DNA from: Sphingobacterium micropteri
GTDB lineage: Bacteria; Bacteroidota; Bacteroidia; Sphingobacteriales; Sphingobacteriaceae
DNA: 64,000 nt
Direction of reading: 5' to 3'
Assembly (NCBI RefSeq): GCF_014692515.1
Contig: NZ_JACOIK010000002.1
Location: 1-64,000, forward strand
The notes under the pieces were generated by a model. That model worked only from the letters and a program-made list of their open reading frames with translations, searched no databases and was not told the origin of the DNA. Positions 1-64,000 of the stretch are shown here, piece after piece (within the stretch, counting starts at the first letter, position 1; each line of letters opens with the position of its first letter). Made by a program: the position numbers and the translations under genes.

Positions 1-73
1 TTCCGAACAGAGCAGTCAAGCCCGCCAGAGCCGATGGTACTGCCGTAAAAGGTGGGAGAGTAGGTCGGTGCCG
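1..73 (+). rRNA. rrf: 5S ribosomal RNA, 3' part
   Basis: The first ~73 bases match the 3' two thirds of a bacterial 5S rRNA: the CCGAACAG segment, the AAGCCCGCCAGAGCCGATGG helix region, and the GGTGGGAGAGTAGGTCGGTG segment before the closing stem. The 5' third lies outside the window. It is followed directly by a strong terminator, so this is the end of an rRNA operon transcribed rightwards. The exact 3' end is uncertain by a few bases. Confidence 0.93.
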
Positions 74-85
74 GTTTTTATACGG

Positions 86-117
86 AGCCCCTGCAGTATA
101 ACTGCAGGGGCTTTTTT
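86..117 (+). terminator. Rho-independent terminator of the rRNA operon
   Basis: A perfect 12-bp stem (86-97 paired with 101-112) closes a 3-base loop and is followed by a run of T. It lies about 13 bases after the 5S rRNA. Confidence 0.93.
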
Positions 118-165
118 GTTTGTCGAGCTTAGATGACTTTTTAGTCAGATCTAGCCTTCTTTTTC

Positions 166-549
166 TCACTCTTCACTATAAAACTCGATAAGCGATGCCA
201 TATAGGTATCATTCCAACCTTCTACAATCTCATCAAACGCTTCATCAGGAATATTGGTATGCTGTAATTCGAAAGAAGTGCCCTTTTTGTCCTCATGAAG
301 TTTGATCGTGACAATAGAATCTTCCGCTTGTTCTCCAAAATACCATTGTTGGACAATCCTTTTATAAGGATCGAGTTGTATAAATTTTCCGGTAATGGCA
401 CCATCCCACATCGAGAATTCACCTCCCTCACGTGGATCTATCAAAACTTCATCTCCCGTCCAAAGCCGAATCGTGATTTCCGTGGTCAAGGCTTTATAAA
501 TATCCTCAGGAGGAGCGGCTACGATATAATACTTCTTAAAATTCTTCAT
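166..549 (-). CDS. SRPBCC / AHSA1-type START-like domain protein
   Basis: This 127-residue protein has the pattern of the AHSA1 (activator of Hsp90 ATPase homologue 1-like) branch of the SRPBCC ligand-binding fold: an N-terminal strand with an APPEDIYKALT helix start, W-T-G-D and REGGEF-S-MWDGAITG in the middle, and a C-terminal helix with GWNDTYMASLIEFY. The family forms a helix-grip pocket for small hydrophobic ligands; no ligand or partner can be read from the sequence. It is cytosolic, with no signal peptide. The ATG at 549 fits the family's N-terminus. It stands alone on the minus strand between the rRNA operon and a divergent methyltransferase gene. Confidence 0.85.
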   Translation of the reverse strand: MKNFKKYYIVAAPPEDIYKALTTEITIRLWTGDEVLIDPREGGEFSMWDGAITGKFIQLDPYKRIVQQWYFGEQAEDSIVTIKLHEDKKGTSFELQHTNIPDEAFDEIVEGWNDTYMASLIEFYSEE

Positions 550-605
550 GTATGTTCATTATCTATTTTGTGATTCCTTACTTATTGTGGTAAATTTACA
601 GAGAA

Positions 606-710
606 ATATCCAGGTTTGATAGCATACAAATACCGGTGAGTATAACTGGGTGTAGTGAGTTCATCAAAGATAACCGAGCGTAGCGAGCTCATCAAAGATA
701 ATCTGGATAT
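606..710. repeat. Imperfect palindrome with a 28-bp tandem duplication
   Basis: ATATCCAG at 606-613 is the exact inverse of CTGGATAT at 703-710, and the adjoining GTTTGAT is inverse to ATCAAA. Between the arms a 28-bp unit occurs twice in tandem (645-672 and 673-700) with 23 of 28 bases equal, all differences being transitions. The second unit carries GAGCGTAGCGAG (676-687), one base different from the loop motif of the larger repeats at 28967 and 31936. It lies just upstream of the rRNA methyltransferase gene. Confidence 0.6.
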
Positions 711-729
711 AAAATTAAGCGATAAAACG

Positions 730-2097
730 ATGAGTAATTTTTTGCCGAACGAGCTAGTTAAACGATTGAATGAACAAGAAGGGTTTGATACTGAATCATT
801 CAATAGGGTACATGAACAGGGTGATAAGATTACCTCTATCCGCTTAAATTTATGGAAACAAACGACCGTCCCATTCGAAAATGGAAAGCCTGTGCCTTGG
901 TGTGATACAAGCTATTATCTCCCCGAAAGACCTGTTTTTACCTTAGATCCGCTGTATCATGCCGGATGTTATTATGTACAAGAAGCCTCTTCGATGTTCA
1001 TTGCCCATATTTTAGCGGAAATTGGACTTAAGAACAGTGCCACAAGGGCGCTAGACCTCTGTGCCGCACCTGGAGGGAAATCGACGCTGTTAGCGAGTTA
1101 TTTAGGAAGCGAAAGCCTATTGGTATCCAATGAAGTCATCAAGTCAAGAGCTAACATTTTAACCGAGAATATGGTTCGTTGGGGAACATCAAATATTGTT
1201 GTAACAAACAATGACCCGTCGGCATTTAGCCGGCTACCCGGATACTTTGATGTAGTAATGGTCGATGCACCATGTTCGGGCTCGGGCATGTTTCGTAAAG
1301 ATCGAGACGCAATAGATGAATGGTCGTTAGCCAATGTAAAATTATGTAGTGACCGGCAAAAGCGGATTCTTGCTGAATCTTTAGAGACGTTGGTTACCGA
1401 TGGCTATTTAATATATTCTACCTGTTCCTATTCCAGGGAGGAGAATGAAGATATAGTAGATTGGATACAAACGGAATTTACATTTGAATCGGTTCCGATT
1501 GCCCTCGAATCCGATTGGGATATTGAAGAAACAAAATCCAGCAAACATAATGCCTTCGGGTATCGTTTTTATCCCCATAAGGTGAAAGGAGAGGGTTTCT
1601 TTGTCGCTGTGCTCCAAAAAAAAGCAAAACAATCTACCTTTAATCGAAAGAAAATAAAGATCGAGAAAAATACCGCTCCTTCAAACATATTGGCAGATTG
1701 GACAGAACAGCACGCCGCACACATACCGTTTATGCATGGCGATAATATCCATATCTTCCCAAAGAAATACGAGGAAGACCTTAGGTGGTTTCAGCAAGTT
1801 TTATATATCAAACAGGCCGGAACGAATATTGGGAAATGGACTGGCCGCGAGTTATTACCGTCGCATGATTTGGCATGTAGCATACACATTAAGACAGATT
1901 TGCCTGCACAGGATGTAACACGAGATGTGGCTCTTCAATTTTTGCGAAAGGAAAGTTTAGCGATAGCAGATTTTCCAGCCGTAAACGCCGGTTGGTGTCT
2001 GGTGAGGTATAAAGGAACAAATCTGGGATGGGTTAAGGTGTTGCCCAACAGAATAAATAATTATTATCCTAAGGAAGTCCGAATTATGAATTTATAG
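730..2097 (+). CDS. rsmF: RsmF/NOL1/NOP2/sun-type rRNA (cytosine-C5)-methyltransferase
   Basis: SAM-dependent RNA m5C methyltransferase. The Rossmann core shows motif I DLCAAPGGKST (about residue 107), the motif IV Pro-Cys in DAPCSGSG (about 180) and the catalytic Cys in YSTCSYS (about 230), so both cysteines of the class are present. The C-terminal ~150 residues correspond to the PUA-like RNA-binding tail of RsmF (YebU), which methylates 16S rRNA; the exact target here is inferred. The frame is open upstream to a GTG at 655, but that stretch is a duplicated palindromic repeat, so the ATG at 730 (455 residues) is preferred. The last 14 bases overlap the tail of the convergent coaBC gene. Confidence 0.88.
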   Translation: MSNFLPNELVKRLNEQEGFDTESFNRVHEQGDKITSIRLNLWKQTTVPFENGKPVPWCDTSYYLPERPVFTLDPLYHAGCYYVQEASSMFIAHILAEIGLKNSATRALDLCAAPGGKSTLLASYLGSESLLVSNEVIKSRANILTENMVRWGTSNIVVTNNDPSAFSRLPGYFDVVMVDAPCSGSGMFRKDRDAIDEWSLANVKLCSDRQKRILAESLETLVTDGYLIYSTCSYSREENEDIVDWIQTEFTFESVPIALESDWDIEETKSSKHNAFGYRFYPHKVKGEGFFVAVLQKKAKQSTFNRKKIKIEKNTAPSNILADWTEQHAAHIPFMHGDNIHIFPKKYEEDLRWFQQVLYIKQAGTNIGKWTGRELLPSHDLACSIHIKTDLPAQDVTRDVALQFLRKESLAIADFPAVNAGWCLVRYKGTNLGWVKVLPNRINNYYPKEVRIMNL

Positions 2098-3295
2098 CAG
2101 CTTGGTGAGCAATAATAACGGCGGCTATATCATTTGCAACATCTTTCTTGCTTTTTAGTTCGAATTGCTGTGTCTCGCCTTTTCTATCGATCATGGTGAC
2201 TTTGTTCGTGTCTCCCCCAAAGCCCGCACCTTTGTCTTGCATCGAATTTAAAACGATATAATCTAGGTTTTTGCGTTGCAGCTTATCCTGTGCATTTTGA
2301 AGTTCGTTTTCCGTTTCCAGCGCAAACCCTACTAAGGTTTGTTTCGTCGTTTTTTTCTTTCCCAGTGTCGCCAGAATATCGGTCGTCTTTTTTAGGGCTA
2401 TTTCGAGATTAGTATCTTTTTTCTTAATTTTTTGAGATGCTACAGAAACAGGGGTGTAGTCGGCGACAGCAGCACTCATCACGATAATATCTGCCGTCTC
2501 AAAATGGGAGGAGCAAGCCTCCAGCATCTCTTGTGCTGACGTGACATCGTGTCGATTAACTTTTGGAGGAGTTGGAAGTTGGGTTGGGCCACTGACGAGT
2601 GTTACGGTTGCTCCTAGCGATTGCAAAGCAGATGCAATGGCATATCCCATTTTTCCGCTGGAATGATTTCCGATAAAACGAACAGGATCAATAGCTTCGT
2701 GTGTTGGACCAGCAGTTACAAGCGCTCTCTTCCCTTCTAGCGGTAACGAATTGCTAAAGAAATGTTGGATCTGTTGCAGCATTTCCTCGGTTTCGGCAAG
2801 TCTTCCTTCGCCAATCAGTCCACTTGCGAGCTCTCCCTTTCCGGGGGCAATTAAAATATTCCCAAAGTTTAAAAGGCGGTGAACATTTTCCTGTGTAGTC
2901 GGATGCAACCACATGTCCAAATCCATTGCCGGAGCAAACATAACAGCACATTTGGCCGAAAGATAAGTCGCTAATAACAGATTGTCGCACGCTCCGTGCG
3001 CCATTTTACTGAGTGTATTGGCCGTAGCAGGAGCGATAAGTAATAAATCCGCCTGAAGACCTAGCTCTACATGATTATTCCATGTCTCCGTATGGCGATT
3101 AATATAATCAGACAGGACTGGACGTTTGGAGAGGGTCGCTAAGGTCAGTGGTGTAATAAACTCCTTGGCATCGGGTGTCATTAAAACCTGTACGTTGGCA
3201 TTTTCTTTCACCAAAAGGCGGACAAGGGATGCAATTTTGTATGCGGCGATACCCCCGCATACACCAATTGCTATATTTTTGCCCTTTAACGACAT
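2084..3295 (-). CDS. coaBC: Bifunctional phosphopantothenoylcysteine decarboxylase / phosphopantothenate-cysteine ligase
   Basis: Two-domain coenzyme A enzyme of 403 residues, the normal length. The N-terminal CoaC flavoprotein domain (about 1-185) has the GGIAAYK start, the NHVEL catalytic-His region, APATANT and APAMDLDMW. The C-terminal CoaB ligase domain (about 190-403) begins ALVTAGPTHEAIDPVRFI and has the NHSSGKMG nucleotide loop. Together they ligate cysteine to 4'-phosphopantothenate and decarboxylate the product. The gene follows rpoZ and bamD on the minus strand, the usual Bacteroidetes order, and probably shares their transcript. Its end overlaps the convergent rsmF by 14 bp. Confidence 0.96.
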   Translation of the reverse strand: MSLKGKNIAIGVCGGIAAYKIASLVRLLVKENANVQVLMTPDAKEFITPLTLATLSKRPVLSDYINRHTETWNNHVELGLQADLLLIAPATANTLSKMAHGACDNLLLATYLSAKCAVMFAPAMDLDMWLHPTTQENVHRLLNFGNILIAPGKGELASGLIGEGRLAETEEMLQQIQHFFSNSLPLEGKRALVTAGPTHEAIDPVRFIGNHSSGKMGYAIASALQSLGATVTLVSGPTQLPTPPKVNRHDVTSAQEMLEACSSHFETADIIVMSAAVADYTPVSVASQKIKKKDTNLEIALKKTTDILATLGKKKTTKQTLVGFALETENELQNAQDKLQRKNLDYIVLNSMQDKGAGFGGDTNKVTMIDRKGETQQFELKSKKDVANDIAAVIIAHQAAINS

Positions 3296-3305
3296 TCCCG
3301 AACAG

Positions 3306-3635
3306 TTATTCTTGCTCTTTGGCTGGGTTTCTAAAGTAAACTTTGTCGTTTAAAAACTCGTCTACTGCCACAAGAGAAGGCTTAGGCATACGTTCGTAAT
3401 GCTTAGAGATCTCGATTTGCTCACGGTTTTCAAAAACCTCCTCTAGGTTATCGCTGGTCGTTGCAAATTCTGCCAATTTCCCATTCAATTCTTCTTTCAC
3501 GTCCACGGCAATCTGGTTGGCACGCTTCGCAATGACAACGATAGATTCATAAATATTATCCGTGCCTTTGTCCAGTTGTCTCAAATCCCGTGTTACTGTT
3601 GATGAAGGAAGAGAAGTGTTTTTATGTTGACTCAT
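3306..3635 (-). CDS. rpoZ: DNA-directed RNA polymerase omega subunit, Bacteroidetes type
   Basis: This 109-residue protein matches the RpoZ form of Bacteroidetes: a TVTRDLRQLDKGTDNIYES segment (the omega helix that latches onto beta'), VVIAKRANQIA, then a variable tail. It aids assembly of RNA polymerase and has no catalytic role. It starts 41 bp after bamD and ends 10 bp before coaBC on the minus strand. This conserved trio supports the assignment more than sequence similarity alone, since omega is poorly conserved. Confidence 0.9.
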   Translation of the reverse strand: MSQHKNTSLPSSTVTRDLRQLDKGTDNIYESIVVIAKRANQIAVDVKEELNGKLAEFATTSDNLEEVFENREQIEISKHYERMPKPSLVAVDEFLNDKVYFRNPAKEQE

Positions 3636-3676
3636 TGTTAAAATGTATTATAAATTTCAAACCTAAATAAACGCCA

Positions 3677-4600
3677 TTATTGTACCGCTGGTGTGCTTTC
3701 TTGCACAGCTGCTTCTTCTTGGGTAATTCCCAATTCTCGCTCATGTTCTTCACGCATTTTGTTTATTTCGTCCATGCGTCTGACGACATAAGCAATCTGT
3801 TTTTCGGCGCCGGATCGTAGATCATCAGCGTCCTTTTTGTATTTACTTTGCGGATAGCTTTCCACAAATGATTGGTAATAGTCGAGCGCCTCATTAAACC
3901 GTGCCTCCTGCCGATAAGGCATACTATTTTGTGCAAACAGATACTGTGATTTTAAAATCAAGAACTCAATTTCTTCTGCATATCGTGTATCCGGATATTG
4001 TCTAAGCATACTTTCAAAGGCGATTACCGCCGCTCGATAATCATCCGGCTGCCCCATATCATAATACAATTTTGCATTCGCAAAAGCCTTTTGTTCCAAC
4101 TTATTGCGTAAATTTTGTATTAGCTGTCCAGCCTCCTCCGCTCGCTCTCCTTCCGGGTACAGGTTGATAAATAACTGCAGCTCATCGATCGCTTTCCGTG
4201 TATTCTCTTGGTCAAGAGAAGGACGGGGAGAATCGACATAAAAGCAATATGCTGCCATAAAACGACACTCTTCCGCGCGAGGACTGTTTGGATAAGTCGT
4301 CGAAAAATTCTTGAAGTGGTACCTTGCCGACGTGTAGTCTCTTAAACGATAGGCCGTATAGGCGGTATAATAATAAAGGTCTTCCGCCTCTGCTTGCCCG
4401 CGATACTTGGTTTGTAAGTCTTCAAAAAGAATAATCGCTTTACTATACTTTTTCTTTTCATATAGTTTGACGGCCTCTTGGTATTTCATAGCAATATTAT
4501 TGCTCGCGCGAAGCTTTTCAAACTTACTCTTACAGCCGCCTGCCAATACAATAAGCAGCAACCCTACCCATAAGGAAAAAATACGTCTATTTAAAAACAT
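3677..4600 (-). CDS. bamD: Outer membrane assembly lipoprotein BamD
   Basis: Lipoprotein of the BAM complex that folds beta-barrel proteins into the outer membrane. The start is set at the ATG whose first codon is at 4600 because it gives a compact signal peptide MFLNRRIFSLWVGLLLIVLA followed by the lipobox Cys at residue 23; an upstream in-frame start at 4624 would add eight residues. After the signal come about five TPR-like helical repeats (YEKKKYSKAIILFEDL, TSARYHFKNFSTTYPNSPRAEE, and YYQSFVESYPQSKYKKDA near the end), the standard BamD layout. It is first in the bamD-rpoZ-coaBC group. Confidence 0.92.
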   Translation of the reverse strand: MFLNRRIFSLWVGLLLIVLAGGCKSKFEKLRASNNIAMKYQEAVKLYEKKKYSKAIILFEDLQTKYRGQAEAEDLYYYTAYTAYRLRDYTSARYHFKNFSTTYPNSPRAEECRFMAAYCFYVDSPRPSLDQENTRKAIDELQLFINLYPEGERAEEAGQLIQNLRNKLEQKAFANAKLYYDMGQPDDYRAAVIAFESMLRQYPDTRYAEEIEFLILKSQYLFAQNSMPYRQEARFNEALDYYQSFVESYPQSKYKKDADDLRSGAEKQIAYVVRRMDEINKMREEHERELGITQEEAAVQESTPAVQ

Positions 4601-4829
4601 TTTACAAAGATACGTCAAATTCAAATAAGATTCAATTAAATTTTAGGCGGGCAATATAGCCCAATTTTGTAGGGAAACCTACTTAAACAAAGGGCTTTAA
4701 CATTCTTTAACCACATTATTGTGCTCTGTCAACGAAATGTTGAATTCTTATGTATTATTATAGGATAACCACAATAATTTTAATAAATTGCCTATATTTA
4801 CAACTTAAATAAAGGGTTTAAAAGCAGAA

Positions 4830-5099
4830 ATGACATTACAAGAGCGCGTAGAGCAGGCATTGGATACCATCCGTCCGTATTTGGAAACTGATGGAGGAAA
4901 CGTCGTTGTAGAAGAAATCACTCCAGACAATGTCGTTAAATTGAAGCTGTTGGGAACCTGTGCGAATTGTTCCATGAGTATTATGACGTTCAAAGCCGGG
5001 TTGGAACAAGCCATAAAAAAAGCTGTTCCAGAAATTACCAGCGTAGAAGCCATCAATTTGACGGATATGAATGATCCGAATGCCATCAGTCCAATGTAA
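4830..5099 (+). CDS. NifU C-terminal domain (Nfu-type) Fe-S cluster scaffold protein
   Basis: An 89-residue protein made only of the NifU-like C-terminal domain. It has the RPYLETDGGNV start typical of the family and the cluster-binding C-A-N-C pair in LLGTCANCSMS, followed by the amphipathic helix GLEQAIKKAVPEI. Such proteins carry or transfer [4Fe-4S] clusters to client enzymes in the cytosol. A possible -7 element TATATTTA lies at 4793-4800, about 30 bp before the ATG, without a clear -33 TTG. It may be co-transcribed with the exported protein gene 60 bp downstream, but no functional link is evident. Confidence 0.92.
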   Translation: MTLQERVEQALDTIRPYLETDGGNVVVEEITPDNVVKLKLLGTCANCSMSIMTFKAGLEQAIKKAVPEITSVEAINLTDMNDPNAISPM

Positions 5100-5158
5100 T
5101 AGGAGGAGTTAACAAAAATTAACAGCCTTCGTGGACGAAGATTGTATAAATTTGAAGC

Positions 5159-5806
5159 ATGGCGGGAAGATTTTATTATGTATTCACCTTGATTCTCCTT
5201 CTGTCGTGGGTAACGGTATCTGCTCAAGAAAGGAAAATCGTACAATTCAGCGGATTGATAAGTTCGGTGGGAGGTGAGCTTCCTGTGCCTTTCGTTACGG
5301 TAACGAACGTCAGTTATAACAACCAAGTACACGCCGCCAACAACGAAGGTTTTTTCTCTTTCGTTGCCCATGTGGGAGATACCATTAAGTTTACATCTGT
5401 TGGTTTTGAGCCAGCGGAATTTGTGATTCCCGAAACCGCTTCCGATAAATTTACGGCGAAGATTAATATGAAAAGCTTAGTCATTGAGCTGCCGGCTGTT
5501 ATGCCTTTTCCTTGGGCAAGTATAGAGGAGTTTAACATGGCATTTATGGCGTTGGACGTCAGTGACGACAATATATCCCGGATTCGGAACAGTCTATCGC
5601 CCGAGGCTCTTGCCGCATTATCCCAGGTCGTGCCAAGAAGTGCAGAAGAAATACAGACTTTTAACTCCATGCAGCGCCATATTAACATGTCTAATAAAAC
5701 GATTAATCAACGTTTTGCCAATCCATTATTTAGTCCGTTTGCATGGGGCTCCTTTATAAATTCCATCGTTAAAGGGGATTATAGCCGAAAGCGGTTGGAG
5801 TATTAA
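5159..5806 (+). CDS. Exported carboxypeptidase-regulatory-like domain protein
   Basis: A 215-residue protein with a signal peptide (residues 1-22, a hydrophobic stretch ending VSA-QE). About residues 28-105 form a CarboxypepD_reg-like beta-sandwich of the kind common in Bacteroidetes surface proteins: FSGLISSVGGELPVPFVTV, NNEGFFSFVAHVGDTIKFTS and VGFEPAEFVIP. The C-terminal 100 residues are helical and not recognised. These domains are usually periplasmic or outer-membrane associated; no catalytic residues are seen. The gene ends two bases before the convergent permease gene. Confidence 0.8.
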   Translation: MAGRFYYVFTLILLLSWVTVSAQERKIVQFSGLISSVGGELPVPFVTVTNVSYNNQVHAANNEGFFSFVAHVGDTIKFTSVGFEPAEFVIPETASDKFTAKINMKSLVIELPAVMPFPWASIEEFNMAFMALDVSDDNISRIRNSLSPEALAALSQVVPRSAEEIQTFNSMQRHINMSNKTINQRFANPLFSPFAWGSFINSIVKGDYSRKRLEY

Positions 5807-5807
5807 G

Positions 5808-7049
5808 TTAATCTATCGAGCGTAGACCAGTATCTCTTTCCAACTCCCGTACACTCAGCAGAGAAGAGATGTAAGACACCAACAGGGCAACCGCCATTAC
5901 CGTTACAAATACCAGTATGAAGTCCAAGATACGTATATCAACTGGATAGATATCTAAAATAGGGCTCACACCTTCGCCTGTGCGAATGATACCAAATTTT
6001 TCCTGTAATAAACAGAAGATAAACCCAATCCCGATCCCGATCAATCCACCGATAAACGCAATCATTACGCCCTCCAGAAAAAATATCCGCTGAATAAGTG
6101 TTTTGTCGGCCCCCAAACTTGCCAATATCGTCATATCCTGTTTTTTATCAATAACCAGCATGGTCAGCGAACCAATAATATTAAATATGGCAATAATGCC
6201 GATCACTGTTAAGATAAAAAAGACAATCCATTTTTCGGAGCGTACGGTTTTATAGAGCAGTGGGTTTTGCTGTTCCCGGTTTTTTACCACAAAGTCCTCA
6301 CCGAGGTTCCGTTGTATCTCTTTTTGAAAGCTTGTTACCCGACTGGAATCTTTCGTATAGATCTCAACCGCCGAAACATATTCATGCTCGTTAAGCAGAT
6401 CCTTTGCAAATGCAATAGGCGTAATAATAAGATCATTAAATCCGGGCTCATAATGGAGAACGCCGACAGGAGAAAGTTGACGGATGTTGATATCATCCAT
6501 TGGGTTTATACTCGTCCCAGAAGCTCCTTTTCGAGGCGAGAACAGGTGGATATCGTTATCGTATCCATCAATAGAAACCCGGAGATTAGCCTGTATTTGT
6601 GCACCGATTAACGCACGGGGTATACTATCTCGGGCAATCTCCAAACTGCCCGCATAAAGCATACTTTGATGATCGGTCTCGAAGAGACTTTGCGGCTCCA
6701 CACCTTTGATCTGCGCTACGAATTGTTGATTATCATACTGCACGAGAACTTTGTCTTCCAATATCTCCGAATAACTCTGTATCTTGCTGTTTTTACGTAA
6801 ATCTTCAAAGACATGCTGCTTCGCATCGAATACTTTGCCCTTTGCCGGTTCTATACGGAGTTCGGGGGCAAATGTACTATATAACGAAAGGATGAGATTC
6901 TCCATGCCATTGTAAAAGGACAGAACGATCACCAGTGCCGCGCTGCTCACTAAGACACCAATAACGCTGATCCCCGATATAATATTGATCGCGTTTACCG
7001 ATTTTTTGGAGAATAAGTACCGTTTTGCAAAAAAGAGAGACAGCTTCAT
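5808..7049 (-). CDS. LolE/FtsX-type ABC transporter permease
   Basis: Inner-membrane permease of the lipoprotein-releasing (LolC/LolE) and FtsX family, about 413 residues. It has one N-terminal membrane helix after KRYLFSKKSVNAINIISGIS, a long periplasmic domain (about residues 50-270), then three C-terminal helices including the conserved segment with SLTMLVIDKKQDMTILASLG. The LolE role, moving lipoproteins from the inner membrane to LolA, is inferred; no LolD ATPase gene is adjacent. The start at 7049 (MKLSLFFAKRYLF) is preferred over one 39 bases upstream, which would extend into the preceding MBL gene. Confidence 0.88.
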   Translation of the reverse strand: MKLSLFFAKRYLFSKKSVNAINIISGISVIGVLVSSAALVIVLSFYNGMENLILSLYSTFAPELRIEPAKGKVFDAKQHVFEDLRKNSKIQSYSEILEDKVLVQYDNQQFVAQIKGVEPQSLFETDHQSMLYAGSLEIARDSIPRALIGAQIQANLRVSIDGYDNDIHLFSPRKGASGTSINPMDDINIRQLSPVGVLHYEPGFNDLIITPIAFAKDLLNEHEYVSAVEIYTKDSSRVTSFQKEIQRNLGEDFVVKNREQQNPLLYKTVRSEKWIVFFILTVIGIIAIFNIIGSLTMLVIDKKQDMTILASLGADKTLIQRIFFLEGVMIAFIGGLIGIGIGFIFCLLQEKFGIIRTGEGVSPILDIYPVDIRILDFILVFVTVMAVALLVSYISSLLSVRELERDTGLRSID

Positions 7050-7053
7050 GTTT

Positions 7054-7701
7054 TTATCCCCGAACAAATGGGTTTGTTTCCTTCTCAAATCCGATGGTAG
7101 TAGAAGGTCCGTGCCCCGGATAAACTACCGTTTCATCGGGTAGTGTGTACATTTTCTGCCGGATATTATCGAGCAGCTGTTCGTGATTGCCACCGGGCAG
7201 ATCTGTCCGTCCTATACTGTTCCGAAAAAGTACGTCTCCGCCGATCACGAATCCTTCCTGGGCGGCATAGAAACATAAGTGTGCCGGCGAATGGCCCGGA
7301 ACAAATAGGAGGCGAAGGCTGTGTGTACCGACGGTTACCGTTTGTCCTTCCACTAAAAACGTTTCCGGGATAGGTGAGGTTTCATAACGGAAGCCATACA
7401 TGGGCGCCATGTTTTCTACAGCTACCAAAACAGGCACCTCTCCCTCATGAAATTGAGGAACCAATCCATATTTCTCATAAAGGAAACGATTTCCTAATAC
7501 GTGATCTATATGACAGTGCGTATTATAGAGGGCAATAGGTTTTAAGCTATTTTGCTCGATAAAGGAAACCAACGTAGCCTCCTCTTTAGGATTGGACATG
7601 CCCGGATCAAAGATGGCGCATACGCCGTCCTCGTCGTATACGATATACGTGTTTTCTTGAAAAGCATTAAATACAAAAGAATGTACATGTAACATATCCA
7701 C
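7054..7701 (-). CDS. MBL-fold metallo-hydrolase (glyoxalase II-like)
   Basis: A 215-residue single-domain metallo-beta-lactamase fold protein. Zinc ligands are seen in THCHIDHVLG (HxHxDH, residues 61-66), the PGHSPAHL histidine, the metal-bridging Asp in VIGGDVLFRNSIGRTDLPGG, and YPGHGPST near the end. The GRTDLPGG element and overall layout match the small hydroxyacylglutathione hydrolase-like group found across Bacteroidetes. Substrate is unknown. It has no signal peptide, so it is cytosolic. It lies between aroE and the permease gene on the minus strand with short gaps, suggesting one transcript. Confidence 0.9.
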   Translation of the reverse strand: MDMLHVHSFVFNAFQENTYIVYDEDGVCAIFDPGMSNPKEEATLVSFIEQNSLKPIALYNTHCHIDHVLGNRFLYEKYGLVPQFHEGEVPVLVAVENMAPMYGFRYETSPIPETFLVEGQTVTVGTHSLRLLFVPGHSPAHLCFYAAQEGFVIGGDVLFRNSIGRTDLPGGNHEQLLDNIRQKMYTLPDETVVYPGHGPSTTIGFEKETNPFVRG

Positions 7702-7719
7702 AAAAATAGAAAATAATCG

Positions 7720-8469
7720 CTAGCCTTCCTCGTTCCAGATTTCCCAGTTCTTTTCTGCCTGAAGAACAAGCATCTCATGGCCATTTTTAATAGCAGCACC
7801 CTGTTCTTTTCCTCTTTTCAAGAAAGCCGTTTCCTCCGGATTATAGATTAGATCATATAACAGGTGCTCCGCGCCTATCCCCGCATAAGGAATAGCAGGT
7901 GCATCCGCTATATGCGGAAATGTTCCGACAGGAGAACAGTTGATGATTAATTTATGCGAAGCGATCAAGTCTTCCGTAAGGTCCGCATACGTAAGGTCAC
8001 CGTTGTTTCTACTGCGGCTAACTATTTTGAAGGAAATATCCAGCTTACGCAAGACATAAAAAACAGCTTGTGCGGCTCCCCCATTACCCAACACCAGCGC
8101 ATCTGTATGTTGTGGTTTTAAATGCGGCCGTAACGACTGCTCAAATCCGAAAGCATCTGTATTAAAACCCTTGAGATAAGGTTTTCCACCCTGCCAGCGT
8201 ACCTGCACACAATTTACCGCATTGATGTCTGCTGCTTCTGGTGAAAACTCATTCAAAAACCGCATCACGTTGCGTTTATGGGGAATGGTGACGTTGAATC
8301 CATAGAAACCCGGGTCGCGCTCATATAACAGCGGAAAAGCGGAAATATCCTCCATAGGATAAAGATCATAGTGAAGATCTGTGATGTTTTCGCGTTCAAA
8401 CTTTTCCCTATAAAACTTTTTTGAAAAAGAATGCCCAAGCGGATAACCAATCAATCCGAGTTTCTTCAT
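7720..8469 (-). CDS. aroE: Shikimate dehydrogenase
   Basis: NADPH-dependent reduction of 3-dehydroshikimate to shikimate in aromatic amino acid synthesis. The 249-residue protein has the substrate-binding GHSFSKKF near the N-terminus, the NVTIPHK segment with the catalytic Lys, FNTDAFGFEQSL with the catalytic Asp region, and the cofactor loop LVLGNGGAAQAV. Length is slightly below the E. coli enzyme but normal for Bacteroidetes. Its start codon overlaps the stop of the upstream TPR gene by four bases, indicating translational coupling. Confidence 0.95.
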   Translation of the reverse strand: MKKLGLIGYPLGHSFSKKFYREKFERENITDLHYDLYPMEDISAFPLLYERDPGFYGFNVTIPHKRNVMRFLNEFSPEAADINAVNCVQVRWQGGKPYLKGFNTDAFGFEQSLRPHLKPQHTDALVLGNGGAAQAVFYVLRKLDISFKIVSRSRNNGDLTYADLTEDLIASHKLIINCSPVGTFPHIADAPAIPYAGIGAEHLLYDLIYNPEETAFLKRGKEQGAAIKNGHEMLVLQAEKNWEIWNEEG

Positions 8470-9875
8470 GAGTTATTTTTATACTTATTGATGATATCGA
8501 CAATAATCTTGTTCCCTTGCAATTGCGGCAAATAATCGAACAAGATGTGAAATTTATCTGGATTTGTTGCCAACCCCAATTCCAAGAAGTTTAACGCTTC
8601 GTTGTATTTCCCCTGTGCAAACAAGTAGGCCACTAATCGATAATAGAGCTCCGATGCGTCTGGATTTTTCTTGATAGCGTCCGCGATAACGTCAATAGCT
8701 TCGTCATATTTACCCTGTTCAAAATAAATAGAAGAAAAGTCCAGCCAAGCTTCCACGTCTGTGGGATTGAGTTCTACCACCTTATTATAAGCAAATTCGG
8801 ATTCTTCAAATTGCTTAAGTTTATACCGGGCATCTGCGATGGCAAACCAGTAATCCGGGTTACTATCGTCTAGCTCCAATGCTTTTTTATAAAAATGGAG
8901 TGACTCAAAATAGCGGTCATCAAAATCTAACGTCACGCCGATTCCAAACCACGCATCTGCCAAAAGAGGATCAAGTTTAACCGCCTTTTTATAATTTTCC
9001 CGGGCTTCATCCATCTGCTCGAGCTTCTCATAACATTCGCCTATGGCACAATAAACATCAGCCGTGGGGCGTTCGTACTCAAAAGTCTGTTTATAAACAC
9101 GGATGGCCTCTGTATATTTCTGTATGTTTACCAGTACATTTCCCTTGTTAAAGTATGCCGGTACAAAAGATTCATTGATAAGGATCGCGTAATCATAAGC
9201 GTCTATAGCATCCGCAAAGTTATCCATTCGTTCATATACTAGACCCAAGTTAAACCAGGCAGCATACGAATACGGGTCGTCGTCTATATACGATTTGTAG
9301 AACGTCACACTTTCTTCCGGTCGGTCCACGATTTCATAGCAGAATGCCAAGGCATGAAGCGCATCATCATTTTCCATATTCGCCTCGAGCGACTTCTTCA
9401 GGTAGACAATGGCTTTTTCATATTCTCCTTTGATTTGATACAGTTCTGCGATCTGGAAATAGGCTTCGGCAGAATCCTCTCCTAATTCAATAGCATACAG
9501 AAAAAGTTGTTCACCCTCTTCTACATCGCCCTGCATTAGCGCTATATTTCCCTTTAAAAGGAACGCCTCGCCACTATTAGGTTCCAATATAGTGGCCTTA
9601 TCTAACTCTTCCAATGCCTTTTCGAATTGACTTGTCCGCACATAAAGCTGTGCCTTCTTCAGTAAGAATGCCGATTCGTAAGGATGTTGGTTTTTGGCAT
9701 ATTCCGCCACTTGGAGTGCCTTTACCGGGTCGTCTTTGTCCGTGTAGTATTCAATAATACTTTCAAAAGCTTTTGCATCAAAGAAATATTGATCTTGGTT
9801 GCGAAGCATTTCCTCATATCGATCTACAGACAGTCTTTGTTCCTCAGGGGAGCCAAATTCGAAATCTTCTTCCAT
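8466..9875 (-). CDS. Tetratricopeptide repeat protein
   Basis: A 469-residue protein composed almost entirely of TPR helical hairpins, roughly twelve repeats (for example YEKAIVYLKKSLEANMEND, FADAIDAYDYAILINESFVP, YFESLHFYKKALELDDSNPD). It has an acidic N-terminus and no signal peptide or membrane helix, so it is predicted to be a cytosolic scaffold for protein-protein contacts. No enzymatic domain is present. It overlaps aroE by 4 bp. An equivalent TPR gene next to aroE appears to be common in this family, but its function is unknown. Confidence 0.88.
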   Translation of the reverse strand: MEEDFEFGSPEEQRLSVDRYEEMLRNQDQYFFDAKAFESIIEYYTDKDDPVKALQVAEYAKNQHPYESAFLLKKAQLYVRTSQFEKALEELDKATILEPNSGEAFLLKGNIALMQGDVEEGEQLFLYAIELGEDSAEAYFQIAELYQIKGEYEKAIVYLKKSLEANMENDDALHALAFCYEIVDRPEESVTFYKSYIDDDPYSYAAWFNLGLVYERMDNFADAIDAYDYAILINESFVPAYFNKGNVLVNIQKYTEAIRVYKQTFEYERPTADVYCAIGECYEKLEQMDEARENYKKAVKLDPLLADAWFGIGVTLDFDDRYFESLHFYKKALELDDSNPDYWFAIADARYKLKQFEESEFAYNKVVELNPTDVEAWLDFSSIYFEQGKYDEAIDVIADAIKKNPDASELYYRLVAYLFAQGKYNEALNFLELGLATNPDKFHILFDYLPQLQGNKIIVDIINKYKNNS

Positions 9876-10005
9876 ATCACTCCTTTCGTTTTCTATAAGT
9901 ACTGTAGAAGAAATTTATGAAGAAAATGTGAGAACTAATGATTTTGTTTTCCACATTTTCACATAAAGCTCCGCAAAGATAGCGTAAATTATTGATAATA
10001 AACAG

Positions 10006-10035
10006 AAAAGCCGACCCTTAATAGGATCGGCTTTT
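10006..10035 (-). terminator. Terminator after the OmpA-family gene
   Basis: A 13-bp stem with one G-T pair (10006-10018 with 10023-10035) and a 4-base loop lies 30 bases after the ompA stop codon. The stem ends are A/T rich on both sides, so it can act in both directions. Confidence 0.8.
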
Positions 10036-10068
10036 ATCATTGATAATTCTCTATCGAAAAAGAATTAC

Positions 10069-11454
10069 TTATTTTACTTGGATCTCAACACGACGGTTTT
10101 TGATACGACCTTCTTCTGTTGCATTAGATGCTACAGGGTTGTCTTCACCGTAACCAGTTGCAGTAATGCTTGAAGCAGATACACCAGCGTTAACTAGGTA
10201 TTGCTTAACAGCATTCGCACGGTCTTTAGATAAGTTCAAGTTATAAGCTTCAGTACCTTCAGCAGAAGCATAACCATCTAAGTTTGCAGAAGCGTTGTTA
10301 TCACGCAATTCTTTAGCCAATTTATCTAAAGTAGAGTAAGATTCCGTTTTCAATACAGAGCTATCAAACTCGAATTGAATAGGTGAGTAGTAACCACCTT
10401 GAGTAGCGTTATTTTGTGCTACTGGCTCTGGGAATTTGATAGGACATCCAGAACCATCAACTGGCGTACCAGCAGGTGTGTTAGGACATTTATCGAATTT
10501 ATCAGATACACCGTCACCATCAGAGTCTTTGCTCAATTGATCAACAGTACCTTCTAATGTAGATACACGTTGTTTCAATGCTTCAACTTCGTTACGTAAT
10601 GAAGGATCTTTCAACTCGTCGTACAATGTAGCAACTGGGTTTGTGAACGTTAAGCTTTCTTTGTCACGAGAACCTAAAGTGAACTCTAGACCACCGTAAA
10701 CATTAGAGAATTTACCTTTGTAATCCGTTCTAGCTGGTCCGTACAATCTGTTGTCATCAGTAAAGTTCATGGTGTAACCTAAGTTCAACGCAACAACTTC
10801 AGACAATTTGAATTTAACACCTAAACCAACTGGAATGAAACCACCTAATTTGTAGTCTCTGTCACCAGTAGCTTCACGATCTCCGAAGATTTCTTCACCC
10901 CATTGACCTTTTTGGTTGTAAACTTCGCTACCTGTAAAGTCGTTGTTTGCAAATTGTACAGGGTTACTTGCCATAACACCGAAACCAACTTTAGCGTAGA
11001 AGTTAACCGCATTTTCTCTTCTCAAGAAGTCGATAGTACCCAATTGGAATACACCGTTCAAGCTAGCTGCCCAGTTTACATCAACTTCTGCAGAACGAGC
11101 GCCTAAAGAGTTCTCTGTAGCAGGACCAGATACGTTGTGGTTGTATGTTTTGATACGACCGCGGTTACCTTCCAATTCTAAACCGAATAAGTGAGAGAAT
11201 TGTTTACGTACGGTTAAACCGTAGTACTCACCTACTTTGTTTTGGAAATAACCCACTTTCTGACCAAATGGATTTGATCCACCTGTTAGTACGCCAGGTG
11301 CAGTAATACCACCTTGTACACCGATAGACCAAGTTCTGTATTGTGATCTTCCACCAAATACAGTTGGAGTTTGCGCTTGTGCGTGCTCAGCGAAGCCTAG
11401 TGCGGCTACTAAAGACGCTGCAACAGCTGTTTTTTTAATTGTAGAATAGTTCAT
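10069..11454 (-). CDS. OmpA-family outer membrane protein with TSP3 calcium-binding linker
   Basis: Major outer-membrane protein of about 461 residues. It has an N-terminal signal peptide (MNYSTIKKTAVAASLVAAL, cut near HAQA-QT), an eight-stranded-type beta-barrel (to about residue 260), a coiled-coil stretch LRNEVEALKQRVSTLEGTV, a thrombospondin type 3 repeat (DSDGDGVSDKFDKCPNTPAG), and a C-terminal OmpA peptidoglycan-binding domain (DGYASAEGTEAYNLNLSKDRA, with the NRRVEIQV end). It anchors the outer membrane to the cell wall. Start 11454 is chosen for the signal peptide; the frame is open 19 codons upstream. Strongly biased codons suggest very high expression. Confidence 0.95.
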   Translation of the reverse strand: MNYSTIKKTAVAASLVAALGFAEHAQAQTPTVFGGRSQYRTWSIGVQGGITAPGVLTGGSNPFGQKVGYFQNKVGEYYGLTVRKQFSHLFGLELEGNRGRIKTYNHNVSGPATENSLGARSAEVDVNWAASLNGVFQLGTIDFLRRENAVNFYAKVGFGVMASNPVQFANNDFTGSEVYNQKGQWGEEIFGDREATGDRDYKLGGFIPVGLGVKFKLSEVVALNLGYTMNFTDDNRLYGPARTDYKGKFSNVYGGLEFTLGSRDKESLTFTNPVATLYDELKDPSLRNEVEALKQRVSTLEGTVDQLSKDSDGDGVSDKFDKCPNTPAGTPVDGSGCPIKFPEPVAQNNATQGGYYSPIQFEFDSSVLKTESYSTLDKLAKELRDNNASANLDGYASAEGTEAYNLNLSKDRANAVKQYLVNAGVSASSITATGYGEDNPVASNATEEGRIKNRRVEIQVK

Positions 11455-11499
11455 ACTCTTGTTTTTAAGGTTATTAAAAATTTTAAATTGTTTCCCTTT

Positions 11500-11507
11500 C
11501 AAATTTA
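11500..11507 (-). promoter_or_regulatory. Candidate -7 promoter element for the OmpA-family gene
   Basis: TAAATTTG on the minus strand fits the Bacteroidetes TAnnTTTG -7 consensus about 45 bases before the start codon. A TTG lies 24 bases upstream of it, a little farther than usual, so the call is tentative. Confidence 0.4.
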
Positions 11508-11698
11508 ACATAACATTAACAAGAACGATGCCAAAAAATCGGGCCTGTTAAAATTTTATGTCTATATTGTAAATTCGTCGTGCAACGACAAATTTGCACG
11601 CGTAAAAGTATAGATATTATTTAGAATCGCCAAATTTTTCATTTATTTTTATCCGATTATCAATAAAAGGTTACAATTTGTAGTAAAACCCTTACATC

Positions 11699-12712
11699 TT
11701 AGAGGATAAAGTGGATAATCGCTAGGGCTAAGCCCCCTAATACTGCACTTACCGGAATGGTCAATATCCATGCCCATAATAAGCTAATAGTAACTCCCCA
11801 ACGTACTGCAGATACCCGTTTTACGACACCAACCCCGATAATCGAACCCGTAATAGTATGAGTAGTCGATACCGGGATTCCAAAATGCTCCGTTATACCG
11901 AGCGTGGCAGCACCAGCTGTTTCTGCAGCAACACCTTCCAATGGCGTCACTTTCGTAATTTTGGTACCCATGGTTTTTACGATTTTCCATCCCCCGCTCA
12001 TTGTTCCCGCGGCGATTGCGGCGTAACAGGATAGTGGTACCCAAGCCGGCATGGCTTCAAAATTCGGGATTACCTGCTCTGCAATCAAGGCAGTAGCAAT
12101 GATACCCATTACCTTCTGTGCGTCATTCCCCCCATGGGCAAAGCTTAATCCGGCCGAAGATATTAACTGCCCCACCTTAAACCATTTTTCCGCCGTCGCT
12201 GGTCGGGCCCTCTTCGCAATATTCATAATAATTAAGGTAATGATAACCGAGATAATCATACCGATGACGGGCGCTAAAACAATAAATGCGGCGATTGTAA
12301 CGATAGCACTGTGATTTATGGCCGTAATCGGATTAGCACCCATAAACCAGGCGTAGGCCATTCCAGATCCCGCAAATCCGCCAATAAGGGTGTGTGATGA
12401 ACTAGAGGGTACGCCGTAGTACCAGGTAAAAAGATTCCAAGAAATAGCGGCGACCAATCCCGCGAATATAACTTCTAGCGTAATATACTCTTCCAGGACG
12501 GTTTTGGCAATCGTGTTGGCTACTTTATGGTCTGTAAAATAGAAATAGGCGGCGAAATTCCATATCGCGGCCCATAGTACAGCCATAAAAGGTGTTAATA
12601 CTTTGGTTGATACAACTGTTGCGATGGAGTTGGCTGCATCGTGGAAACCATTGATATAGTCGAATGCGATAGCCAGAATGACAACGACGATCAATAAAGT
12701 GGAAATCATCAT
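11699..12712 (-). CDS. pit: PiT-family inorganic phosphate transporter
   Basis: Inner-membrane phosphate:cation symporter of 337 residues. Both PiT signature repeats are present: DYINGFHDAANSIATVVST near the N-terminus and FAHGGNDAQKVMGIIATAL in the middle, plus the GIPVSTTHTITGSIIGVG region. About ten hydrophobic helices are evident. It starts 31 bp after the DUF47/PhoU-like gene and is probably translated from the same mRNA, the usual pairing for PiT carriers. A tandem TTAACA site upstream of the pair may give phosphate control. Confidence 0.95.
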   Translation of the reverse strand: MMISTLLIVVVILAIAFDYINGFHDAANSIATVVSTKVLTPFMAVLWAAIWNFAAYFYFTDHKVANTIAKTVLEEYITLEVIFAGLVAAISWNLFTWYYGVPSSSSHTLIGGFAGSGMAYAWFMGANPITAINHSAIVTIAAFIVLAPVIGMIISVIITLIIMNIAKRARPATAEKWFKVGQLISSAGLSFAHGGNDAQKVMGIIATALIAEQVIPNFEAMPAWVPLSCYAAIAAGTMSGGWKIVKTMGTKITKVTPLEGVAAETAGAATLGITEHFGIPVSTTHTITGSIIGVGVVKRVSAVRWGVTISLLWAWILTIPVSAVLGGLALAIIHFIL

Positions 12713-12743
12713 AATATGTTATGCTTTCTTCATGCTCAGAATA

Positions 12744-13391
12744 CTAAGCATTTTTAACTAAAATACTTTCTAATACGTTTGCTACGTCCTCACATTTGTC
12801 GGTTGCATCTTCCATAGCAGAAAGCACCTCTTTCGTTTTAATCAATGTGATGGCATCTTTTTCGTACTCGAAAAGTTCGCTAACCGCTTTATCGAAGATA
12901 TAATCAGCCTTATTTTCTACACTATTAATCCGTACGCAAGAATCGGTAATGTTGCGGATATTTTTAAGATCTCTCAGCTCATTAAGCGCTTTTGCTACGT
13001 GGTCTGTCGCTTCGAGGATTAAGTCTGCAATTTCTTTCATGGCCTGGCTTGGTGTTTCCACCTTATAAAGTTCCATGCGGTTAGATGCCCCTTGAATAAA
13101 ATCCGCCACGTCGTCCAAAGAACTCGCTAGCGAGTGTATATCTTCGCGGTCAAATGGTGTGATGAAATTTTTCCCCAATTCCAGGTGGATCTGGTGCGTA
13201 ATATCGTCACCCCTGTGCTCAAGGTCTTCGATCTTCTTGTTCAGTGCTGCGCGTTTCGTCAAATCGGTCGTATAAACAGATTCTTGTAATGCTTTTGCCA
13301 TCTCGATAAGGTTTGCGCCCGCTTGTTCAAACAAAGGGAAAAACTTTTTATCCTTTGGAACGAAATACTGAAAAATGCTATTTAAAGACAT
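12744..13391 (-). CDS. DUF47 / PhoU-like phosphate transport regulator
   Basis: A 215-residue, all-helical, acidic cytosolic protein of the DUF47 (TIGR00153) family, distantly related to PhoU. It has the typical pattern of paired helices with EDLEHRGDDITHQIHLELGKNFITPFDREDIHSLASSLDDVADFI, here spanning about residues 50-95, whose Asp/Glu clusters bind metal in related proteins. Members adjoin PiT transporters and are thought to modulate them. Here the pit gene follows at 31 bp. It is probably the first gene of the phosphate operon, since a 71-bp gap with a candidate regulatory site precedes it. Confidence 0.92.
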   Translation of the reverse strand: MSLNSIFQYFVPKDKKFFPLFEQAGANLIEMAKALQESVYTTDLTKRAALNKKIEDLEHRGDDITHQIHLELGKNFITPFDREDIHSLASSLDDVADFIQGASNRMELYKVETPSQAMKEIADLILEATDHVAKALNELRDLKNIRNITDSCVRINSVENKADYIFDKAVSELFEYEKDAITLIKTKEVLSAMEDATDKCEDVANVLESILVKNA

Positions 13392-13424
13392 AGTGTTAGA
13401 ATTTATGCAAAATTATGAATGCAA

Positions 13425-13441
13425 TGTTAAGTTAATGTTAA
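13425..13441 (-). promoter_or_regulatory. Candidate Pho-box-like tandem TTAACA site
   Basis: Read on the minus strand, TTAACA occurs twice with a 5-base spacer (13441-13436 and 13430-13425), an 11-bp period. It lies 34-50 bp before the DUF47-pit start codon. The layout is like the Bacillus subtilis PhoP boxes (TTAACA-type hexamers at 11-bp spacing). Whether Bacteroidetes use it is an inference. Confidence 0.4.
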
Positions 13442-13462
13442 GTTTGAAAAGTTTATCATATA

Positions 13463-14497
13463 TTAACCGTGTTTGGGTTGTTCCAGCGTAAATCCGAATG
13501 TCGTGCCAATACCTTCTGTACTCCGTACGTTAACATTTTGTTCATGTGCCTCAATGATATGCTTCACAATGGCCAAACCAATTCCCGATCCCCCCACTTC
13601 GCGCGAACGGCTGGCGTCCGTCCGGAAGAAACGTTCAAACACCCGCGAGAGGTTTTTTTCATCAATACCTACCCCATTATCGGTCACTTCGACCAGCACC
13701 TGTTCGAATAGTGAAAAAATCGAAATACTCGTCATTCCACCTTTTTTACCATATTTAATGGAATTGTCTAATAAATTGATAATGACCTGTTGCACCCGTT
13801 TGCGGTCCCCTTTAACGAAGATAGGATGGTTTAACTTGCCGGTGTACCGCATGCGGATGTCATGCTGCTTAGCCTTTCCCTCTAAATCTTCCATACAGTC
13901 CTTAATCAGTGCTACGATGTCAAAAGTCTCTATCGTTAAGGAAATAATACCCATCTCCAACTTCGATATTTCGTCCAAATCCTGTATTAAATAACTGAGG
14001 CGATCCAGGTTACGGGCCGCTTTTTCCAGAAAATTTTTCGCCATTTCCGGATCATCATCGATTAGGCCGTCCTGCAATGTTTCCACATAACCCTGTGTTG
14101 CAAACAACGGTGTTTTAAATTCATGCGAAATATTGGAGAGGAACTCTTTCCGGAATTTGGCTTGTTCTCTTAATTTGTCCAGTTCAGACACCCGTTGCCT
14201 GGCCCAGTCCCGCACTTCCCGTTCCGCATCCCGGATAGGGTCGTCCGTTATTTGTTCGCCCAAGGCATCTTTAAGACCCTTGTCCAGTTTCAGGTTACGG
14301 ATAAGCTTGTATACATTTCGAATCCGCTTGTAAATGAACCGTTCAAATAAGTTAAGTAAGATGGCGTAGCAGAGCAGCGCTACCGCGATAAATAGTATAG
14401 CGGCTATCGTTAGGCTTTGCCGGTGAAAATAATCGGTAGCCGCAATTAGAAGCCCAATACTGCTTGATATGAGAAGGGTGAATACACTCAGGTTCAT
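13463..14497 (-). CDS. Membrane sensor histidine kinase, PhoR-like
   Basis: A 344-residue sensor kinase with two N-terminal membrane helices (about residues 5-24 and 30-52) and almost no periplasmic loop. Next come a linker with coiled-coil character, the HisKA domain with the phospho-acceptor in SNISHEFKTPLF (His about 127), and the HATPase domain: N-box NLLDNSIKYG, G1 DNGVGI, F-box ERFFR, and G2 GGSGIGLAIVKH. All catalytic motifs are intact. No response regulator gene is adjacent, so it is an orphan by position. It overlaps psd by 4 bp and precedes the phosphate operon by 71 bp, which hints at phosphate sensing but does not prove it. Confidence 0.9.
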   Translation of the reverse strand: MNLSVFTLLISSSIGLLIAATDYFHRQSLTIAAILFIAVALLCYAILLNLFERFIYKRIRNVYKLIRNLKLDKGLKDALGEQITDDPIRDAEREVRDWARQRVSELDKLREQAKFRKEFLSNISHEFKTPLFATQGYVETLQDGLIDDDPEMAKNFLEKAARNLDRLSYLIQDLDEISKLEMGIISLTIETFDIVALIKDCMEDLEGKAKQHDIRMRYTGKLNHPIFVKGDRKRVQQVIINLLDNSIKYGKKGGMTSISIFSLFEQVLVEVTDNGVGIDEKNLSRVFERFFRTDASRSREVGGSGIGLAIVKHIIEAHEQNVNVRSTEGIGTTFGFTLEQPKHG

Positions 14498-15147
14498 ATT
14501 TTTGCGATGATGGTTTTTCCACCCACCACTTTATCGCCGATATTCACCGTTACTTCCGTGCCCAAGGGTAAAAATAAATCCACACGCGAGCCAAATTTGA
14601 TGAACCCAAACTCCGCGCCCTGTGTTACCGCATCGTTTTCTTTTACATACCATACGATACGTCGTGCCATCGCACCCGCGATCTGCCGGAATAGCACCTC
14701 TACCTGCGATTGGTTTTTGACCACAACGGTTGTTCTTTCGTTATCCGTCGACGATTTTGGGTGCCAAGCCACCAAAAATTTCCCCGGGTGGTACTTAAAA
14801 TAAGATACGATCCCGCTGATCGGATTACGGTTCACGTGGACATTTATAGGCGACATAAAAATGGATACCTGTATCCGTCGATCCTGGAAGTATTCCGTTT
14901 CTTCCGTTTCTTCGATTACCACCACTTTTCCATCCGCGGGGCAAAGCACAATACCCTCATCCGGTGTAACCCGTTTGATCGGACTTCGAAAAAATTGGAG
15001 AATGGCAATAAGCAGGAATGCTGAAAGTGCGTATAGAAACCATTTTAGGTAAACGGACGCATCATAATAGTCGGCCAGTGCATTGATGACGAAAACAAAC
15101 AATACCACGATTGCCAAACTCGTATATCCTTCTTTATGGAATTTCAT
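14494..15147 (-). CDS. psd: Phosphatidylserine decarboxylase proenzyme
   Basis: Makes phosphatidylethanolamine by decarboxylating phosphatidylserine at the inner membrane. The 217-residue form is the short type found in Bacteroidetes and archaea. It has two N-terminal membrane helices (about 9-27 and 33-52), the SIFMSPINVHVNRNPISG segment, and the self-cleavage site in IKFGSRVDLF, where cleavage between Gly186 and Ser187 would create the pyruvoyl cofactor. The gene overlaps the histidine kinase gene by 4 bp (ATGA), so the two are translationally coupled. Confidence 0.94.
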   Translation of the reverse strand: MKFHKEGYTSLAIVVLFVFVINALADYYDASVYLKWFLYALSAFLLIAILQFFRSPIKRVTPDEGIVLCPADGKVVVIEETEETEYFQDRRIQVSIFMSPINVHVNRNPISGIVSYFKYHPGKFLVAWHPKSSTDNERTTVVVKNQSQVEVLFRQIAGAMARRIVWYVKENDAVTQGAEFGFIKFGSRVDLFLPLGTEVTVNIGDKVVGGKTIIAKI

Positions 15148-15208
15148 CTCGTATAGGGTAAACTTTTTACAAACCTAAATAAAATATAGGATACTTCGGC
15201 GAAATCAG

Positions 15209-16327
15209 CTAAGGTTGTTTTTCCCTTACAATCCGAAAGCTATGAAAATAAAACTGTCCCGCGTCGTTAATGCTCAGGTTACCGTGCACCGTTAGGGTAT
15301 CCGATACGGCATTTCCCGTTTCGTCTAACGAAGGAAAATAAAAAGGAATTTCGGGAAGGACCATTTCCAGATAACGATTTAGCTCTTTGGTCCCTAGCGA
15401 ATCTTTCAGCGTCACGTCCTTCGGGTTCCCCTCCTCATCCAATGCCACCTCATAGCTAAATTTATCCTCGATGTTCGTTAACGTAGGGCTGCTGCTGAGC
15501 ATAGCACTAAATTTTTCCGATAAATACGTATTGAATCCACTATGGTCATCAAAAGAGCAAGGTTTAGACAGCAGCCGCTCGGCCAGATAAAAATACGATA
15601 TCGGCAGGATAGCCATGGGTGTCCGGTACCGCGCATCCAAAAAAAGATTATACCCATTGTCCAGTACACCCATATCGTTAAAAATCTCTTCCGTATACAG
15701 TATTTTCTTTTCGTTAGGGTCTATCATGTGTGTTGTCCAATAGCCCCGTGGCACACCATTCCTTATCCGTCCTTTCCGTTCAAAAAAAGGGTAACCATAT
15801 TCATTATAAAAGGCAAAAGGCATCCGGAACGTATAACTACCATTTCCGTCCTTGATGCGTTGCTGGCCCCTTCTATCCCAAAAAGCCATGATACGGCCCG
15901 TCGCTTCGTCATAATTAACCGTCAGCATAGGCTTCCCATCCGGATAATAGTATTTCCAGTCCCCTATCGGTTTATCGTCCTCAAAAGTTACTTCCCACTT
16001 CAACGTGCCATCCGGGTGATAAGCCTTAAACGGACCTTCCTTTACCCCTTTATTATGGTAGCCTGTAAGTATAACCGTTCCATTCCGGTCAAAATCCCGA
16101 AAATCAGCATGGAACACGTTCTTATCCACGAGAAATTGTGATACCCGTTCAATAGATTTAAACGCACAATCTTTATCGACCAGGTAGTAATAATCATCAA
16201 AATAGAACCGAACAAGACCCATAGGCGCTTTTTCGAACAGCGTTGCCTTTCCGGTCGAGTCGGTCTGCTGGCCGCTAACAAATAGAACCGCAAATACTAA
16301 AAAAAGAAATAATCCTGTTCGCTGCAT
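15209..16327 (-). CDS. Exported MORN-variant (YwqK-like) repeat protein with TonB-like C-terminus
   Basis: A 372-residue protein with an N-terminal signal peptide (LFLFLVFAVLFVSG, cut before QQTDS). Residues about 60-210 carry repeats of the YwqK/MORN-variant kind, with patterns such as GYHNKGVKEGPFKAYHPDGT, WEVTFEDDKPIGDWKYYYPDGK and RKGRIRNGVPRGYW. The C-terminal part (VALDEEGNPKDVTLKDSLG...YLEMVLPEIPFYFPS) resembles the TonB C-terminal fold. Function is unknown; such proteins are periplasmic or surface-exposed in Bacteroidetes. It ends 4 bp before polA starts on the same strand's downstream side, so both may share a transcript. Confidence 0.75.
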   Translation of the reverse strand: MQRTGLFLFLVFAVLFVSGQQTDSTGKATLFEKAPMGLVRFYFDDYYYLVDKDCAFKSIERVSQFLVDKNVFHADFRDFDRNGTVILTGYHNKGVKEGPFKAYHPDGTLKWEVTFEDDKPIGDWKYYYPDGKPMLTVNYDEATGRIMAFWDRRGQQRIKDGNGSYTFRMPFAFYNEYGYPFFERKGRIRNGVPRGYWTTHMIDPNEKKILYTEEIFNDMGVLDNGYNLFLDARYRTPMAILPISYFYLAERLLSKPCSFDDHSGFNTYLSEKFSAMLSSSPTLTNIEDKFSYEVALDEEGNPKDVTLKDSLGTKELNRYLEMVLPEIPFYFPSLDETGNAVSDTLTVHGNLSINDAGQFYFHSFRIVREKQP

Positions 16328-16331
16328 ATCC

Positions 16332-19136
16332 CTAATGTGCTTCCAGCCAATTGCTTCCCGTTCCTGCCTCTACTTCAATAGGCACCTGAAGTTCGATCGC
16401 ATTTTTCATACGCTCGGTAATGATGAACGTTAATTCGGCGACCTCTTCCTCCGGCACATCAAACACCAATTCATCATGCACCTGCATAATCATTTTTCCC
16501 GTTAACCCCTTTTCAACGATATCCTGTTGAATATTGATCATGGCAATTTTAATTAAGTCTGCCGCAGATCCCTGTATAGGAGCATTAATGGCATTTCGTT
16601 CCGCAAAGCCGCGTACGGTCATGTTTGCAGAGTTGATATCCCTTAAATAACGTCTACGTTTTAAAATAGTTTCCACATAGCCATGCTCTTTTGCAAACTC
16701 GATCGCTTTGCGCATATATTCCTGAATGCCCGTATATTGCGAGAAATATTGTTCAATGATCGCCGCCGCATCCTTTCGGGGAATGCCCAGGCTTTGGGAA
16801 AGACCAAAAGCAGACTGGCCGTATATAATCCCAAAGTTCACCGCTTTCGCATTTCTACGCTGATCGGTGGTTACCTCATCCAGTGGTATCCCATACACCC
16901 GTGCTGCGGTGGCCCGGTGAATATCATGACCCGCCGCGAAGGCGTCCAACATATTTTTATCCTCACTAAGCGACGCCATCAGACGAAGCTCGATTTGCGA
17001 ATAATCGGCAGATAAGAGCACATTCCCCGCTTTTCGTGGAATAAAAGCCTTCCGGACCTCCCGTCCCCTTTCCGTACGGATCGGAATATTCTGCAAGTTC
17101 GGGTTGGTCGAGCTTAACCTTCCCGTCGCCGCAACAGCTTGGTTGTAAGACGTGTGTATTAATTCGGTTTCGGGATGAATAAGACCGGGCAGTGCATCCA
17201 CATAAGTCGACTTCAGCTTCTGCAACTGTCTGAAATCGAGTATATCCTGTACGATGTCCGATTTATAGGCCAGCGCCAGCAGCACTTCCTCCCCGGTTTT
17301 GTATTGGCCGGTTTTGGTTTTTTTAGCCTTCGGGTCGAGGTGTAGCTTGTCGAAGAGCACTTCCCCCAATTGTTTGGGCGAGGCGATGTTAAATTGCACC
17401 CCCGCCTTCTCGTATATATCTCTTTCCAGTCGTTTAATGTCCTCCTCGAGCAATAAAGAAAACGTTTTTAGGGTGTTCACGTCGATTTTTACACCATTTT
17501 TTTCGACTTCCGCCAGCACATAGATCAGCGGGAATTCGACCTCCTCCGCAAGACGCAGCGTATGCGTTTCCGCCAGCAAAGGCTTTAATACCTCGTGTAG
17601 CTGCCACGTGATATCGGCATCTTCACCTGCATATTCCACCACCTTTTCGATTGCTACATCCCGCATGTTGGCCTGTTTTTTACCCCTCGGACCAATGAGT
17701 TCGGTAATCGATACCGGTGTATATCCCAAATAGTTTTCAGCCAAGATATCCATATTATGGCGTGTATCCGGGTCAATGAGATAATGGGCAATCATGGTGT
17801 CAAAAAGTGGTCCCTGTACACGAACCCCATAGCGCGATAACAGCAGGATATCATATTTCAGGTTTTGTCCCACTTTTTCAATACGCGGATTTTCAAATAC
17901 CTCCTTAAAAATGGCGACGATTGCCTGCGCAGCAACCCGATCTGCCGGCGTCGGCACATAATAAGCTTTCCCTTTTTCAAAAGCGAAAGAAAATCCCACG
18001 ATATCAGCAGCCAGCGCGTCGACAGAGGTGGTTTCCGTATCGAAGCAAAATTTCGACAATGCCGCCAATTGCTCCGCGAGCTGTCGCTGTTGTTCTTCGG
18101 TATCCACCAAAATATATTCATGTGGTGTGTTGTGGATGTTCAATCCCGCTACGAGCGGCTCCGTGGGGGCCACGGCAGAGATTACCGCCGTTTCGGATGG
18201 TGCCGCGGCAAATAAATCCATTTGGCCAGACGGATTTTTGGCAGCACTGTCCACCACGTTGTATTCCTCGCCAAAAACCCTTTTACCGAGTGTACGAAAT
18301 TCCAGTTCCGCAAACAGCGGTTCCAATGCGACCCTGTCAGGATCTTCAATTTCCAGCTGCTTTTCATCCAGCTCCACCGGTACATCCAGTAGGATGGTTG
18401 CCAGTTTTTTGGAGATCAAGCCCTGTTCCGCGAAATTTTCGACATTTTCCCGTTGCTTCCCTTTCAGTTCATGGCTATGCGCGATCAGTTGCTCCACCGA
18501 ACCATACTGCTGCACGAGTTTCTTTGCTGTCTTTTCCCCTATGCCGGGTATGCCCGGAATGTTATCTACCGCATCTCCCCAAAGCCCCAGGATGTCAATT
18601 ACCTGCGATACATCCGTTATTTCCCACTTTTCCAAAATCTCCGGTACACCCAGTACCTCCGCACCGTTGCCCATGCGGGCCGGTTTGTAAATAAAGATGT
18701 TCTCCGATACCAATTGGCCGAAATCTTTATCCGGTGTCATGCAATACACCGTGAAACCGTCGGTTTCCGCTTTTTTCGCCAATGTCCCGATAATATCATC
18801 CGCTTCATAGCCATCTTTCGTAATAATAGGGATGTTAAACCCCTCGATAAGCCGAAAAATATATGGAATCGATTTTGCCAGATCCTCCGGCATAGCCTCC
18901 CGCTGTGCTTTGTAAGCCTCAAATTCCAAGTGGCGGTTAGTCGGTGCCTCGGTATCAAATACCACCGCCATATGTGTCGGCTTCTGGTTCTTCAACACTT
19001 CCAATAAGGTGTTTGTGAAGCCCATAACAGCACCTGTATTCAATCCGTAAGAAGTCAAGCGAGGTACTTTGCTCAGCGCGAAGTATGCCCTGTATATCAA
19101 GGCCATGCCATCTAGCAGAAATAATTTTTTCACCAT
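16332..19136 (-). CDS. polA: DNA polymerase I
   Basis: Complete three-domain polymerase of 934 residues: 5'-3' exonuclease (1-290, with DGYEADDIIGTLAKKA and PGIPGIGEKTA), 3'-5' proofreading exonuclease (about 345-530), and polymerase. The proofreading site looks active, with FDTETTS at about 369 and YAGEDADITW. Polymerase motifs are A LSADYSQIELRLMAS (about 712), B RRNAKAVNFGIIYGQ (Phe at the sugar-selecting position) and C QVHDELVFDV (about 889). It repairs gaps and removes Okazaki primers. A hairpin-bounded repeat lies 22 bp upstream of its start codon. Confidence 0.98.
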   Translation of the reverse strand: MVKKLFLLDGMALIYRAYFALSKVPRLTSYGLNTGAVMGFTNTLLEVLKNQKPTHMAVVFDTEAPTNRHLEFEAYKAQREAMPEDLAKSIPYIFRLIEGFNIPIITKDGYEADDIIGTLAKKAETDGFTVYCMTPDKDFGQLVSENIFIYKPARMGNGAEVLGVPEILEKWEITDVSQVIDILGLWGDAVDNIPGIPGIGEKTAKKLVQQYGSVEQLIAHSHELKGKQRENVENFAEQGLISKKLATILLDVPVELDEKQLEIEDPDRVALEPLFAELEFRTLGKRVFGEEYNVVDSAAKNPSGQMDLFAAAPSETAVISAVAPTEPLVAGLNIHNTPHEYILVDTEEQQRQLAEQLAALSKFCFDTETTSVDALAADIVGFSFAFEKGKAYYVPTPADRVAAQAIVAIFKEVFENPRIEKVGQNLKYDILLLSRYGVRVQGPLFDTMIAHYLIDPDTRHNMDILAENYLGYTPVSITELIGPRGKKQANMRDVAIEKVVEYAGEDADITWQLHEVLKPLLAETHTLRLAEEVEFPLIYVLAEVEKNGVKIDVNTLKTFSLLLEEDIKRLERDIYEKAGVQFNIASPKQLGEVLFDKLHLDPKAKKTKTGQYKTGEEVLLALAYKSDIVQDILDFRQLQKLKSTYVDALPGLIHPETELIHTSYNQAVAATGRLSSTNPNLQNIPIRTERGREVRKAFIPRKAGNVLLSADYSQIELRLMASLSEDKNMLDAFAAGHDIHRATAARVYGIPLDEVTTDQRRNAKAVNFGIIYGQSAFGLSQSLGIPRKDAAAIIEQYFSQYTGIQEYMRKAIEFAKEHGYVETILKRRRYLRDINSANMTVRGFAERNAINAPIQGSAADLIKIAMINIQQDIVEKGLTGKMIMQVHDELVFDVPEEEVAELTFIITERMKNAIELQVPIEVEAGTGSNWLEAH

Positions 19137-19158
19137 TTAACAAATATAGTCTTCTTCT

Positions 19159-19349
19159 CCTTTTTTTTCCGCAAAAAAAGGAAGCAAAAAAACTCGTCGC
19201 TTCGGATATTTGAAATAATGGATAGCGCAAAGGGGAGATTCCTACCTACTTCAAACATCCGTATGCGACCTTTGAATGTTAATAGGGGATCGTACAATTG
19301 TATAGCGTGTTAAGATTTTTTGCCACCTTTTTTATCAAGAAAAAAGGGG
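19159..19349. repeat. Hairpin-bounded interspersed repeat, copy A (short form)
   Basis: This fills most of the gap between the divergent polA and rsgA genes. The left end is a hairpin (19159-19168 with 19173-19181) and the right end is a similar one (19326-19333 with 19340-19347). Inside, GTCGC at 19196-19200 and CGGAT-TTTGAA pair with TTCAAA-ATCCG (19250-19261) and GCGAC (19265-19269). It is followed by TTAATAGGGGAT and TATAGCGTGTTAA. It lacks the long hairpin found in copies B and C. Nothing else was found in this gap apart from the rsgA promoter. Confidence 0.85.
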
Positions 19350-19358
19350 AATAAAAAG

Positions 19359-19366
19359 TATCTTTG
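19359..19366 (+). promoter_or_regulatory. -7 promoter element of rsgA
   Basis: TATCTTTG matches the Bacteroidetes TAnnTTTG -7 box and lies 30 bp before the rsgA ATG, nine bases after the right hairpin of repeat copy A. No TTG is seen at the usual -33 distance. Confidence 0.6.
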
Positions 19367-19396
19367 CTTTATGGCATCTAAACATATTTTATAATT

Positions 19397-20317
19397 ATGC
19401 GTGGCTTGGTAACGAAATCAACCGGAAGTTGGTATTTGGTAGAGAGCGAAGCGGGCAAGCGTATACAATGCCGTATCAAAGGTAAGTTCCGTACCAAAGG
19501 CATTAAAACCACCAATCCCATTGCCGTAGGCGACTGGGTGCATTATGAATATGAACCCGATCAAGATAGTGCCATTATCACGGCCTTAGAGCCGCGTAAA
19601 AATTACATCATCCGTCGGTCTATCAACCTGTCTAAGCAAGCCCAGATTATCGGGGCCAATCTGGACCAGGCCCTGCTCGTCGTTACCTTGGCGTCGCCAC
19701 CTACCTCGTTGGGGTTTATCGATCGTTTTTTAGTTACGGCCGAGGCCTATGATATCCCTGCCGTTTTAGTGTTCAACAAGCTGGATCTGTTTTCCGAAGA
19801 AGGTTTGGAAATACTAGAAGATTACATGGCCATCTACGAGCAGATCGGTTATCCCTGTTATGCCGTGTCTGCCCGGGAAAAGACCAACATGGCGGAGGTC
19901 CGCCAGCTGCTGAAAGATAAGACCACGTTGGTGTCTGGCCATTCCGGTGTCGGAAAATCGACGTTCATCAACGCTATCGAACCCTCGGTCGAATTAAAAA
20001 CAGGCGAAATATCCGATTGGTCCGACAAGGGAAAACATACCACCACATTCGCCGAAATGATCGATCTCTCCTTCGGCGGAAAACTGATCGATACACCCGG
20101 TATAAGGGAGTTAGGGATTGTGGATATTGAAAAGGCCGAATTGGCCCATTTTTTTCCGGAGATGCGTGCGCGTTTAAATGAATGCCGTTTTCACAACTGC
20201 CGGCATATCAATGAGCCAGGGTGTGTTGTGCTCGAAGCCGTTGAAAACGGCGAAATCGAATCCTCCCGTTACGATAGCTATTTAAGTATATACCATAATC
20301 AGGATACTAGGAATTAA
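19397..20317 (+). CDS. rsgA: Ribosome small subunit-dependent GTPase A
   Basis: Late 30S assembly GTPase of 306 residues. It has an N-terminal OB fold (about 1-70), then a circularly permuted GTPase domain with the order G4 (FNKLDL), G1 (SGHSGVGKSTFINAI), and G3 (DTPGIRELG), which is diagnostic. The C-terminal zinc site has CRFHNCRHINEPGCVV. The stop codon is followed within three bases by an array of GTTAG units, so the gene ends at the edge of a repeat. It is divergent from polA with repeat copy A between them. Confidence 0.97.
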   Translation: MRGLVTKSTGSWYLVESEAGKRIQCRIKGKFRTKGIKTTNPIAVGDWVHYEYEPDQDSAIITALEPRKNYIIRRSINLSKQAQIIGANLDQALLVVTLASPPTSLGFIDRFLVTAEAYDIPAVLVFNKLDLFSEEGLEILEDYMAIYEQIGYPCYAVSAREKTNMAEVRQLLKDKTTLVSGHSGVGKSTFINAIEPSVELKTGEISDWSDKGKHTTTFAEMIDLSFGGKLIDTPGIRELGIVDIEKAELAHFFPEMRARLNECRFHNCRHINEPGCVVLEAVENGEIESSRYDSYLSIYHNQDTRN

Positions 20318-20318
20318 A

Positions 20319-20460
20319 GGTTAGATAGTTATTGAGGTTAGATAGTTAGTAAGGTTAGATAGTTAGTAAGGTTAGATAGTTAGATAAGGTTAGGAAGTTA
20401 GACTTTCTAACCCTTTAACATTTTAACTTTCTAACTCCTTAACTTTCTAACTTTTTAACA
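20319..20460. repeat. GTTAG / CTAAC convergent array R1
   Basis: About nine GTTAG-type units (spacing 8-12 bp, many as GGTTAGATAGTTAG) run from 20321 to about 20402. They turn at GTTAGACTTTCTAAC and are followed by CTAAC/TTAAC units to 20460. The two arms are complementary and can form a long hairpin in the transcript between rsgA and the next gene. Confidence 0.85.
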
Positions 20461-20497
20461 ATATATTTACAGGAGATAATTTAGAACTAGGCAACAT

Positions 20498-22288
20498 ATG
20501 AAACCAATTTGGAAATGGGTCATCGGCATTCTCGTATTGATTGTGGTGGCTTTAGCGGGAGTATCTTGGTATCTTTCGCGCAACTGGAAACCTATTGTGG
20601 AGGAACAATTAAAAGAACTGGTTAAAAGCTCTACAGATAGTTTATACCGGTTAACGTATGAAGATCTGGACATGACCGTTGCTTTGGGGAATGTTACACT
20701 AAAAAATGTCCTCTTAAAACCCGATACACAAGTATATGCCCGTATGGAAGCGGCTGAGCTTGCGCCAGACAATCTGTACGACATCGAGATTAAAGAGCTG
20801 AAAGTAAAGCGCTTCGGTATCCTGGATATGCTCCGTAACCGGGAGCTGCATATCAAATCCATCGACTTAACCGAACCCCGCATTCATTTGACGAATAAAT
20901 ACCACGCCTACAACGACACGATCGCTACCGAGAAGCCCAAAAAGAGTCTATACGAAAGTATAAAAGGCGTGTTGAACGCCGTGAATATTGGACGGATTGA
21001 TATCGAGCGTGCCGCATTCCGTCTCACCAAGCTAAACGAAGATAGCGTGTCGACAAGCTTTGGTTTAGACAGCCTGCAAATCCGCGCGGAAGATATTTTA
21101 ATAGATGAACATGCGCAGGCAGATACCTCCCGTCTTTATTATACCAAGTTGATTGAAGCCTTTATACCCGGCTTTGAATATACCTTTTCGGATGGATTTT
21201 ACAAGGCCCGGTTTGAGGCATTGCAAATCAATACACAAGCACAAACCCTCTTGTTAACCCAAGTGGATTTCAGGCCTGCGCTGGATAAAGCCGCTTTTTA
21301 CAAGAAACATGGCAAAAACGTCACACGCGCCGACTTACATTTTGATACGCTCTACGTGGAGAAGCTAGATTTCAAGAAATTGATTGAAGAGCAGCAGACC
21401 ATCGCCCAGCGGGTATCTGTAAAAAACGGACATGCCACGTTGTATGGCGATAAACGATATCCCAAGCAGCCCGTTAACCAAATCGGCCAGGCACCTCATC
21501 AGAAATTGATGCGGGTTAAAAAACGGATCTCGGTAGATACCGTCTTTGTAAAAAACATCGATGTCGTGTATGGCGAAATGAGCGGCAAGTATCATCGGGA
21601 AGGCGAGATCAGCTTCAATGGAACCACGGGAACGATCAGCAATGTGACAAATGACACCGTCATCTTATCGCAAGACAAATACATGCGGGCCGATCTACGG
21701 GCGAAGGTCATGGGGCGGGGCAATCTGCACGCGAAGTTCACGTTTGATATGCTGAGCAAAACCGGCGAACATACCTACAACGGTACACTCGGAGCCATGA
21801 GCGCAACCGCGTTCAACCGTATCCTGGATCCGTTGTTGAACGTCGGCATCCGATCCGGCAATATCCGGGGTATCCGGTTTAATATCAGCGGAACCGACTA
21901 CCGAAGCCGGGGCGACTTCCATTTCGATTACGACAACCTCAAAATCGATTTAAAAGCCGATCCCGGTAAGCCACGGAAGAAAAGATCCCTCAAGATCGCC
22001 TCGTTTCTGGTTAATCAGCTCATTATAAACGATAGTAACCCCGATGCCAACGAAAAATATCACGTGGGCAGCGTAAACCATCGCCGTGTTCCGGAACATA
22101 CGTTTTTCAAGAACCTGTGGGAGAGTTTACTGGATGGTATCAAACAAACCGCCGGCATCAGCAAAGAACGCGAGCAAAAATGGAAAGAGCGGGCAGAAGT
22201 GGCAAAAGAAGCCGTTGAACGCACAAAGGAAACCACCCAGCAAACAAAAGGATTCTTTAGAGGTTTATTCAAAAAGAAAGAAGAATAG
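20498..22288 (+). CDS. Large membrane-anchored AsmA-like protein
   Basis: A 596-residue protein with one N-terminal membrane helix (WVIGILVLIVVALAGVSWYL, residues about 6-25) and a long beta-rich periplasmic region containing an IxxLxxxxPxI-like early segment (IKSIDLTEPRIHLTN, about 125-140) as in AsmA/DUF748 proteins. The C-terminal ~70 residues are a Lys/Glu-rich helix ending FFRGLFKKKEE. AsmA-like proteins help lipid traffic or outer-membrane assembly; that role here is inferred. The gene starts after array R1 and ends 37 bp before trkH. Confidence 0.7.
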   Translation: MKPIWKWVIGILVLIVVALAGVSWYLSRNWKPIVEEQLKELVKSSTDSLYRLTYEDLDMTVALGNVTLKNVLLKPDTQVYARMEAAELAPDNLYDIEIKELKVKRFGILDMLRNRELHIKSIDLTEPRIHLTNKYHAYNDTIATEKPKKSLYESIKGVLNAVNIGRIDIERAAFRLTKLNEDSVSTSFGLDSLQIRAEDILIDEHAQADTSRLYYTKLIEAFIPGFEYTFSDGFYKARFEALQINTQAQTLLLTQVDFRPALDKAAFYKKHGKNVTRADLHFDTLYVEKLDFKKLIEEQQTIAQRVSVKNGHATLYGDKRYPKQPVNQIGQAPHQKLMRVKKRISVDTVFVKNIDVVYGEMSGKYHREGEISFNGTTGTISNVTNDTVILSQDKYMRADLRAKVMGRGNLHAKFTFDMLSKTGEHTYNGTLGAMSATAFNRILDPLLNVGIRSGNIRGIRFNISGTDYRSRGDFHFDYDNLKIDLKADPGKPRKKRSLKIASFLVNQLIINDSNPDANEKYHVGSVNHRRVPEHTFFKNLWESLLDGIKQTAGISKEREQKWKERAEVAKEAVERTKETTQQTKGFFRGLFKKKEE

Positions 22289-22325
22289 ACCAGCGCAGGA
22301 GCTAGAGGAGAGAAGAACGTCAAGC

Positions 22326-24104
22326 ATGGATGCAATCATTGGTTTTTTTAGATTTTTACTAAAATATCGGCACAAATTAGTAGATCGTACCATGTTCTAC
22401 CTGAGCATGGTATGTGCTATCATGACTCTTGCCCATATCGGTTACATCACCGACAAACAATTGGCAGAAACCTCAGCAGATACCGTTATCGGGATGTTCT
22501 ATTTCCTGTTTATACTCGGTACCCTCCGCACCGTAGCTGCGATTCTGGCCGAGCGGAAGATTAACGTCTCCCACATTTCCGGATTGGTGTTGTTCGTCTA
22601 TTTCCTGCTCATTAGTGTCTCCCGGCTGACAGGCTGGGCATACTTCGCGAAAATGGAGTGGTTATATCTCGGTATCGCATTGGTTTTCCTATCCGAATTA
22701 TCGCGGAATAGCCTCTTTTTTGATAACTTCTATTTCAACCCTACGATCCTGTTTGTGATCAGTTTCCTCGCGCTTATTCTGCTGGGAACCGTGTTATTGA
22801 TGTTGCCGCGTACGACGCTTCTCGCGCCGCTAAGTTTTGTTGACGCACTGTTTATGGCCACGAGTGCCGTGTGTATCACCGGTCTTACTGTTACCGATAT
22901 CTCCACAAACTTCTCTGTATTCGGGCAGAGCGTCATCATGCTGCTCATCCAGATCGGCGGATTGGGTATCATGACCTTCACGGGCTTTTTCGGTTACTTT
23001 TTTTCGGGCGGATTTTCCTATAAAAACCAGCTGATGTTTGGCGAAATATTGGGTGAGAATAAACTGAACTCCGTCATTTCCACCCTCCTCACGATTATCT
23101 TTATTACCCTCTTTTTTGAACTGATCGGTGGTATTTTTATCTTTTTTTCGTTGGATGCCGCTTTGTTTAAATCAGTGGGCGATCGCATATTCTTCTCCGC
23201 CTTTCACGCCATCTCTTCGTTCTGTAACGCGGGGTTCACGATCCTGCCCGACGATATTGGGCATGATATTTACCGATTCAATCACGGTTTCCAAATGATC
23301 ATCGCCTGTTCCTTTATATTGGGTGGGCTAGGGTTCGGCACCGTGTACAATTTTTATACCTTCTTAAAGCAAAAAGCAAAACAAGTCGTATATCGGCTGT
23401 TCCTTCGCCGGCCGTACATCCACAAGCCGCGTGCGTTTACGTTCAATACGCGCTTTATCTTGTTTTGTAACGCGATTGTGTTGGTCGTGGCCACCCTATC
23501 GTATTATATCCTGGAGCAGCGCCATACCCTTGCAGAAGAATCCTCCGTCATCGGCGATTGGGTGACCTCTTTCTTTATGGCCAATTCGGCACGGTCCGCC
23601 GGATTTGATAACGTGAACATCAATTTTGTAGCGACACCCACCCTTATTATGATGGTTACCTTGATGTGGATGGGCGCCTCTCCAGGTTCCACAGGAGGTG
23701 GCGTAAAGATCACCACCGTAGCCCTGGCTATCATGAATATCATCGCGCTGGCCCGCGGCAAAGAATCTATCGAGATTTATAAGCGCCGGATAGCGGTAGA
23801 ATCCGTCAACAAAGCCTTTGCCATCATCGTACTTTCTGTGCTCACCATTACACTGAGCTTTGTATTGATGAATTTCGCAGATCCCCAGCAAGAAATGAAA
23901 GCCCTACTTTTTGAAGTTGTCTCGGCCTATTCCACCTGTGGGCTAAGCCTGGGTATCACCCCTTCCTTGTCCGCAACAGGCAAGATTATTGTGGCGGTTA
24001 CCATGTTTGTCGGTCGGGTAGGTACCTTAACATTATTGGTGGCTTTTATTAAGAACACCAGAAACAAAAGCTATATTTATCCGACAGAAAAGATATTGTT
24101 TTAA
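22326..24104 (+). CDS. trkH: TrkH/KtrB-type potassium channel subunit
   Basis: Potassium-translocating membrane subunit of about 592 residues. Four pore loops with filter glycines are visible in order: CITGLTVTD, FCNAGFTILP, SARSAGFDNV and STCGLSLGIT. Additional N-terminal helices (about residues 20-110) precede the pore region, as is usual for Bacteroidetes members. The ATG at 22326 is chosen since the frame upstream of it overlaps the previous gene and reads as charged, non-membrane sequence. The stop overlaps the trkA start (TAATG), so channel and gating subunit are coupled. Confidence 0.93.
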   Translation: MDAIIGFFRFLLKYRHKLVDRTMFYLSMVCAIMTLAHIGYITDKQLAETSADTVIGMFYFLFILGTLRTVAAILAERKINVSHISGLVLFVYFLLISVSRLTGWAYFAKMEWLYLGIALVFLSELSRNSLFFDNFYFNPTILFVISFLALILLGTVLLMLPRTTLLAPLSFVDALFMATSAVCITGLTVTDISTNFSVFGQSVIMLLIQIGGLGIMTFTGFFGYFFSGGFSYKNQLMFGEILGENKLNSVISTLLTIIFITLFFELIGGIFIFFSLDAALFKSVGDRIFFSAFHAISSFCNAGFTILPDDIGHDIYRFNHGFQMIIACSFILGGLGFGTVYNFYTFLKQKAKQVVYRLFLRRPYIHKPRAFTFNTRFILFCNAIVLVVATLSYYILEQRHTLAEESSVIGDWVTSFFMANSARSAGFDNVNINFVATPTLIMMVTLMWMGASPGSTGGGVKITTVALAIMNIIALARGKESIEIYKRRIAVESVNKAFAIIVLSVLTITLSFVLMNFADPQQEMKALLFEVVSAYSTCGLSLGITPSLSATGKIIVAVTMFVGRVGTLTLLVAFIKNTRNKSYIYPTEKILF

Positions 24105-24790
24105 TGAAGTACATCATTTTAGGACTCGGACACTTTGGAAAATCGTTGGCGGTACATCTAACGGAGTTAGGCCATGAGGTCATTGCGGTCGATAAAAAGT
24201 TAGCCATCGTCGAGCAGCTTAAAGATCGGATTACCCATACCGTATGTATGGATACCACCGATAGGGAAGCCATGACGTCACTTCCGCTCAAAGATTCCCA
24301 TGCCGTTATTGTCGCGATCGGCGAAGACGAGGGCGCTTCTTTGCTCACCACAGCCCTGCTGAAGCAGCTGAACGTCAAACGGATCATCGGGCGTGTCGTC
24401 TCCGAATTGCAGAAAACCGTGCTCGAAGCAATGCAGATCGGCGATTATATCATGCCCGAAGAAGAAGCTGCCGAGCGGTTGGCCATGCGGCTGGACAATG
24501 TAGATATTATCGACTCCTTTAAGATCTCCGACCGATACAGCATAGTGGAAACACGTGTGCCTTCCAAATATGTGGGCATGACCTTAAAAGAGGCCAACCT
24601 CACCAACCAATATAAAGTGATCGTCTTGACCACCGTGAAATCCTACGAAGAGAAAGTAGGGGGAAAAACCGTGCTTCGCAATGAAGCATCCGGAATTGCC
24701 GGATCAGAAACAAAATTAGCCGAAGGCGATCTGTTGGTGGTGTTCGGAGAGCTCTCCAACATTCAGCGTTTAATACAAAAAACCGATTAA
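24104..24790 (+). CDS. trkA: TrkA/KtrA potassium uptake regulatory subunit
   Basis: A 228-residue cytosolic gating protein. It has an N-terminal RCK (TrkA-N) Rossmann domain with LGLGHFGKSLAVHL and the acidic residue of EVIAVDK that binds NAD(H) or ATP/ADP, and a C-terminal TrkA-C domain (about 140-225, EADLT-like NLTNQYKVIVL, EGDLLVVFG). It forms a ring beneath TrkH and controls potassium entry. The TAATG overlap with trkH supports the complex. Confidence 0.94.
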   Translation: MKYIILGLGHFGKSLAVHLTELGHEVIAVDKKLAIVEQLKDRITHTVCMDTTDREAMTSLPLKDSHAVIVAIGEDEGASLLTTALLKQLNVKRIIGRVVSELQKTVLEAMQIGDYIMPEEEAAERLAMRLDNVDIIDSFKISDRYSIVETRVPSKYVGMTLKEANLTNQYKVIVLTTVKSYEEKVGGKTVLRNEASGIAGSETKLAEGDLLVVFGELSNIQRLIQKTD

Positions 24791-24816
24791 TAGCCTGCGG
24801 ATTCCAATTATTTATA

Positions 24817-24824
24817 TATTTTTG
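24817..24824 (+). promoter_or_regulatory. Possible -7 element before the YfhO-like gene
   Basis: TATTTTTG fits TAnnTTTG and lies 43 bp before the preferred ATG at 24867. No -33 TTG was found at normal spacing. Confidence 0.35.
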
Positions 24825-24866
24825 GCATTGCGCAAAAACAATTTAAGAGATATTATAAACAAACAT

Positions 24867-27329
24867 ATGAAGCAGTGGTTTAAGGAGAATACAACGCACT
24901 TTATCATTATCGCGATATGTATCGCCTTGGTGTTTTTTTATTTTTCACCAATTTTCGGCGGTAAAACGTTGGTTCAGTCGGATGTTGTACAGGCAGTAGG
25001 TAGTCAAAAGGAGCTTTTCGATTACAAAGAAAAAGATGGACACGCGCCCAACTGGACAAACGCGATGTTCGGCGGTATGCCGACTTACCAGATCTGGTAC
25101 GAGCATGCCAACAATATAACCACGTATATTAACAGAGGCATCAGCCGTATTTTCCCGGCACCTACCGACATTGTCCTGCTTTATCTTTTGGGCGGTTATT
25201 TCCTGTTTTCGGTATTGCGCATCAAACCCTGGCTGGCTGCCGTTGGTGCCGTAGCGCTGGCGTTTACGTCCTACAACTTTATTTATATAGAGGCCGGCCA
25301 CCTCAATAAAGCATACGCTATTGCCTATCTAGCACCTATTATCGGTGCGATACTATTGTGTTATCGCGGTAGCAGGCTGTGGGGTCCGGTATTGCTTACC
25401 CTGTTCCTTGCGTTGGAAATCCGTGCGAACCACATCCAGATGACCTATTATTTGTTCCTTGCGCTGCTCGTGCTTGTCGGGTTTGAGCTCTATCATACCA
25501 TTCGGAACAAACAATGGAAGCCTTTTTTGCAAGCGTCCGCATTTCAGCTTGGCGCGGCGGTAATAGCCGTCTTGGTCAATGCATCCGTCCTGTTTCCTAC
25601 CTATGAATACAGCAAGCTCACGATTCGTGGAAAAGCCAATATCCAGAAAGTAGACGATACCAGCGGAAACGCCAGCGGTCTCGACAAGCAATACGCCTAC
25701 GAATGGAGCCAAGGGGTGGGTGAAAATATCACATTCCTGATTCCAAATGCCTATGGCGGTCGTAGCGGAGGTGTGTTAGACGGCAAATCGGAAGTAGCCA
25801 AAACCATGACTGGTCTCGGCATCCCGGAAGCGCAAGCCGCCCAGTTTGCCGGTCAACTGCCCACCTATTGGGGCGAGAAGATGTTTACCTCCGGTCCTTG
25901 GTATTTTGGGGCTGCCGTTATATTCCTGTTTATTCTGGGGTTAGTTATCGTTAAAGACCGCCTAAAATGGTGGATCCTTACCGCGACCATCCTCACGATC
26001 TTGTTGGCCTTCGGACGCCATTTTCCGTTAGTGTCCGATCTGTTTTTCGACTATTTCCCGATGTACAATAAGTTTCGGGCGGTCGAGTCGATCCTGATTA
26101 TCCCGGCGATCCTGATCCCGCTTCTGGCGATTCTGACTGTCAACGAATTGTTTACACGCGCCGATCAGATTCCACAGCTCGATAAGAAAGTCTTGTATAC
26201 CTTTATCGGGGTAGGCGGGTTCTGTCTACTCATCGCTTTTCTGCCAAGTCTGTTTTTGGATTTCCGAAACAGCCAGCATCAACAGCTGGTTTCGTCGCTG
26301 GAGCAGGCGTTTGGGGATAAACAAGCAGCCGGACAGGTAGCTAGCGCATTGGTGAAAGACCGGGCAGCACTCGCTACCGCAGATGCCTACCGATCTTTTT
26401 TCATCGTTCTGATTACCTTTGGGCTGATCTGGTTCTATAGCAAGAAGAAACTCAGCATGCCGCTGTTTATCGGTATATTAGGGGTTGTTATCCTTGCCGA
26501 TCTGTGGTCGGTTGATAAGCGCTATCTCAACGACGACTCCTTCGTGGACAAACGTACCTCCAATACCCGGATTCCCGAGCGGGAAGTGGATCAATTGATT
26601 CGGATGGATAAAGATTTGAGTTACCGGGTCATTGATTTAACCACCAATCCGTTTTCCGATGCCCGCGCATCTTTCTATCACAAAAGTCTGGGCGGCTACC
26701 ATGCCGCTAAGTTGATGCGGTTCCAGGAAGTATTGGAACATCAGTTCAATGGCGCCATGAACGAAGATGTATTGGATATGTTCAATGTGCGCTACCTGAT
26801 TACGCAAAATGCACAAAACGGTGCTGAACAGATTAAACGTCGAAGTACAGCTGCCGGCAATGCCTGGTTTGTAGACCGCGTGACCTTTGTCAACAGCAAC
26901 GCCCAGGAGATGCAGGCCATCAGCAGCTTCGATCCGCATAAAGAAGCCTTTGTGCATGAAGAATTTAAGAATAAGCTGAATATCTCCCGTCTGGGAAAAT
27001 CTGAAAGTGCCGAAATCAAACTGGTGTCGTACCATCCGGATACGTTACAATACGAATATACCTCACCTACTGATGCGTTTGCCGTTTTCTCCGAGGTATT
27101 TTATGACAAAGGCTGGAAAGCCTATATCGATGGCGAAGAGGTTCCCATTATCCGGGCAGATTATATTCTCCGCGCATTACAGGTACCCGGCGGAAACCAT
27201 ACCATCTCGTTTGTTTTTGCACCTAAAACCATGCAGGTCAGCAGTATTATTTCGTTGATCGCATCTATTATATTGGTATTGGGCTTTGGGTTTGCTATAT
27301 GGAGGGGTGTGAGGAAGTTAGAGAGTTAA
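24867..27329 (+). CDS. YfhO-family multi-pass membrane protein
   Basis: About 820 residues. The protein has a short cytosolic N-terminus, about twelve membrane helices (first at FIIIAICIALVFFYFS), luminal or periplasmic loops with a GHLNKAYAIAYLAP segment after helix 3, and a C-terminal soluble beta domain (about 640-790) before a last helix. This is the YfhO layout, related to GT-C glycosyltransferases and lipoteichoic-acid glycosylation in Firmicutes; the role in Gram-negatives is unknown. A TTG at 24822 would add 15 residues but is less likely than the ATG. The final codons (RKLES) and the stop come from a GTTAG array. Confidence 0.85.
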   Translation: MKQWFKENTTHFIIIAICIALVFFYFSPIFGGKTLVQSDVVQAVGSQKELFDYKEKDGHAPNWTNAMFGGMPTYQIWYEHANNITTYINRGISRIFPAPTDIVLLYLLGGYFLFSVLRIKPWLAAVGAVALAFTSYNFIYIEAGHLNKAYAIAYLAPIIGAILLCYRGSRLWGPVLLTLFLALEIRANHIQMTYYLFLALLVLVGFELYHTIRNKQWKPFLQASAFQLGAAVIAVLVNASVLFPTYEYSKLTIRGKANIQKVDDTSGNASGLDKQYAYEWSQGVGENITFLIPNAYGGRSGGVLDGKSEVAKTMTGLGIPEAQAAQFAGQLPTYWGEKMFTSGPWYFGAAVIFLFILGLVIVKDRLKWWILTATILTILLAFGRHFPLVSDLFFDYFPMYNKFRAVESILIIPAILIPLLAILTVNELFTRADQIPQLDKKVLYTFIGVGGFCLLIAFLPSLFLDFRNSQHQQLVSSLEQAFGDKQAAGQVASALVKDRAALATADAYRSFFIVLITFGLIWFYSKKKLSMPLFIGILGVVILADLWSVDKRYLNDDSFVDKRTSNTRIPEREVDQLIRMDKDLSYRVIDLTTNPFSDARASFYHKSLGGYHAAKLMRFQEVLEHQFNGAMNEDVLDMFNVRYLITQNAQNGAEQIKRRSTAAGNAWFVDRVTFVNSNAQEMQAISSFDPHKEAFVHEEFKNKLNISRLGKSESAEIKLVSYHPDTLQYEYTSPTDAFAVFSEVFYDKGWKAYIDGEEVPIIRADYILRALQVPGGNHTISFVFAPKTMQVSSIISLIASIILVLGFGFAIWRGVRKLES

Positions 27330-27427
27330 GAAGTTAGAGGGGTTAAGAAGTTAAGAAGTTAAGAAGTTAGAGAGGTCGATTTTCTAACTTTCTAACCTTC
27401 CCTAACTTTCTAACTATTTCCTAACTT
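27312..27427. repeat. GTTAG / CTAAC convergent array R2
   Basis: Forward units (AAGTTAGAGAGTTAAGAAGTTAG type) span 27313-27376 and inverse units (CTAACTTTC type) span 27381-27426. The array starts inside the last codons of the YfhO-like gene and ends seven bases before the rarA ATG. The arms are complementary and could fold as an intergenic hairpin. Confidence 0.85.
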
Positions 27428-27433
27428 TACAAA

Positions 27434-28714
27434 ATGGCAACATCGATACCTTTAGCAGAGCGGATGCGCCCCAAGGGCCTTGCCGATTATATTGGACAGC
27501 GGCATATCATCGGCGAAGGCGCTGTCCTTCGGAACGCCGTAGAGCAGAAAAACATACCCTCCATGATCTTTTGGGGGCCGCCGGGTGTTGGTAAAACCAG
27601 CCTGGCCCTGCTGATTGCCCGCGAGCTCGGCCGACCGTTTTTCTCGCTGAGCGCCATCCAATCGGGGGTCAAGGATATCCGGGAGGTGATTGACAAAGCC
27701 GATAAATTATACCAGTTCAATCAAGAGCAACCGATCCTCTTTATCGATGAGATCCATCGCTTTTCCAAATCGCAACAAGATTCGCTGCTCGGGGCCGTGG
27801 AGCGCGGACTGGTGACGCTCATCGGCGCTACCACCGAAAATCCCTCCTTCGAGGTGATTTCCGCCCTGCTCTCCCGTTGCCAGGTGTACGTATTGGAGCA
27901 TCTCTCCGAGCAGGAATTGACCGCTATTTTGGAGCAGGCTATCGCGCAGGATAGTTATCTGCAGGAGCATCCCGTCCAGATCGAAGAATACGAAGCCTTG
28001 TTCCGCCTTTCCGGCGGAGACGCCCGCAAACTGCTCAATGTATTCGAGCTCGTGGTGCATGCTGCCCATGCGCAAAAGCAGCCCATCACCAATGCCTTTG
28101 TACTCAAACAAGTGCAGCAGAATATGGCGTTATATGATAAAACCGGTGAGCAGCATTACGATATCATTTCGGCTTTTATCAAGTCTATCCGGGGGAGCGA
28201 CCCCAATGCGGCGGTGTATTGGCTTGCACGTATGGTAGAAGGGGGAGAAGACCCTTCTTTTATTGCCCGTCGCTTGCTCATCCTCGCATCCGAAGATATC
28301 GGCAATGCCAATCCGAACGCCCTGTTGTTAGCCAACAATTGTTTTCAGGCGGTCAACGTGATCGGCTGGCCCGAATCCCGTATTATTTTAGCACAGACCG
28401 TAACCTATCTGGCCTCGTCGGCTAAGAGCAATGCCGCCTATGAAGCCATCGGCAAAGCCCAGGCCCTTGTACGGCAAACCGGCGATCTTCCTGTACCGTT
28501 ACACCTGCGCAACGCCCCAACCAAGTTGATGAAGGAACTGGATTACGGTACAAAATACAAATATGCACACAGCTACCCCGGCAACTTTGTCGAACAGGAG
28601 TTCTTTCCAGATAAAATCAGCGGCACCGTGCTCTACGATCCCGGAAACAACACTGCAGAAAATAAGATAAGGGAGTCGCTTCGCGCCAAATGGCGGGAGC
28701 GGTATCGCTACTAA
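27434..28714 (+). CDS. rarA: Replication-associated recombination AAA+ ATPase RarA (MgsA)
   Basis: A 426-residue clamp-loader-like ATPase that acts at stalled replication forks. It shows the N-terminal [21 protein letters not shown] box, Walker [13 protein letters not shown] (about residue 50), Walker [17 protein letters not shown] (about 97), sensor 1 [12 protein letters not shown], and the C-terminal tetramerisation region with [14 protein letters not shown] and [11 protein letters not shown]. Length is normal. The stop codon is directly followed by the left hairpin of repeat copy B, which may serve as its terminator. Confidence 0.96.
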
Positions 28715-29070
28715 TTTTCTTTTTTTCCCTCAAAAAAAGAAACAAAAAAACTCGTCGCTTCAGATATTTGAGATAGTGGATAGTACTAAGGATGGATTTC
28801 TACAGCCCTCAAATATCTGGATGCGACACCAAAGGTTAATAGGGGATTGTGCAATGGGAAACATAAGCGATCACTATTGACCAACGATTCCGCGGATTAA
28901 AACGACCTCGCATTGTTCCGCGGCCAGCTTTACGTAGGATATTCCGTTAAAAACAAAATACTGTTTGAGCGCAGCGAGTTTATTTTGTTTAGGAATAGAC
29001 AAGTAAAGGTAGCGGAACCATGCAAGTCTTGACTTTTTTGTTTCTTTTTTTGTCAAGAAAAAAAGAAAAA
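28715..29070. repeat. Hairpin-bounded interspersed repeat, copy B (long form)
   Basis: It starts right after the rarA stop codon. Left hairpin: 28715-28726 with 28732-28742. Inner stem: GTCGC 28754-28758 and a perfect 12-bp helix 28761-28772 with 28808-28819, then GCGAC 28823-28827. Long bulged hairpin: 28910-29023, outer helix GCAT-T-GTTCCGC with GCGGAAC-C-ATGC, further helices CTTTAC/GTAAAG and ATTCC/GGAAT, and a closing stem around the loop motif GAGCGCAGCGAG (28967-28978). Right hairpin: 29044-29051 with 29058-29065. This fills the 401-bp gap; no gene was found. Confidence 0.88.
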
Positions 29071-29079
29071 GAGAATGGT

Positions 29080-29087
29080 TATCTTTG
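29080..29087 (+). promoter_or_regulatory. -7 promoter element of the exonuclease gene
   Basis: TATCTTTG, identical to the box before rsgA, lies 28 bp before the exonuclease ATG and 14 bases after the right hairpin of repeat copy B. Confidence 0.55.
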
Positions 29088-29115
29088 TAAACTTTACAAC
29101 AAATAATAAAAAAGG

Positions 29116-29667
29116 ATGACCTTTACAGCAATAGATTTTGAACTCGCTACTGCAGCTTACACCAGCGTGTGTGCGGTCGGTATTGTAAAGGTGGAAAACG
29201 GTCAGGTTGTCGATCAGTTTCACAGTTTGGTGCGCCCACCGGGCAACCAATACATGTGGCAGACCACGAGAGTGCATGGTATCAAACCGAAAGATACCTT
29301 GACTGCGCCGACGTTTTTGGAACTTTTCCCGACGATAGCGCAATACCTTAAAGGTAGCCACATGGTCGCACACAACGAAAAATTTGACAGGGAAGTGCTG
29401 ATGAAGACGATGAAGCTTTACCAGCTCGATTATAATATTTTGCAGCTTTCACCTACCTGGGAATGTACCAGCGAGATCTATCGGCAAAAAGGATTTAAAC
29501 GAACCAAGCTGAGCATCTGTTGCCGTATTATGGATATTGAGCTTCACCATCATGATCCCCTGTCCGATGCCATGGCGAGTGCACAGCTTTACCTTAAGCG
29601 GGATCAGATTACCCATGCTTTAATAGAAAAGCACTTTCAAACACAAGAACAATCAGAACAACAATAA
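29116..29667 (+). CDS. DnaQ-type 3'-5' exonuclease
   Basis: A 183-residue single-domain DEDDh exonuclease. Exo I is AIDFELAT with Asp and Glu, Exo II lies in MVAHNEKFDREVL, and Exo III in HHDPLSDAMASAQLYL with the general-base His and final Asp. All four acidic residues and the His are present. Similar to the epsilon proofreading domain or a stand-alone RNase T/DnaQ-like trimming enzyme; no polymerase domain is attached, so the substrate is open. It precedes the first manC gene by 20 bp and could be read through into it. Confidence 0.88.
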   Translation: MTFTAIDFELATAAYTSVCAVGIVKVENGQVVDQFHSLVRPPGNQYMWQTTRVHGIKPKDTLTAPTFLELFPTIAQYLKGSHMVAHNEKFDREVLMKTMKLYQLDYNILQLSPTWECTSEIYRQKGFKRTKLSICCRIMDIELHHHDPLSDAMASAQLYLKRDQITHALIEKHFQTQEQSEQQ

Positions 29668-29687
29668 CAACCCGAGATGTAACCATT

Positions 29688-30680
29688 ATGGGAAAAATAG
29701 TAAACGTTATCCTATCCGGCGGAGTAGGTTCCAGGCTGTGGCCACTATCGCGGAAGTCGAAACCCAAGCAATATCTGCCTATTTTTAACGAGAAATCCTT
29801 GTTTAAACTTACGATAGAGCGAAACCAAGCCGTGTGCGAGCACGTCGTTTTGGTAGGCTCCGTGCAGAATATCGACCTGGCGAAAGAAGATTTGAAAGCG
29901 GTGTCACACGATATTATCGTGGAGACCGTACCCCGGAATACAGCCGCTGCGATCGCGTTTGCGGCGCTATCACGCGCGCCGGATGACATCCTGATCGTTA
30001 CCCCCTCCGACCACCTGATCGAAGGAGACGAGCAGTATTTACAGGCCATCAAGCGCGGGATCGAGTTTGCCAAAGCGGGTGCCCTCGTCACCTTCGGGAT
30101 AAACCCTACCCGGCCAGAGACGGGTTACGGGTATATTGAATCTGAAGGCAATAATGTGCTGTCCTTTCGGGAAAAACCCAACTACGATACGGCAAAAGAT
30201 TTCCTGAAAAGCGGGAACTTCCTCTGGAATTCCGGTATATTCTGTTTTAAGGCATCCGCCTATCTGCAGGAGCTGGAACGTTTCGATCCCAAGGTGTACA
30301 CAGCCTCAAAAGCCGCTTTTGTTGCCGCAAAAGACGGCGTGTTAGACGAGGAGCTGTCGCGCAAGATCCCCTCGAAGAGTGTGGATTACGCTATTATGGA
30401 ACGGAGTGATAGCATCAATGTCGTGCCATCCTTTTTCCATTGGTCAGATATGGGCTCTTTTGATTCCTTATACGATTATCTCATTTCGAAAGGACATCCA
30501 CAAGATGAGCATGGCAATATTGTTATTGGGGAAAGCCATAAACATACAGTCTTTCTTGGTGTACAGAACTGTGTAGTCGTTAATACAGCCGATGCGGTTT
30601 TGGTTTTGGACAAGGCATTTGCGCAAGATGTGAAACATGTTTACGAGCTATTAGAAAAAGAAAATTCTCCATTAATTTAA
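29688..30680 (+). CDS. manC: Mannose-1-phosphate guanylyltransferase, copy 1
   Basis: Makes GDP-mannose from mannose-1-phosphate and GTP. The 330-residue enzyme has the nucleotidyltransferase signature GGVGSRLWPLSR, then KPKQYL, VTPSDHLI, TFGINPTRPETGYGYIE and FREKP, and NFLWNSGIF. It is the short form without the isomerase domain. A close paralogue lies at 62701, so the polysaccharide locus is bracketed by two copies. GDP-mannose would feed Gmd and Fcl to give GDP-fucose, or mannosyltransferases. It is the first gene of the polysaccharide region. Confidence 0.96.
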   Translation: MGKIVNVILSGGVGSRLWPLSRKSKPKQYLPIFNEKSLFKLTIERNQAVCEHVVLVGSVQNIDLAKEDLKAVSHDIIVETVPRNTAAAIAFAALSRAPDDILIVTPSDHLIEGDEQYLQAIKRGIEFAKAGALVTFGINPTRPETGYGYIESEGNNVLSFREKPNYDTAKDFLKSGNFLWNSGIFCFKASAYLQELERFDPKVYTASKAAFVAAKDGVLDEELSRKIPSKSVDYAIMERSDSINVVPSFFHWSDMGSFDSLYDYLISKGHPQDEHGNIVIGESHKHTVFLGVQNCVVVNTADAVLVLDKAFAQDVKHVYELLEKENSPLI

Positions 30681-30820
30681 ATATTTTTAATTAATAGTAG
30701 CGTTTAAGTGACAATAATCGTTTCGTATTTTACAATATTGGCTGTATTATTGCAGCGTGATATCGTATATGATAAAGAGAGACGATCACCAGGGGAAATG
30801 TGTAAACAAAATTATTAATA

Positions 30821-31600
30821 ATGTCTTTTTGGAAAAATTTATTCAAACGGAATACAAAACAACATGAGTCTATTGGCCGATTAGCATGGATAGGGGTAGA
30901 TATGCACAACCATATCCTACCGGGTATTGATGACGGTAGCGAGAGCATAGAACAATCCTTGAAACTTATCCAGGGATTAAAAGAATTGGGGATTCAGAAA
31001 AGCATAGCTACACCGCACGTGATGCATAGTGTATACGATAACACACCGGCCACCATCAAAGATGCCCATACTAAACTAAAACAAGCCCTTACCGATAGCG
31101 GGATGAAGTTTGATCTTCAATATGCTGCGGAATACATGATTGATGATCAATTGGGAACATTAGTCCAGAACGAAAACCTTTGTCCGCTGCCGAATAGACA
31201 TGTCCTAATCGAAATGTCCTATTTAGCAGAATCCAAAGCACTTTTTCAGACAATTAAAGATATTCAGGAAAAAGGCTACCAACCCATCTTAGCACACCCC
31301 GAGCGTTATAACTATTACCACCAGAATTTTAAAGTATATAAAGAAATTAAAGACGCAGGCTGCCTATTACAGCTTAATCTGCTGTCCATTTCCCGTTATT
31401 ACGGAGAACCCGTGAAATCCATCGCCCTTACGCTGATTAAATCAGGAATGTATGATTTAGTCGGTACCGATATGCACCATGAGAAGCATCTCCATGCCCT
31501 TAAAATGGTCGCCGCGAAATACGATACCTTCGATTTGTTGAAAGACAACCCTATAAAAAACGCCACGATATTCGAGGATAGCCAAAAGCTAGCTATTTAG
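30821..31600 (+). CDS. CpsB/YwqE-type PHP-domain tyrosine phosphatase, copy 1
   Basis: A 259-residue PHP-fold metal-dependent phosphatase. It has the metal-binding DMHNHILPGIDDGS, TPHVMHSVY, VLIEMSYLAE, ILAHPERYNYYH, and DLVGTDMHHEKH. In other bacteria such enzymes dephosphorylate the tyrosine-rich tail of Wzc-type kinases, and a Wzc is encoded at 46608. A second version lies at 44944. The stop codon abuts the left hairpin of repeat copy C, suggesting transcription ends here. Confidence 0.93.
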   Translation: MSFWKNLFKRNTKQHESIGRLAWIGVDMHNHILPGIDDGSESIEQSLKLIQGLKELGIQKSIATPHVMHSVYDNTPATIKDAHTKLKQALTDSGMKFDLQYAAEYMIDDQLGTLVQNENLCPLPNRHVLIEMSYLAESKALFQTIKDIQEKGYQPILAHPERYNYYHQNFKVYKEIKDAGCLLQLNLLSISRYYGEPVKSIALTLIKSGMYDLVGTDMHHEKHLHALKMVAAKYDTFDLLKDNPIKNATIFEDSQKLAI

Positions 31601-32034
31601 TTTTTTCTTTTTTACCTCAAAAAAGAAACAAAAAAATCGTCACTTCGAATCTTTGAGAAGAGGGATAGTACTAAGAATGAGTTTTTACATGTCTCAAAAA
31701 TTCGGATGTGACCTTTAGTGTTAATTAGGGGTGGTGCAATAATGTATAGCGTGTTAACGCTTCTTTATCATGATAAAATTATAGAATTCTTTCCATTTCG
31801 AAAGCACGTACTAAATAAGGATATAAGATAGCACGGATGTAGACACCTACGCACGCGGCACGCGGGCAATAAGGGCCTTGCATTTTTTCGCGGTCATTTT
31901 TCAGAAGGCTATTCCGTTAAAACAGCATGATGTTTGAGCGCAGCGAGTTTCATGCTGTTTAGGAAGAGCGGATGAAAAATAGCGAAAACATGCTCAGCCT
32001 TGATTTTTGTCCCCTTTTTATCAAGAAAAAGGGG
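31601..32034. repeat. Hairpin-bounded interspersed repeat, copy C (longest form)
   Basis: It starts directly after the phosphatase stop codon. Left hairpin: 31601-31613 with 31619-31628. Inner stem: GTCAC 31639-31643 and CGAATCTTTGAG with CTCAAA-ATTCG (31693-31704), then GTGAC 31708-31712. After about 165 bases of extra sequence comes the long hairpin 31880-31993: outer helix GCAT-T-TTTTCGC with GCGAAAA-C-ATGC, then CATTTTTCA/TGAAAAAT, ATTCC/GGAA, and AACAGCATGA/CATGCTGTT around the loop GAGCGCAGCGAG (31936-31947). Right hairpin: 32011-32019 with 32026-32034. No gene was found in the gap. Confidence 0.88.
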
Positions 32035-32054
32035 AAAACAACTATCTTAGTAAA

Positions 32055-33092
32055 ATGAAAAAAACTATTTTCATTACCGGCGGAGCCGGCTTCATCGGCT
32101 CCCATGTAGTTCGTGAATTTGTCAACAAATATCCCGATTACCATATCGTCAATGTGGATGCGTTGACCTATGCGGGCAATCTGGAGAACCTGAAAGACGT
32201 CGAGCACAAGCCGAATTATACTTTCGTCAAGCAAGACATCTGCGATGCGGCAGGGATATTGGCGTTATTCCAGCGCTACCAGCCCGATGGCGTGATCCAT
32301 TTGGCGGCCGAGTCGCACGTCGACAGGTCTATTACGTCGCCAACCGATTTTGTCATGACCAATGTGGTGGGTACGGTGAACCTGTTAAATGCTGCACGTG
32401 AAACATGGAAAGAACAGCCTGAAGGCAAACGCTTCCATCACGTGTCTACCGATGAGGTGTATGGCACATTGGGGGAGACCGGCCTGTTTACCGAGGACAC
32501 TCCCTATGATCCGCATTCACCCTATTCTGCGTCCAAGGCCTCTTCCGATCATTTCGTGCGCGCTTACCACGATACCTACGGCCTGCCTATCGTGATCACC
32601 AACTGTTCCAATAACTACGGACCTAATCACTTCCCCGAGAAGCTGATTCCACTTTGTATCCTCAACATCCTGCACGATAAACCCCTGCCAATTTACGGTG
32701 ATGGGAAATACACGCGCGACTGGCTGTTTGTGGTTGATCATGCCCGCGGCATCGACCTCGTTTTCCATGAAGGGAAAAACGGTTCTTCCTATAATATCGG
32801 CGGCTTCAACGAATGGCAGAACATCGATCTGGTTCACGAACTGTGCCGGCAAATGGATGAAAAACTCGGTAGGGCGCCCGGTACCGCTGCCCAGCTGATC
32901 ACCTACGTCAAAGACCGCCCCGGGCACGACTTGCGCTATGCCATCGACGCCACGAAGATCAATACCGAACTTGGCTACGAGCCCTCGGTCACCTTCGAAG
33001 AAGGGCTATCGCAAACGATCGATTGGTTTCTGAATAACCAGGCCTGGTTGGAGCGTGTAAACTCGGGGGCGTATAGGGGGTTAGAAAGTTAG
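32055..33092 (+). CDS. rmlB: dTDP-glucose 4,6-dehydratase
   Basis: Second enzyme of dTDP-L-rhamnose synthesis, an extended SDR of about 345 residues. It has the NAD-binding FITGGAGFIGSHVVREF, the HVSTDEVYG triad with the catalytic Asp-Glu pair, and the YSASK active-site Tyr/Lys. The start is the ATG at 32055, since an upstream start would lie in the repeat. The C-terminus YRGLES and the stop codon are written by the first units of a GTTAG array. It precedes a four-helix-bundle gene and then the fused rmlC-rmlD. Confidence 0.96.
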   Translation: MKKTIFITGGAGFIGSHVVREFVNKYPDYHIVNVDALTYAGNLENLKDVEHKPNYTFVKQDICDAAGILALFQRYQPDGVIHLAAESHVDRSITSPTDFVMTNVVGTVNLLNAARETWKEQPEGKRFHHVSTDEVYGTLGETGLFTEDTPYDPHSPYSASKASSDHFVRAYHDTYGLPIVITNCSNNYGPNHFPEKLIPLCILNILHDKPLPIYGDGKYTRDWLFVVDHARGIDLVFHEGKNGSSYNIGGFNEWQNIDLVHELCRQMDEKLGRAPGTAAQLITYVKDRPGHDLRYAIDATKINTELGYEPSVTFEEGLSQTIDWFLNNQAWLERVNSGAYRGLES

Positions 33093-33230
33093 AAAGTTAG
33101 GGGTGTTAGAAAGTTAGGGGGGTTAGAAAGTTAGGGAGGTTAGGGGGTTAGAAAGTTAGAAAGTTAGGGGTGTTAGAAAGTTAGAAAGTTAGGGGGGTTA
33201 GAAAGTTAGGGAGGTTAGGGGGTTAGAAAA
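33075..33230 (+). repeat. GTTAG forward array R3 with internal duplication
   Basis: Only forward units are present, of the types GTTAGAAA, GTTAGGGG and GTTAGGGAG. A 67-bp block (33075-33141) is repeated as a 75-bp block (33142-33216) that differs by one extra 8-bp unit, followed by a third partial start. The array begins inside rmlB. The matching inverse arm (CTTCTTAACTCTCTAAC, about 33656-33674) lies beyond the four-helix-bundle gene. Confidence 0.88.
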
Positions 33231-33290
33231 TGTGGTCAAGTGTGAAAGATAATTTGTATATTCGAGCGTAACCATTTATAATTTCATACC

Positions 33291-33641
33291 ATGATCCGAT
33301 CACATAAAGATTTAATCGTTTACCAGCTTTCTATGGAACTCGTCATTGATGTATATCGTATAACCGAGGCTTTTCCCAAAGAAGAATTGTATGGTTTGAC
33401 GGCTCAAATAAAAAGAGCTTGTGTATCTGTTCCATCAAACATTGCCGAGGGAGCTGGGCGCAGGGGAAAAGCAGAATTCACTAGATTTCTTTATATTGCA
33501 ATGGGGTCTTTAAGCGAAGTTGACACACAGTTGGAGATCGCAGGTAGGCTGTCATTCTTTAAAGCAGATGAAAGTGTTTTTAAGAAAATTAATTTGATAA
33601 AAAATATGATTGCAAAATTAATAAAGAGTCTTGGAGAGTAG
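33291..33641 (+). CDS. Four-helix bundle protein (S23 / 23S rRNA intervening-sequence family)
   Basis: A 116-residue protein with the family pattern: HKDLIVYQLSMELVIDVY at the start, FPKEELYGLTAQIKRACVSV, PSNIAEGAGRRGKAEFTRFL, then two more helices. Members form pentameric helical bundles; they were first seen in intervening sequences of 23S rRNA genes, but many sit in polysaccharide loci or beside repeats. No enzymatic residues are known and the function is not established. Here the gene lies between a forward GTTAG array and an inverse CTAAC stretch, which suggests it arrived together with, or into, the repeat. Confidence 0.9.
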   Translation: MIRSHKDLIVYQLSMELVIDVYRITEAFPKEELYGLTAQIKRACVSVPSNIAEGAGRRGKAEFTRFLYIAMGSLSEVDTQLEIAGRLSFFKADESVFKKINLIKNMIAKLIKSLGE

Positions 33642-33683
33642 ACGATTAACTTTATAACTTCTTAACTCTCTAACATTATACAA

Positions 33684-35084
33684 ATGAAAATAATAGAAAC
33701 AAAACTCTCCGGTTGTTTTATCATAGAGCCGGCTATATATGGCGACAGCCGAGGCTATTTCTTTGAAAGCTTTAACGAACGGACCTTTCAGGAACACACC
33801 GGAACGACCACACGCTTTGTGCAAGACAACCAATCGTTTTCGACCAAAGGCGTACTCCGTGGTCTGCATGCCCAGCGCGGCGAACAGGCACAAGCCAAGC
33901 TGGTGCGCGTATTGCAAGGACGTGTGCTCGATGTCATGGTCGATGCCCGTCCCGATTCTCCTACATTCGGCCAGTACGAAACCGTCGAACTCAGCGCGGA
34001 AAACAATCGACAAGTCTTTATTCCCCGCGGGTTCCTGCATGGCTTTGTCGTTCTCTCCGATACCGCCACTTTTTTTTATAAATGCGATAACTTTTATCAT
34101 AAAGAAGCCGAGTGGGGGGTGCGCTACGACGATCCCACGCTCGCGATCGACTGGCGGCTTTCACAGGAAGAACTGATCATATCCGATAAGGACCAAGCAT
34201 TGCCTTTCTGGGATGTTATATCTTTTAAAACGCCCCGAATCCTAATCACCGGCGGGAGCGGACAAGTCGGCCGGGCACTGCAAAAGCAGCTGGCAGGCGA
34301 AAACTTCGACACCTTCTTTCTGGATAGCAAGCAGCTGCCGCTGGAGCAGACGATGATTATCCACGATATGCTGGGCATGTATGAGCCTGATATCATCATC
34401 CACGCTGCCGCCTATACCGCGGTCGATAAAGCCGAAAGTGAACCCGATCGTGCGGATGCTATCAATCACCTGGCCAGCGAAGAAATCGCCCAATACTGCC
34501 GTCTGCATGGTGCCAAATTGTTGGCGATTTCGACCGACTACGTCTTCGATGGCCAATCCAGCGAACCGCTGTCCGAAGATGCGCCCACCGGGCCGTTGAA
34601 TGTTTACGGGTTGACCAAGCTTAAAGGCGAGCAAGCCATACAGAAGTGGGCGCCGGAAAGTATCATCATCCGTACCTCCTGGGTGTATGCCGAGCAAGGC
34701 CATAACTTTGTAAACACCATGCTGCGGCTCCTGCGCGAACGCGAAGAAGTGTCCGTCGTGAGCGATCAGATCGGTTCGCCCACCTATGCCGGCGATCTGG
34801 CCCAAGCTATCGTCGATATCCTCAAAGCCGACACCTGGCAGCCCGGTATCTACCACTACGCTAACGAAGGTCAAGTGTCGTGGTACGATTTCGCCGTAGC
34901 CATCCGCGAGCAGATCGGCGCCAGTTGCCACATCACACCCATCCCGACCGCCCAATACCCCACACCAGCCCAACGCCCCGCTTATTCGCTGTTGGATAAA
35001 AGTAAGATAAAGCGTATATTCGGTGTAGATGTTCCCTATTGGAGGGATTCGTTGGGGAAAGTTGTTAGGGAGTTAGGGGGTTAG
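33684..35084 (+). CDS. Fused dTDP-4-dehydrorhamnose 3,5-epimerase / reductase (RmlC-RmlD)
   Basis: A 466-residue protein joining two enzymes usually encoded separately. Residues 1-180 are an RmlC cupin (IIEPAIYGDSRGYFFESFN, the catalytic His in LRGLHAQ, FIPRGFLHGF, FYKCDNFYHKE). From about 183 a full RmlD reductase follows: RILITGGSGQVGRAL, AAAYTAVDKAE, STDYVFDG, and the YGLTKLKGE active site. There is no stop or frame change at the junction (FKTPR), so the fusion is genuine in this sequence. It would convert dTDP-4-keto-6-deoxyglucose to dTDP-L-rhamnose. The last residues (VRELGG) and the stop come from a GTTAG array. Confidence 0.94.
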   Translation: MKIIETKLSGCFIIEPAIYGDSRGYFFESFNERTFQEHTGTTTRFVQDNQSFSTKGVLRGLHAQRGEQAQAKLVRVLQGRVLDVMVDARPDSPTFGQYETVELSAENNRQVFIPRGFLHGFVVLSDTATFFYKCDNFYHKEAEWGVRYDDPTLAIDWRLSQEELIISDKDQALPFWDVISFKTPRILITGGSGQVGRALQKQLAGENFDTFFLDSKQLPLEQTMIIHDMLGMYEPDIIIHAAAYTAVDKAESEPDRADAINHLASEEIAQYCRLHGAKLLAISTDYVFDGQSSEPLSEDAPTGPLNVYGLTKLKGEQAIQKWAPESIIIRTSWVYAEQGHNFVNTMLRLLREREEVSVVSDQIGSPTYAGDLAQAIVDILKADTWQPGIYHYANEGQVSWYDFAVAIREQIGASCHITPIPTAQYPTPAQRPAYSLLDKSKIKRIFGVDVPYWRDSLGKVVRELGG

Positions 35085-35170
35085 GAAGTTAGGGAGTTAA
35101 GGAGTTAGAAAGTTAAGGAGTTAGACTTTCTAACTCTCTAACCTCATTTAACTCTCTAACCTTATTTAAC
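35062..35170. repeat. GTTAG / CTAAC convergent array R4
   Basis: Forward units span 35063-35130, then GTTAGACTTTCTAAC turns the direction and inverse units (CTCTCTAACC, TTAACTCTCTAACC) run to about 35169. The array starts inside the last codons of the RmlC-RmlD gene and ends about 16 bp before rmlA. Confidence 0.85.
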
Positions 35171-35185
35171 AAAAAAACACAAAAA

Positions 35186-36052
35186 ATGAAAGGTATTATA
35201 TTAGCCGGCGGTTCCGGCACCCGTTTACACCCCTTAACCCTTGCCGTGTCCAAGCAGCTGATGCCGGTATACGATAAGCCGATGATCTATTATCCGCTTT
35301 CTACATTGATGCTGGCGGGTATCAGCGACATCCTGCTGATTTCCACACCGCAAGATTTGCCGAATTTTCAAAAGCTTCTAGGGGACGGCACGCAGATCGG
35401 CTGCCAGATTTCCTATAAAGAGCAACCCAGTCCGGACGGGCTGGCGCAAGCCTTCCTGTTAGGCGAAGACTTTATCGGTCAAGACAAGGTTGCCCTTATT
35501 CTGGGCGACAATATCTTCTATGGTTCAGGAATGTCCAAATTATTGCAAGACTGTTCCAATCCGGATGGCGGTGTGGTATTCGCCTATCCGGTACACGATC
35601 CAGAAAGATATGGCGTTGTAGCATTCGACGAGCAGAAGAATGTGGTATCCATTGAAGAGAAGCCCACTGTACCCAAATCAAACTACGCCGTTCCGGGACT
35701 CTATTTTTATGATAACGGTGTGGTAAATATCGCCAAAAATATAAAGCCCTCTGCAAGAGGAGAATTAGAAATAACCGATATCAATAAAGAATACCTCCGC
35801 CAGGGTAAGCTGAAAGTCGGTGTGTTCGACCGGGGCACCGCCTGGCTGGATACCGGTACGATCCAATCCCTCATGCAAGCCGGCCAGTTTATACAAGTCA
35901 TCGAAGAGCGGCAGGGGATGAAGATCGGTGCTATTGAGGAAGTTGCTTATCGTATGGGCTACATCGATAAACAACAACTACTACGACTTGCAGAACCTTT
36001 GGTTAAGTCCGGTTATGGAGAATATTTAAAGCATATTGCCGCAGGCAGATAG
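35186..36052 (+). CDS. rmlA: Glucose-1-phosphate thymidylyltransferase
   Basis: First enzyme of the dTDP-rhamnose route, making dTDP-glucose. The 288-residue protein has the signature [68 protein letters not shown] and the late [10 protein letters not shown]. All are standard. With rmlB and the RmlC-RmlD fusion the pathway is complete in this window, though the order is B, CD, A with repeats between. It is 12 bp from the acyltransferase gene and probably co-transcribed. Confidence 0.97.
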
Positions 36053-36064
36053 CCAGAAAGCCGT

Positions 36065-37924
36065 ATGGATTTCCGATATGATATAGCGTTTCTACGCGCC
36101 ATTGCCATCCTATCCGTCGTGCTCTACCATCTGGGGCTGCCGCAATTTAGAGATGGCTATATTGGAGTCGATATATTTTTCGTGCTATCTGGTTACCTGA
36201 TGACCAAGATAATTTTGACACAGATGGATCGAGATAACTTTGGTCTAATCCACTTCTATCGGCGTCGATTGATCCGGATCTTACCCGCTTTATTGGTATT
36301 GATTCTATTTTTTTTTATTGTCCTCTACTTCGTGTTGGGGGTAAAGCTTTACGACTTCAGTCGATTTGCACTGTCCAGCAGTATCTTCGTTTCCAATATT
36401 TATTATTATTTATCGTCCGGCTATTTTCAGCCCGCTTCCCAACTCAACTTCCTGCTTCATACCTGGTCGTTATCCATCGAATGGCAATTTTATATCCTAT
36501 ATCCACTGTTGCTTATGGGGCTCAGACGGCTAACAAATAATCATGCGCGATACGATCTGTATTTTCTTTGCGGTCTGGCGCTCATATCGATTTGTTGCAT
36601 GTATTATGCCGCACAAGCCAATCAATCGTTTACCTTTTATATGTTTCATACACGGGCGTGGGAGCTTGTTGCAGGCGGGATCGTGTTTCTGTGCGAGAAA
36701 TCCTTTCGCGAAAAAATCCCGCAACGTTTGCGGAATGTCATGGCTATCCTTTGTGTCTTTTTACTAATGGTATCGGTAACCGGTTTGTTGAACATGCGAT
36801 CAGCCGGTTGGCCCTCCCTTTTCACTATAGTTCCGGTATTCGCAACCGGTCTGCTTATTTTGGCACAGTGTAATCTCCGGCTATTCCAATTTTCAGCTGT
36901 TAAATTTGTTGCAGATATTTCCTATTCCTGGTATCTGTGGCATTGGCCGCTTATTGTGCTAGGTACCTATTTTTCACTTCCACGCCACTGGTCGTATCTT
37001 TTGGCGGTTTTCCTGCTATCTTTTGCATTGGGAGCATTGTCCTATCGATTGGTCGAAATTCGGAGTTTTTTGCGTACACCCAAATGGCTGTTAGTGGCGG
37101 CAGTTTCGGTTATAGCGACCACGTTCATGGCCACGCAACTGCCCCTTTATAGATTTTTTCCAAATCCACAAGAAGCCCATCTCGTCGCTTTTCATTATCA
37201 ATATCCGCGCGAGCGCGCGGCAGCACAATATGGGTTCGGAGAATCCCATCTATTATCACGTTCCCGATTTGAGGACTTTGATACCACGCGCCTTCTCCAA
37301 TTTTCCAACGACCAACGCAACTATCTCTTGTTGGGCGACTGCCATGCCGGTATGTTTGCCCACACCTTACATCGATTAGCTCGCGAAAACAATGTCAATC
37401 TATTGCAAGCGACCGGCGATGATGTCTTTCCCGCACCGGGTGTAAAGCCTATATTTGCAGGCCCCACGGACCTGATGTATTATATTTACGACCGCTATCT
37501 TCCCCGATATCACGATAAGATCGATAAAGTCATCTTGTCAGCCAATTACGCCTCCTATAGTAAACACCAACTAGAAGACTACCTCCATGCAATCGAGGAA
37601 TACTTCGGCGAAAAGGGCATACCGCTGGTATATATTGGACAAACCGAAAGCTATACGGTGGAGTATCCAGCCATAGAAATGCTACACTTGAAATTCGGAA
37701 TCGACCCAGAGAATTATCTGCAGACCTATCGCGCCCGCGCAAACCAGTTTCTTAAAACATCGAAAATCGCTGACAAATACATAGACGTGTACCACTCCTC
37801 CGCGATAAAAAGTACAAACGGAGTCGAAAGCTATATGTACGATGCCGACCATTTCTCCATCTTTGGTACTGCGCAATATAGATCGATTTTCAGCAAAAAA
37901 ATATTCCGCAGCGACCCCTATTAG
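36065..37924 (+). CDS. AT3-SGNH membrane O-acyltransferase (OafA-like)
   Basis: A 619-residue protein with an N-terminal acyltransferase-3 membrane domain (about ten helices; RYDIAFLRAIAILSVVLYHLG start, FFVLSGYLM, FYRRRLIRILPAL) and a C-terminal periplasmic SGNH-like domain. AT3 moves acyl groups across the inner membrane and the SGNH domain transfers them to a sugar, usually O-acetylation of surface polysaccharide. The SGNH nucleophile block reads LLGDCHAG (about residue 424), with Cys where Ser is expected, while the C-terminal DADHFS keeps the Asp and His. Either a Cys nucleophile or a changed function is possible. Confidence 0.9.
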   Translation: MDFRYDIAFLRAIAILSVVLYHLGLPQFRDGYIGVDIFFVLSGYLMTKIILTQMDRDNFGLIHFYRRRLIRILPALLVLILFFFIVLYFVLGVKLYDFSRFALSSSIFVSNIYYYLSSGYFQPASQLNFLLHTWSLSIEWQFYILYPLLLMGLRRLTNNHARYDLYFLCGLALISICCMYYAAQANQSFTFYMFHTRAWELVAGGIVFLCEKSFREKIPQRLRNVMAILCVFLLMVSVTGLLNMRSAGWPSLFTIVPVFATGLLILAQCNLRLFQFSAVKFVADISYSWYLWHWPLIVLGTYFSLPRHWSYLLAVFLLSFALGALSYRLVEIRSFLRTPKWLLVAAVSVIATTFMATQLPLYRFFPNPQEAHLVAFHYQYPRERAAAQYGFGESHLLSRSRFEDFDTTRLLQFSNDQRNYLLLGDCHAGMFAHTLHRLARENNVNLLQATGDDVFPAPGVKPIFAGPTDLMYYIYDRYLPRYHDKIDKVILSANYASYSKHQLEDYLHAIEEYFGEKGIPLVYIGQTESYTVEYPAIEMLHLKFGIDPENYLQTYRARANQFLKTSKIADKYIDVYHSSAIKSTNGVESYMYDADHFSIFGTAQYRSIFSKKIFRSDPY

Positions 37925-37993
37925 CATACCAACGGCTCGTAGAAAACAAAACTTTTTAATACACCAGTTGTTCTTCTAAATAAAACAATTATT

Positions 37994-38170
37994 ATGGGAA
38001 GATTATTGCAAATTTCGATGTTAGCCTATGTCACCATGCTTCTGAGTAGCTGTGGTATTGTAGAAGGAATTTTCAAAGCCGGTATGTGGACAGGCTTTCT
38101 TATCGTGGGTGCCGTCATTGCGCTTGTTATCTGGATCATCGTAAAAATAGCTGGCGGGGGCAAACGGTAA
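37994..38170 (+). CDS. Small membrane lipoprotein (58 residues)
   Basis: A short open frame from ATG 37994 to TAA 38168. The translation starts MGRLLQISMLAYVTML, then the lipobox LLSSC with Cys at residue 20, and GIVEGIFKAGMW, followed by a single membrane helix (about 34-51) and a basic end KIAGGGKR. Lipobox plus a following helix, the conserved GIFKAGMW-like block, and a 9-bp gap to egtD support a real gene. Similar small proteins are, as I recall, common in Sphingobacteriaceae with unknown function. Confidence 0.75.
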   Translation: MGRLLQISMLAYVTMLLSSCGIVEGIFKAGMWTGFLIVGAVIALVIWIIVKIAGGGKR

Positions 38171-38179
38171 ACAGCGCTT

Positions 38180-39127
38180 ATGGATAAATTAGAAAGCTTC
38201 CAGGAAGATGTTTTACACGGGCTGAAAGACTATCCCAAGCGGTTACAGTCAAAATATTTCTATGATGAAAAGGGCGCAGCGTTGTTCCAGCGCATTATGG
38301 ATATGCCAGCCTACTATCTGACCGCTTGTGAGTTAGAGATTTTTCGTGACAAAACAACGGAACTGGCGGAGGTATTGCGCGTCCAGCAGGAACCATTCGA
38401 TCTCATCGAGCTTGGGGCCGGCGACGCGATGAAATCCAGTTTCCTGCTCGAACATCTTGTCCGGGAACAGGTAGATTTCACGTATATGCCTATTGATATC
38501 TGTGAGCCCGTACTGCTCACGCTTCGTGATCGACTTCAGCAAGATCTTCCCGGTTTGGAGGTCATCCCATGGCACGGCGAAAATCTGGAGATGTTACGCA
38601 AAGCTACCGAGCAATCGGATCGCCGCAAGATCGTTTTGTTTCTCGGAAGCAATATCGGCAATATGGAGCTCGACGAGGCACACGGCTTCTGCAGGTCGGT
38701 GAGTCGACGGCTGAAAGCAGACGATATGATGTTAATCGGCTTCGATTTGCAAAAAAATCCACATACAGTTCTCGAGGCATACAATGACAAAGAGGGAATT
38801 ACGGGCGCGTTTAATCTCAATTTGCTCGAACGAATTAACCGGGAGTTGCATGCTGATTTTAACACAACCGCGTTTCAGCATTATCAGGCATACGATCCTA
38901 TTGATGGCGGTTGCCGCAGCTATTTAGTAAGCCTGACCGATCAAAAGGTACATATCGGCGAAGAATGTATCCCATTTGTGGTCAACGAACCAATTGCCGT
39001 CGAAATTTCCCGAAAATATACAACAACTGAAATCGACCGGATGGCTATCGAATGCGGCTTTGCGCCCATAGCGCAGATCGCCGACCGTAAAAATTGGTTT
39101 GTAGATGCTATCTGGCACATCAATTAA
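38180..39127 (+). CDS. egtD: L-histidine N-alpha-trimethyltransferase EgtD
   Basis: Converts histidine to hercynine with three SAM, the first step of ergothioneine synthesis. The 315-residue protein has the family start KYFYDEKGAALFQRI and MPAYYLTACE, the SAM motif DLIELGAGDAMKSSFLLEH, and FLGSNIGN. The tail (FAPIAQIADRKNWFVDAIW) also matches. It is 12 bp upstream of egtB, giving the two-gene core; egtC and egtE are not present, as in organisms that use other enzymes for the later steps. The setting, inside a polysaccharide locus, is unusual. Confidence 0.93.
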   Translation: MDKLESFQEDVLHGLKDYPKRLQSKYFYDEKGAALFQRIMDMPAYYLTACELEIFRDKTTELAEVLRVQQEPFDLIELGAGDAMKSSFLLEHLVREQVDFTYMPIDICEPVLLTLRDRLQQDLPGLEVIPWHGENLEMLRKATEQSDRRKIVLFLGSNIGNMELDEAHGFCRSVSRRLKADDMMLIGFDLQKNPHTVLEAYNDKEGITGAFNLNLLERINRELHADFNTTAFQHYQAYDPIDGGCRSYLVSLTDQKVHIGEECIPFVVNEPIAVEISRKYTTTEIDRMAIECGFAPIAQIADRKNWFVDAIWHIN

Positions 39128-39138
39128 GAAAGACAGAT

Positions 39139-40332
39139 ATGGAACAAGCTACCGCTACCTATATACCCGAAGACCTATTAACACAATATACCACGGTACG
39201 GAATTATACCCAATTCCTATGTGAACCGCTGGAAGTAGAGGACTACGTCGTGCAGCCCGTTTCACATGTCAGTCCGCCCAAATGGCATTTAGGGCATACT
39301 ACCTGGTTTTTCGAGACCTTTATACTTAGCGCGTACGCGTCAGGCTATCAAGTCTTTAATGACCAATATAACTATGTGTTCAATAGTTATTATGAAACCG
39401 TTGGCGCCCGGGTCGTGCGGACGGACAGAGGTAACCTGAGCCGACCGTCCGTAGCGGATATATACCGGTACCGTGCCTATGTGGACGAGCAGATGGAAGC
39501 TTTTCTACACCAAGGGACGCTCGCCGAAGAGGTCGCCGAGCTGCTGGTGCTGGGGCTAAACCATGAACAGCAGCATCAGGAACTGTTGCTTACCGATATC
39601 AAGTATATATTAGGGCACAATCCACTTTTTCCACGGTATGGAGAAGGTTTGGAGCGTGAGAAAGTTTCTGCCAAAGAGCTTGTTATGCTTCCGGTGCGGG
39701 GAGGACAGTATGAAATTGGCTTTCAGGGCAGCGGATTTTGTTACGATAACGAATGTAATCGGCATACCATGTATCTTCAAGATTACATGATCGCTAACCG
39801 CTTAGTTACCAACGGAGAATATCTGGAATTTATAGCAGACGGCGGTTATCAGGATTTCAGCTACTGGCATGCCGACGGTTGGGATTGGGTCAAAGCACAA
39901 GGAGCCAAAGCGCCACTATATTGGCATCTGTTGGATGGGCAGCATATGTATTATACACTGCAGGGATTAGCACCCGTGAATCCAGATGCAGCCGTTTGCC
40001 ACATCAATTTCTACGAAGCCTCCGCCTACGCAGCGTGGAGAGGCATGCGCCTTCCCACCGAAGCGGAATGGGAAGTTGCTTCCCGTCAATTCGAATGGGG
40101 AGAGCGATGGGAATGGACAGGTAGCGCCTATTTGCCCTATCCCGGTTTTAAAAAAGCAGCAGGTGCAGTGGGCGAATACAACGGAAAGTTTATGGTCAAC
40201 CAAATGGTATTGCGAGGTGCTTCCATTGCCACATCCCCCGGCCATAGCAGACCTACCTACCGAAATTTCTTCCAAGCCGAACATCAATGGCAGTTCACCG
40301 GAATCCGTTTATGTGCGTCTCCATCCGTTTGA
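39139..40332 (+). CDS. egtB: Ergothioneine biosynthesis protein EgtB (hercynine sulfoxide synthase)
   Basis: Iron-dependent enzyme joining hercynine with a thiol (gamma-glutamylcysteine or cysteine). About 397 residues, with an N-terminal DinB-like helical domain holding the iron ligands in HLGHTTWFFE (about residue 49) and LNHEQQHQELL (about 141), and a C-terminal FGE-sulfatase domain (about 180-397) with VTNGEYLEFIADGGYQD and YRNFF...WQFTGIRL. The ATG at 39139 is 12 bp after egtD; an earlier in-frame start lies inside egtD. The final thiol specificity is not readable. Confidence 0.93.
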   Translation: MEQATATYIPEDLLTQYTTVRNYTQFLCEPLEVEDYVVQPVSHVSPPKWHLGHTTWFFETFILSAYASGYQVFNDQYNYVFNSYYETVGARVVRTDRGNLSRPSVADIYRYRAYVDEQMEAFLHQGTLAEEVAELLVLGLNHEQQHQELLLTDIKYILGHNPLFPRYGEGLEREKVSAKELVMLPVRGGQYEIGFQGSGFCYDNECNRHTMYLQDYMIANRLVTNGEYLEFIADGGYQDFSYWHADGWDWVKAQGAKAPLYWHLLDGQHMYYTLQGLAPVNPDAAVCHINFYEASAYAAWRGMRLPTEAEWEVASRQFEWGERWEWTGSAYLPYPGFKKAAGAVGEYNGKFMVNQMVLRGASIATSPGHSRPTYRNFFQAEHQWQFTGIRLCASPSV

Positions 40333-40586
40333 TGACAAAATTTTTATATTTAATTTTCTGGTTATCAGCTTTTAATGCGGTGTCCCTCATTTGTCCCCTA
40401 CTATTTTTGGCAATCTTTTTAAAAATTCTGTCCTTTGCAGCTTCATAAAAATACCCAATAGTAGGTATTTTTGTTTACAATAAAACGTCGTAATTTAGCG
40501 GCGCAATTAAGGTTATGGAAGACAAAGTTAAGAACGACGGAACGTTAATAAACAAACATTTAATGTAAAATTAACATGAGGTACTT

Positions 40587-40614
40587 TTGATTTGTAAAAA
40601 AATAACTACTTTTG
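40587..40614 (+). promoter_or_regulatory. Promoter of the polysaccharide operon
   Basis: TTG at 40587-40589 and TACTTTTG at 40607-40614 match the Bacteroidetes -33 TTG and -7 TAnnTTTG pair with 17 bp between. A second TACTTTTG lies at 40582-40589. Transcription would start near 40620, inside CTACAAT repeats. Confidence 0.65.
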
Positions 40615-40618
40615 TGAT

Positions 40619-40635
40619 CTACAATCTACAATCTA
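40619..40635 (+). repeat. CTACAAT tandem heptamers, copy 1
   Basis: CTACAATCTACAATCTA, two and a half units, sits where the transcript of the polysaccharide operon would start. The same CTACAATCTACAATC block recurs at 45717-45731 before the wza-like gene. Confidence 0.6.
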
Positions 40636-40967
40636 TGCACTTGAGGCAGACAGTTTTTGGTTATTAACTGAATTAAAGTTGTGAAGGTGACTGTTTGCAT
40701 ATTTAAAAGTGAAAAACAAAAAAAGGATTAACTTAAACAAAAATTAAAGGAAAGAAAAAACTACTCGGTTCATTATTAACCCCGCAGGCTACAGCTTGTT
40801 TGAGCGTTTACATGTCATGTAAATAGCATTAAAAAATGCTTACAAGATTTTGTATGTTCGTTATTTATCGTATTAAGATAATAACGTCCCTAGTATGCTA
40901 TTTCCCAATCTTTTTGATTTAAACTAATCCTTTTAGGTATTAATATGAAGAACTAATTTAAAAAGGT
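40620..40967 (+). promoter_or_regulatory. Long structured leader of the polysaccharide operon
   Basis: About 350 nt separate the predicted transcription start from the ATG at 40968. Three hairpins are visible: 40807-40814 with 40816-40823, 40826-40830 with 40835-40839, and 40859-40869 with 40877-40886 (one bulge). Only a 10-codon frame (40634-40666) was seen within it. The rest of the 635-bp gap after egtB, from 40333, shows no gene. Capsule operons in Bacteroides have similar leaders used by NusG-like antiterminators; that use here is inference. Confidence 0.5.
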
Positions 40968-42386
40968 ATGCATAGGTATGTCCAAAATCGCGTGCTGGTT
41001 TATTTAAAGACGTTGCTCGTCTTAACCGACGCGCTCTGCTTAAACATCATTTTTATGACCGCCTTTTGGGTCGTCACAACAGCAGGCTGGGTTAATGCAC
41101 AAGAGGTTATCTCCAGCAATTATTATTCTTTATGGACGACGTTCAACCTCGTCGCCATTGTTTCTTCTCTCTACTTTCGCTTGTATGAGAACAACACCAT
41201 CGAGCGTCTGGAAAATGTTTTCCGGCAAACGTTCCGTACGGTAATGATTCTGCTCCTGGCGTTTGCTGTCTGCGTGCTTATCGGACATCATTTTGCCGGC
41301 GTCTGGTATTTTCTGGGGGCTATTGTATTGCTACTGACGGTCTATGTCGGTCTTTCCCGTTTTGTCCTCACGTATGTGTATACTGTATTGCCGAAGCGCT
41401 TCCGCTGGAGTAAAAATATCGCCTTGATCGGGCATAACGACTATCTGGCTGCGGTACAAGGCAGCTTTGGGCTGGATCATGCCTTTTACCATGTCAATAC
41501 GATCAAATACTACGACGAAGTAGAACAGCGGACCAAAGAAGAGAAAGTGGCCCAGTTTCGCCGCTACTTCGAAGAAGTTTCTAAACTCGGCATACACGAT
41601 GTGTTTTTGGTCAGTACGCCTGATGTCAATACCTATAGCAAGGAGTTGATTATGGAGGCGAACCATCAGTGTGTACAGCTCAATTTTGTACCCGCCGTTA
41701 CGGCGACCCTCTCATACGGGAGTACAAAGAACGAAGCCATAAACGTAGACCTTCCGGTCATCCGCTCGCACGAGGACTCCCTTTCCACCATGGAAAACCG
41801 CATCAAAAAGCGCATCGTCGACCTATTGATCTCTGGTTTCGTACTGGTATTTATCCTGAGCTGGATGGTGCCGCTTATCGGGTTGATCATTAAGCTACAA
41901 AGCCCCGGGCCTATTTTCTTTAAGCAACCCCGGTCCGGTCGGAACAACGAAACCTTTGGCTGTTATAAATTCCGCAGTATGGTCGTTAATAAAGATTCCG
42001 ATAAGGCACAGGCCAGCAAAGATGATAAGCGGATTACGCCCATTGGCAAGTTTCTACGGAAAACCAACCTAGACGAATTTCCACAGTTTATCAATGTCTT
42101 TATGGGACAGATGACCGTTGTGGGGCCACGCCCGCATATGCTCTCCCATACCGAGCATTATAGTAAGCTGATCCAGCATTATATGGTACGCCATTTTGTA
42201 AAACCCGGTATCACCGGTTGGGCACAGGTTAACGGCTATCGGGGTGAAACGAAAGACCCCAAATTGATGGCTAAACGCGTTGAATACGATTTAGAATATA
42301 TTACGAACTGGTCCAGCATGTTGGACTTCAAAATTGTTTTCATGACCGCCTTGAATATGTTACGAGGTGAAAAGAATGCTTATTAA
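40968..42386 (+). CDS. WcaJ-type undecaprenyl-phosphate sugar phosphotransferase
   Basis: Starts repeat-unit assembly by moving a hexose-1-phosphate (usually glucose or galactose) onto undecaprenyl phosphate at the inner membrane. The 472-residue protein has four N-terminal membrane helices (to about 140), a CoA-binding-like cytosolic region, and from about residue 281 the PHPT catalytic domain: KQPRSGRNNETFGCYKFRSM, KTNLDEFPQFINV, VVGPRPHM and PGITGWAQVNGYRG. Length and order match WcaJ. It is first in the operon after the leader, as expected for the committing step. Confidence 0.93.
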   Translation: MHRYVQNRVLVYLKTLLVLTDALCLNIIFMTAFWVVTTAGWVNAQEVISSNYYSLWTTFNLVAIVSSLYFRLYENNTIERLENVFRQTFRTVMILLLAFAVCVLIGHHFAGVWYFLGAIVLLLTVYVGLSRFVLTYVYTVLPKRFRWSKNIALIGHNDYLAAVQGSFGLDHAFYHVNTIKYYDEVEQRTKEEKVAQFRRYFEEVSKLGIHDVFLVSTPDVNTYSKELIMEANHQCVQLNFVPAVTATLSYGSTKNEAINVDLPVIRSHEDSLSTMENRIKKRIVDLLISGFVLVFILSWMVPLIGLIIKLQSPGPIFFKQPRSGRNNETFGCYKFRSMVVNKDSDKAQASKDDKRITPIGKFLRKTNLDEFPQFINVFMGQMTVVGPRPHMLSHTEHYSKLIQHYMVRHFVKPGITGWAQVNGYRGETKDPKLMAKRVEYDLEYITNWSSMLDFKIVFMTALNMLRGEKNAY

Positions 42387-42425
42387 TTAATATATGTTTT
42401 TACTCTACAGCACAAAATAAAAATT

Positions 42426-43163
42426 ATGAAAGTCAGATTTATCCAAGTTTTCGTGATGCTCAGCAGTTTTTTCACGTTAGCCCTACTCTCTGGAGCACAG
42501 GCTGGCGAACAGCGTGACAGCATCCCTGAGTCAGCCTATTCACATGGCTATCCTTATCCCGTAGCACTAGGTGTCCACATGGGAACCACCGGTGTGGGTG
42601 TACATCTTTACCAGCCACTAGGGCCCAAGTTTGGCCTGCGTGTGGGTGCCAGCTACATGCCGTTCAATACACAGATTGCCGGTACGTACAACAATTACGC
42701 GACGCGCAGTGATGTCAAGGCCAAGTCCGGCAATGTATCGCTGACTTTCGGTTGGACGCCGTTTGCACAAGGCAGTGGATTTTTCCGCAGCTTCAACATT
42801 CAGGCCGGCGGTGCTTACTTCTATAAGCTGGATGGCGAGCTGACCACCCGTTTGCGTGATCCGTATAAGTTCGGTGAAATCAACGTACACCCCGATCATG
42901 TGGGAACGATTACCACCGATGTAGAATGGAAAAAAACGGTCAATCCCTATGCCGGTATCGGCTGGAGCAACATCGTGATCGATAGCCGCTTCTCGATGCA
43001 CATCGATCTGGGCTGCTACTACCTCTCGAAGCCAAGCGTGTCTATGCAAGCCACCGGACTGTTGGAGGAGAACGTCAGCAATGCCGCTACAATTGAGCGT
43101 AATATGAAGAATTACCGGTATTTACCACGCGTAGAGTTTGGTTTCAGTTATCGGTTTTGGTAG
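42426..43163 (+). CDS. Putative outer-membrane beta-barrel protein
   Basis: A 245-residue protein with a signal peptide (IQVFVMLSSFFTLALLSGAQAG) and alternating hydrophobic strands typical of small outer-membrane barrels: YPVALGVHMGTTGVGVHLYQP, LRVGASYMPF, GNVSLTFGWTPF, FNIQAGGAYFYKL, NPYAGIGWSNIV, FSMHIDLGCYYL. The C-terminal RVEFGFSYRFW ends in an aromatic residue as barrel proteins do for Bam recognition. Function is unknown. It lies 39 bp after the initiating transferase and 26 bp before a lipoprotein, so the two may form an envelope pair. Confidence 0.75.
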   Translation: MKVRFIQVFVMLSSFFTLALLSGAQAGEQRDSIPESAYSHGYPYPVALGVHMGTTGVGVHLYQPLGPKFGLRVGASYMPFNTQIAGTYNNYATRSDVKAKSGNVSLTFGWTPFAQGSGFFRSFNIQAGGAYFYKLDGELTTRLRDPYKFGEINVHPDHVGTITTDVEWKKTVNPYAGIGWSNIVIDSRFSMHIDLGCYYLSKPSVSMQATGLLEENVSNAATIERNMKNYRYLPRVEFGFSYRFW

Positions 43164-43189
43164 GGATAAACAAGAAAAATAGCAAGACG

Positions 43190-44809
43190 ATGAAAATGAA
43201 GAAATTAGCAATATATACCTTAATGGTAGCCCTTTTTGGCGGTGTTTCCTCCTGCGAGAACCCGTTAAAAGATTTTAACCTGCAGATCAGTACGGAGGTT
43301 ATTGAGAACTATGTCACGTTGCGCGTCGTAGACGCCGACGGTGCCAACGTATCTGGTGTCTCTGTATCCCTTGTTTCCGGCGATACCCAGGATATCTACA
43401 ATATGAACGGGTACAAGGATTTTAAACTGACCGATAACCTACTTGTTCTTGGCGTCGATCCGGCGCGTACACCAACGGCCAACAGCCCGATCCGCTTCCG
43501 CGTGCAATTCAGCGCGCCCGGCTATACCACACAGACCGTCCCTGTAGCCATTACCGATGCTTCGGCTGGTATACAAACGGTGGTACTTACCAAGCCTACC
43601 GAAGTACCTGATGGTGCAGAAGAAGTGGTGGAAAACGTGGACTTGAATCCGGATGGATCGACCGCTGCCGAAACAACGATAGATTTGCCTTCCGCAACGG
43701 GCACCGGCGATATGACGCTGACCATTCCAAGTGGTACCCAATTTAAAGACGCGAACGGTACGGTGATTACCGGTACCAACGTACAGATTGTCGTGACCAG
43801 TATCGATGCCGATAACGAAGATGCCGTGGTGCTTTTACCAGAAGGTAGCCTACGTGCCGAGCAAGTCGTGCTAGAAGGCGGTGCTACCGCATCGGGAACA
43901 TTCAGCCCTGCCGCCGTTGCCGATATCAAGATGTTAGTGAATGGCACGCAAGTACGGCAGTTCAGCCATCCGTTGGTGGTGAGCATGCCGGTTCCTGCGA
44001 ACTATGTAAGCCCGATCACCGGACAGCCGCTAGCTGCGGGAATGGTATTCCAAATCTTCAGTAACAGCGGTGATGGCGTATGGCGTTATGAGCAAACCAG
44101 TGCCGTTACCGGTTCTGCGGCTACGGGTTACCGCGTGCCTTTTGAGATCGACCACTTAACCTTCTATATGGCCGCTGAGTTTGGCCAAGCTTGTCCGGCT
44201 GCACGTCTCGTCAGCTTCTCGGGCGACTGGATGACGAACGGTACTACTGCTGCCATTAAGGTCGATGCGGTATGGGGTGGAAAAGTTGTCTACACCGGCG
44301 ATTATTCGATCACCCGAGGAGACAGCATTATTGCCTTGATGAATTTGCCGGTATCGGGCGTTAAGCTTGTCATACGTAAAGGAGATGGCAACATCTTGGC
44401 CGAAAGTGATTTGGCAGCCTGTGGCCAAACAACGGCGATACAGTTACCAGATCCAAGTGATGCAACAAGCACCACCTCTACATTACAGCTGTATGTACGT
44501 TGTCCGGGACAAGCAAACGTGATTACGTTATTACCTACGTTCCAAATGTTTTATCGTGAAGTTGGTACAACCGAATTTAAGTATTTAGGATCGGTGAGCA
44601 ACGGATACCTGCGCACGACTTTGTTGAAAACCGATGGCACAAAATACGACTTCAAAGCCATCTGGAACGAACGCGTGAAGATCGTGAATGACCATGCCGT
44701 CACCGAAGACAATAGTGCTACGGTCGGTACAGCACCTGGCGATATCTTGGGTGACCATGCGGCTATGACCAACTTGGCGATATTGTCCCAAGAATGTGAT
44801 AATCTTTAA
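43190..44809 (+). CDS. Large surface lipoprotein with carboxypeptidase-regulatory-like fold
   Basis: A 539-residue lipoprotein starting at ATG 43190 (signal MKMKKLAIYTLMVALFGGV, Cys22 in VSSC). Residues about 30-135 look like a CarboxypepD_reg sandwich (LRVVDADGANVSGVSVSLV, YTTQTVPVAITDASAGIQTV). Then follow a ZU5-like or adhesin-like beta region with LTIPSGTQFKDANGTVITG and a further beta domain with two conserved Cys (residues about 395-460). No catalytic motif is seen. The codon use is GC-rich like the flanking core genes. A strong terminator follows, so the segment wcaJ-OMP-lipoprotein is its own transcript unit. Confidence 0.7.
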   Translation: MKMKKLAIYTLMVALFGGVSSCENPLKDFNLQISTEVIENYVTLRVVDADGANVSGVSVSLVSGDTQDIYNMNGYKDFKLTDNLLVLGVDPARTPTANSPIRFRVQFSAPGYTTQTVPVAITDASAGIQTVVLTKPTEVPDGAEEVVENVDLNPDGSTAAETTIDLPSATGTGDMTLTIPSGTQFKDANGTVITGTNVQIVVTSIDADNEDAVVLLPEGSLRAEQVVLEGGATASGTFSPAAVADIKMLVNGTQVRQFSHPLVVSMPVPANYVSPITGQPLAAGMVFQIFSNSGDGVWRYEQTSAVTGSAATGYRVPFEIDHLTFYMAAEFGQACPAARLVSFSGDWMTNGTTAAIKVDAVWGGKVVYTGDYSITRGDSIIALMNLPVSGVKLVIRKGDGNILAESDLAACGQTTAIQLPDPSDATSTTSTLQLYVRCPGQANVITLLPTFQMFYREVGTTEFKYLGSVSNGYLRTTLLKTDGTKYDFKAIWNERVKIVNDHAVTEDNSATVGTAPGDILGDHAAMTNLAILSQECDNL

Positions 44810-44858
44810 AAAATAAGAAGATGTTGAAGAGCTCAAGTGTAAGCTTGTGATTGTAGGG

Positions 44859-44900
44859 AAATACTCCGGCCGGGCGAGCTGGCCGGGTATTTCTATTTTA
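44859..44900 (+). terminator. Terminator after the lipoprotein gene
   Basis: An AAATAC-CCGGCC / GGCCGG-GTATTT stem (44859-44871 with 44881-44892) with one bulge and a nine-base loop is followed by CTATTTTA. It lies 50 bp after the stop codon. Confidence 0.8.
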
Positions 44901-44943
44901 GTCATAACTTTCTAACCCTCTCTAACAACAACAAACAAAAGAA

Positions 44944-45690
44944 ATGTGGACTATTTTTAACCGAAAACGTCAATACCCTGATCTGGAATGGATGCATGTG
45001 GATATGCACTCGCATATTTTGCCGGGTATCGATGATGGTTGTGAAAACGTGGAGCAGAGCGTAGCCTTGCTTCGCCGGTTGGAGCAACTTGGGTTAAGAA
45101 AATTCTATTTCACACCGCATATCCTACACGATATGTATCCCAATACAGCGGAAACCATTGGTACCGCTTTCCATGCCCTACGGCAAGAAGGTGTGGAGCA
45201 GCTTGCGGCAGGCTATGCGGCAGAATATATGGTTGATAGCGCCTTTGATCAGCAAATTGCGAACGATCCGCGTCATCTGCTCTGTTTACCCGGTGGGCAC
45301 GTATTAATCGAGATGTCCTATATGGAGGAAAGTAAACTGATCGAAAAAGTGGCGTTCGATCTGCAGATGGAGGGGTATATTCCCATTCTAGCACATCCCG
45401 AGCGGTATCTCTTTTACCATCGCGATCCCAAAAAAATTGAACGCTTTCAGGATATCGGCTGCTTGTTGCAGCTTAACCTATTATCGTTATTGGGCTATTA
45501 CGGGCGCAACGAACGCCGGGTAGCAAAATATTTGCTGGAGAAAGGAATGATTAATCTTGTCGGTACCGATGTGCATCATGAGCGTCATGTACGTGCGTTA
45601 GAAGTGGGATTGCAACAAGAAGATATCCGCAGCCACTTTAAACACTGCGAGATAGTAAACAAAGAACTTTTTAGTGGGGTAACCACCTAA
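44944..45690 (+). CDS. CpsB/YwqE-type PHP-domain tyrosine phosphatase, copy 2
   Basis: A 248-residue PHP protein, paralogue of the gene at 30821 (shared DMHSHILPGIDDG, EMSYMEES, ILAHPERYLFYHR, GCLLQLNLLSL, LVGTDVHHERH). It likely dephosphorylates the Wzc kinase encoded less than 1 kb downstream, a regular pairing in capsule loci. The position directly before wza and wzc makes this copy the more likely partner; copy 1 may be redundant or act elsewhere. Confidence 0.93.
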   Translation: MWTIFNRKRQYPDLEWMHVDMHSHILPGIDDGCENVEQSVALLRRLEQLGLRKFYFTPHILHDMYPNTAETIGTAFHALRQEGVEQLAAGYAAEYMVDSAFDQQIANDPRHLLCLPGGHVLIEMSYMEESKLIEKVAFDLQMEGYIPILAHPERYLFYHRDPKKIERFQDIGCLLQLNLLSLLGYYGRNERRVAKYLLEKGMINLVGTDVHHERHVRALEVGLQQEDIRSHFKHCEIVNKELFSGVTT

Positions 45691-45716
45691 AAATGAATAC
45701 AAAAACAACAATACAA

Positions 45717-45731
45717 CTACAATCTACAATC
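45717..45731 (+). repeat. CTACAAT tandem heptamers, copy 2
   Basis: CTACAATCTACAATC occurs 15 bp before the ATG of the wza-like gene and matches copy 1 at 40619. Its role is unknown. Confidence 0.55.
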
Positions 45732-45745
45732 AACAAGTTTAAATA

Positions 45746-46552
45746 ATGAAAAAATTAATGAAAAGACCAACCTTTTCGCGGTGGGGATTCTTCCCGCTCG
45801 TACTATTGCTGCTGATCAGCAGTTGTTCGGTCAAGAAGATTGTTTATTTCAACGATCTTCCTGCTGATACCACCCGTATCCTGAAACAAGCCGCTGCCTT
45901 TACGGAGCCCGTTATCCAATCTGATGATATCCTGAATATCTCTATTCAAACATTGGACCCCACTACGGCAGCAGTAGCTAATCAGTCGATGGCAGTACAG
46001 GCAGTAGGCGCAAGTTCGGCTGCCAATGTAGGTAACCAAGTGATTTCTGGTTTTTTGGTGGATAAAGACGGGTATGTGAATATGACGTTGCTTGGTAAGG
46101 TGAAAGTCGCAGGGTTCACTACTTATCAAGCGCGTGAGAAAATCACCTCACTTGCCTCCCAATATTACAAAGAGCCTACTGTACAAGTCCGGTTCGCGAA
46201 TTTTAAGGTCACGGTGTTAGGTGAAGTGACTCGTCCCGCGACCTATACAGTCCCGAATGAGAAGGTCACGGTGTTGGATGCCTTGGGTTTAGCAGGTGAT
46301 ATGACGATCTATGGTAAACGGGAAAATGTATTGCTCGTTCGCGACCAAGGCAAGGAAAAGGAATTGGTAAGATTGAATCTCAACGATAGCAAAGTTTTTG
46401 AATCTCCCTATTTCTATCTTCGCCAGAACGATGTGATTTATGTTGAACCAGGTAAGGCAAAGTCAGCGGCAAATAATGCCGCGCGTACACAGACGTTTGC
46501 GATTATTGGTACGCTTGTGTCATTGTTAACGGTTATCATCACACGCTTTTAA
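45746..46552 (+). CDS. Wza-type polysaccharide export lipoprotein
   Basis: A 268-residue outer-membrane export protein. It has the lipobox LLLISSC (Cys27), a Poly_export domain (about 50-145, with SDDILNISIQTLD and VDKDGYVNMTLLGKVKVAG), one SLBB domain (KVTVLGEVTRPATYTVPNEKVTVLDALG), and a C-terminal hydrophobic stretch TFAIIGTLVSLLTVIITRF instead of the long Wza helix. This short form with a C-terminal membrane helix is usual in Bacteroidetes. It works with the Wzc-type protein encoded next. Confidence 0.93.
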   Translation: MKKLMKRPTFSRWGFFPLVLLLLISSCSVKKIVYFNDLPADTTRILKQAAAFTEPVIQSDDILNISIQTLDPTTAAVANQSMAVQAVGASSAANVGNQVISGFLVDKDGYVNMTLLGKVKVAGFTTYQAREKITSLASQYYKEPTVQVRFANFKVTVLGEVTRPATYTVPNEKVTVLDALGLAGDMTIYGKRENVLLVRDQGKEKELVRLNLNDSKVFESPYFYLRQNDVIYVEPGKAKSAANNAARTQTFAIIGTLVSLLTVIITRF

Positions 46553-46607
46553 AGAAAATTGTCTTAGTATAGATTTATAGCGCGGGTATTTCCGCAATTT
46601 ATTAAAA

Positions 46608-48986
46608 ATGAGTAAAGAAAATATAGATTGGGAAGAGCAGTTCGATTTCGATAGTCGAAAGTCTGACAATAAGGATGTTCTCCGGTTCATTGGTCGTATT
46701 ATAAGAAATTGGTATTGGTTTATACTATGTGGTTTTCTAGGTTTTTTAGGAGCGCATCTATATCTGCGTTACAGCATCCCAGTGTATAAAGTGCATGCGA
46801 AGTTATTGATTTCTGATGAAAAAAAAGGTGGAGGAATGTTGTCCTCATCCGCTTTAGGCGATCTTTCGGGACTTATGGGTGCGAAGAATTCTGTAGATAA
46901 CGAAGTAGAAGTATTGAAAACAACCGACTTAATGCGGAGAATGGTGCTTGCAGAAGATGCTTATATTACCTACTTCAATAAGGGTCGGGTTCACGATGTT
47001 CCGCTGTCAACAGCTCCTTTTTATGTGGAACTATTGACAGATCCTGATTCTATCACGCGCTCATATACATTGGATGTAAAGCTTATAGAAGATAATAAGA
47101 TAGAGTTATCAAATACTGACACTGTGTTTCAAGTACTTTTAAGAATGCCCTTCAAATTATCCGGAGTAGGTTTATTAAAAGTAAATAAAGTCATGGATCC
47201 CCCATTGCAGGAAAGTTATGGTTTTCGAATCATGCCTCTACGAGCAGTCACAGCATCTTTTAGCGCAAGACTTTCGGTAGGTGTGACCAACAAGTACGTA
47301 TCGACTATTGATCTTGTTTTAGAGCATACCTCACCGAAACGGGGGGAACAACTGTTAAATACATTAATCGATAAATATGTAGAATTGAATTTACATGATA
47401 AAAATGTAATCGCTGATTCCACTTTAGCCTTTATCAATGCCCGTTTACGAAAAATAACCGATGAATTAGCGGGCGTAGAAGACCAGATTTCGGGATACAA
47501 AAGACGGAATCAATTAGCTGATATTTCGGAACAGGGAAAGGTGCTTATCGAAAGTTCCGCTAATTTCACGAAGAGTCTGGCCGAGGTCGAGACACAATTA
47601 GCTGCATTAGATGCGGTCGCCAGCTATTTAAAAGATACACAACATCCGCGTGTAGTTCCTTCAGCGGTTATCCAGCAGGATATTGGTTTCAATGCTTTAA
47701 TTCAGCGGTATAATGAATTGGTTTTGCAGCGGGAGCGTTTGTTACTAGCCAACACGGAGGACAATCCACTGGTTCAGAATATTACCTCTCAAATTGCTGG
47801 TGTAAGGCAAGATATGATTGCGAATGTAGCGTCCGCCCGTCGTCAACTGGAACTTACGAAAGAAAGTCAACAAGAACTAGCCAATAGCGTGTCCTCACAA
47901 ATTACACAGGTACCTACTATAGAACGAGGTTATATCGATCTGGCTCGTTTGCAACAGATTAAACAAGCCCAATATATCTTCTTACAGGAAAAGTGGGAAG
48001 AAACGGCGATTGGTCGTACAGCCAACGTATCAAACTCCAAAGTCATTGATTCTCCGAAGGCAGAAACTAACCCATTTTCACCAAAAGGAAAAATCATTTA
48101 CGGTATCGGGTTGTTTATTGGGCTGTTTATTCCTCTTGCTTTTATGTATCTCAAAGGATTATTCAATGTTCGTGTACAAGGAATGGAGGATATTGAACGA
48201 TTGAATCAGTTGCCTATTTTAGGTATGATTGCGCATTCGACTGAAGAAGAGCAGGTCGTAGTAACGAAAACATCCCGGTCACCCATTGCCGAGCAGTTTC
48301 GTGCGATGCGAACAAACCTAGAATTCGCTTTAAATGGAGGTAAACGTATCCTCTTTACTTCCTCCATGTCTGGTGAGGGGAAATCATATGTAGCGTTAAA
48401 TTTAGCGGTATCCCTCGCATTATTGGATAAGAAAGTGTTATTAATGGAGCTCGATTTACGGAAGCCTTCGATAACCGCTAAACTGGGGCTTCCGGTAGGA
48501 AAGGGATTCTCACATTACGTGGTTCGATCCGAGATGCAAGTAGACGAAATTATTATGCCATCGGGGGTACATGAAAACGTGGATTTGGTTCAGGCGGGGG
48601 CTATTCCTCCTAATCCGGCGGAATTGTTGATCCATCCCCGAGCCAACAAACTGATGGAAGTTTTAGCAGAACGATATGATTATATCTTGATGGATGCTCC
48701 ACCGGTGGGTATGGTGACAGATGCACAGCTTTTGTCACGTTATGCGGATTGCTGCTTGTATCTTGTTCGACAAGGTTATACATATAAAGAGCAGATACGG
48801 ATACCCAACGATCTCGTATCTACCGAAAAAATCAAGCCCATCCAATTGATCGTGAACGATATTCAGTCTAAGAAGGGTGGTTATTATAGTAATTATGGTT
48901 ATGGTTACGGCTACGGTTACGGCTACGGTTATGGGGAGTATGGACAAAAGAGGACGAGGAGATGGTGGCAATTTTGGAGAAAATAG
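46608..48986 (+). CDS. Wzc-type polysaccharide tyrosine autokinase
   Basis: A 792-residue bacterial tyrosine kinase controlling chain length and export. It has a Wzz domain flanked by two membrane helices (about 35-55 and 500-520), a periplasmic coiled coil and GNVR region, and a cytosolic BY-kinase domain with Walker A SSMSGEGKSYVALNLA (about 587), Walker A' MELDLRKPS (about 611), and Walker B YDYILMDAPPVG. The C-terminal tail is Tyr-rich (YYSNYGYGYGYGYGYGYGEY), the usual phosphorylation cluster, and is encoded by a 12-bp tandem repeat. Partner phosphatases are encoded at 44944 and 30821. Confidence 0.95.
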   Translation: MSKENIDWEEQFDFDSRKSDNKDVLRFIGRIIRNWYWFILCGFLGFLGAHLYLRYSIPVYKVHAKLLISDEKKGGGMLSSSALGDLSGLMGAKNSVDNEVEVLKTTDLMRRMVLAEDAYITYFNKGRVHDVPLSTAPFYVELLTDPDSITRSYTLDVKLIEDNKIELSNTDTVFQVLLRMPFKLSGVGLLKVNKVMDPPLQESYGFRIMPLRAVTASFSARLSVGVTNKYVSTIDLVLEHTSPKRGEQLLNTLIDKYVELNLHDKNVIADSTLAFINARLRKITDELAGVEDQISGYKRRNQLADISEQGKVLIESSANFTKSLAEVETQLAALDAVASYLKDTQHPRVVPSAVIQQDIGFNALIQRYNELVLQRERLLLANTEDNPLVQNITSQIAGVRQDMIANVASARRQLELTKESQQELANSVSSQITQVPTIERGYIDLARLQQIKQAQYIFLQEKWEETAIGRTANVSNSKVIDSPKAETNPFSPKGKIIYGIGLFIGLFIPLAFMYLKGLFNVRVQGMEDIERLNQLPILGMIAHSTEEEQVVVTKTSRSPIAEQFRAMRTNLEFALNGGKRILFTSSMSGEGKSYVALNLAVSLALLDKKVLLMELDLRKPSITAKLGLPVGKGFSHYVVRSEMQVDEIIMPSGVHENVDLVQAGAIPPNPAELLIHPRANKLMEVLAERYDYILMDAPPVGMVTDAQLLSRYADCCLYLVRQGYTYKEQIRIPNDLVSTEKIKPIQLIVNDIQSKKGGYYSNYGYGYGYGYGYGYGEYGQKRTRRWWQFWRK
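48893..48935 (+). repeat. 12-bp tandem repeat coding the Tyr-Gly tail
   Basis: Repeats of GGTTAYGGCTAC and close variants encode alternating Gly-Tyr at the end of the Wzc-type kinase. Such a tract can change in length by slippage in 6-bp steps without a frameshift. Confidence 0.8.
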
Positions 48987-49029
48987 GGCAAAGTAAGCTT
49001 TTAGACACTGCGAAATAAAATGATAATGT

Positions 49030-49980
49030 ATGGATAAACAGACAAAAATTTTTATCGCTGGCCATCGAGGTATGGTCGGCAGCGCGATTAGGCGTACACT
49101 AGATCAGAAGGGATATCAGAATCTGATTATAGCTACATCGTCTGAATTGGATCTTCGAGATCAACAATCGGTATATACTTTTTTTTCGTCTGAAAAGCCG
49201 GAAGTTGTTATAGATGCTGCGGCACGTGTTGGGGGAATTTTGGCAAACAATGATTATCCTTATCAATTCCTGATGGAAAACATGCAGATACAGAATAACC
49301 TGATTGATGCGTCCTTGCAAAACGATGTTTCCAAGTTTATCTTTTTAGGTTCCTCTTGTATATACCCCAAGCTTGCTGCACAGCCATTAAAAGAAGAATA
49401 TCTATTAACGGATAGTTTGGAGCCGACGAACGAATGGTATGCGATTGCAAAAATAACAGGTGTCAAAGCATGTCAGGCGATACGAAAGCAATTTGGGAAG
49501 GACTATGTCAGCTTGATGCCGACTAATCTATACGGCACACACGATAACTTCGATTTGAATACGTCACACGTCTTGCCGGCTATGATCCGGAAATTCCATG
49601 AAGCGAAAGAAAATGGACATGTTCCTGTCACGTTGTGGGGATCGGGAACGCCTATGCGGGAATTTCTGTATGTAGATGATCTGGCGGAGGCAGTTGCTTT
49701 TGTGTTGGATAATTTATTACCGGAATATCTTTATAATGTCGGTACGGGAGAAGATCTAACTATCAAACAACTGGCAGAAACAATAAAAAATGTAGTTGGA
49801 CACCAAGGCGAGATTGTTTGGGACAGTAGTAAACCTGATGGTACACCGCGTAAGCTAATGGATATTTCGAAGATGCACGCACTAGGCTGGCGTCATCAGA
49901 TAGAACTTCACGAGGGTATAGAAAAGACGTACGGGTGGTTCTTGGAAAATCAACAACATTACAAAGAAGTGAAACTATAG
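49030..49980 (+). CDS. fcl: GDP-L-fucose synthase
   Basis: Epimerase/reductase giving GDP-L-fucose from GDP-4-keto-6-deoxymannose. The 316-residue SDR has the cofactor loop [20 protein letters not shown], the [12 protein letters not shown] segment with the catalytic Ser/Cys, and the YAIAK active-site Tyr/Lys (about 137). It lies 40 bp before gmd; together they convert GDP-mannose to GDP-fucose. The order fcl-gmd is the reverse of E. coli. Confidence 0.96.
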
Positions 49981-50020
49981 GAGAGAACATCATTCTCTTA
50001 TTAACAAAAAAAATTATACT

Positions 50021-51133
50021 ATGAAAACAGCTTTAATCACCGGTATTACAGGCCAAGATGGATCTTATTTGGCCGAGTTACTTTTAGAAAAGGGATATAT
50101 GGTGCACGGTATCAAGCGTCGGGCATCCTCCTTTAATACAAAACGTATCGACCACTTGTATATTGATCAGCACGAACAACATGTTAATTTCAAATTGCAT
50201 TATGGCGATTTAACGGACTCCACCAATTTGATTCGGATTATTCAAGAGACACAACCGGATGAGATTTACAATCTAGGAGCAATGTCTCACGTGAAAGTTT
50301 CATTCGACTCACCTGAATATGTAGCCAATGTAGATGGTATGGGTACTCTACGAATTTTGGAGGCAGTACGTATTTTGGGCCTAGAAAAGAAAACACGTAT
50401 CTATCAAGCATCTACTTCCGAGTTATATGGTGGGTTAGAGGAAAATAAGAATGACAAAGGTTTTTATGATGAAAACTCTCCATTTTATCCGCGCTCACCG
50501 TATGGCGTTGCTAAGATTTACGGATTCTGGATTACAAAGAACTATCGTGAGGCTTATAATATGTATGCTTGTAATGGAATTTTGTTTAATCATGAGTCAC
50601 CTAGACGAGGAGAGACATTTGTCACCCGTAAAATTACTATGGCGACAGCAGCTATTGCGTTGGGAAAACAAGAGTGCTTGTACTTGGGTAATCTGAATGC
50701 CTTACGGGATTGGGGACATGCCAAAGATTACGTGGAGGCAATGTGGCGAATCTTACAGCAAGAAGAGCCAGAAGATTATGTCATTGCAACCGGGGTAACA
50801 ACATCTGTAAGAGACTTTGTGCGTTTGGCTTTTGCTGAGGTAGGGGTTGAATTGACATTTGAAGGGGAAGCGGAAAAAGAGGTGGCTAAAGTGACAGCCT
50901 GTAACAACTCAGCCTTTCAATTGGAAATTGGAAAGATAGTCGTACAGATCGATCCAAGGTATTATCGCCCCACAGAGGTAGATTTATTACTAGGTGATCC
51001 GACTAAATCCAAGACAAAGCTTGGTTGGGAACCGAAATATGATTTGGTGGCGTTGGTAAAAGAAATGGTTGTTTCGGATGTGGAACTGGTGCGAAGAGAT
51101 TATAACGCTCAGTGGGAGCATATCGTGGGATAA
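50021..51133 (+). CDS. gmd: GDP-mannose 4,6-dehydratase
   Basis: First step of GDP-fucose synthesis. The 370-residue SDR has [19 protein letters not shown] at the start, the [11 protein letters not shown] nucleotide segment, ASTSELYGG with the catalytic Thr/Ser-Glu, the YGVAK Tyr/Lys pair (about 160), and [16 protein letters not shown]. It takes GDP-mannose from the manC products. Confidence 0.97.
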
Positions 51134-51157
51134 ACCAGATTAATTATCCGGATTTAA

Positions 51158-52696
51158 ATGAGTACAGCCAATAGGGTTTTAAAAAACACGGGATTTCTTT
51201 ACGCCAAGATGGGTATTACCGTATTTGTATCCTTATATACAACCCGACTTATATTAAATGCGTTGGGTGCCTCTGACTTTGGTATATTTAGTATTGTAGG
51301 TGGTGCAATTGCTATGCTCGGTTTTTTGAATGCCTCTATGGCTTCTGCGACGCAACGCTTTATGTCTTATGCAGAGGGAGAGGGGAATAAGGAGAAGCAA
51401 AAGAAAGTGTTCAACATCAGTTTTGTTCTTCATATTTTGATTGCTTGTCTACTTGGTATAATATTGTTAGTTGCTGGCTATTTCTTTTTTAATGGTGTGC
51501 TTAATATTGAGGAAAATCGTATTTACGCAGCCAAAATTGTTTATGCTAGCCTAGTTGTGAGTACCATGTTTACCGTGATGAGTGTTCCTTACGATGCTAT
51601 ATTGAATGCGCATGAAAATATGCTTTATTATAGTTTAGTTGGAGTGATAGAATCTTTTCTGAAACTTGCTGTGGCTCTTATAGTAGTTAGTTATGTTGGT
51701 GACAAGCTTATTCTATATGGTATTTTGATGGCTGTTATTCCCTTAATTGTATTGACCATCATGCGAATATACTGTCATAATAAATACGACGAATGCACGA
51801 TCGGTCTAAAAAAGCACTGGGATAAAGACTTAATGAAGAAAATGAGTGGTTTTGCGGGATGGAGTTTTTTGACCAGTTCGACAGGAATAGTTAGCCAATA
51901 TGGAATGGGAATTGTTTTGAATGTTTTCTTTGGAACCGTTTTAAATGCCGCTCAAGGAATTGCCAATCAGATTTCAGGCCAATTAATGACTTTTGCTCAT
52001 GTTGTCTTAAGAGCTTTGAATCCCGTGATAGTAAAAAGCGAAGGTAGCGGTGATAGGCAGAAAGCTTTTTTTGCAACTTTTAGTGGATGTAAACTTTCTT
52101 TCTTGTTGTTTTCCTTTTTTGCTCTCCCTTTTATTTTGGAAGCCCCATTTCTGTTAAAGGTTTGGTTAATCAATGTACCGGAATGGGCTGTGGTATTTTG
52201 CCGTCTTCAATTACTACGGATATTGATGGAACAGCTAACAATTTCAATTGGCAGCATGATATTAGCTCAGGGGGATATTAGTAACTATACAAAGTTTAAG
52301 TCAGTATTTAACGTAATGCCCATTATTTTGACTTGGTTGTTTTTCTATTTTGGAATGCCTCCTTATATGCTGTATGTTGGTTGGATAATTTGTTGGAGTA
52401 TATTAGGAGGAGGAGTTGCTTTGTTTTTTGCACAAAGGAATTGTGGTCTTCCGCTTTCGGATTATTTCAAATTTGTTTTTTTTCCCTGTGTTACGATTGC
52501 GTTGTTAAATTTTGTTAGTCTTTCATTTGTTGTTTACGTTTTTAGTGAAGGTTGGTTGAGATTGATTTTTGTTTTAATCATTTCCTTGATTCTTAACATC
52601 CTATTAGTATTTAGGGTTGGGATGAATATTCATGAAAGATCTTTGGTTCGGAAAATGATTAAACAAAAGAGTAATTTTTTTAGAAGCTATTTATGA
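51158..52696 (+). CDS. Wzx-type polysaccharide flippase
   Basis: A 512-residue multi-pass membrane protein with about 12-14 helices, of the MOP/PST flippase family. It starts with VLKNTGFLYAKMGITVFVSLYTTRLILNALG, a typical Wzx N-terminus with the LG-ASDFGIFSIVGG segment. It moves the lipid-linked repeat unit to the outer leaflet. From here codon use becomes visibly AT-rich, marking the start of the strain-specific cassette. The stop overlaps the next gene by 4 bp. Confidence 0.9.
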   Translation: MSTANRVLKNTGFLYAKMGITVFVSLYTTRLILNALGASDFGIFSIVGGAIAMLGFLNASMASATQRFMSYAEGEGNKEKQKKVFNISFVLHILIACLLGIILLVAGYFFFNGVLNIEENRIYAAKIVYASLVVSTMFTVMSVPYDAILNAHENMLYYSLVGVIESFLKLAVALIVVSYVGDKLILYGILMAVIPLIVLTIMRIYCHNKYDECTIGLKKHWDKDLMKKMSGFAGWSFLTSSTGIVSQYGMGIVLNVFFGTVLNAAQGIANQISGQLMTFAHVVLRALNPVIVKSEGSGDRQKAFFATFSGCKLSFLLFSFFALPFILEAPFLLKVWLINVPEWAVVFCRLQLLRILMEQLTISIGSMILAQGDISNYTKFKSVFNVMPIILTWLFFYFGMPPYMLYVGWIICWSILGGGVALFFAQRNCGLPLSDYFKFVFFPCVTIALLNFVSLSFVVYVFSEGWLRLIFVLIISLILNILLVFRVGMNIHERSLVRKMIKQKSNFFRSYL

Positions 52697-53685
52697 ATAA
52701 AATAAACTCCGTCGTGCTGAAAGCGATGAGAAAGGTCTACGGAAGTGTTTTTGAAGTGAGCACATTGAAAAAGCCTGCTTGCGAAAAGAATCCAAAAGAG
52801 GTTTCTCAGATTTTATATGAGAGCTTGGTAGATGATAAACCATGTATGATTGCAAGGTTTGGAGCCTTTGAATTAAGTACAGTTGTTAATTATTTAAATA
52901 TAAAAGAAAAGCCGAATAGCTGGGAATATATTAGAGGAGAGAAAGGGCAATGGTGGTGGGACGACAATCTTCTACGTTACATGCATAAGAATGCTGGCTT
53001 TTTTCCAATCGATAAAGATAGTATTTCGCGATTTTGTGATTTGATGATTAATGATTCGAAGGATATTGATGTTTTGGGAAGCTGGCTTGTTAATGAAAAT
53101 TACCTAGATAATTTTCTTCCAGTGAATTGTCAAAAGGTTTGGAGGATTTTTATAGATCCTTTTTGGACTGATTTTCCGTGGACAAGAGCTTTAGCAGGAA
53201 AAAGGGTTCTAGTTGTCCATCCATTTGCTGAAATTATTGAACAGCAATATAGGTTTAAGCGAAAGGAATTGTTTAGAAATGAACATATATTGCCAGACTT
53301 CGAATTAAAATTAATTAAGGCCGTGCAGAGTATTGGAGGTAATACGAGTGGCTTCAAAAATTGGTTTGAGGCACTAGATTTTATGAAAATGCAAATAGAA
53401 AATGTTGAATTTGACATCTGTTTGTTGGGGTGTGGTGCATATGGTTTTCCTCTAGCTGCTCATGTTAAGCGAATGGGTAAAAAAGCGGTCCATTGGGGAG
53501 GCTCGTTACAACTCTACTTTGGTATAATAGGAAAAAGGTGGGAAAATGCGAATTATGGAACCAAAGAAGCAAAAAGTTATTGTCCAGAAATAAACTATCC
53601 AAATCTTATTAACGAGCACTGGGTAAGACCGGAGTCTGCTAAAGTTCCTAAAGCAGATGACATCGAAGGGGGCTGTTATTGGTGA
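52693..53685 (+). CDS. Putative GT-D-like glycosyltransferase, unassigned
   Basis: A 330-residue cytosolic protein without signal or membrane segments. It has an early block CMIARFGAFELSTVVNYL (residues about 53-70) and a late block LLGCGAYGFPLAAHVKRMGK, then AVHWGGSLQLYFGIIGKRW. The arrangement, an N-terminal RFGxxE segment and a C-terminal GxxG Rossmann-like turn followed by a GG-x-Q-x-FG motif, recalls GT-D (DUF1792-like) glycosyltransferases. I cannot name the sugar or confirm the family. It is translationally coupled to wzx (4-bp overlap) and precedes a pyruvyltransferase gene. Confidence 0.55.
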   Translation: MNKINSVVLKAMRKVYGSVFEVSTLKKPACEKNPKEVSQILYESLVDDKPCMIARFGAFELSTVVNYLNIKEKPNSWEYIRGEKGQWWWDDNLLRYMHKNAGFFPIDKDSISRFCDLMINDSKDIDVLGSWLVNENYLDNFLPVNCQKVWRIFIDPFWTDFPWTRALAGKRVLVVHPFAEIIEQQYRFKRKELFRNEHILPDFELKLIKAVQSIGGNTSGFKNWFEALDFMKMQIENVEFDICLLGCGAYGFPLAAHVKRMGKKAVHWGGSLQLYFGIIGKRWENANYGTKEAKSYCPEINYPNLINEHWVRPESAKVPKADDIEGGCYW

Positions 53686-53705
53686 TTTTATAATTTTTAT
53701 GCTTT

Positions 53706-54833
53706 ATGATTATACAGGTTGATGGTATTAATACCAAAAATAAAGGAGCAGAACTAATGCTGATCGCTGTTTTAGAAGAGTTAGAGAGTAGATTTCCGAA
53801 TGCAACGGTGTATTTGAATGCAAATGGCGATCTCAATTTACAGTTACTGCCCGATTTTAAATTAGATTTAAGAAAGCGTTTCTTTTTGGGAAAGGCTAAA
53901 ACTTTGGTGAAGGCACTTAGAAAGCTGCACCTACCTTATAAATACTTTACACATTTTTATGCAAAAAGAGGTATTGATTTAATGGTTGATGCTAGTGGAT
54001 TTCAATATTCAGACCAGTGGAAACATTCTGTGGATCAGTTGGAGAGTAGAAATTTTTATTATAGAAAGTTAAAAAGCTATGGAACGAAGCTAGTGATGTT
54101 GCCTCAAGCTTTTGGTCCTTTTCAAACCAACAATGGTAAAAGATCAGTAGATATAATAAGTGATTCATTTGACTTAATTTTCGCAAGAGAACAACAATCT
54201 TATGATTATTTGGTTAAGGCAGGAGCAAAAGAAGATATAGTTAAAAGATCATGTGATTTTACTTTTAAAGTTACTGGTAGGTTTGATGATCAAGTTGCCA
54301 GGTATACTGATCATGTCTGTATTATACCTAATAAGAAAATGATTACCCATACCAATGCAGGTTCAAGCTACTTGGAGTTAATGAATAGAATTATTGATTC
54401 TGTAGAAGAGTTGGGAAAGAAAGCCTTTTTATTAAATCACGAAGGATGTGAAGATGAAAAATTATGTCATGAAATTAATTTGTTGCGAAAGGAGAAGTTA
54501 CCAATTCTGACTGGGCTTTCAGCCAAAGAAGTAAAGGGAGTTATAGGTAACTCTTATTTAGTAATTTCTTCACGTTTTCATGGAGTGGCGAGTGCTTTAA
54601 GTCAAGCCATTCCTTGCTTAGCAACAAGTTGGAATCATAAATATGAAATGCTTTTTAAAGATTTCGGGCAAACTAATACCATAATTCGCGTTGAAGATAA
54701 TTGGTCTATAAATGCTCAGAAAATTTCAAAGCTAATAGGAAATAGAGAAAACGTGATTAATATCTTGAAGTCTCGTAAACATGAATTAGTTAACGAAATA
54801 GATAGCATGTGGGACACTACATTTGAAAATTAA
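53706..54833 (+). CDS. Polysaccharide pyruvyltransferase family protein, copy 1
   Basis: A 375-residue protein of the CsaB/WcaK pyruvyltransferase superfamily (GT-B-like fold). Features include the N-terminal DGINTKNKGAELMLIAVLEEL, VDASGFQYSDQW, MLPQAFGPFQ, and the conserved C-terminal block SSRFHGVASALSQAIPCLATSWNHKYEMLF. It would add a ketal-linked pyruvate to a sugar using phosphoenolpyruvate, giving the polysaccharide negative charge. Some family members have other activities. A second, divergent member lies at 59656. Confidence 0.88.
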   Translation: MIIQVDGINTKNKGAELMLIAVLEELESRFPNATVYLNANGDLNLQLLPDFKLDLRKRFFLGKAKTLVKALRKLHLPYKYFTHFYAKRGIDLMVDASGFQYSDQWKHSVDQLESRNFYYRKLKSYGTKLVMLPQAFGPFQTNNGKRSVDIISDSFDLIFAREQQSYDYLVKAGAKEDIVKRSCDFTFKVTGRFDDQVARYTDHVCIIPNKKMITHTNAGSSYLELMNRIIDSVEELGKKAFLLNHEGCEDEKLCHEINLLRKEKLPILTGLSAKEVKGVIGNSYLVISSRFHGVASALSQAIPCLATSWNHKYEMLFKDFGQTNTIIRVEDNWSINAQKISKLIGNRENVINILKSRKHELVNEIDSMWDTTFEN

Positions 54834-54843
54834 GATTTATTGA

Positions 54844-56088
54844 ATGACCAAGAAGCAAATAATTTATACATTGCCCATACTGGTCTTAATGATTGGAATA
54901 GTCTCTCCTAATCAGTGGAGTACCTTTCCCATTGGAAATACAGTAATGGTATGGTTATTAAGCTTTCTGCTAGTTTTTTCAGTTCTTTGGTATAAGGACA
55001 AATTTTTTAGGCCGAATAACAGGGAAGATTATAGGGTGATCTCGTTATATTTTATATGGATGATTATAGGGAGTATACGAGGGATGTTTGTCGCTGAAAA
55101 CTATTGGGAATGGAAACAACTGATTGGTGGCATCTTAGCTTTAAGTTTGCCTGTTTTTGTTTACGTCTTTTCAATTCCATGGATTTTAAAAAATACAATC
55201 CGCATTTGGCTGTGGTTTGGTCTTCCTTTGTTTTTTGTCTTTTTCATTTTTGTTTTAAAGCGAGGAGCATATCATTTTTATTTAGGACCTGTTTTGCTTT
55301 TTTCCTGCTTTTTGCCAGTATTAAAAAGAGGATGGCAAGCCGTATTTTTTATGCTGATATTGTTAATGATGTTTGTAGATTTTGGGGCGAGAAGCCAAGT
55401 TATTAAAGCGGCTGTGGCCTTATTTATCAGTTTCGGTTATTACCTGATTTATTTTAGATCCAGAAAAATATTGAAAATCATTCATTGGTTCTTCTATATT
55501 TTACCTGCAGTACTTCTGGCTTTAGGAATAAGCGGAACATTTAATATTTTTCAAGATTTAAGTAAAAATGAAGGTATATATAAAGAGAAAAAAGTCGTAG
55601 GCGGAGAAATGATAGAAGAAGATATATCTGCTGATACACGAACCTTTATATACAAGGAGGTTATAGAATCTGCTATACGAAATGACTATTGGATTTTGGG
55701 AAGAACACCAGCGAGAGGTAACGATTCTGACTATTTTGGAGATTTCATGGCAGAGGAACTTAACACGGGGAAGTATGAGCGACATAAAAACGAACTATGT
55801 TTTCCTAATGTGTTTACATGGCTAGGCATTGTTGGGATGATATTATACTGTCTGATCTACCTCAAAGCTTCTTATTTGGCAGTTTATAAATCAAGGAATA
55901 TTTTTATGAAGCTACTAGGGGTTTTTATTGCTTTTCGTTTTACGTACGGATGGGTAGAAGATTTTAATAGCTTTAGTATTATGAATATAGCACTTTGGAT
56001 GATAATTGCAATGGGCTTTTCTGATTCATTTCGAAAAATGACGAATAGAGAGTTTAAGTATTGGATTTATAAAACGGTAAGATTTTAG
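54844..56088 (+). CDS. Wzy-type O-antigen/polysaccharide polymerase
   Basis: A 414-residue membrane protein with about ten helices and one large hydrophilic loop between about residues 235 and 315 (GGEMIEEDISADTRTFIYKE, ILGRTPARGNDSDYF), as in Wzy/O-antigen ligase family proteins where the loop holds key Arg residues. It would polymerise repeat units in the periplasm. Sequence conservation is low in this class, so the assignment rests on topology, length and position beside wzx and glycosyltransferases. Confidence 0.75.
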   Translation: MTKKQIIYTLPILVLMIGIVSPNQWSTFPIGNTVMVWLLSFLLVFSVLWYKDKFFRPNNREDYRVISLYFIWMIIGSIRGMFVAENYWEWKQLIGGILALSLPVFVYVFSIPWILKNTIRIWLWFGLPLFFVFFIFVLKRGAYHFYLGPVLLFSCFLPVLKRGWQAVFFMLILLMMFVDFGARSQVIKAAVALFISFGYYLIYFRSRKILKIIHWFFYILPAVLLALGISGTFNIFQDLSKNEGIYKEKKVVGGEMIEEDISADTRTFIYKEVIESAIRNDYWILGRTPARGNDSDYFGDFMAEELNTGKYERHKNELCFPNVFTWLGIVGMILYCLIYLKASYLAVYKSRNIFMKLLGVFIAFRFTYGWVEDFNSFSIMNIALWMIIAMGFSDSFRKMTNREFKYWIYKTVRF

Positions 56089-56092
56089 ACTC

Positions 56093-57280
56093 ATGAAGAT
56101 AGGGATTTTATCACCGGTTAATATTAAAGATTTTGATGTGTACTTTGATGAGGGAAAGCAAATCCTTTATGATAATTGCATTCCAAGCATGGCCTCTGCG
56201 GTTCATACTTTAATTCACGGATTTTTAGCTGAGAATCATGATGTAAAGATTTTTACATTGAGTAAGCACGAGGATTTTGTTTTAAAAAGTGGACATTTGG
56301 AAATCGTTGGAGTTTCTCGTGAAAATCGCTACCCGATTAAATATCTGTGGGGAATTTTCAATAATTCAAAAAGACTCTCGGGGAAATTGGATGAGTATAT
56401 ACAAGAGCTTGATGTATTACATGCTCATTGGACTTATACTTATGCACATGCTGCTTCCGTTGTAACAAAAGAAATTCCTGTCTTTTGCACTGTCCGTGAC
56501 TGGGCACCATATATTTGGAAAATAGAATCCATTAAAAATAAAATAAGTTGGAGTTTTCGTCTATTAATGAACAATTTAGTCTTCAGAAATAGGAAGATAC
56601 ATTTCATAGCCAATTCTCCTTATACCCAATCTCTTATTAAGAAAAAATATAAGATAGATGTTCCTTTCATTCCGAATCCTATTAAAGGCTCGTTTATTAA
56701 ATATAATGAAAGAGTGTTACCAAGTAGTTTAGAGTTGATATGTATTTCTTCTAGTAACGATAGGCGTAAAAATGTAGTTGTATTATTAAATGCTTTTCGT
56801 ATTCTTTTATCTAGATATCCTCAGGCACATTTATCTATAATAGGTGCTCCTTTTGTTACATCGAATGAAATTATTGGCCGGTGGAAAAAAGAAAAACTTC
56901 TTGATCAGGTTTCACTGTTAGGTAGTGTTGCGCATCACGATTTGCACAACTATTTAGATCGATCAAGAATCTTTGTAGCACCATCATTGGAAGAAACTTT
57001 TGGAAATACTTTAATAGAAGCTATGGCTAGAAAAGTGCCTGTTGTCGGCGGAAAAGATTCTGGCGCAGTACCGTATGTATTACAGGAAGGAGAGGCTGGT
57101 TTTTTATGTGACGTAACAGATGCTCTCGACTTGGCTAATACCATAGAGAAGGTCTATATAAATCCTGAATTAGCAAAATTAAAGACGGAAAAAGCATTTG
57201 ATATTCTAACGATGGAATATCTTGATCGAGTAGTTTTAAATAAACATCTGGAATTGTATAAAAAGATTTTAAAATCATGA
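56093..57280 (+). CDS. GT4-family glycosyltransferase
   Basis: A 395-residue GT-B enzyme. The C-terminal domain has the GT4 nucleotide-sugar motifs: SNDRRKNVVVLLNAF, LLGSVAHHDLHNYL, and the EX7E element FVAPSLEETFGNTLIEAMARKVPVVGG. The N-terminal half carries the acceptor site with HAHWTYTYAHAAS. It is a retaining transferase; sugar and linkage are unknown. The stop overlaps the next gene by 4 bp. Confidence 0.92.
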   Translation: MKIGILSPVNIKDFDVYFDEGKQILYDNCIPSMASAVHTLIHGFLAENHDVKIFTLSKHEDFVLKSGHLEIVGVSRENRYPIKYLWGIFNNSKRLSGKLDEYIQELDVLHAHWTYTYAHAASVVTKEIPVFCTVRDWAPYIWKIESIKNKISWSFRLLMNNLVFRNRKIHFIANSPYTQSLIKKKYKIDVPFIPNPIKGSFIKYNERVLPSSLELICISSSNDRRKNVVVLLNAFRILLSRYPQAHLSIIGAPFVTSNEIIGRWKKEKLLDQVSLLGSVAHHDLHNYLDRSRIFVAPSLEETFGNTLIEAMARKVPVVGGKDSGAVPYVLQEGEAGFLCDVTDALDLANTIEKVYINPELAKLKTEKAFDILTMEYLDRVVLNKHLELYKKILKS

Positions 57281-57882
57281 TCGTTTTTTTTTATAAATCT
57301 ATCAGAAAAGTTCTCAATAAACTATTAGAATTTTTAGAAAAGTTGATCACAGTAGTTGTTCTATCAGGTAACGGAGTCCATTTTGGAGCATTTCGAACGC
57401 ATGGAATCCCGTATATAGTGGTGGCAGGCGGTGCAGAGTTTTACCTTGGCAACAAATTTACGATGAATAATGGAATAAGAGGCAATCCAATCGGTTGTTA
57501 CGATAAATGTACATTTTTTGTGGATCGAGGTGCCAAGCTTGTAATTGGTGATAATGTAGGAATTTCACAAGCAGCAATAGTTTGCCATAAAAGTATCGTA
57601 GTTCAAGATAATGTAAAGATAGGTGGAGGTGTAAAAATTTATGATACTGATTTTCATTCTTTGGACCCGAGTATAAGAGCGAGTAAGGATGATACTAGAA
57701 GAAAGAAGACGGCGCCAATATTGATTAAGAATAATGCATTTATAGGTGCATTTTCTATCGTTTTAAAAGGGGTAACTATCGGAGAAAACTCAATAGTTGG
57801 GGCTGGTTCGGTGGTAACCAAATCTATTCCTGATAACGAAATCTGGGCTGGCAATCCTGCTAAATTTATAAGGAAAATATAA
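57277..57882 (+). CDS. Hexapeptide-repeat acyltransferase (maltose/galactoside acetyltransferase-like)
   Basis: A 201-residue left-handed beta-helix protein with hexapeptide runs (VVAGGAEFYLGNKFTMNNG, LVIGDNVGISQAAIV, VQDNVKIGGGVKIYDTDFH, ILIKNNAFIGAFSIVLKGVT, IGENSIVGAGSVVTKSIP) and the catalytic His of the DTDFHSLD segment. It should acetylate a sugar or lipid-linked intermediate with acetyl-CoA in the cytosol. The N-terminal 30 residues are hydrophobic and may touch the membrane. Confidence 0.92.
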   Translation: MIVFFYKSIRKVLNKLLEFLEKLITVVVLSGNGVHFGAFRTHGIPYIVVAGGAEFYLGNKFTMNNGIRGNPIGCYDKCTFFVDRGAKLVIGDNVGISQAAIVCHKSIVVQDNVKIGGGVKIYDTDFHSLDPSIRASKDDTRRKKTAPILIKNNAFIGAFSIVLKGVTIGENSIVGAGSVVTKSIPDNEIWAGNPAKFIRKI

Positions 57883-57883
57883 T

Positions 57884-58711
57884 ATGAAATATATCGCAGT
57901 TTTACTCACTGTACACAACCGTAAGGACAAAACGATACAATGCCTGAAGTATTTATTTGAACAGGAGATATCGAAGGGTTATCAGATAGATCTTTTTTTG
58001 ACCGATGACGGTTGTACGGATGGTACGCCGGAAGCGGTTCACGAAAACTTCCCAGGAGTATATATTGTAGAGGGCGATGGTACATTGTATTGGAATAGAG
58101 GTATGTATATGTCTTGGAATGAGGCTACGAAAACTAAGGAGTATGATTATTTCCTTTGGTTAAATGATGATACTATTTTGGAAAGCGGATCGTTGCAAAT
58201 TTTGTTAAGCACTTCGACGGGATTGAATGATAATGCAATCGTTGTGGGGACGACTAGAGCGTCAGATACAGATACCGCTACATATGGAGGACGTACTTCA
58301 ATTGGGAGACTCATCATACCGAGAGAGCTTTCTGTTTCCTGCGAATACTTTAATGGAAATATTGTGTTAATACCCAAGGAGGTATATAAAATAGTGGGAA
58401 TGAATGACCCTGTGTTTCATCACTCGTTGGGAGATTTTGATTATGGGTTAAGAGCTAAAAATCTTGGAGTTAAAATTTACGTTGCTCCGGGTATTCTTGG
58501 CGTATGCGATGCTCATGACACTTTGCCTACGTGGTGCAACCCTAAAAAAACGTTGCAGCAAAGGTGGAAGGCTTTCCGTTCGCCATTGGGGCAAAACCCT
58601 GAAGAATTTTTCGTTTTTGAAAGACGGCATAATGGTTTGGCGATGGCGATATTTCATTATGCAACTAATCATCTAAGAATGTTATGTCCCTGGATTTGGA
58701 ATCTAAAATAA
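57884..58711 (+). CDS. GT2-family glycosyltransferase
   Basis: A 275-residue GT-A enzyme. It starts IAVLLTVHNRKDKTIQCLKYLF, has FLTDDGCTDGT with the first Asp pair, WNRGMYMSWNEA, the metal-binding DYFLWLNDDT, YFNGNIVLIPKEV, and HSLGDFDYGLRAKN. This pattern is close to rhamnosyltransferases of family 2, which would fit the dTDP-rhamnose made here, but the donor is inferred. Confidence 0.9.
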   Translation: MKYIAVLLTVHNRKDKTIQCLKYLFEQEISKGYQIDLFLTDDGCTDGTPEAVHENFPGVYIVEGDGTLYWNRGMYMSWNEATKTKEYDYFLWLNDDTILESGSLQILLSTSTGLNDNAIVVGTTRASDTDTATYGGRTSIGRLIIPRELSVSCEYFNGNIVLIPKEVYKIVGMNDPVFHHSLGDFDYGLRAKNLGVKIYVAPGILGVCDAHDTLPTWCNPKKTLQQRWKAFRSPLGQNPEEFFVFERRHNGLAMAIFHYATNHLRMLCPWIWNLK

Positions 58712-58718
58712 AGAAGTT

Positions 58719-59666
58719 ATGTTAGCACCCATCTGTTTATTTACTTACAATAGGCCAGAGGAGACTGGCCAAACTATCGAAGCCTTGAAAAGAAACTTTC
58801 TTGCCAAAGAAAGTGATTTGTACATATTTTCTGATGGTGCTAAAAATGTGTCAGCGGAAGAAAAAGTTAAAGCGGTACGTAACTATATAAAAGCCATTAA
58901 AGGATTTAAATCGGTAACGATTTATGAATCACCGACGAACAAAGGATTAGCTCGATCTATTACAGAAGGAGCTACAGAAATTTTAAAGCAATTTGGTAAG
59001 GTGATCGTATTAGAAGATGATTTAATTTCCTCTCCTAATATGTTGAATTTTATGAATCAGGCGTTGGACTATTATCAAAATATGCCTAAAATCTTTTCTA
59101 TCTCCGCGTTTGGTCACCATCTTAACTTACCAGAGGGATACGGTTATGATGTTTATTTAAGAGGCAGACCATATTCATGGGGATGGGGGACTTGGAGCGA
59201 CAGATGGGATTCCGTAGACTGGACGATAGTGGATTGGGAAAGCTTTAAGACAGATAGGAATCAAATCAAAGCATTTAATAGACTCGGAAGTGACCTGTTC
59301 AAAACTCTCGAGGATTGTATGGAGGGTAAAAATAATTCTTGGGCAGTGAGGTTTGCATATAGTCAATTCAAGCAGAATAAGATTACAGTTAGCCCTCGTT
59401 ACTCAAAAATTGTGAATTGTGGCTTTGGAAAAGACGCAACGCACTGTGCTGCCACATATAACCGACATAAAGTGCTTTTTGATAATACGGGTAAGAAGAC
59501 ATTTAAGTTTACCGATGAGCTGGAACTAACTCCGGATATAAGTAAACAACTAGCCGCCTATAATTCTATTTCAAGCAGGCTGAAATCTAAAGTGCTTAAT
59601 TTTTTAATAGAGAAAGGTATCATTAGGAATATCAATAATATAAAAGTGATTACAAATGAAAAATAA
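58719..59666 (+). CDS. GT-A glycosyltransferase, HlpA/GNT-I-like
   Basis: A 315-residue GT-A protein with APICLFTYNRPEETGQTIEAL, IFSDGAKN, the metal-binding VIVLEDDLISSPNMLNF, and YSWGWGTWSDRWDSVDW. The FTYNRP start, LEDDL and SWGWGTW blocks mark a GT2-related family often annotated as sugar transferase or hemolytic HlpA. Substrate is unknown. Its end overlaps the next gene by 11 bp. Confidence 0.87.
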   Translation: MLAPICLFTYNRPEETGQTIEALKRNFLAKESDLYIFSDGAKNVSAEEKVKAVRNYIKAIKGFKSVTIYESPTNKGLARSITEGATEILKQFGKVIVLEDDLISSPNMLNFMNQALDYYQNMPKIFSISAFGHHLNLPEGYGYDVYLRGRPYSWGWGTWSDRWDSVDWTIVDWESFKTDRNQIKAFNRLGSDLFKTLEDCMEGKNNSWAVRFAYSQFKQNKITVSPRYSKIVNCGFGKDATHCAATYNRHKVLFDNTGKKTFKFTDELELTPDISKQLAAYNSISSRLKSKVLNFLIEKGIIRNINNIKVITNEK

Positions 59667-60750
59667 TATGGAAAAAAAGCCTTTGATTGCTATTTGGTCT
59701 CCATTGAGATATGTAAATTATGGAGATGATCTTCAGGCAATTGCATATGGTATATATTTGAAAGAACTAGGTTATAGCGTTAAACTTTTTCAGTTGGATA
59801 AAGAACTTTCGGATATGTATGACTTACCATCGGTTGATACCGTGGATGAGCTATGCAAGGATGTTAAGTTATGTGTTATAGCGGGCGGCGCATTATTGAC
59901 CCCATTTAATTTTCTTAAACGGTGGTTGAACAAAGCAGCTTTTGATTATGAACGAGACTTTAAGCACCTATTGCAGGCGAGTGAAAAATATCCCGTGAAG
60001 TTCTGTGCTATATCTATGGGAGGGGATGGTAAAACGAGAAGTCCCTTCTTATATTATTCCAAATCACGTAATGATTTTTTTAGATCCGACGCTTTCCTTG
60101 ATGGCACAGTCCGATTGGAAGGTGATATTGCGCAGATGGAAAAGTTCGGAAAGAGTTTTGTGTATTACCCAGATATGTTGTTTAGGGTAAAGGATTATTT
60201 TGAGTTTGAACCACTCCCCCAGACTCAAAAACTTCGGGTGGGTTTTAACCTGAAGAAAGGCAAATATCTCGACGAAAAGCTATTGGAAAGTATTTATGAA
60301 TACGCTGGAAGTAATGATGATATAGAATTTTACTTTACGACAACGCACATGGAAAAAGCAGGATTGAACTATCAGTATGTTCCAGAGAAGGAAACTAACA
60401 ATATTAAAATTGCTCGATATACTTCTCCAAAGCAATTGTTGGGAGTACTAGGGTCAATGGATATTTTTATTTCTTCTATGCTCCATGTTGGTCTGACAGG
60501 ATTGACATTAGGGACACCGGTTTTGAGTTATCGGGGTCCGGGAAAAACGAAATCATTTTTGAAATCGATCGGAGGTGATTGGGCGATTTTGGATGACAAT
60601 ATCTCTTTCAAAGAATTAAAAAGTAAGTTTTTTTCCCGTTCTCGAGAAGAATTATACAGTCTTTACAATGTTGAGGCTATTGATGCAATGATCGAGGCTA
60701 GTAATAACCAGTTCGAATTTTGTAGAAAAATTGCACAGAAATATGCTTAA
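59656..60750 (+). CDS. Polysaccharide pyruvyltransferase family protein, copy 2
   Basis: A 364-residue member of the same superfamily as the gene at 53706 but not a close copy. It shows WSPLRYVNYGDDLQAIAYG near the start, VIAGGALLTPFNFL, CAISMGGDG, a Rossmann-like second half and the block SSMLHVGLTGLTLGTPVLSYRGPGK, in which HVG replaces the usual RFHG. Pyruvyl transfer to a sugar is the best guess. Start could also be the ATG at 59668, four codons later. Confidence 0.82.
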   Translation: MKNNMEKKPLIAIWSPLRYVNYGDDLQAIAYGIYLKELGYSVKLFQLDKELSDMYDLPSVDTVDELCKDVKLCVIAGGALLTPFNFLKRWLNKAAFDYERDFKHLLQASEKYPVKFCAISMGGDGKTRSPFLYYSKSRNDFFRSDAFLDGTVRLEGDIAQMEKFGKSFVYYPDMLFRVKDYFEFEPLPQTQKLRVGFNLKKGKYLDEKLLESIYEYAGSNDDIEFYFTTTHMEKAGLNYQYVPEKETNNIKIARYTSPKQLLGVLGSMDIFISSMLHVGLTGLTLGTPVLSYRGPGKTKSFLKSIGGDWAILDDNISFKELKSKFFSRSREELYSLYNVEAIDAMIEASNNQFEFCRKIAQKYA

Positions 60751-60774
60751 GTAATATCTAAATCAACGCATGGT

Positions 60775-61950
60775 GTGAGAGTACTTGTCATTCATACATA
60801 TTACAATCTTAGGGGAGGTGAAGATAGCGTCTTCGAACAGGAGGTGTCGTTATTAAAGAGCTTCTGCGATGTACATGTCCTGTCTTTTAAAAATTTAACG
60901 GGTAGGGCTGGTCTCGGACAATTTTTATCACAACGAAGCAATAAAAAGTCCAATAAAACTGTAAAGTACGAAATCGATCGTTTTAAACCGGATATTGTTC
61001 ATATTCATAATCTTCACTTTGCCGCTGGTTGGGAAATTTTATCGCTTATTAAGCAAAGTGGCATTCCAGTGATAATGACTTTGCATAATTATAGGTTCTT
61101 GTGCCCCTCGGGTACACTTTATCATAACGGTAGCCTTTTTCTAGATAGTCTATCTCAAGGTTTTCCTTGGCAAGCGATAAGAAGAAAAGTTTATAAAGAC
61201 TCTCGATTATTGACATTCTGGCTGGCTAGAACATTTTATAGTATAAAGAGATCTAACATCCTGAATGCGGTCGACCGGTACATCGTTCTGACGGAATTTG
61301 CAAAGGATTTGTTTACGAACTCAAAACTGCTGATTGCTGATAAGAAATTTGAAATTAAACCAAATTTTGTATATCCTGGAATTGTGGATTATAAAGGAGA
61401 GCGAAAAAAGCATTTTTTATTCATTGGTAGGTTGTGCGAGGAGAAAGGCGTGGATGTGTTGCTAGAAGCTTTTAAAGATAGCGACGCATGTGTATTTATA
61501 GCAGGTGGCGGCCCCATGGAAGAAAAGGTGGTCGAATATGCCAATAGATACAAGAACAATTTCGTGTTCTTGGGTAAGCTGAATGCTGATGAAATCCGAA
61601 CGGAAATGCAAAATGCGACGGCATTAATTTTTCCATCTGTGTGGTATGAAGGGATGCCTCTGACGATTCTTGAGGCATTTGCATCAAGTCTTCCAGTCAT
61701 TGCCAGTAAAATTGGAGCCATGGAATCTATGATTTCTCACAATTACAATGGCCTGCATTTCGATGTGGCAAGTCCTAATGATTTAGCAAAAACTGTTAAC
61801 CGTTGGAAGTTAATGACAGAAGAGGAAAAATTGAATTTTAGAAAAAATGCGATGGAGACCTATGAACTTAATTATACGAAGGAAAGGAATCTCCAAATGA
61901 TGAAAGAACTATATCAGTCAATTTTAGATGAAAGCACTTCAAAGCAATAA
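60775..61950 (+). CDS. GT4-family glycosyltransferase
   Basis: A 391-residue GT-B enzyme. It starts RVLVIHTYYNLRGGEDSVFEQE, has a long acceptor-binding half with VHIHNLHFAAG, and the donor half shows FIGRLCEEKGVDVLLEAF and the EX7E stretch FPSVWYEGMPLTILEAFASSLPVIA. The frame begins with GTG at 60775; the ATG at 60770 is out of frame and meets a stop after two codons. The end overlaps the WecG/TagA-family gene by 23 bp. Confidence 0.92.
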   Translation: MRVLVIHTYYNLRGGEDSVFEQEVSLLKSFCDVHVLSFKNLTGRAGLGQFLSQRSNKKSNKTVKYEIDRFKPDIVHIHNLHFAAGWEILSLIKQSGIPVIMTLHNYRFLCPSGTLYHNGSLFLDSLSQGFPWQAIRRKVYKDSRLLTFWLARTFYSIKRSNILNAVDRYIVLTEFAKDLFTNSKLLIADKKFEIKPNFVYPGIVDYKGERKKHFLFIGRLCEEKGVDVLLEAFKDSDACVFIAGGGPMEEKVVEYANRYKNNFVFLGKLNADEIRTEMQNATALIFPSVWYEGMPLTILEAFASSLPVIASKIGAMESMISHNYNGLHFDVASPNDLAKTVNRWKLMTEEEKLNFRKNAMETYELNYTKERNLQMMKELYQSILDESTSKQ

Positions 61951-62686
61951 TTCTAAGGTGGTTAGCTTATATGTCAGCAGGGGTGCTTATATAAGTTTTA
62001 TTCAATATATTGTCGAAAATAGTCTACTAAGGATATCCTCCTACGTCTGTGTAGCAAACGTCCACATGTGTATCGAAGCCTACGATGATCCCGCATTTGC
62101 ACAGGTGGTCAATGGTGCCGACTTGATTACCCCCGATGGTATGCCATTGGCAAAGGCTATTAAGGTTTTATACGGCGAAGATCAAGATCGTGTTGCAGGA
62201 ATGGATCTGCTGCCCGATTTATTACAAGAAGCAGAGCATAAGGGCTTGTCTTGCTTTGTCTATGGTGGTAGTGAAAAGATGTTGACGAAAAGCAAGGAAT
62301 ACATAGAAACTAAATACCCAGTATTACGGTGTGGTTTTTATAGTCCGCCCTTTCGCCCCTTAACCGCTGAGGAAGAACAGGCTGATGTGGATCGAATCAA
62401 TGCTTTCGGGGCGCATCTGGTATTCGTAGCCCTAGGCTGCCCTAAGCAAGAAAAATGGATGGCCCGCATGAAAGGACGGATTCAGGCCTGTATGATCGGT
62501 ATTGGTGGGGCTCTGCCTGTTATGGTGGGCATGCAGAACCGGGCCCCGGCATGGATGCAAAATGCAAGTCTGGAATGGTTGTACAGGCTCATGCAGGAAC
62601 CTAAAAGACTGTTCAAGCGATATGCATACACGAATACTAAATTTTTGTACTTACTCTTTAAACAGAAATTAGGCATATTAAAGTAA
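61928..62686 (+). CDS. WecG/TagA/CpsF-family glycosyltransferase
   Basis: A 252-residue GT26-type protein with VCVANVHMCIEAYDDPAF, the catalytic-site ADLITPDGMPLAKAI (about residue 70), FVYGGSEKML, LVFVALGCPKQEKWMA, and GIGGALPVMVG...RAPAWMQNASLEWLYRL. It normally adds the second sugar, often N-acetylmannosamine or a hexose, to undecaprenyl-linked sugars, so it may follow the WcaJ-type step. Base composition rises within this gene, marking the right edge of the AT-rich cassette. Confidence 0.92.
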   Translation: MKALQSNNSKVVSLYVSRGAYISFIQYIVENSLLRISSYVCVANVHMCIEAYDDPAFAQVVNGADLITPDGMPLAKAIKVLYGEDQDRVAGMDLLPDLLQEAEHKGLSCFVYGGSEKMLTKSKEYIETKYPVLRCGFYSPPFRPLTAEEEQADVDRINAFGAHLVFVALGCPKQEKWMARMKGRIQACMIGIGGALPVMVGMQNRAPAWMQNASLEWLYRLMQEPKRLFKRYAYTNTKFLYLLFKQKLGILK

Positions 62687-62700
62687 TTATTAACAGAAAT

Positions 62701-63699
62701 ATGAGTAATATAATACACGTAATTTTATCAGGCGGCGTCGGAAGCCGTTTATGGCCCTTATCGCGAAAGAGCAATCCCAAGCAATACCTAAACCTATTCA
62801 AAGAAGGTTCACTTTTTGGAATGACCGTACTACGGAACAAGACGCTCTGCGATCAGGTAATGGTCGTCGGTAATCGGGAGAATTACCAACTTAGTAAAGA
62901 AGTGTTGGATAGCCAAGGTATAACTTACACCGATATCGTGGAAGCGACACCACGGAATACCGCAGCAGCGATTGCTTTTGCTGCTTTTGCTGCCGAACCG
63001 GATGATACCTTGGTCGTTACCCCATCTGACCATGTTATCTTGGGAGAGCAAGCCTATAAAGATGCGATACAAGCTGGTATAGAAAAAGCTAAAGAAGGTT
63101 ATATCGTAACGTTTGGTATCCAGCCGACGCGGCCGGAAACAGGATACGGCTATATTGAATTTGAAGATGACCGTGTATTATCGTTTCGTGAAAAACCTAA
63201 TCAGGATACGGCCGAAGATTTTATCGAACAGGGAAACTTCTTGTGGAACTCCGGGATGTTCTGTTTTCGTGCTGATACCCTATTGGAAGAATTGCAGCAG
63301 TTTGAGCCGAAAGTGTATGCGACAGCACTTGCGGCGTGGCAACATCAAAAAGACGGCAAACTCGATGAGAACCTTTCTAAGAAAATTCCGTCAATCAGCA
63401 TTGATTACGCGGTGATGGAACGTTCCAAAAAGATTCGGGTAGTTGCTACCCAATTCGAATGGTCTGATCTCGGGTCGTTTGAAGCGCTGTATGATTACCT
63501 GTTGTCAACGGGCTATTCAGTCGATGAGCAAGGGAATATGGTAATCGGATCAGATATGTATACAGCTTTTGTTGGCTTGAAAGATACTATTGTGGTGTGT
63601 ACCGATGATGCGTTATTGTTCGTACAAAAAGAGAAATCGCAGGATGTCAAAAAAATATATAACACCCTAGAAAAACATCAATCAAAGTTGATTGATTGA
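62701..63699 (+). CDS. manC: Mannose-1-phosphate guanylyltransferase, copy 2
   Basis: A 332-residue paralogue of the gene at 29688, with the same motifs (GGVGSRLWPLSR, VTPSDHVI, TFGIQPTRPETGYGYIE, FREKPNQDTA, NFLWNSGMF). The two are clearly homologous over the full length but differ at many positions and at codon level, so the duplication is not recent. It begins 15 bp after the WecG-like gene. Confidence 0.96.
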   Translation: MSNIIHVILSGGVGSRLWPLSRKSNPKQYLNLFKEGSLFGMTVLRNKTLCDQVMVVGNRENYQLSKEVLDSQGITYTDIVEATPRNTAAAIAFAAFAAEPDDTLVVTPSDHVILGEQAYKDAIQAGIEKAKEGYIVTFGIQPTRPETGYGYIEFEDDRVLSFREKPNQDTAEDFIEQGNFLWNSGMFCFRADTLLEELQQFEPKVYATALAAWQHQKDGKLDENLSKKIPSISIDYAVMERSKKIRVVATQFEWSDLGSFEALYDYLLSTGYSVDEQGNMVIGSDMYTAFVGLKDTIVVCTDDALLFVQKEKSQDVKKIYNTLEKHQSKLID

Positions 63700-63715
63700 G
63701 ATAAAATGTAGGAAA

Positions 63716-64000
63716 ATGTATGTCATAGAAAACAGCTATTTACGGGTTGAGATCCATTCTGCTGGAGCGGAATTACGAAGCTTATATGACAAAAAGCAGC
63801 TTCGCGAATTATTATGGCAACGCGACCCTAAATTTTGGGGTAAATCATCACCAGTATTGTTCCCTTTCGTTGGCGAATTGAAAGATGGGAATTACCGCCA
63901 TGACAATGAAACATACAAAATGCCAAAGCATGGCTTTGCGCGGAATTGTGATTTTGAAGTAGTTCGTCATACGGAAGAAGAAATTTCGTTTCTTTCGCTG
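63716..64000 (+). CDS. Aldose 1-epimerase (LacX-like), N-terminal part
   Basis: The frame starts at ATG 63716 and runs off the window edge after 95 codons. The translation YVIENSYLRVEIHSAGAELR, LYDKKQLRELLWQRDPKFWG, SPVLFPFVGELKDGNY and MPKHGFARN matches the LacX-type aldose 1-epimerase family (galactose mutarotase fold), with the PKHGFAR block holding an active-site His/Arg. It probably interconverts sugar anomers; the exact role is unknown. Confidence 0.88.
   Translation, partial: MYVIENSYLRVEIHSAGAELRSLYDKKQLRELLWQRDPKFWGKSSPVLFPFVGELKDGNYRHDNETYKMPKHGFARNCDFEVVRHTEEEISFLSL

Follow-up and report, generated by a model that had tools for sequence, protein, structure and literature searches.

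Two copies of a composite element in the window

The window, the whole 64,000-nucleotide stretch of Sphingobacterium DNA that was analyzed, contains two bulged hairpins, placed by the preliminary description at 28910-29023 (copy A) and 31880-31993 (copy B). Both are indeed present there, and the covariance model matched them on the + strand at 28903-29035 (141.4 bits) and 31873-32006 (147.9 bits). Neither hairpin stands alone: each forms the 3' portion of an intergenic element some 340-460 bp in length, in which an A/T-rich end hairpin, a second covarying hairpin (the 5' hairpin), a G-rich linker, the 3' bulged hairpin, and another A/T-rich end follow one another.

Copy A starts directly after the stop codon of a gene for an MgsA-type AAA ATPase (27434-28714; Pfam MgsA_C). 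Its left A/T-rich end (28715-28750, + strand) is built of inverted repeats and reads TTTCTTTTTTT-loop-AAAAAAAGAAA, followed by CAAAAAAA. The 5' hairpin (28752-28827, +) is an inverted repeat of the form TCGTCGCTTC...GGATGCGAC with the conserved center GGATAGTACTAAG...TTTCTACA, and its DNA fold scored z -5.7. The 3' hairpin carries a conserved 20-nt loop, TGTTTGA-GC-GCA-GC-GAGTTT (28962-28981, +), with a mini-hairpin GC-GCA-GC at 28969-28975. At the right A/T-rich end (29028-29069, +), a CTTGAC...GTCAAG inverted repeat is interleaved with the TTTCTTTTTTT/AAAAAAAGAAA hairpin. Copy B follows directly on the stop codon of a CpsB/CapC-type gene (30821-31600) and is likewise oriented on the + strand. 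It comprises the left end hairpin (31601-31636), the 5' hairpin (31637-31712), the 20-nt loop of the 3' hairpin (31931-31950, mini-hairpin GC-GCA-GC at 31938-31944), and the right end (31999-32037), where CTTGAT...ATCAAG is interleaved with a CCCCTTTTT/AAAAAGGGG hairpin. The 5' hairpin of copy B is an inverted repeat whose DNA fold taken alone barely surpassed shuffles (z -1.5, with 15 of 200 as good). Folding of the right end into an H-type pseudoknot was set aside, since its third loop would contain no nucleotides; the two interleaved stems are more likely alternatives. Judged by eye, each copy is preceded by a stop codon and followed by a promoter-like box.

The 3' hairpin spans 135 positions with a foot of the form GRC...GYC. 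Comparison of copies A and B bore out what had been read from the two hairpins: the arms differ in sequence but retain complementarity in each copy, the 20-nt loop is identical, and a T-C mismatch is kept in the outer helix (GCAT-T-GTTCCGC / GCGGAAC-C-ATGC and GCAT-T-TTTTCGC / GCGAAAA-C-ATGC). Windows of 134 nt around both hairpins folded better as RNA than dinucleotide shuffles on either strand (z values of -3.8 to -6.1), as did windows of 133/134 nt folded as DNA (z values of -3.3 to -5.3). In the 4.85-Mb genome containing the window, the exact 12-mer GAGCGCAGCGAG has just two occurrences. Among 66 aligned copies, regular expressions recognized the 5' hairpin, whose arms also covary, in 53, a left end comparable to that of copy A in 38, and the right end in 44.

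Covariation of the arms and nature of the folded strand

Compensatory change in the arms was confirmed on these 66 copies (62 distinct), which are not independent because the same locus was sampled in different species. In the 3' hairpin, 96.7% of cells were paired, and double changes occurred in 24 of 32 pairs, a value reached by none of 500 shuffles; when the register of the alignment was slid, only 34-47% of cells paired. Arms from other phyla behaved in the same way, with 826 of 888 cells Watson-Crick, 7 G.T, and 1 C.A. This count used 111 of 122 arm pairs; the 11 dropped had at most 5 of 8 Watson-Crick matches, an omission that raises the paired fraction. Thus, further copies exist and their arms stay complementary. 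The pattern, previously attributed to selection on structure, may be due to selection or to some other process; the arms might be homogenized by gene conversion or template switching. Mean identity was 0.84 within genomes and 0.81-0.82 across genomes (21 copies). Since sharing a genome makes copies scarcely more similar, no recent burst is evident.

Strong covariation and a long, complex architecture would both fit a structured non-coding RNA, i.e. a dispersed small RNA gene or an untranslated-region element with covariation arising from RNA folding. The 3' hairpin also has 41 G.U against 11 A.C pairs on the + strand, an excess that points to this strand as the folded one. G.U pairs are, however, far rarer than in RNase P RNA, the one RNA family used as control: they made up 2.3% of pairs in the stored structure and 3.9 and 6.1% in RNAalifold structures of alignments A4 and A3, compared with 12.7% in RNase P RNA from 22 genomes of the same genus. 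Among variable pairs, the values were 2.6, 4.8, or 9.0% for the element and 21.1% for the control. Pairs less than 80% canonical or less than 70% occupied were omitted alike from element and control. Alignment A3 held 27 sequences, with four divergent-type or insertion-bearing loci and 14 of the 18 listed copies of genome G028 left out. The 5' hairpin showed no G.T excess (17 compared with 26 A.C, one fixed T.G column of 42 being set aside).

At the tip of the 3' hairpin, GNA or GNNA closes a 2-bp stem that covaries. Of the 62 distinct rows, 57 could be fitted without forcing to two Watson-Crick pairs enclosing 3 or 4 nt (61 of all 66 rows); five distinct copies did not conform. The stems of the 57 were GC/GC (35), CC/GG (13), AC/GT (8), and GT/AC (1), so that 48 have two G-C pairs and nine have one A-T and one G-C pair. 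The loop has 3 nt in 50 cases (GNA in 46) and 4 nt in seven (GNNA in six), namely GTCA three times and GACA, GATA, GTTA, and AATA once each. None of the seven, three of which apparently represent one locus, is of the GNRA type of RNA; they are GNYA or AATA, which again speaks against an RNA. Mirror symmetry (TTTGAGCG-NA-GCGAGTTT) was abandoned as a description of the loop, because what the variants preserve is the Watson-Crick pairing in the 2-bp stem, not the symmetry. According to the portion of PMC4686876 consulted, extraordinarily stable DNA mini-hairpins have a loop of three (GNA) or four (GNNA) nucleotides, N being any base, on two or more G-C pairs. Judged from its sequence the tip matches this rule, though nine stems hold one A-T pair.

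Neither Rfam nor gene position argued for an RNA. Nothing on the element reached the Rfam gathering threshold in the window and 18 loci, and searches by E-value of the hairpin region and eight loci returned sub-threshold matches only. Its position relative to genes is not fixed, 14 of 53 copies lying between divergent genes, and no conserved promoter was seen by eye. Taken together, we regard an RNA as unlikely. The choice between RNA and single-stranded DNA had been left open before; the evidence now favors DNA.

Strand preference with respect to replication was also considered. Of 54 Sphingobacterium copies, 37 had a positive GC skew in the orientation of the element (p 0.009); of 102 cross-phylum loci, only 40 did (p 0.037, opposite direction). 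The 102 are those of 117 loci that remained after removal of mixed orientations and short flanks. In G028, 10 clusters were co-directional with replication and four opposed, if oriC lies near dnaA. Because the skew tests disagree between data sets, we make no claim of a replication-strand bias.

Distribution and genomic context

With the covariance model, copies were found in 22 of 59 genomes searched, including at least 12 in the genome of the window. Copy number within the genus ranged from 0 to 26; all copy numbers are lower bounds because at most 56 candidates per genome were scored. The Sphingobacteriaceae proved too narrow a scope for the family. In records from Proteobacteria, Firmicutes, Fusobacteria, and other Bacteroidota, the same 20-nt loop sits on unrelated arms that are again self-complementary. 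Loop matches numbered 1-61 per genome in 29 genomes, with none for the reversed pattern; six matches fell in viral contigs. This cross-phylum set comprises at least 117 loci. Most letters of its loops were fixed by the search pattern, and variants at the first stem base numbered only six in 28 genomes; five were compensated, four of these from one genome. Thus, the two hairpins of the window are copies of a non-coding intergenic DNA repeat scattered over several bacterial phyla. The proposal of an undescribed family is upheld as far as Rfam and the open-licence literature reach: there was no match at gathering score and no described counterpart, and open-licence papers containing the 12-mer GAGCGCAGCGAG or a 15-mer of the loop were unrelated, judged by the titles listed for 19 of 20 and 3 of 4 of them, respectively.

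Orientation to neighboring genes, taken as simple ORF calls of at least 90 aa, was mixed (++ 18, -+ 14, +- 13, -- 8), seven of 60 clade loci being without both neighbors. These 60 were chosen from the covariance-model matches listed, with none from G020 and a minority of those in G014 and G035, and nine were truncated at contig ends. When 2,628 ORFs from the surroundings of the loop at 117 loci were compared all against all, the 15 largest clusters revealed no specific neighboring gene. Most of the large clusters consist of ORFs that overlap the hairpin; another, from five loci, belongs to the common family of ABC-transporter ATPases, and one further cluster includes a class II tRNA synthetase.

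Presence at the same locus differs between relatives: the rimM gap of G000 holds no copy, and G006, a more distant relative, lacks copy B and has 30 nt at its site. These differences, together with copy numbers of 0-26 within one genus, stand against a fixed host element that is protein-bound, vertically inherited, and not mobile, such as a bidirectional terminator, an insulator, or a chromosome-organizing site; nor would a terminator need a conserved loop. Such an element would agree with the position of both window copies between stop codon and promoter-like box and with the locus of copy A, where G000, G013, and G014 differ by 2-4 compensated pairs with none broken. At the rimM locus, 0-7 pairs were compensated and 1-4 were broken in every comparison. 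We consider a fixed host element quite improbable.

The element is presumably mobile. Tandem arrays or pairs occur in G028 and Parabacteroides L091, in which no transposase-like ORF was noticed by eye, and shortened derivatives were found in G007. The latter, and the inverted repeats flanking copy A, are what one would expect of a miniature element (MITE) moved by a classical DDE transposase, in which the A/T-rich ends would serve as terminal inverted repeats and the hairpins between them would be passengers. By eye, however, the ends differ among copies, and within a copy the left end is often unlike the right; it is the inner loop, not the ends, that persists across phyla, and no clear target-site duplication was seen in comparison with empty sites. 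A MITE is therefore a very doubtful explanation.

Interpretation and comparison with known repeats

The reading that we prefer, with a probability of roughly 0.57, makes the hairpin the 3' module of an interspersed, non-coding DNA element that would insert into intergenic sites and be read in trans as folded single-stranded DNA. A folded single DNA strand would be the working form. Its tip, with GA...GA flanks, 2-bp stem, and GNA/GNNA turn, would form an extraordinarily stable DNA mini-hairpin, which the conserved TGTYT/GTTT internal loop would separate from the arms. Below the internal loop, a helix with bulges and the T-C mismatch would be free in sequence provided that pairing holds. A putative, widely distributed trans-acting factor, either a single-strand DNA recombinase or transposase or a structure-specific DNA-binding protein, would read the folded + strand once it becomes single-stranded. 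Recognition by such a factor would explain how the element spread, why tandem arrays occur, and how its structure is maintained.

Imperfect palindromes of similar size are familiar in ERIC sequences, which are about 127 bp long, lie between genes, and have no known transposase. To our knowledge, they are confined to gamma-proteobacteria and have a conserved sequence; the present element has free arms and a tip conserved across phyla. Integron attC sites also keep structure while helix sequence varies and are recognized as a folded single strand. Their loop is variable and their core sites are conserved, so that the element, with conserved loop and free helix, is the reverse; cassette-like genes were not seen between the tandem copies in G028. 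Candidate RNA hairpin motifs, including skipping-rope and some spread over several phyla, were reportedly described by Weinberg et al. in 2017. Skipping-rope motifs are listed among phage non-coding RNAs in the part of PMC8501573 consulted. The element gave no Rfam gathering-score match to set beside them, in an Rfam copy that may lack the skipping-rope model, and its matches in viral contigs are the six given above.

REP, BIME, and REPIN sequences with their RAYT (TnpA-REP) transposases are, in the sections of PMC3116915 and PMC6006769 consulted, intergenic, multicopy, imperfect palindromes that are thought to fold as single-stranded DNA and to be non-autonomous in their movement. The element resembles them as an intergenic, multicopy, imperfectly palindromic DNA repeat with the logic of a single-stranded hairpin, and movement by a Y1 transposase, possibly of the Bacteroidetes subclass 2.6 with atypical secondary structures, would explain this; some Y1 match was found in 16 of 18 cross-phylum carriers searched. 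Unlike the 20-40-nt palindromes of REP/REPIN, its hairpin covers 135 positions within the longer element, and it has a 20-nt conserved loop on free arms common to several phyla. It also lacks a GTAG/GGAG foot, although this does not by itself exclude subclasses 2.6 and 3, which in the same sections of PMC6006769 are also without GT[AG]G. The Y1 gene (PF01797) is missing in seven of eight genus genomes with at least nine copies (G000, G007, G013, G014, G020, G033, and G035; G028 is the sole exception), and Y1-rich relatives are poor in copies (G002, 12 Y1 matches and at least one copy; G034, 19 matches and at least two). The loop, with up to three mismatches, was found within 1.5 kb of none of 30 Y1 loci fetched from 44 matches in cross-phylum carriers and none of 30 fetched from 91 in relatives, mostly non-carriers. 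We therefore hold a Y1-mobilized REP-type element to be highly improbable.

One hairpin head across phyla on free arms implies that a shared reader probably exists or existed. Whether the elements form a pan-bacterial group of mobile or host-maintained single-stranded DNA elements, with a GA-flanked GNA/GNNA head and one common reader other than Y1/RAYT, is a tentative extension for which we give somewhat less than even odds. Protein pull-down with the DNA hairpin offers a direct route to this reader, and G.U frequency together with GNRA versus GNNA loops suggests a sequence test for single-stranded DNA versus RNA in covariation screens. Among the palindromic repeats compared here, REP is linked to a cognate transposase and ERIC to a narrow clade. 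A further likeness is to the d(GC-GNA-GC) of Hirao and colleagues, whose 2-bp stem with GNA/GNNA loop, as given in the portion of PMC4686876 consulted, is the same as the tip of the element; there the mini-hairpin is a chemical motif in aptamers, whereas here it would be put to natural use, as the conserved head of a family of repeats.

Architecture and covariation of the intergenic elements

The intergenic hairpin elements are strongly supported as a real family. On re-reading of the sequence, the 3' bulged hairpins of the two window elements (copy A, 28903-29035; copy B, 31873-32006) agreed with the preliminary description in position, arms, loop and mismatch. Both folded better than shuffled sequence on either strand, whether as RNA or as DNA. 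Each proved to form the 3' portion of a larger element that occupies the intergenic gap. Five parts follow one another: on the left an A/T-rich hairpin, which starts at the upstream gene's stop codon; a 5' hairpin whose centre is conserved; a linker carrying a G-rich block; the bulged 3' hairpin; and, on the right, an A/T-rich end. Copy A is neighboured by an MgsA-type ATPase gene and an exonuclease gene, and copy B by genes of the CpsB/CapC and sugar-nucleotide dehydratase types. Regular expressions recognised the left end in 38 and the right end in 37 of 66 copies; the span was 340-456 bp (median 354) in the 23 copies with both ends matched. As seen at 29028-29069 and 31999-32037, the right end comprises two inverted repeats that overlap and exclude each other: CTTGAY/RTCAAG and T-tract/A-tract. 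Covariation showed that the two are maintained, and the last base of CTTGAY paired with the first base of RTCAAG in all 44 recognised copies (25 T-A, 19 C-G). A further stretch at 676-687, GAGCGTAGCGAG flanked by two copies of TCATCAAAGATAA, has no pairing arms and was judged by eye to lie outside the family.

The exact 12-mer of the hairpins occurred just twice in the 4.85 Mb window genome. A covariance model derived from 27 copies was used for a search of the kind that the preliminary description had proposed; it revealed at least 12 copies there, and 22 of the 59 genomes searched, the window's own (G000) among them, were carriers. Minimum counts were 11 in G007, 19 in G013, 11 in G014, 26 in G020, 26 in G028, 20 in G033 and 9 in G035, and the remaining carriers held 1-5. 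At locus L020 (G007:C5, about 51435), a separate hairpin-like insert (ATGATGAGCATAATACAGATGCTCATCAT...) splits the 3' hairpin, both halves of which are still recognisable. A diverged type, TGTCTGAGCGCAGCGAGTTT with GATTCATAT arms, was seen at L005, L012 and L014 (G015, G008 and G025), apparently one locus in three genomes, in a gap with additional degenerate hairpin copies. At L180-L183 (G028:C1), units of about 540-580 bp form tandem arrays with no genes seen between them. These units share their 3' hairpin and right end with the other copies; their 5' half is a different one, a long A/T hairpin that varies in sequence (GCTAGAAATTGTTATAAAAAA...TTTTTTATAACAATTTC).

The compensatory arm change claimed from the first two copies was borne out by the 66 copies (62 distinct rows), which include same-locus copies from several species and are thus not independent. 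In this alignment, which is model-fitted and biased towards structure, 96.7% of cells were paired, 24 of 32 pairs showed double-sided changes, and 295 double-change cells were observed versus a shuffled mean of 88. None of 500 shuffles attained any of five covariation measures, and sliding the register by 1-3 columns lowered pairing to 34-47%. When 27 copies were aligned with MAFFT and folded by RNAalifold, 24 of 32 pairs again had double changes. Covariation was present in the 5' hairpin as well. No Rfam family matched the element at gathering score and no described counterpart was found in the open-licence literature searched, in keeping with the claim of an undescribed family; absence from that literature is weak evidence.

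Folded DNA or RNA

The preliminary description had left RNA and single-stranded DNA side by side. Action through folded single-stranded DNA is the best explanation, and the reading as a structured non-coding RNA is less favoured owing to the scarcity of G.U and the mixed orientation. As a control of one RNA family, RNase P RNA of the window's genus (22 genomes) was counted identically and contained 12.7% G.U among canonical cells and 21.1% at variable pairs. The corresponding values for the element were 2.3 and 2.6% with the stored structure, 3.9 and 4.8% with RNAalifold on 66 copies, and 6.1 and 9.0% with RNAalifold on 27 copies; its pairing is thus more strictly Watson-Crick than in this one true RNA. 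Arms from other phyla agreed, with 826 of 888 cells Watson-Crick and 7 G.T. Relative to their neighbouring genes, 60 elements pointed in the same direction (18), lay between divergent (14) or convergent (13) genes, were opposed (8) or could not be assigned (7), a mixture that poorly fits a leader, 3' UTR or terminator. An excess of G.T over A.C in the 3' hairpin (41 versus 11) points to the + strand as the folding strand; the 5' hairpin showed no such excess.

The loops found by the model, with letters unforced, keep TGTYTGA, then 3 or 4 nt enclosed by the two strands of a 2-bp stem, then GAGTTT. The GA on either side of the tip can form sheared G.A pairs. A Watson-Crick tip stem was present in 57 of 62 distinct copies (61 of 66 rows), as GC/GC (35), CC/GG (13), AC/GT (8) or GT/AC (1). 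Three-nucleotide tip loops were GNA in 46 of 50 cases. The seven 4-nt loops were GTCA (three, apparently one locus in three genomes), GACA, GATA, GTTA and AATA, and none was GNRA. Among cross-phylum loops in 28 genomes, six were found whose stem does not begin with G; five were compensated AC..GT (four from G073, one from G080) and one was uncompensated TC..GC (G064). The RNA counterpart of a DNA mini-hairpin is less stable. According to Matsunaga et al. (PMC4686876), extraordinarily stable DNA mini-hairpins carry a GNA or GNNA loop on at least two G-C pairs; the tip matches this rule, with one A-T pair in nine of the stems.

Presence and absence at shared loci

At the rpsP-rimM gap, among 11 of 30 loci listed, the element is present in G013, G014, G007 and G020 and missing from G000 and six others; G033 and G035 also carry it. 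The copy A locus is filled in G000, G013, G014 and G020. At this locus, G007 has a short A/T hairpin identical to the outer halves of the filled site put together, G006 lacks the element, and G001 has a different upstream gene. The copy B locus is filled in five of eight genomes listed; G007 again carries a short remnant, stop and start codon lie 30 nt apart in the more distant G006, and in G035 the linker and 3' hairpin have been lost at GGCCTT/GCCTTGA. Such loss between short direct repeats flanking a hairpin is, we infer, what slippage during replication of a folded template would produce.

Mean identity was 0.82 at the same locus, 0.84 within a genome and 0.81 across genomes. Same-locus copies were thus on average no more alike, which implies rewriting of the sites, whether through compensation in place, conversion or re-insertion. 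Comparisons among G000, G013 and G014 at the copy A locus showed 2-4 compensated pairs and no broken ones; each comparison at the rimM locus showed 0-7 compensated and 1-4 broken pairs. These broken pairs and the non-independence of copies make folded DNA slightly less likely and the RNA reading slightly more so.

Distribution over phyla

The family is distributed over several phyla. Scanning GTDB contigs with the pattern TGTYTGAGCGNAGCGAGTTT gave at least 117 stretches, from records that we take by name to represent Bacteroidota, Proteobacteria, Firmicutes, Fusobacterium, Desulfo-groups and others. Although unrelated across records, the arms beside the loop remained self-complementary: of 122 distinct arm pairs, 97 agreed at eight or more of ten positions, versus 3.1 expected with partners re-dealt. 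In 29 of the genomes reached by the scan, the loop occurred 1 to 61 times per genome and the reversed pattern never. By eye, several Bacteroidota records share flanks (GGCCT...AGCCTTGATTTTTTG, then an interleaved A/T hairpin), and Luteimonas and Herminiimonas records have comparable A/T ends. Viral contigs gave six matches to the loop.

The mechanism of spread is one that we infer. The REP transposase domain (Y1; RAYT/TnpA-REP, PF01797) matched in 16 of 18 cross-phylum carriers and was absent from seven of the eight genomes of the genus with at least nine copies. The loop was found near none of 30 Y1 loci fetched from cross-phylum carriers and none of 30 from relatives, mostly non-carriers. 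No recurring specific neighbour gene was found around loop loci. G002 and G034 have 12 and 19 Y1 matches, several at contig ends, and just one and two hairpin copies. In G078, to which the Parabacteroides massiliensis record L091 belongs, loci L344-L347 contain hairpins of two sequence types, set back to back or in threes. Their order is minus, plus, plus, repeated, with a spacing of 233-788 bp, an arrangement reminiscent of paired REP elements.
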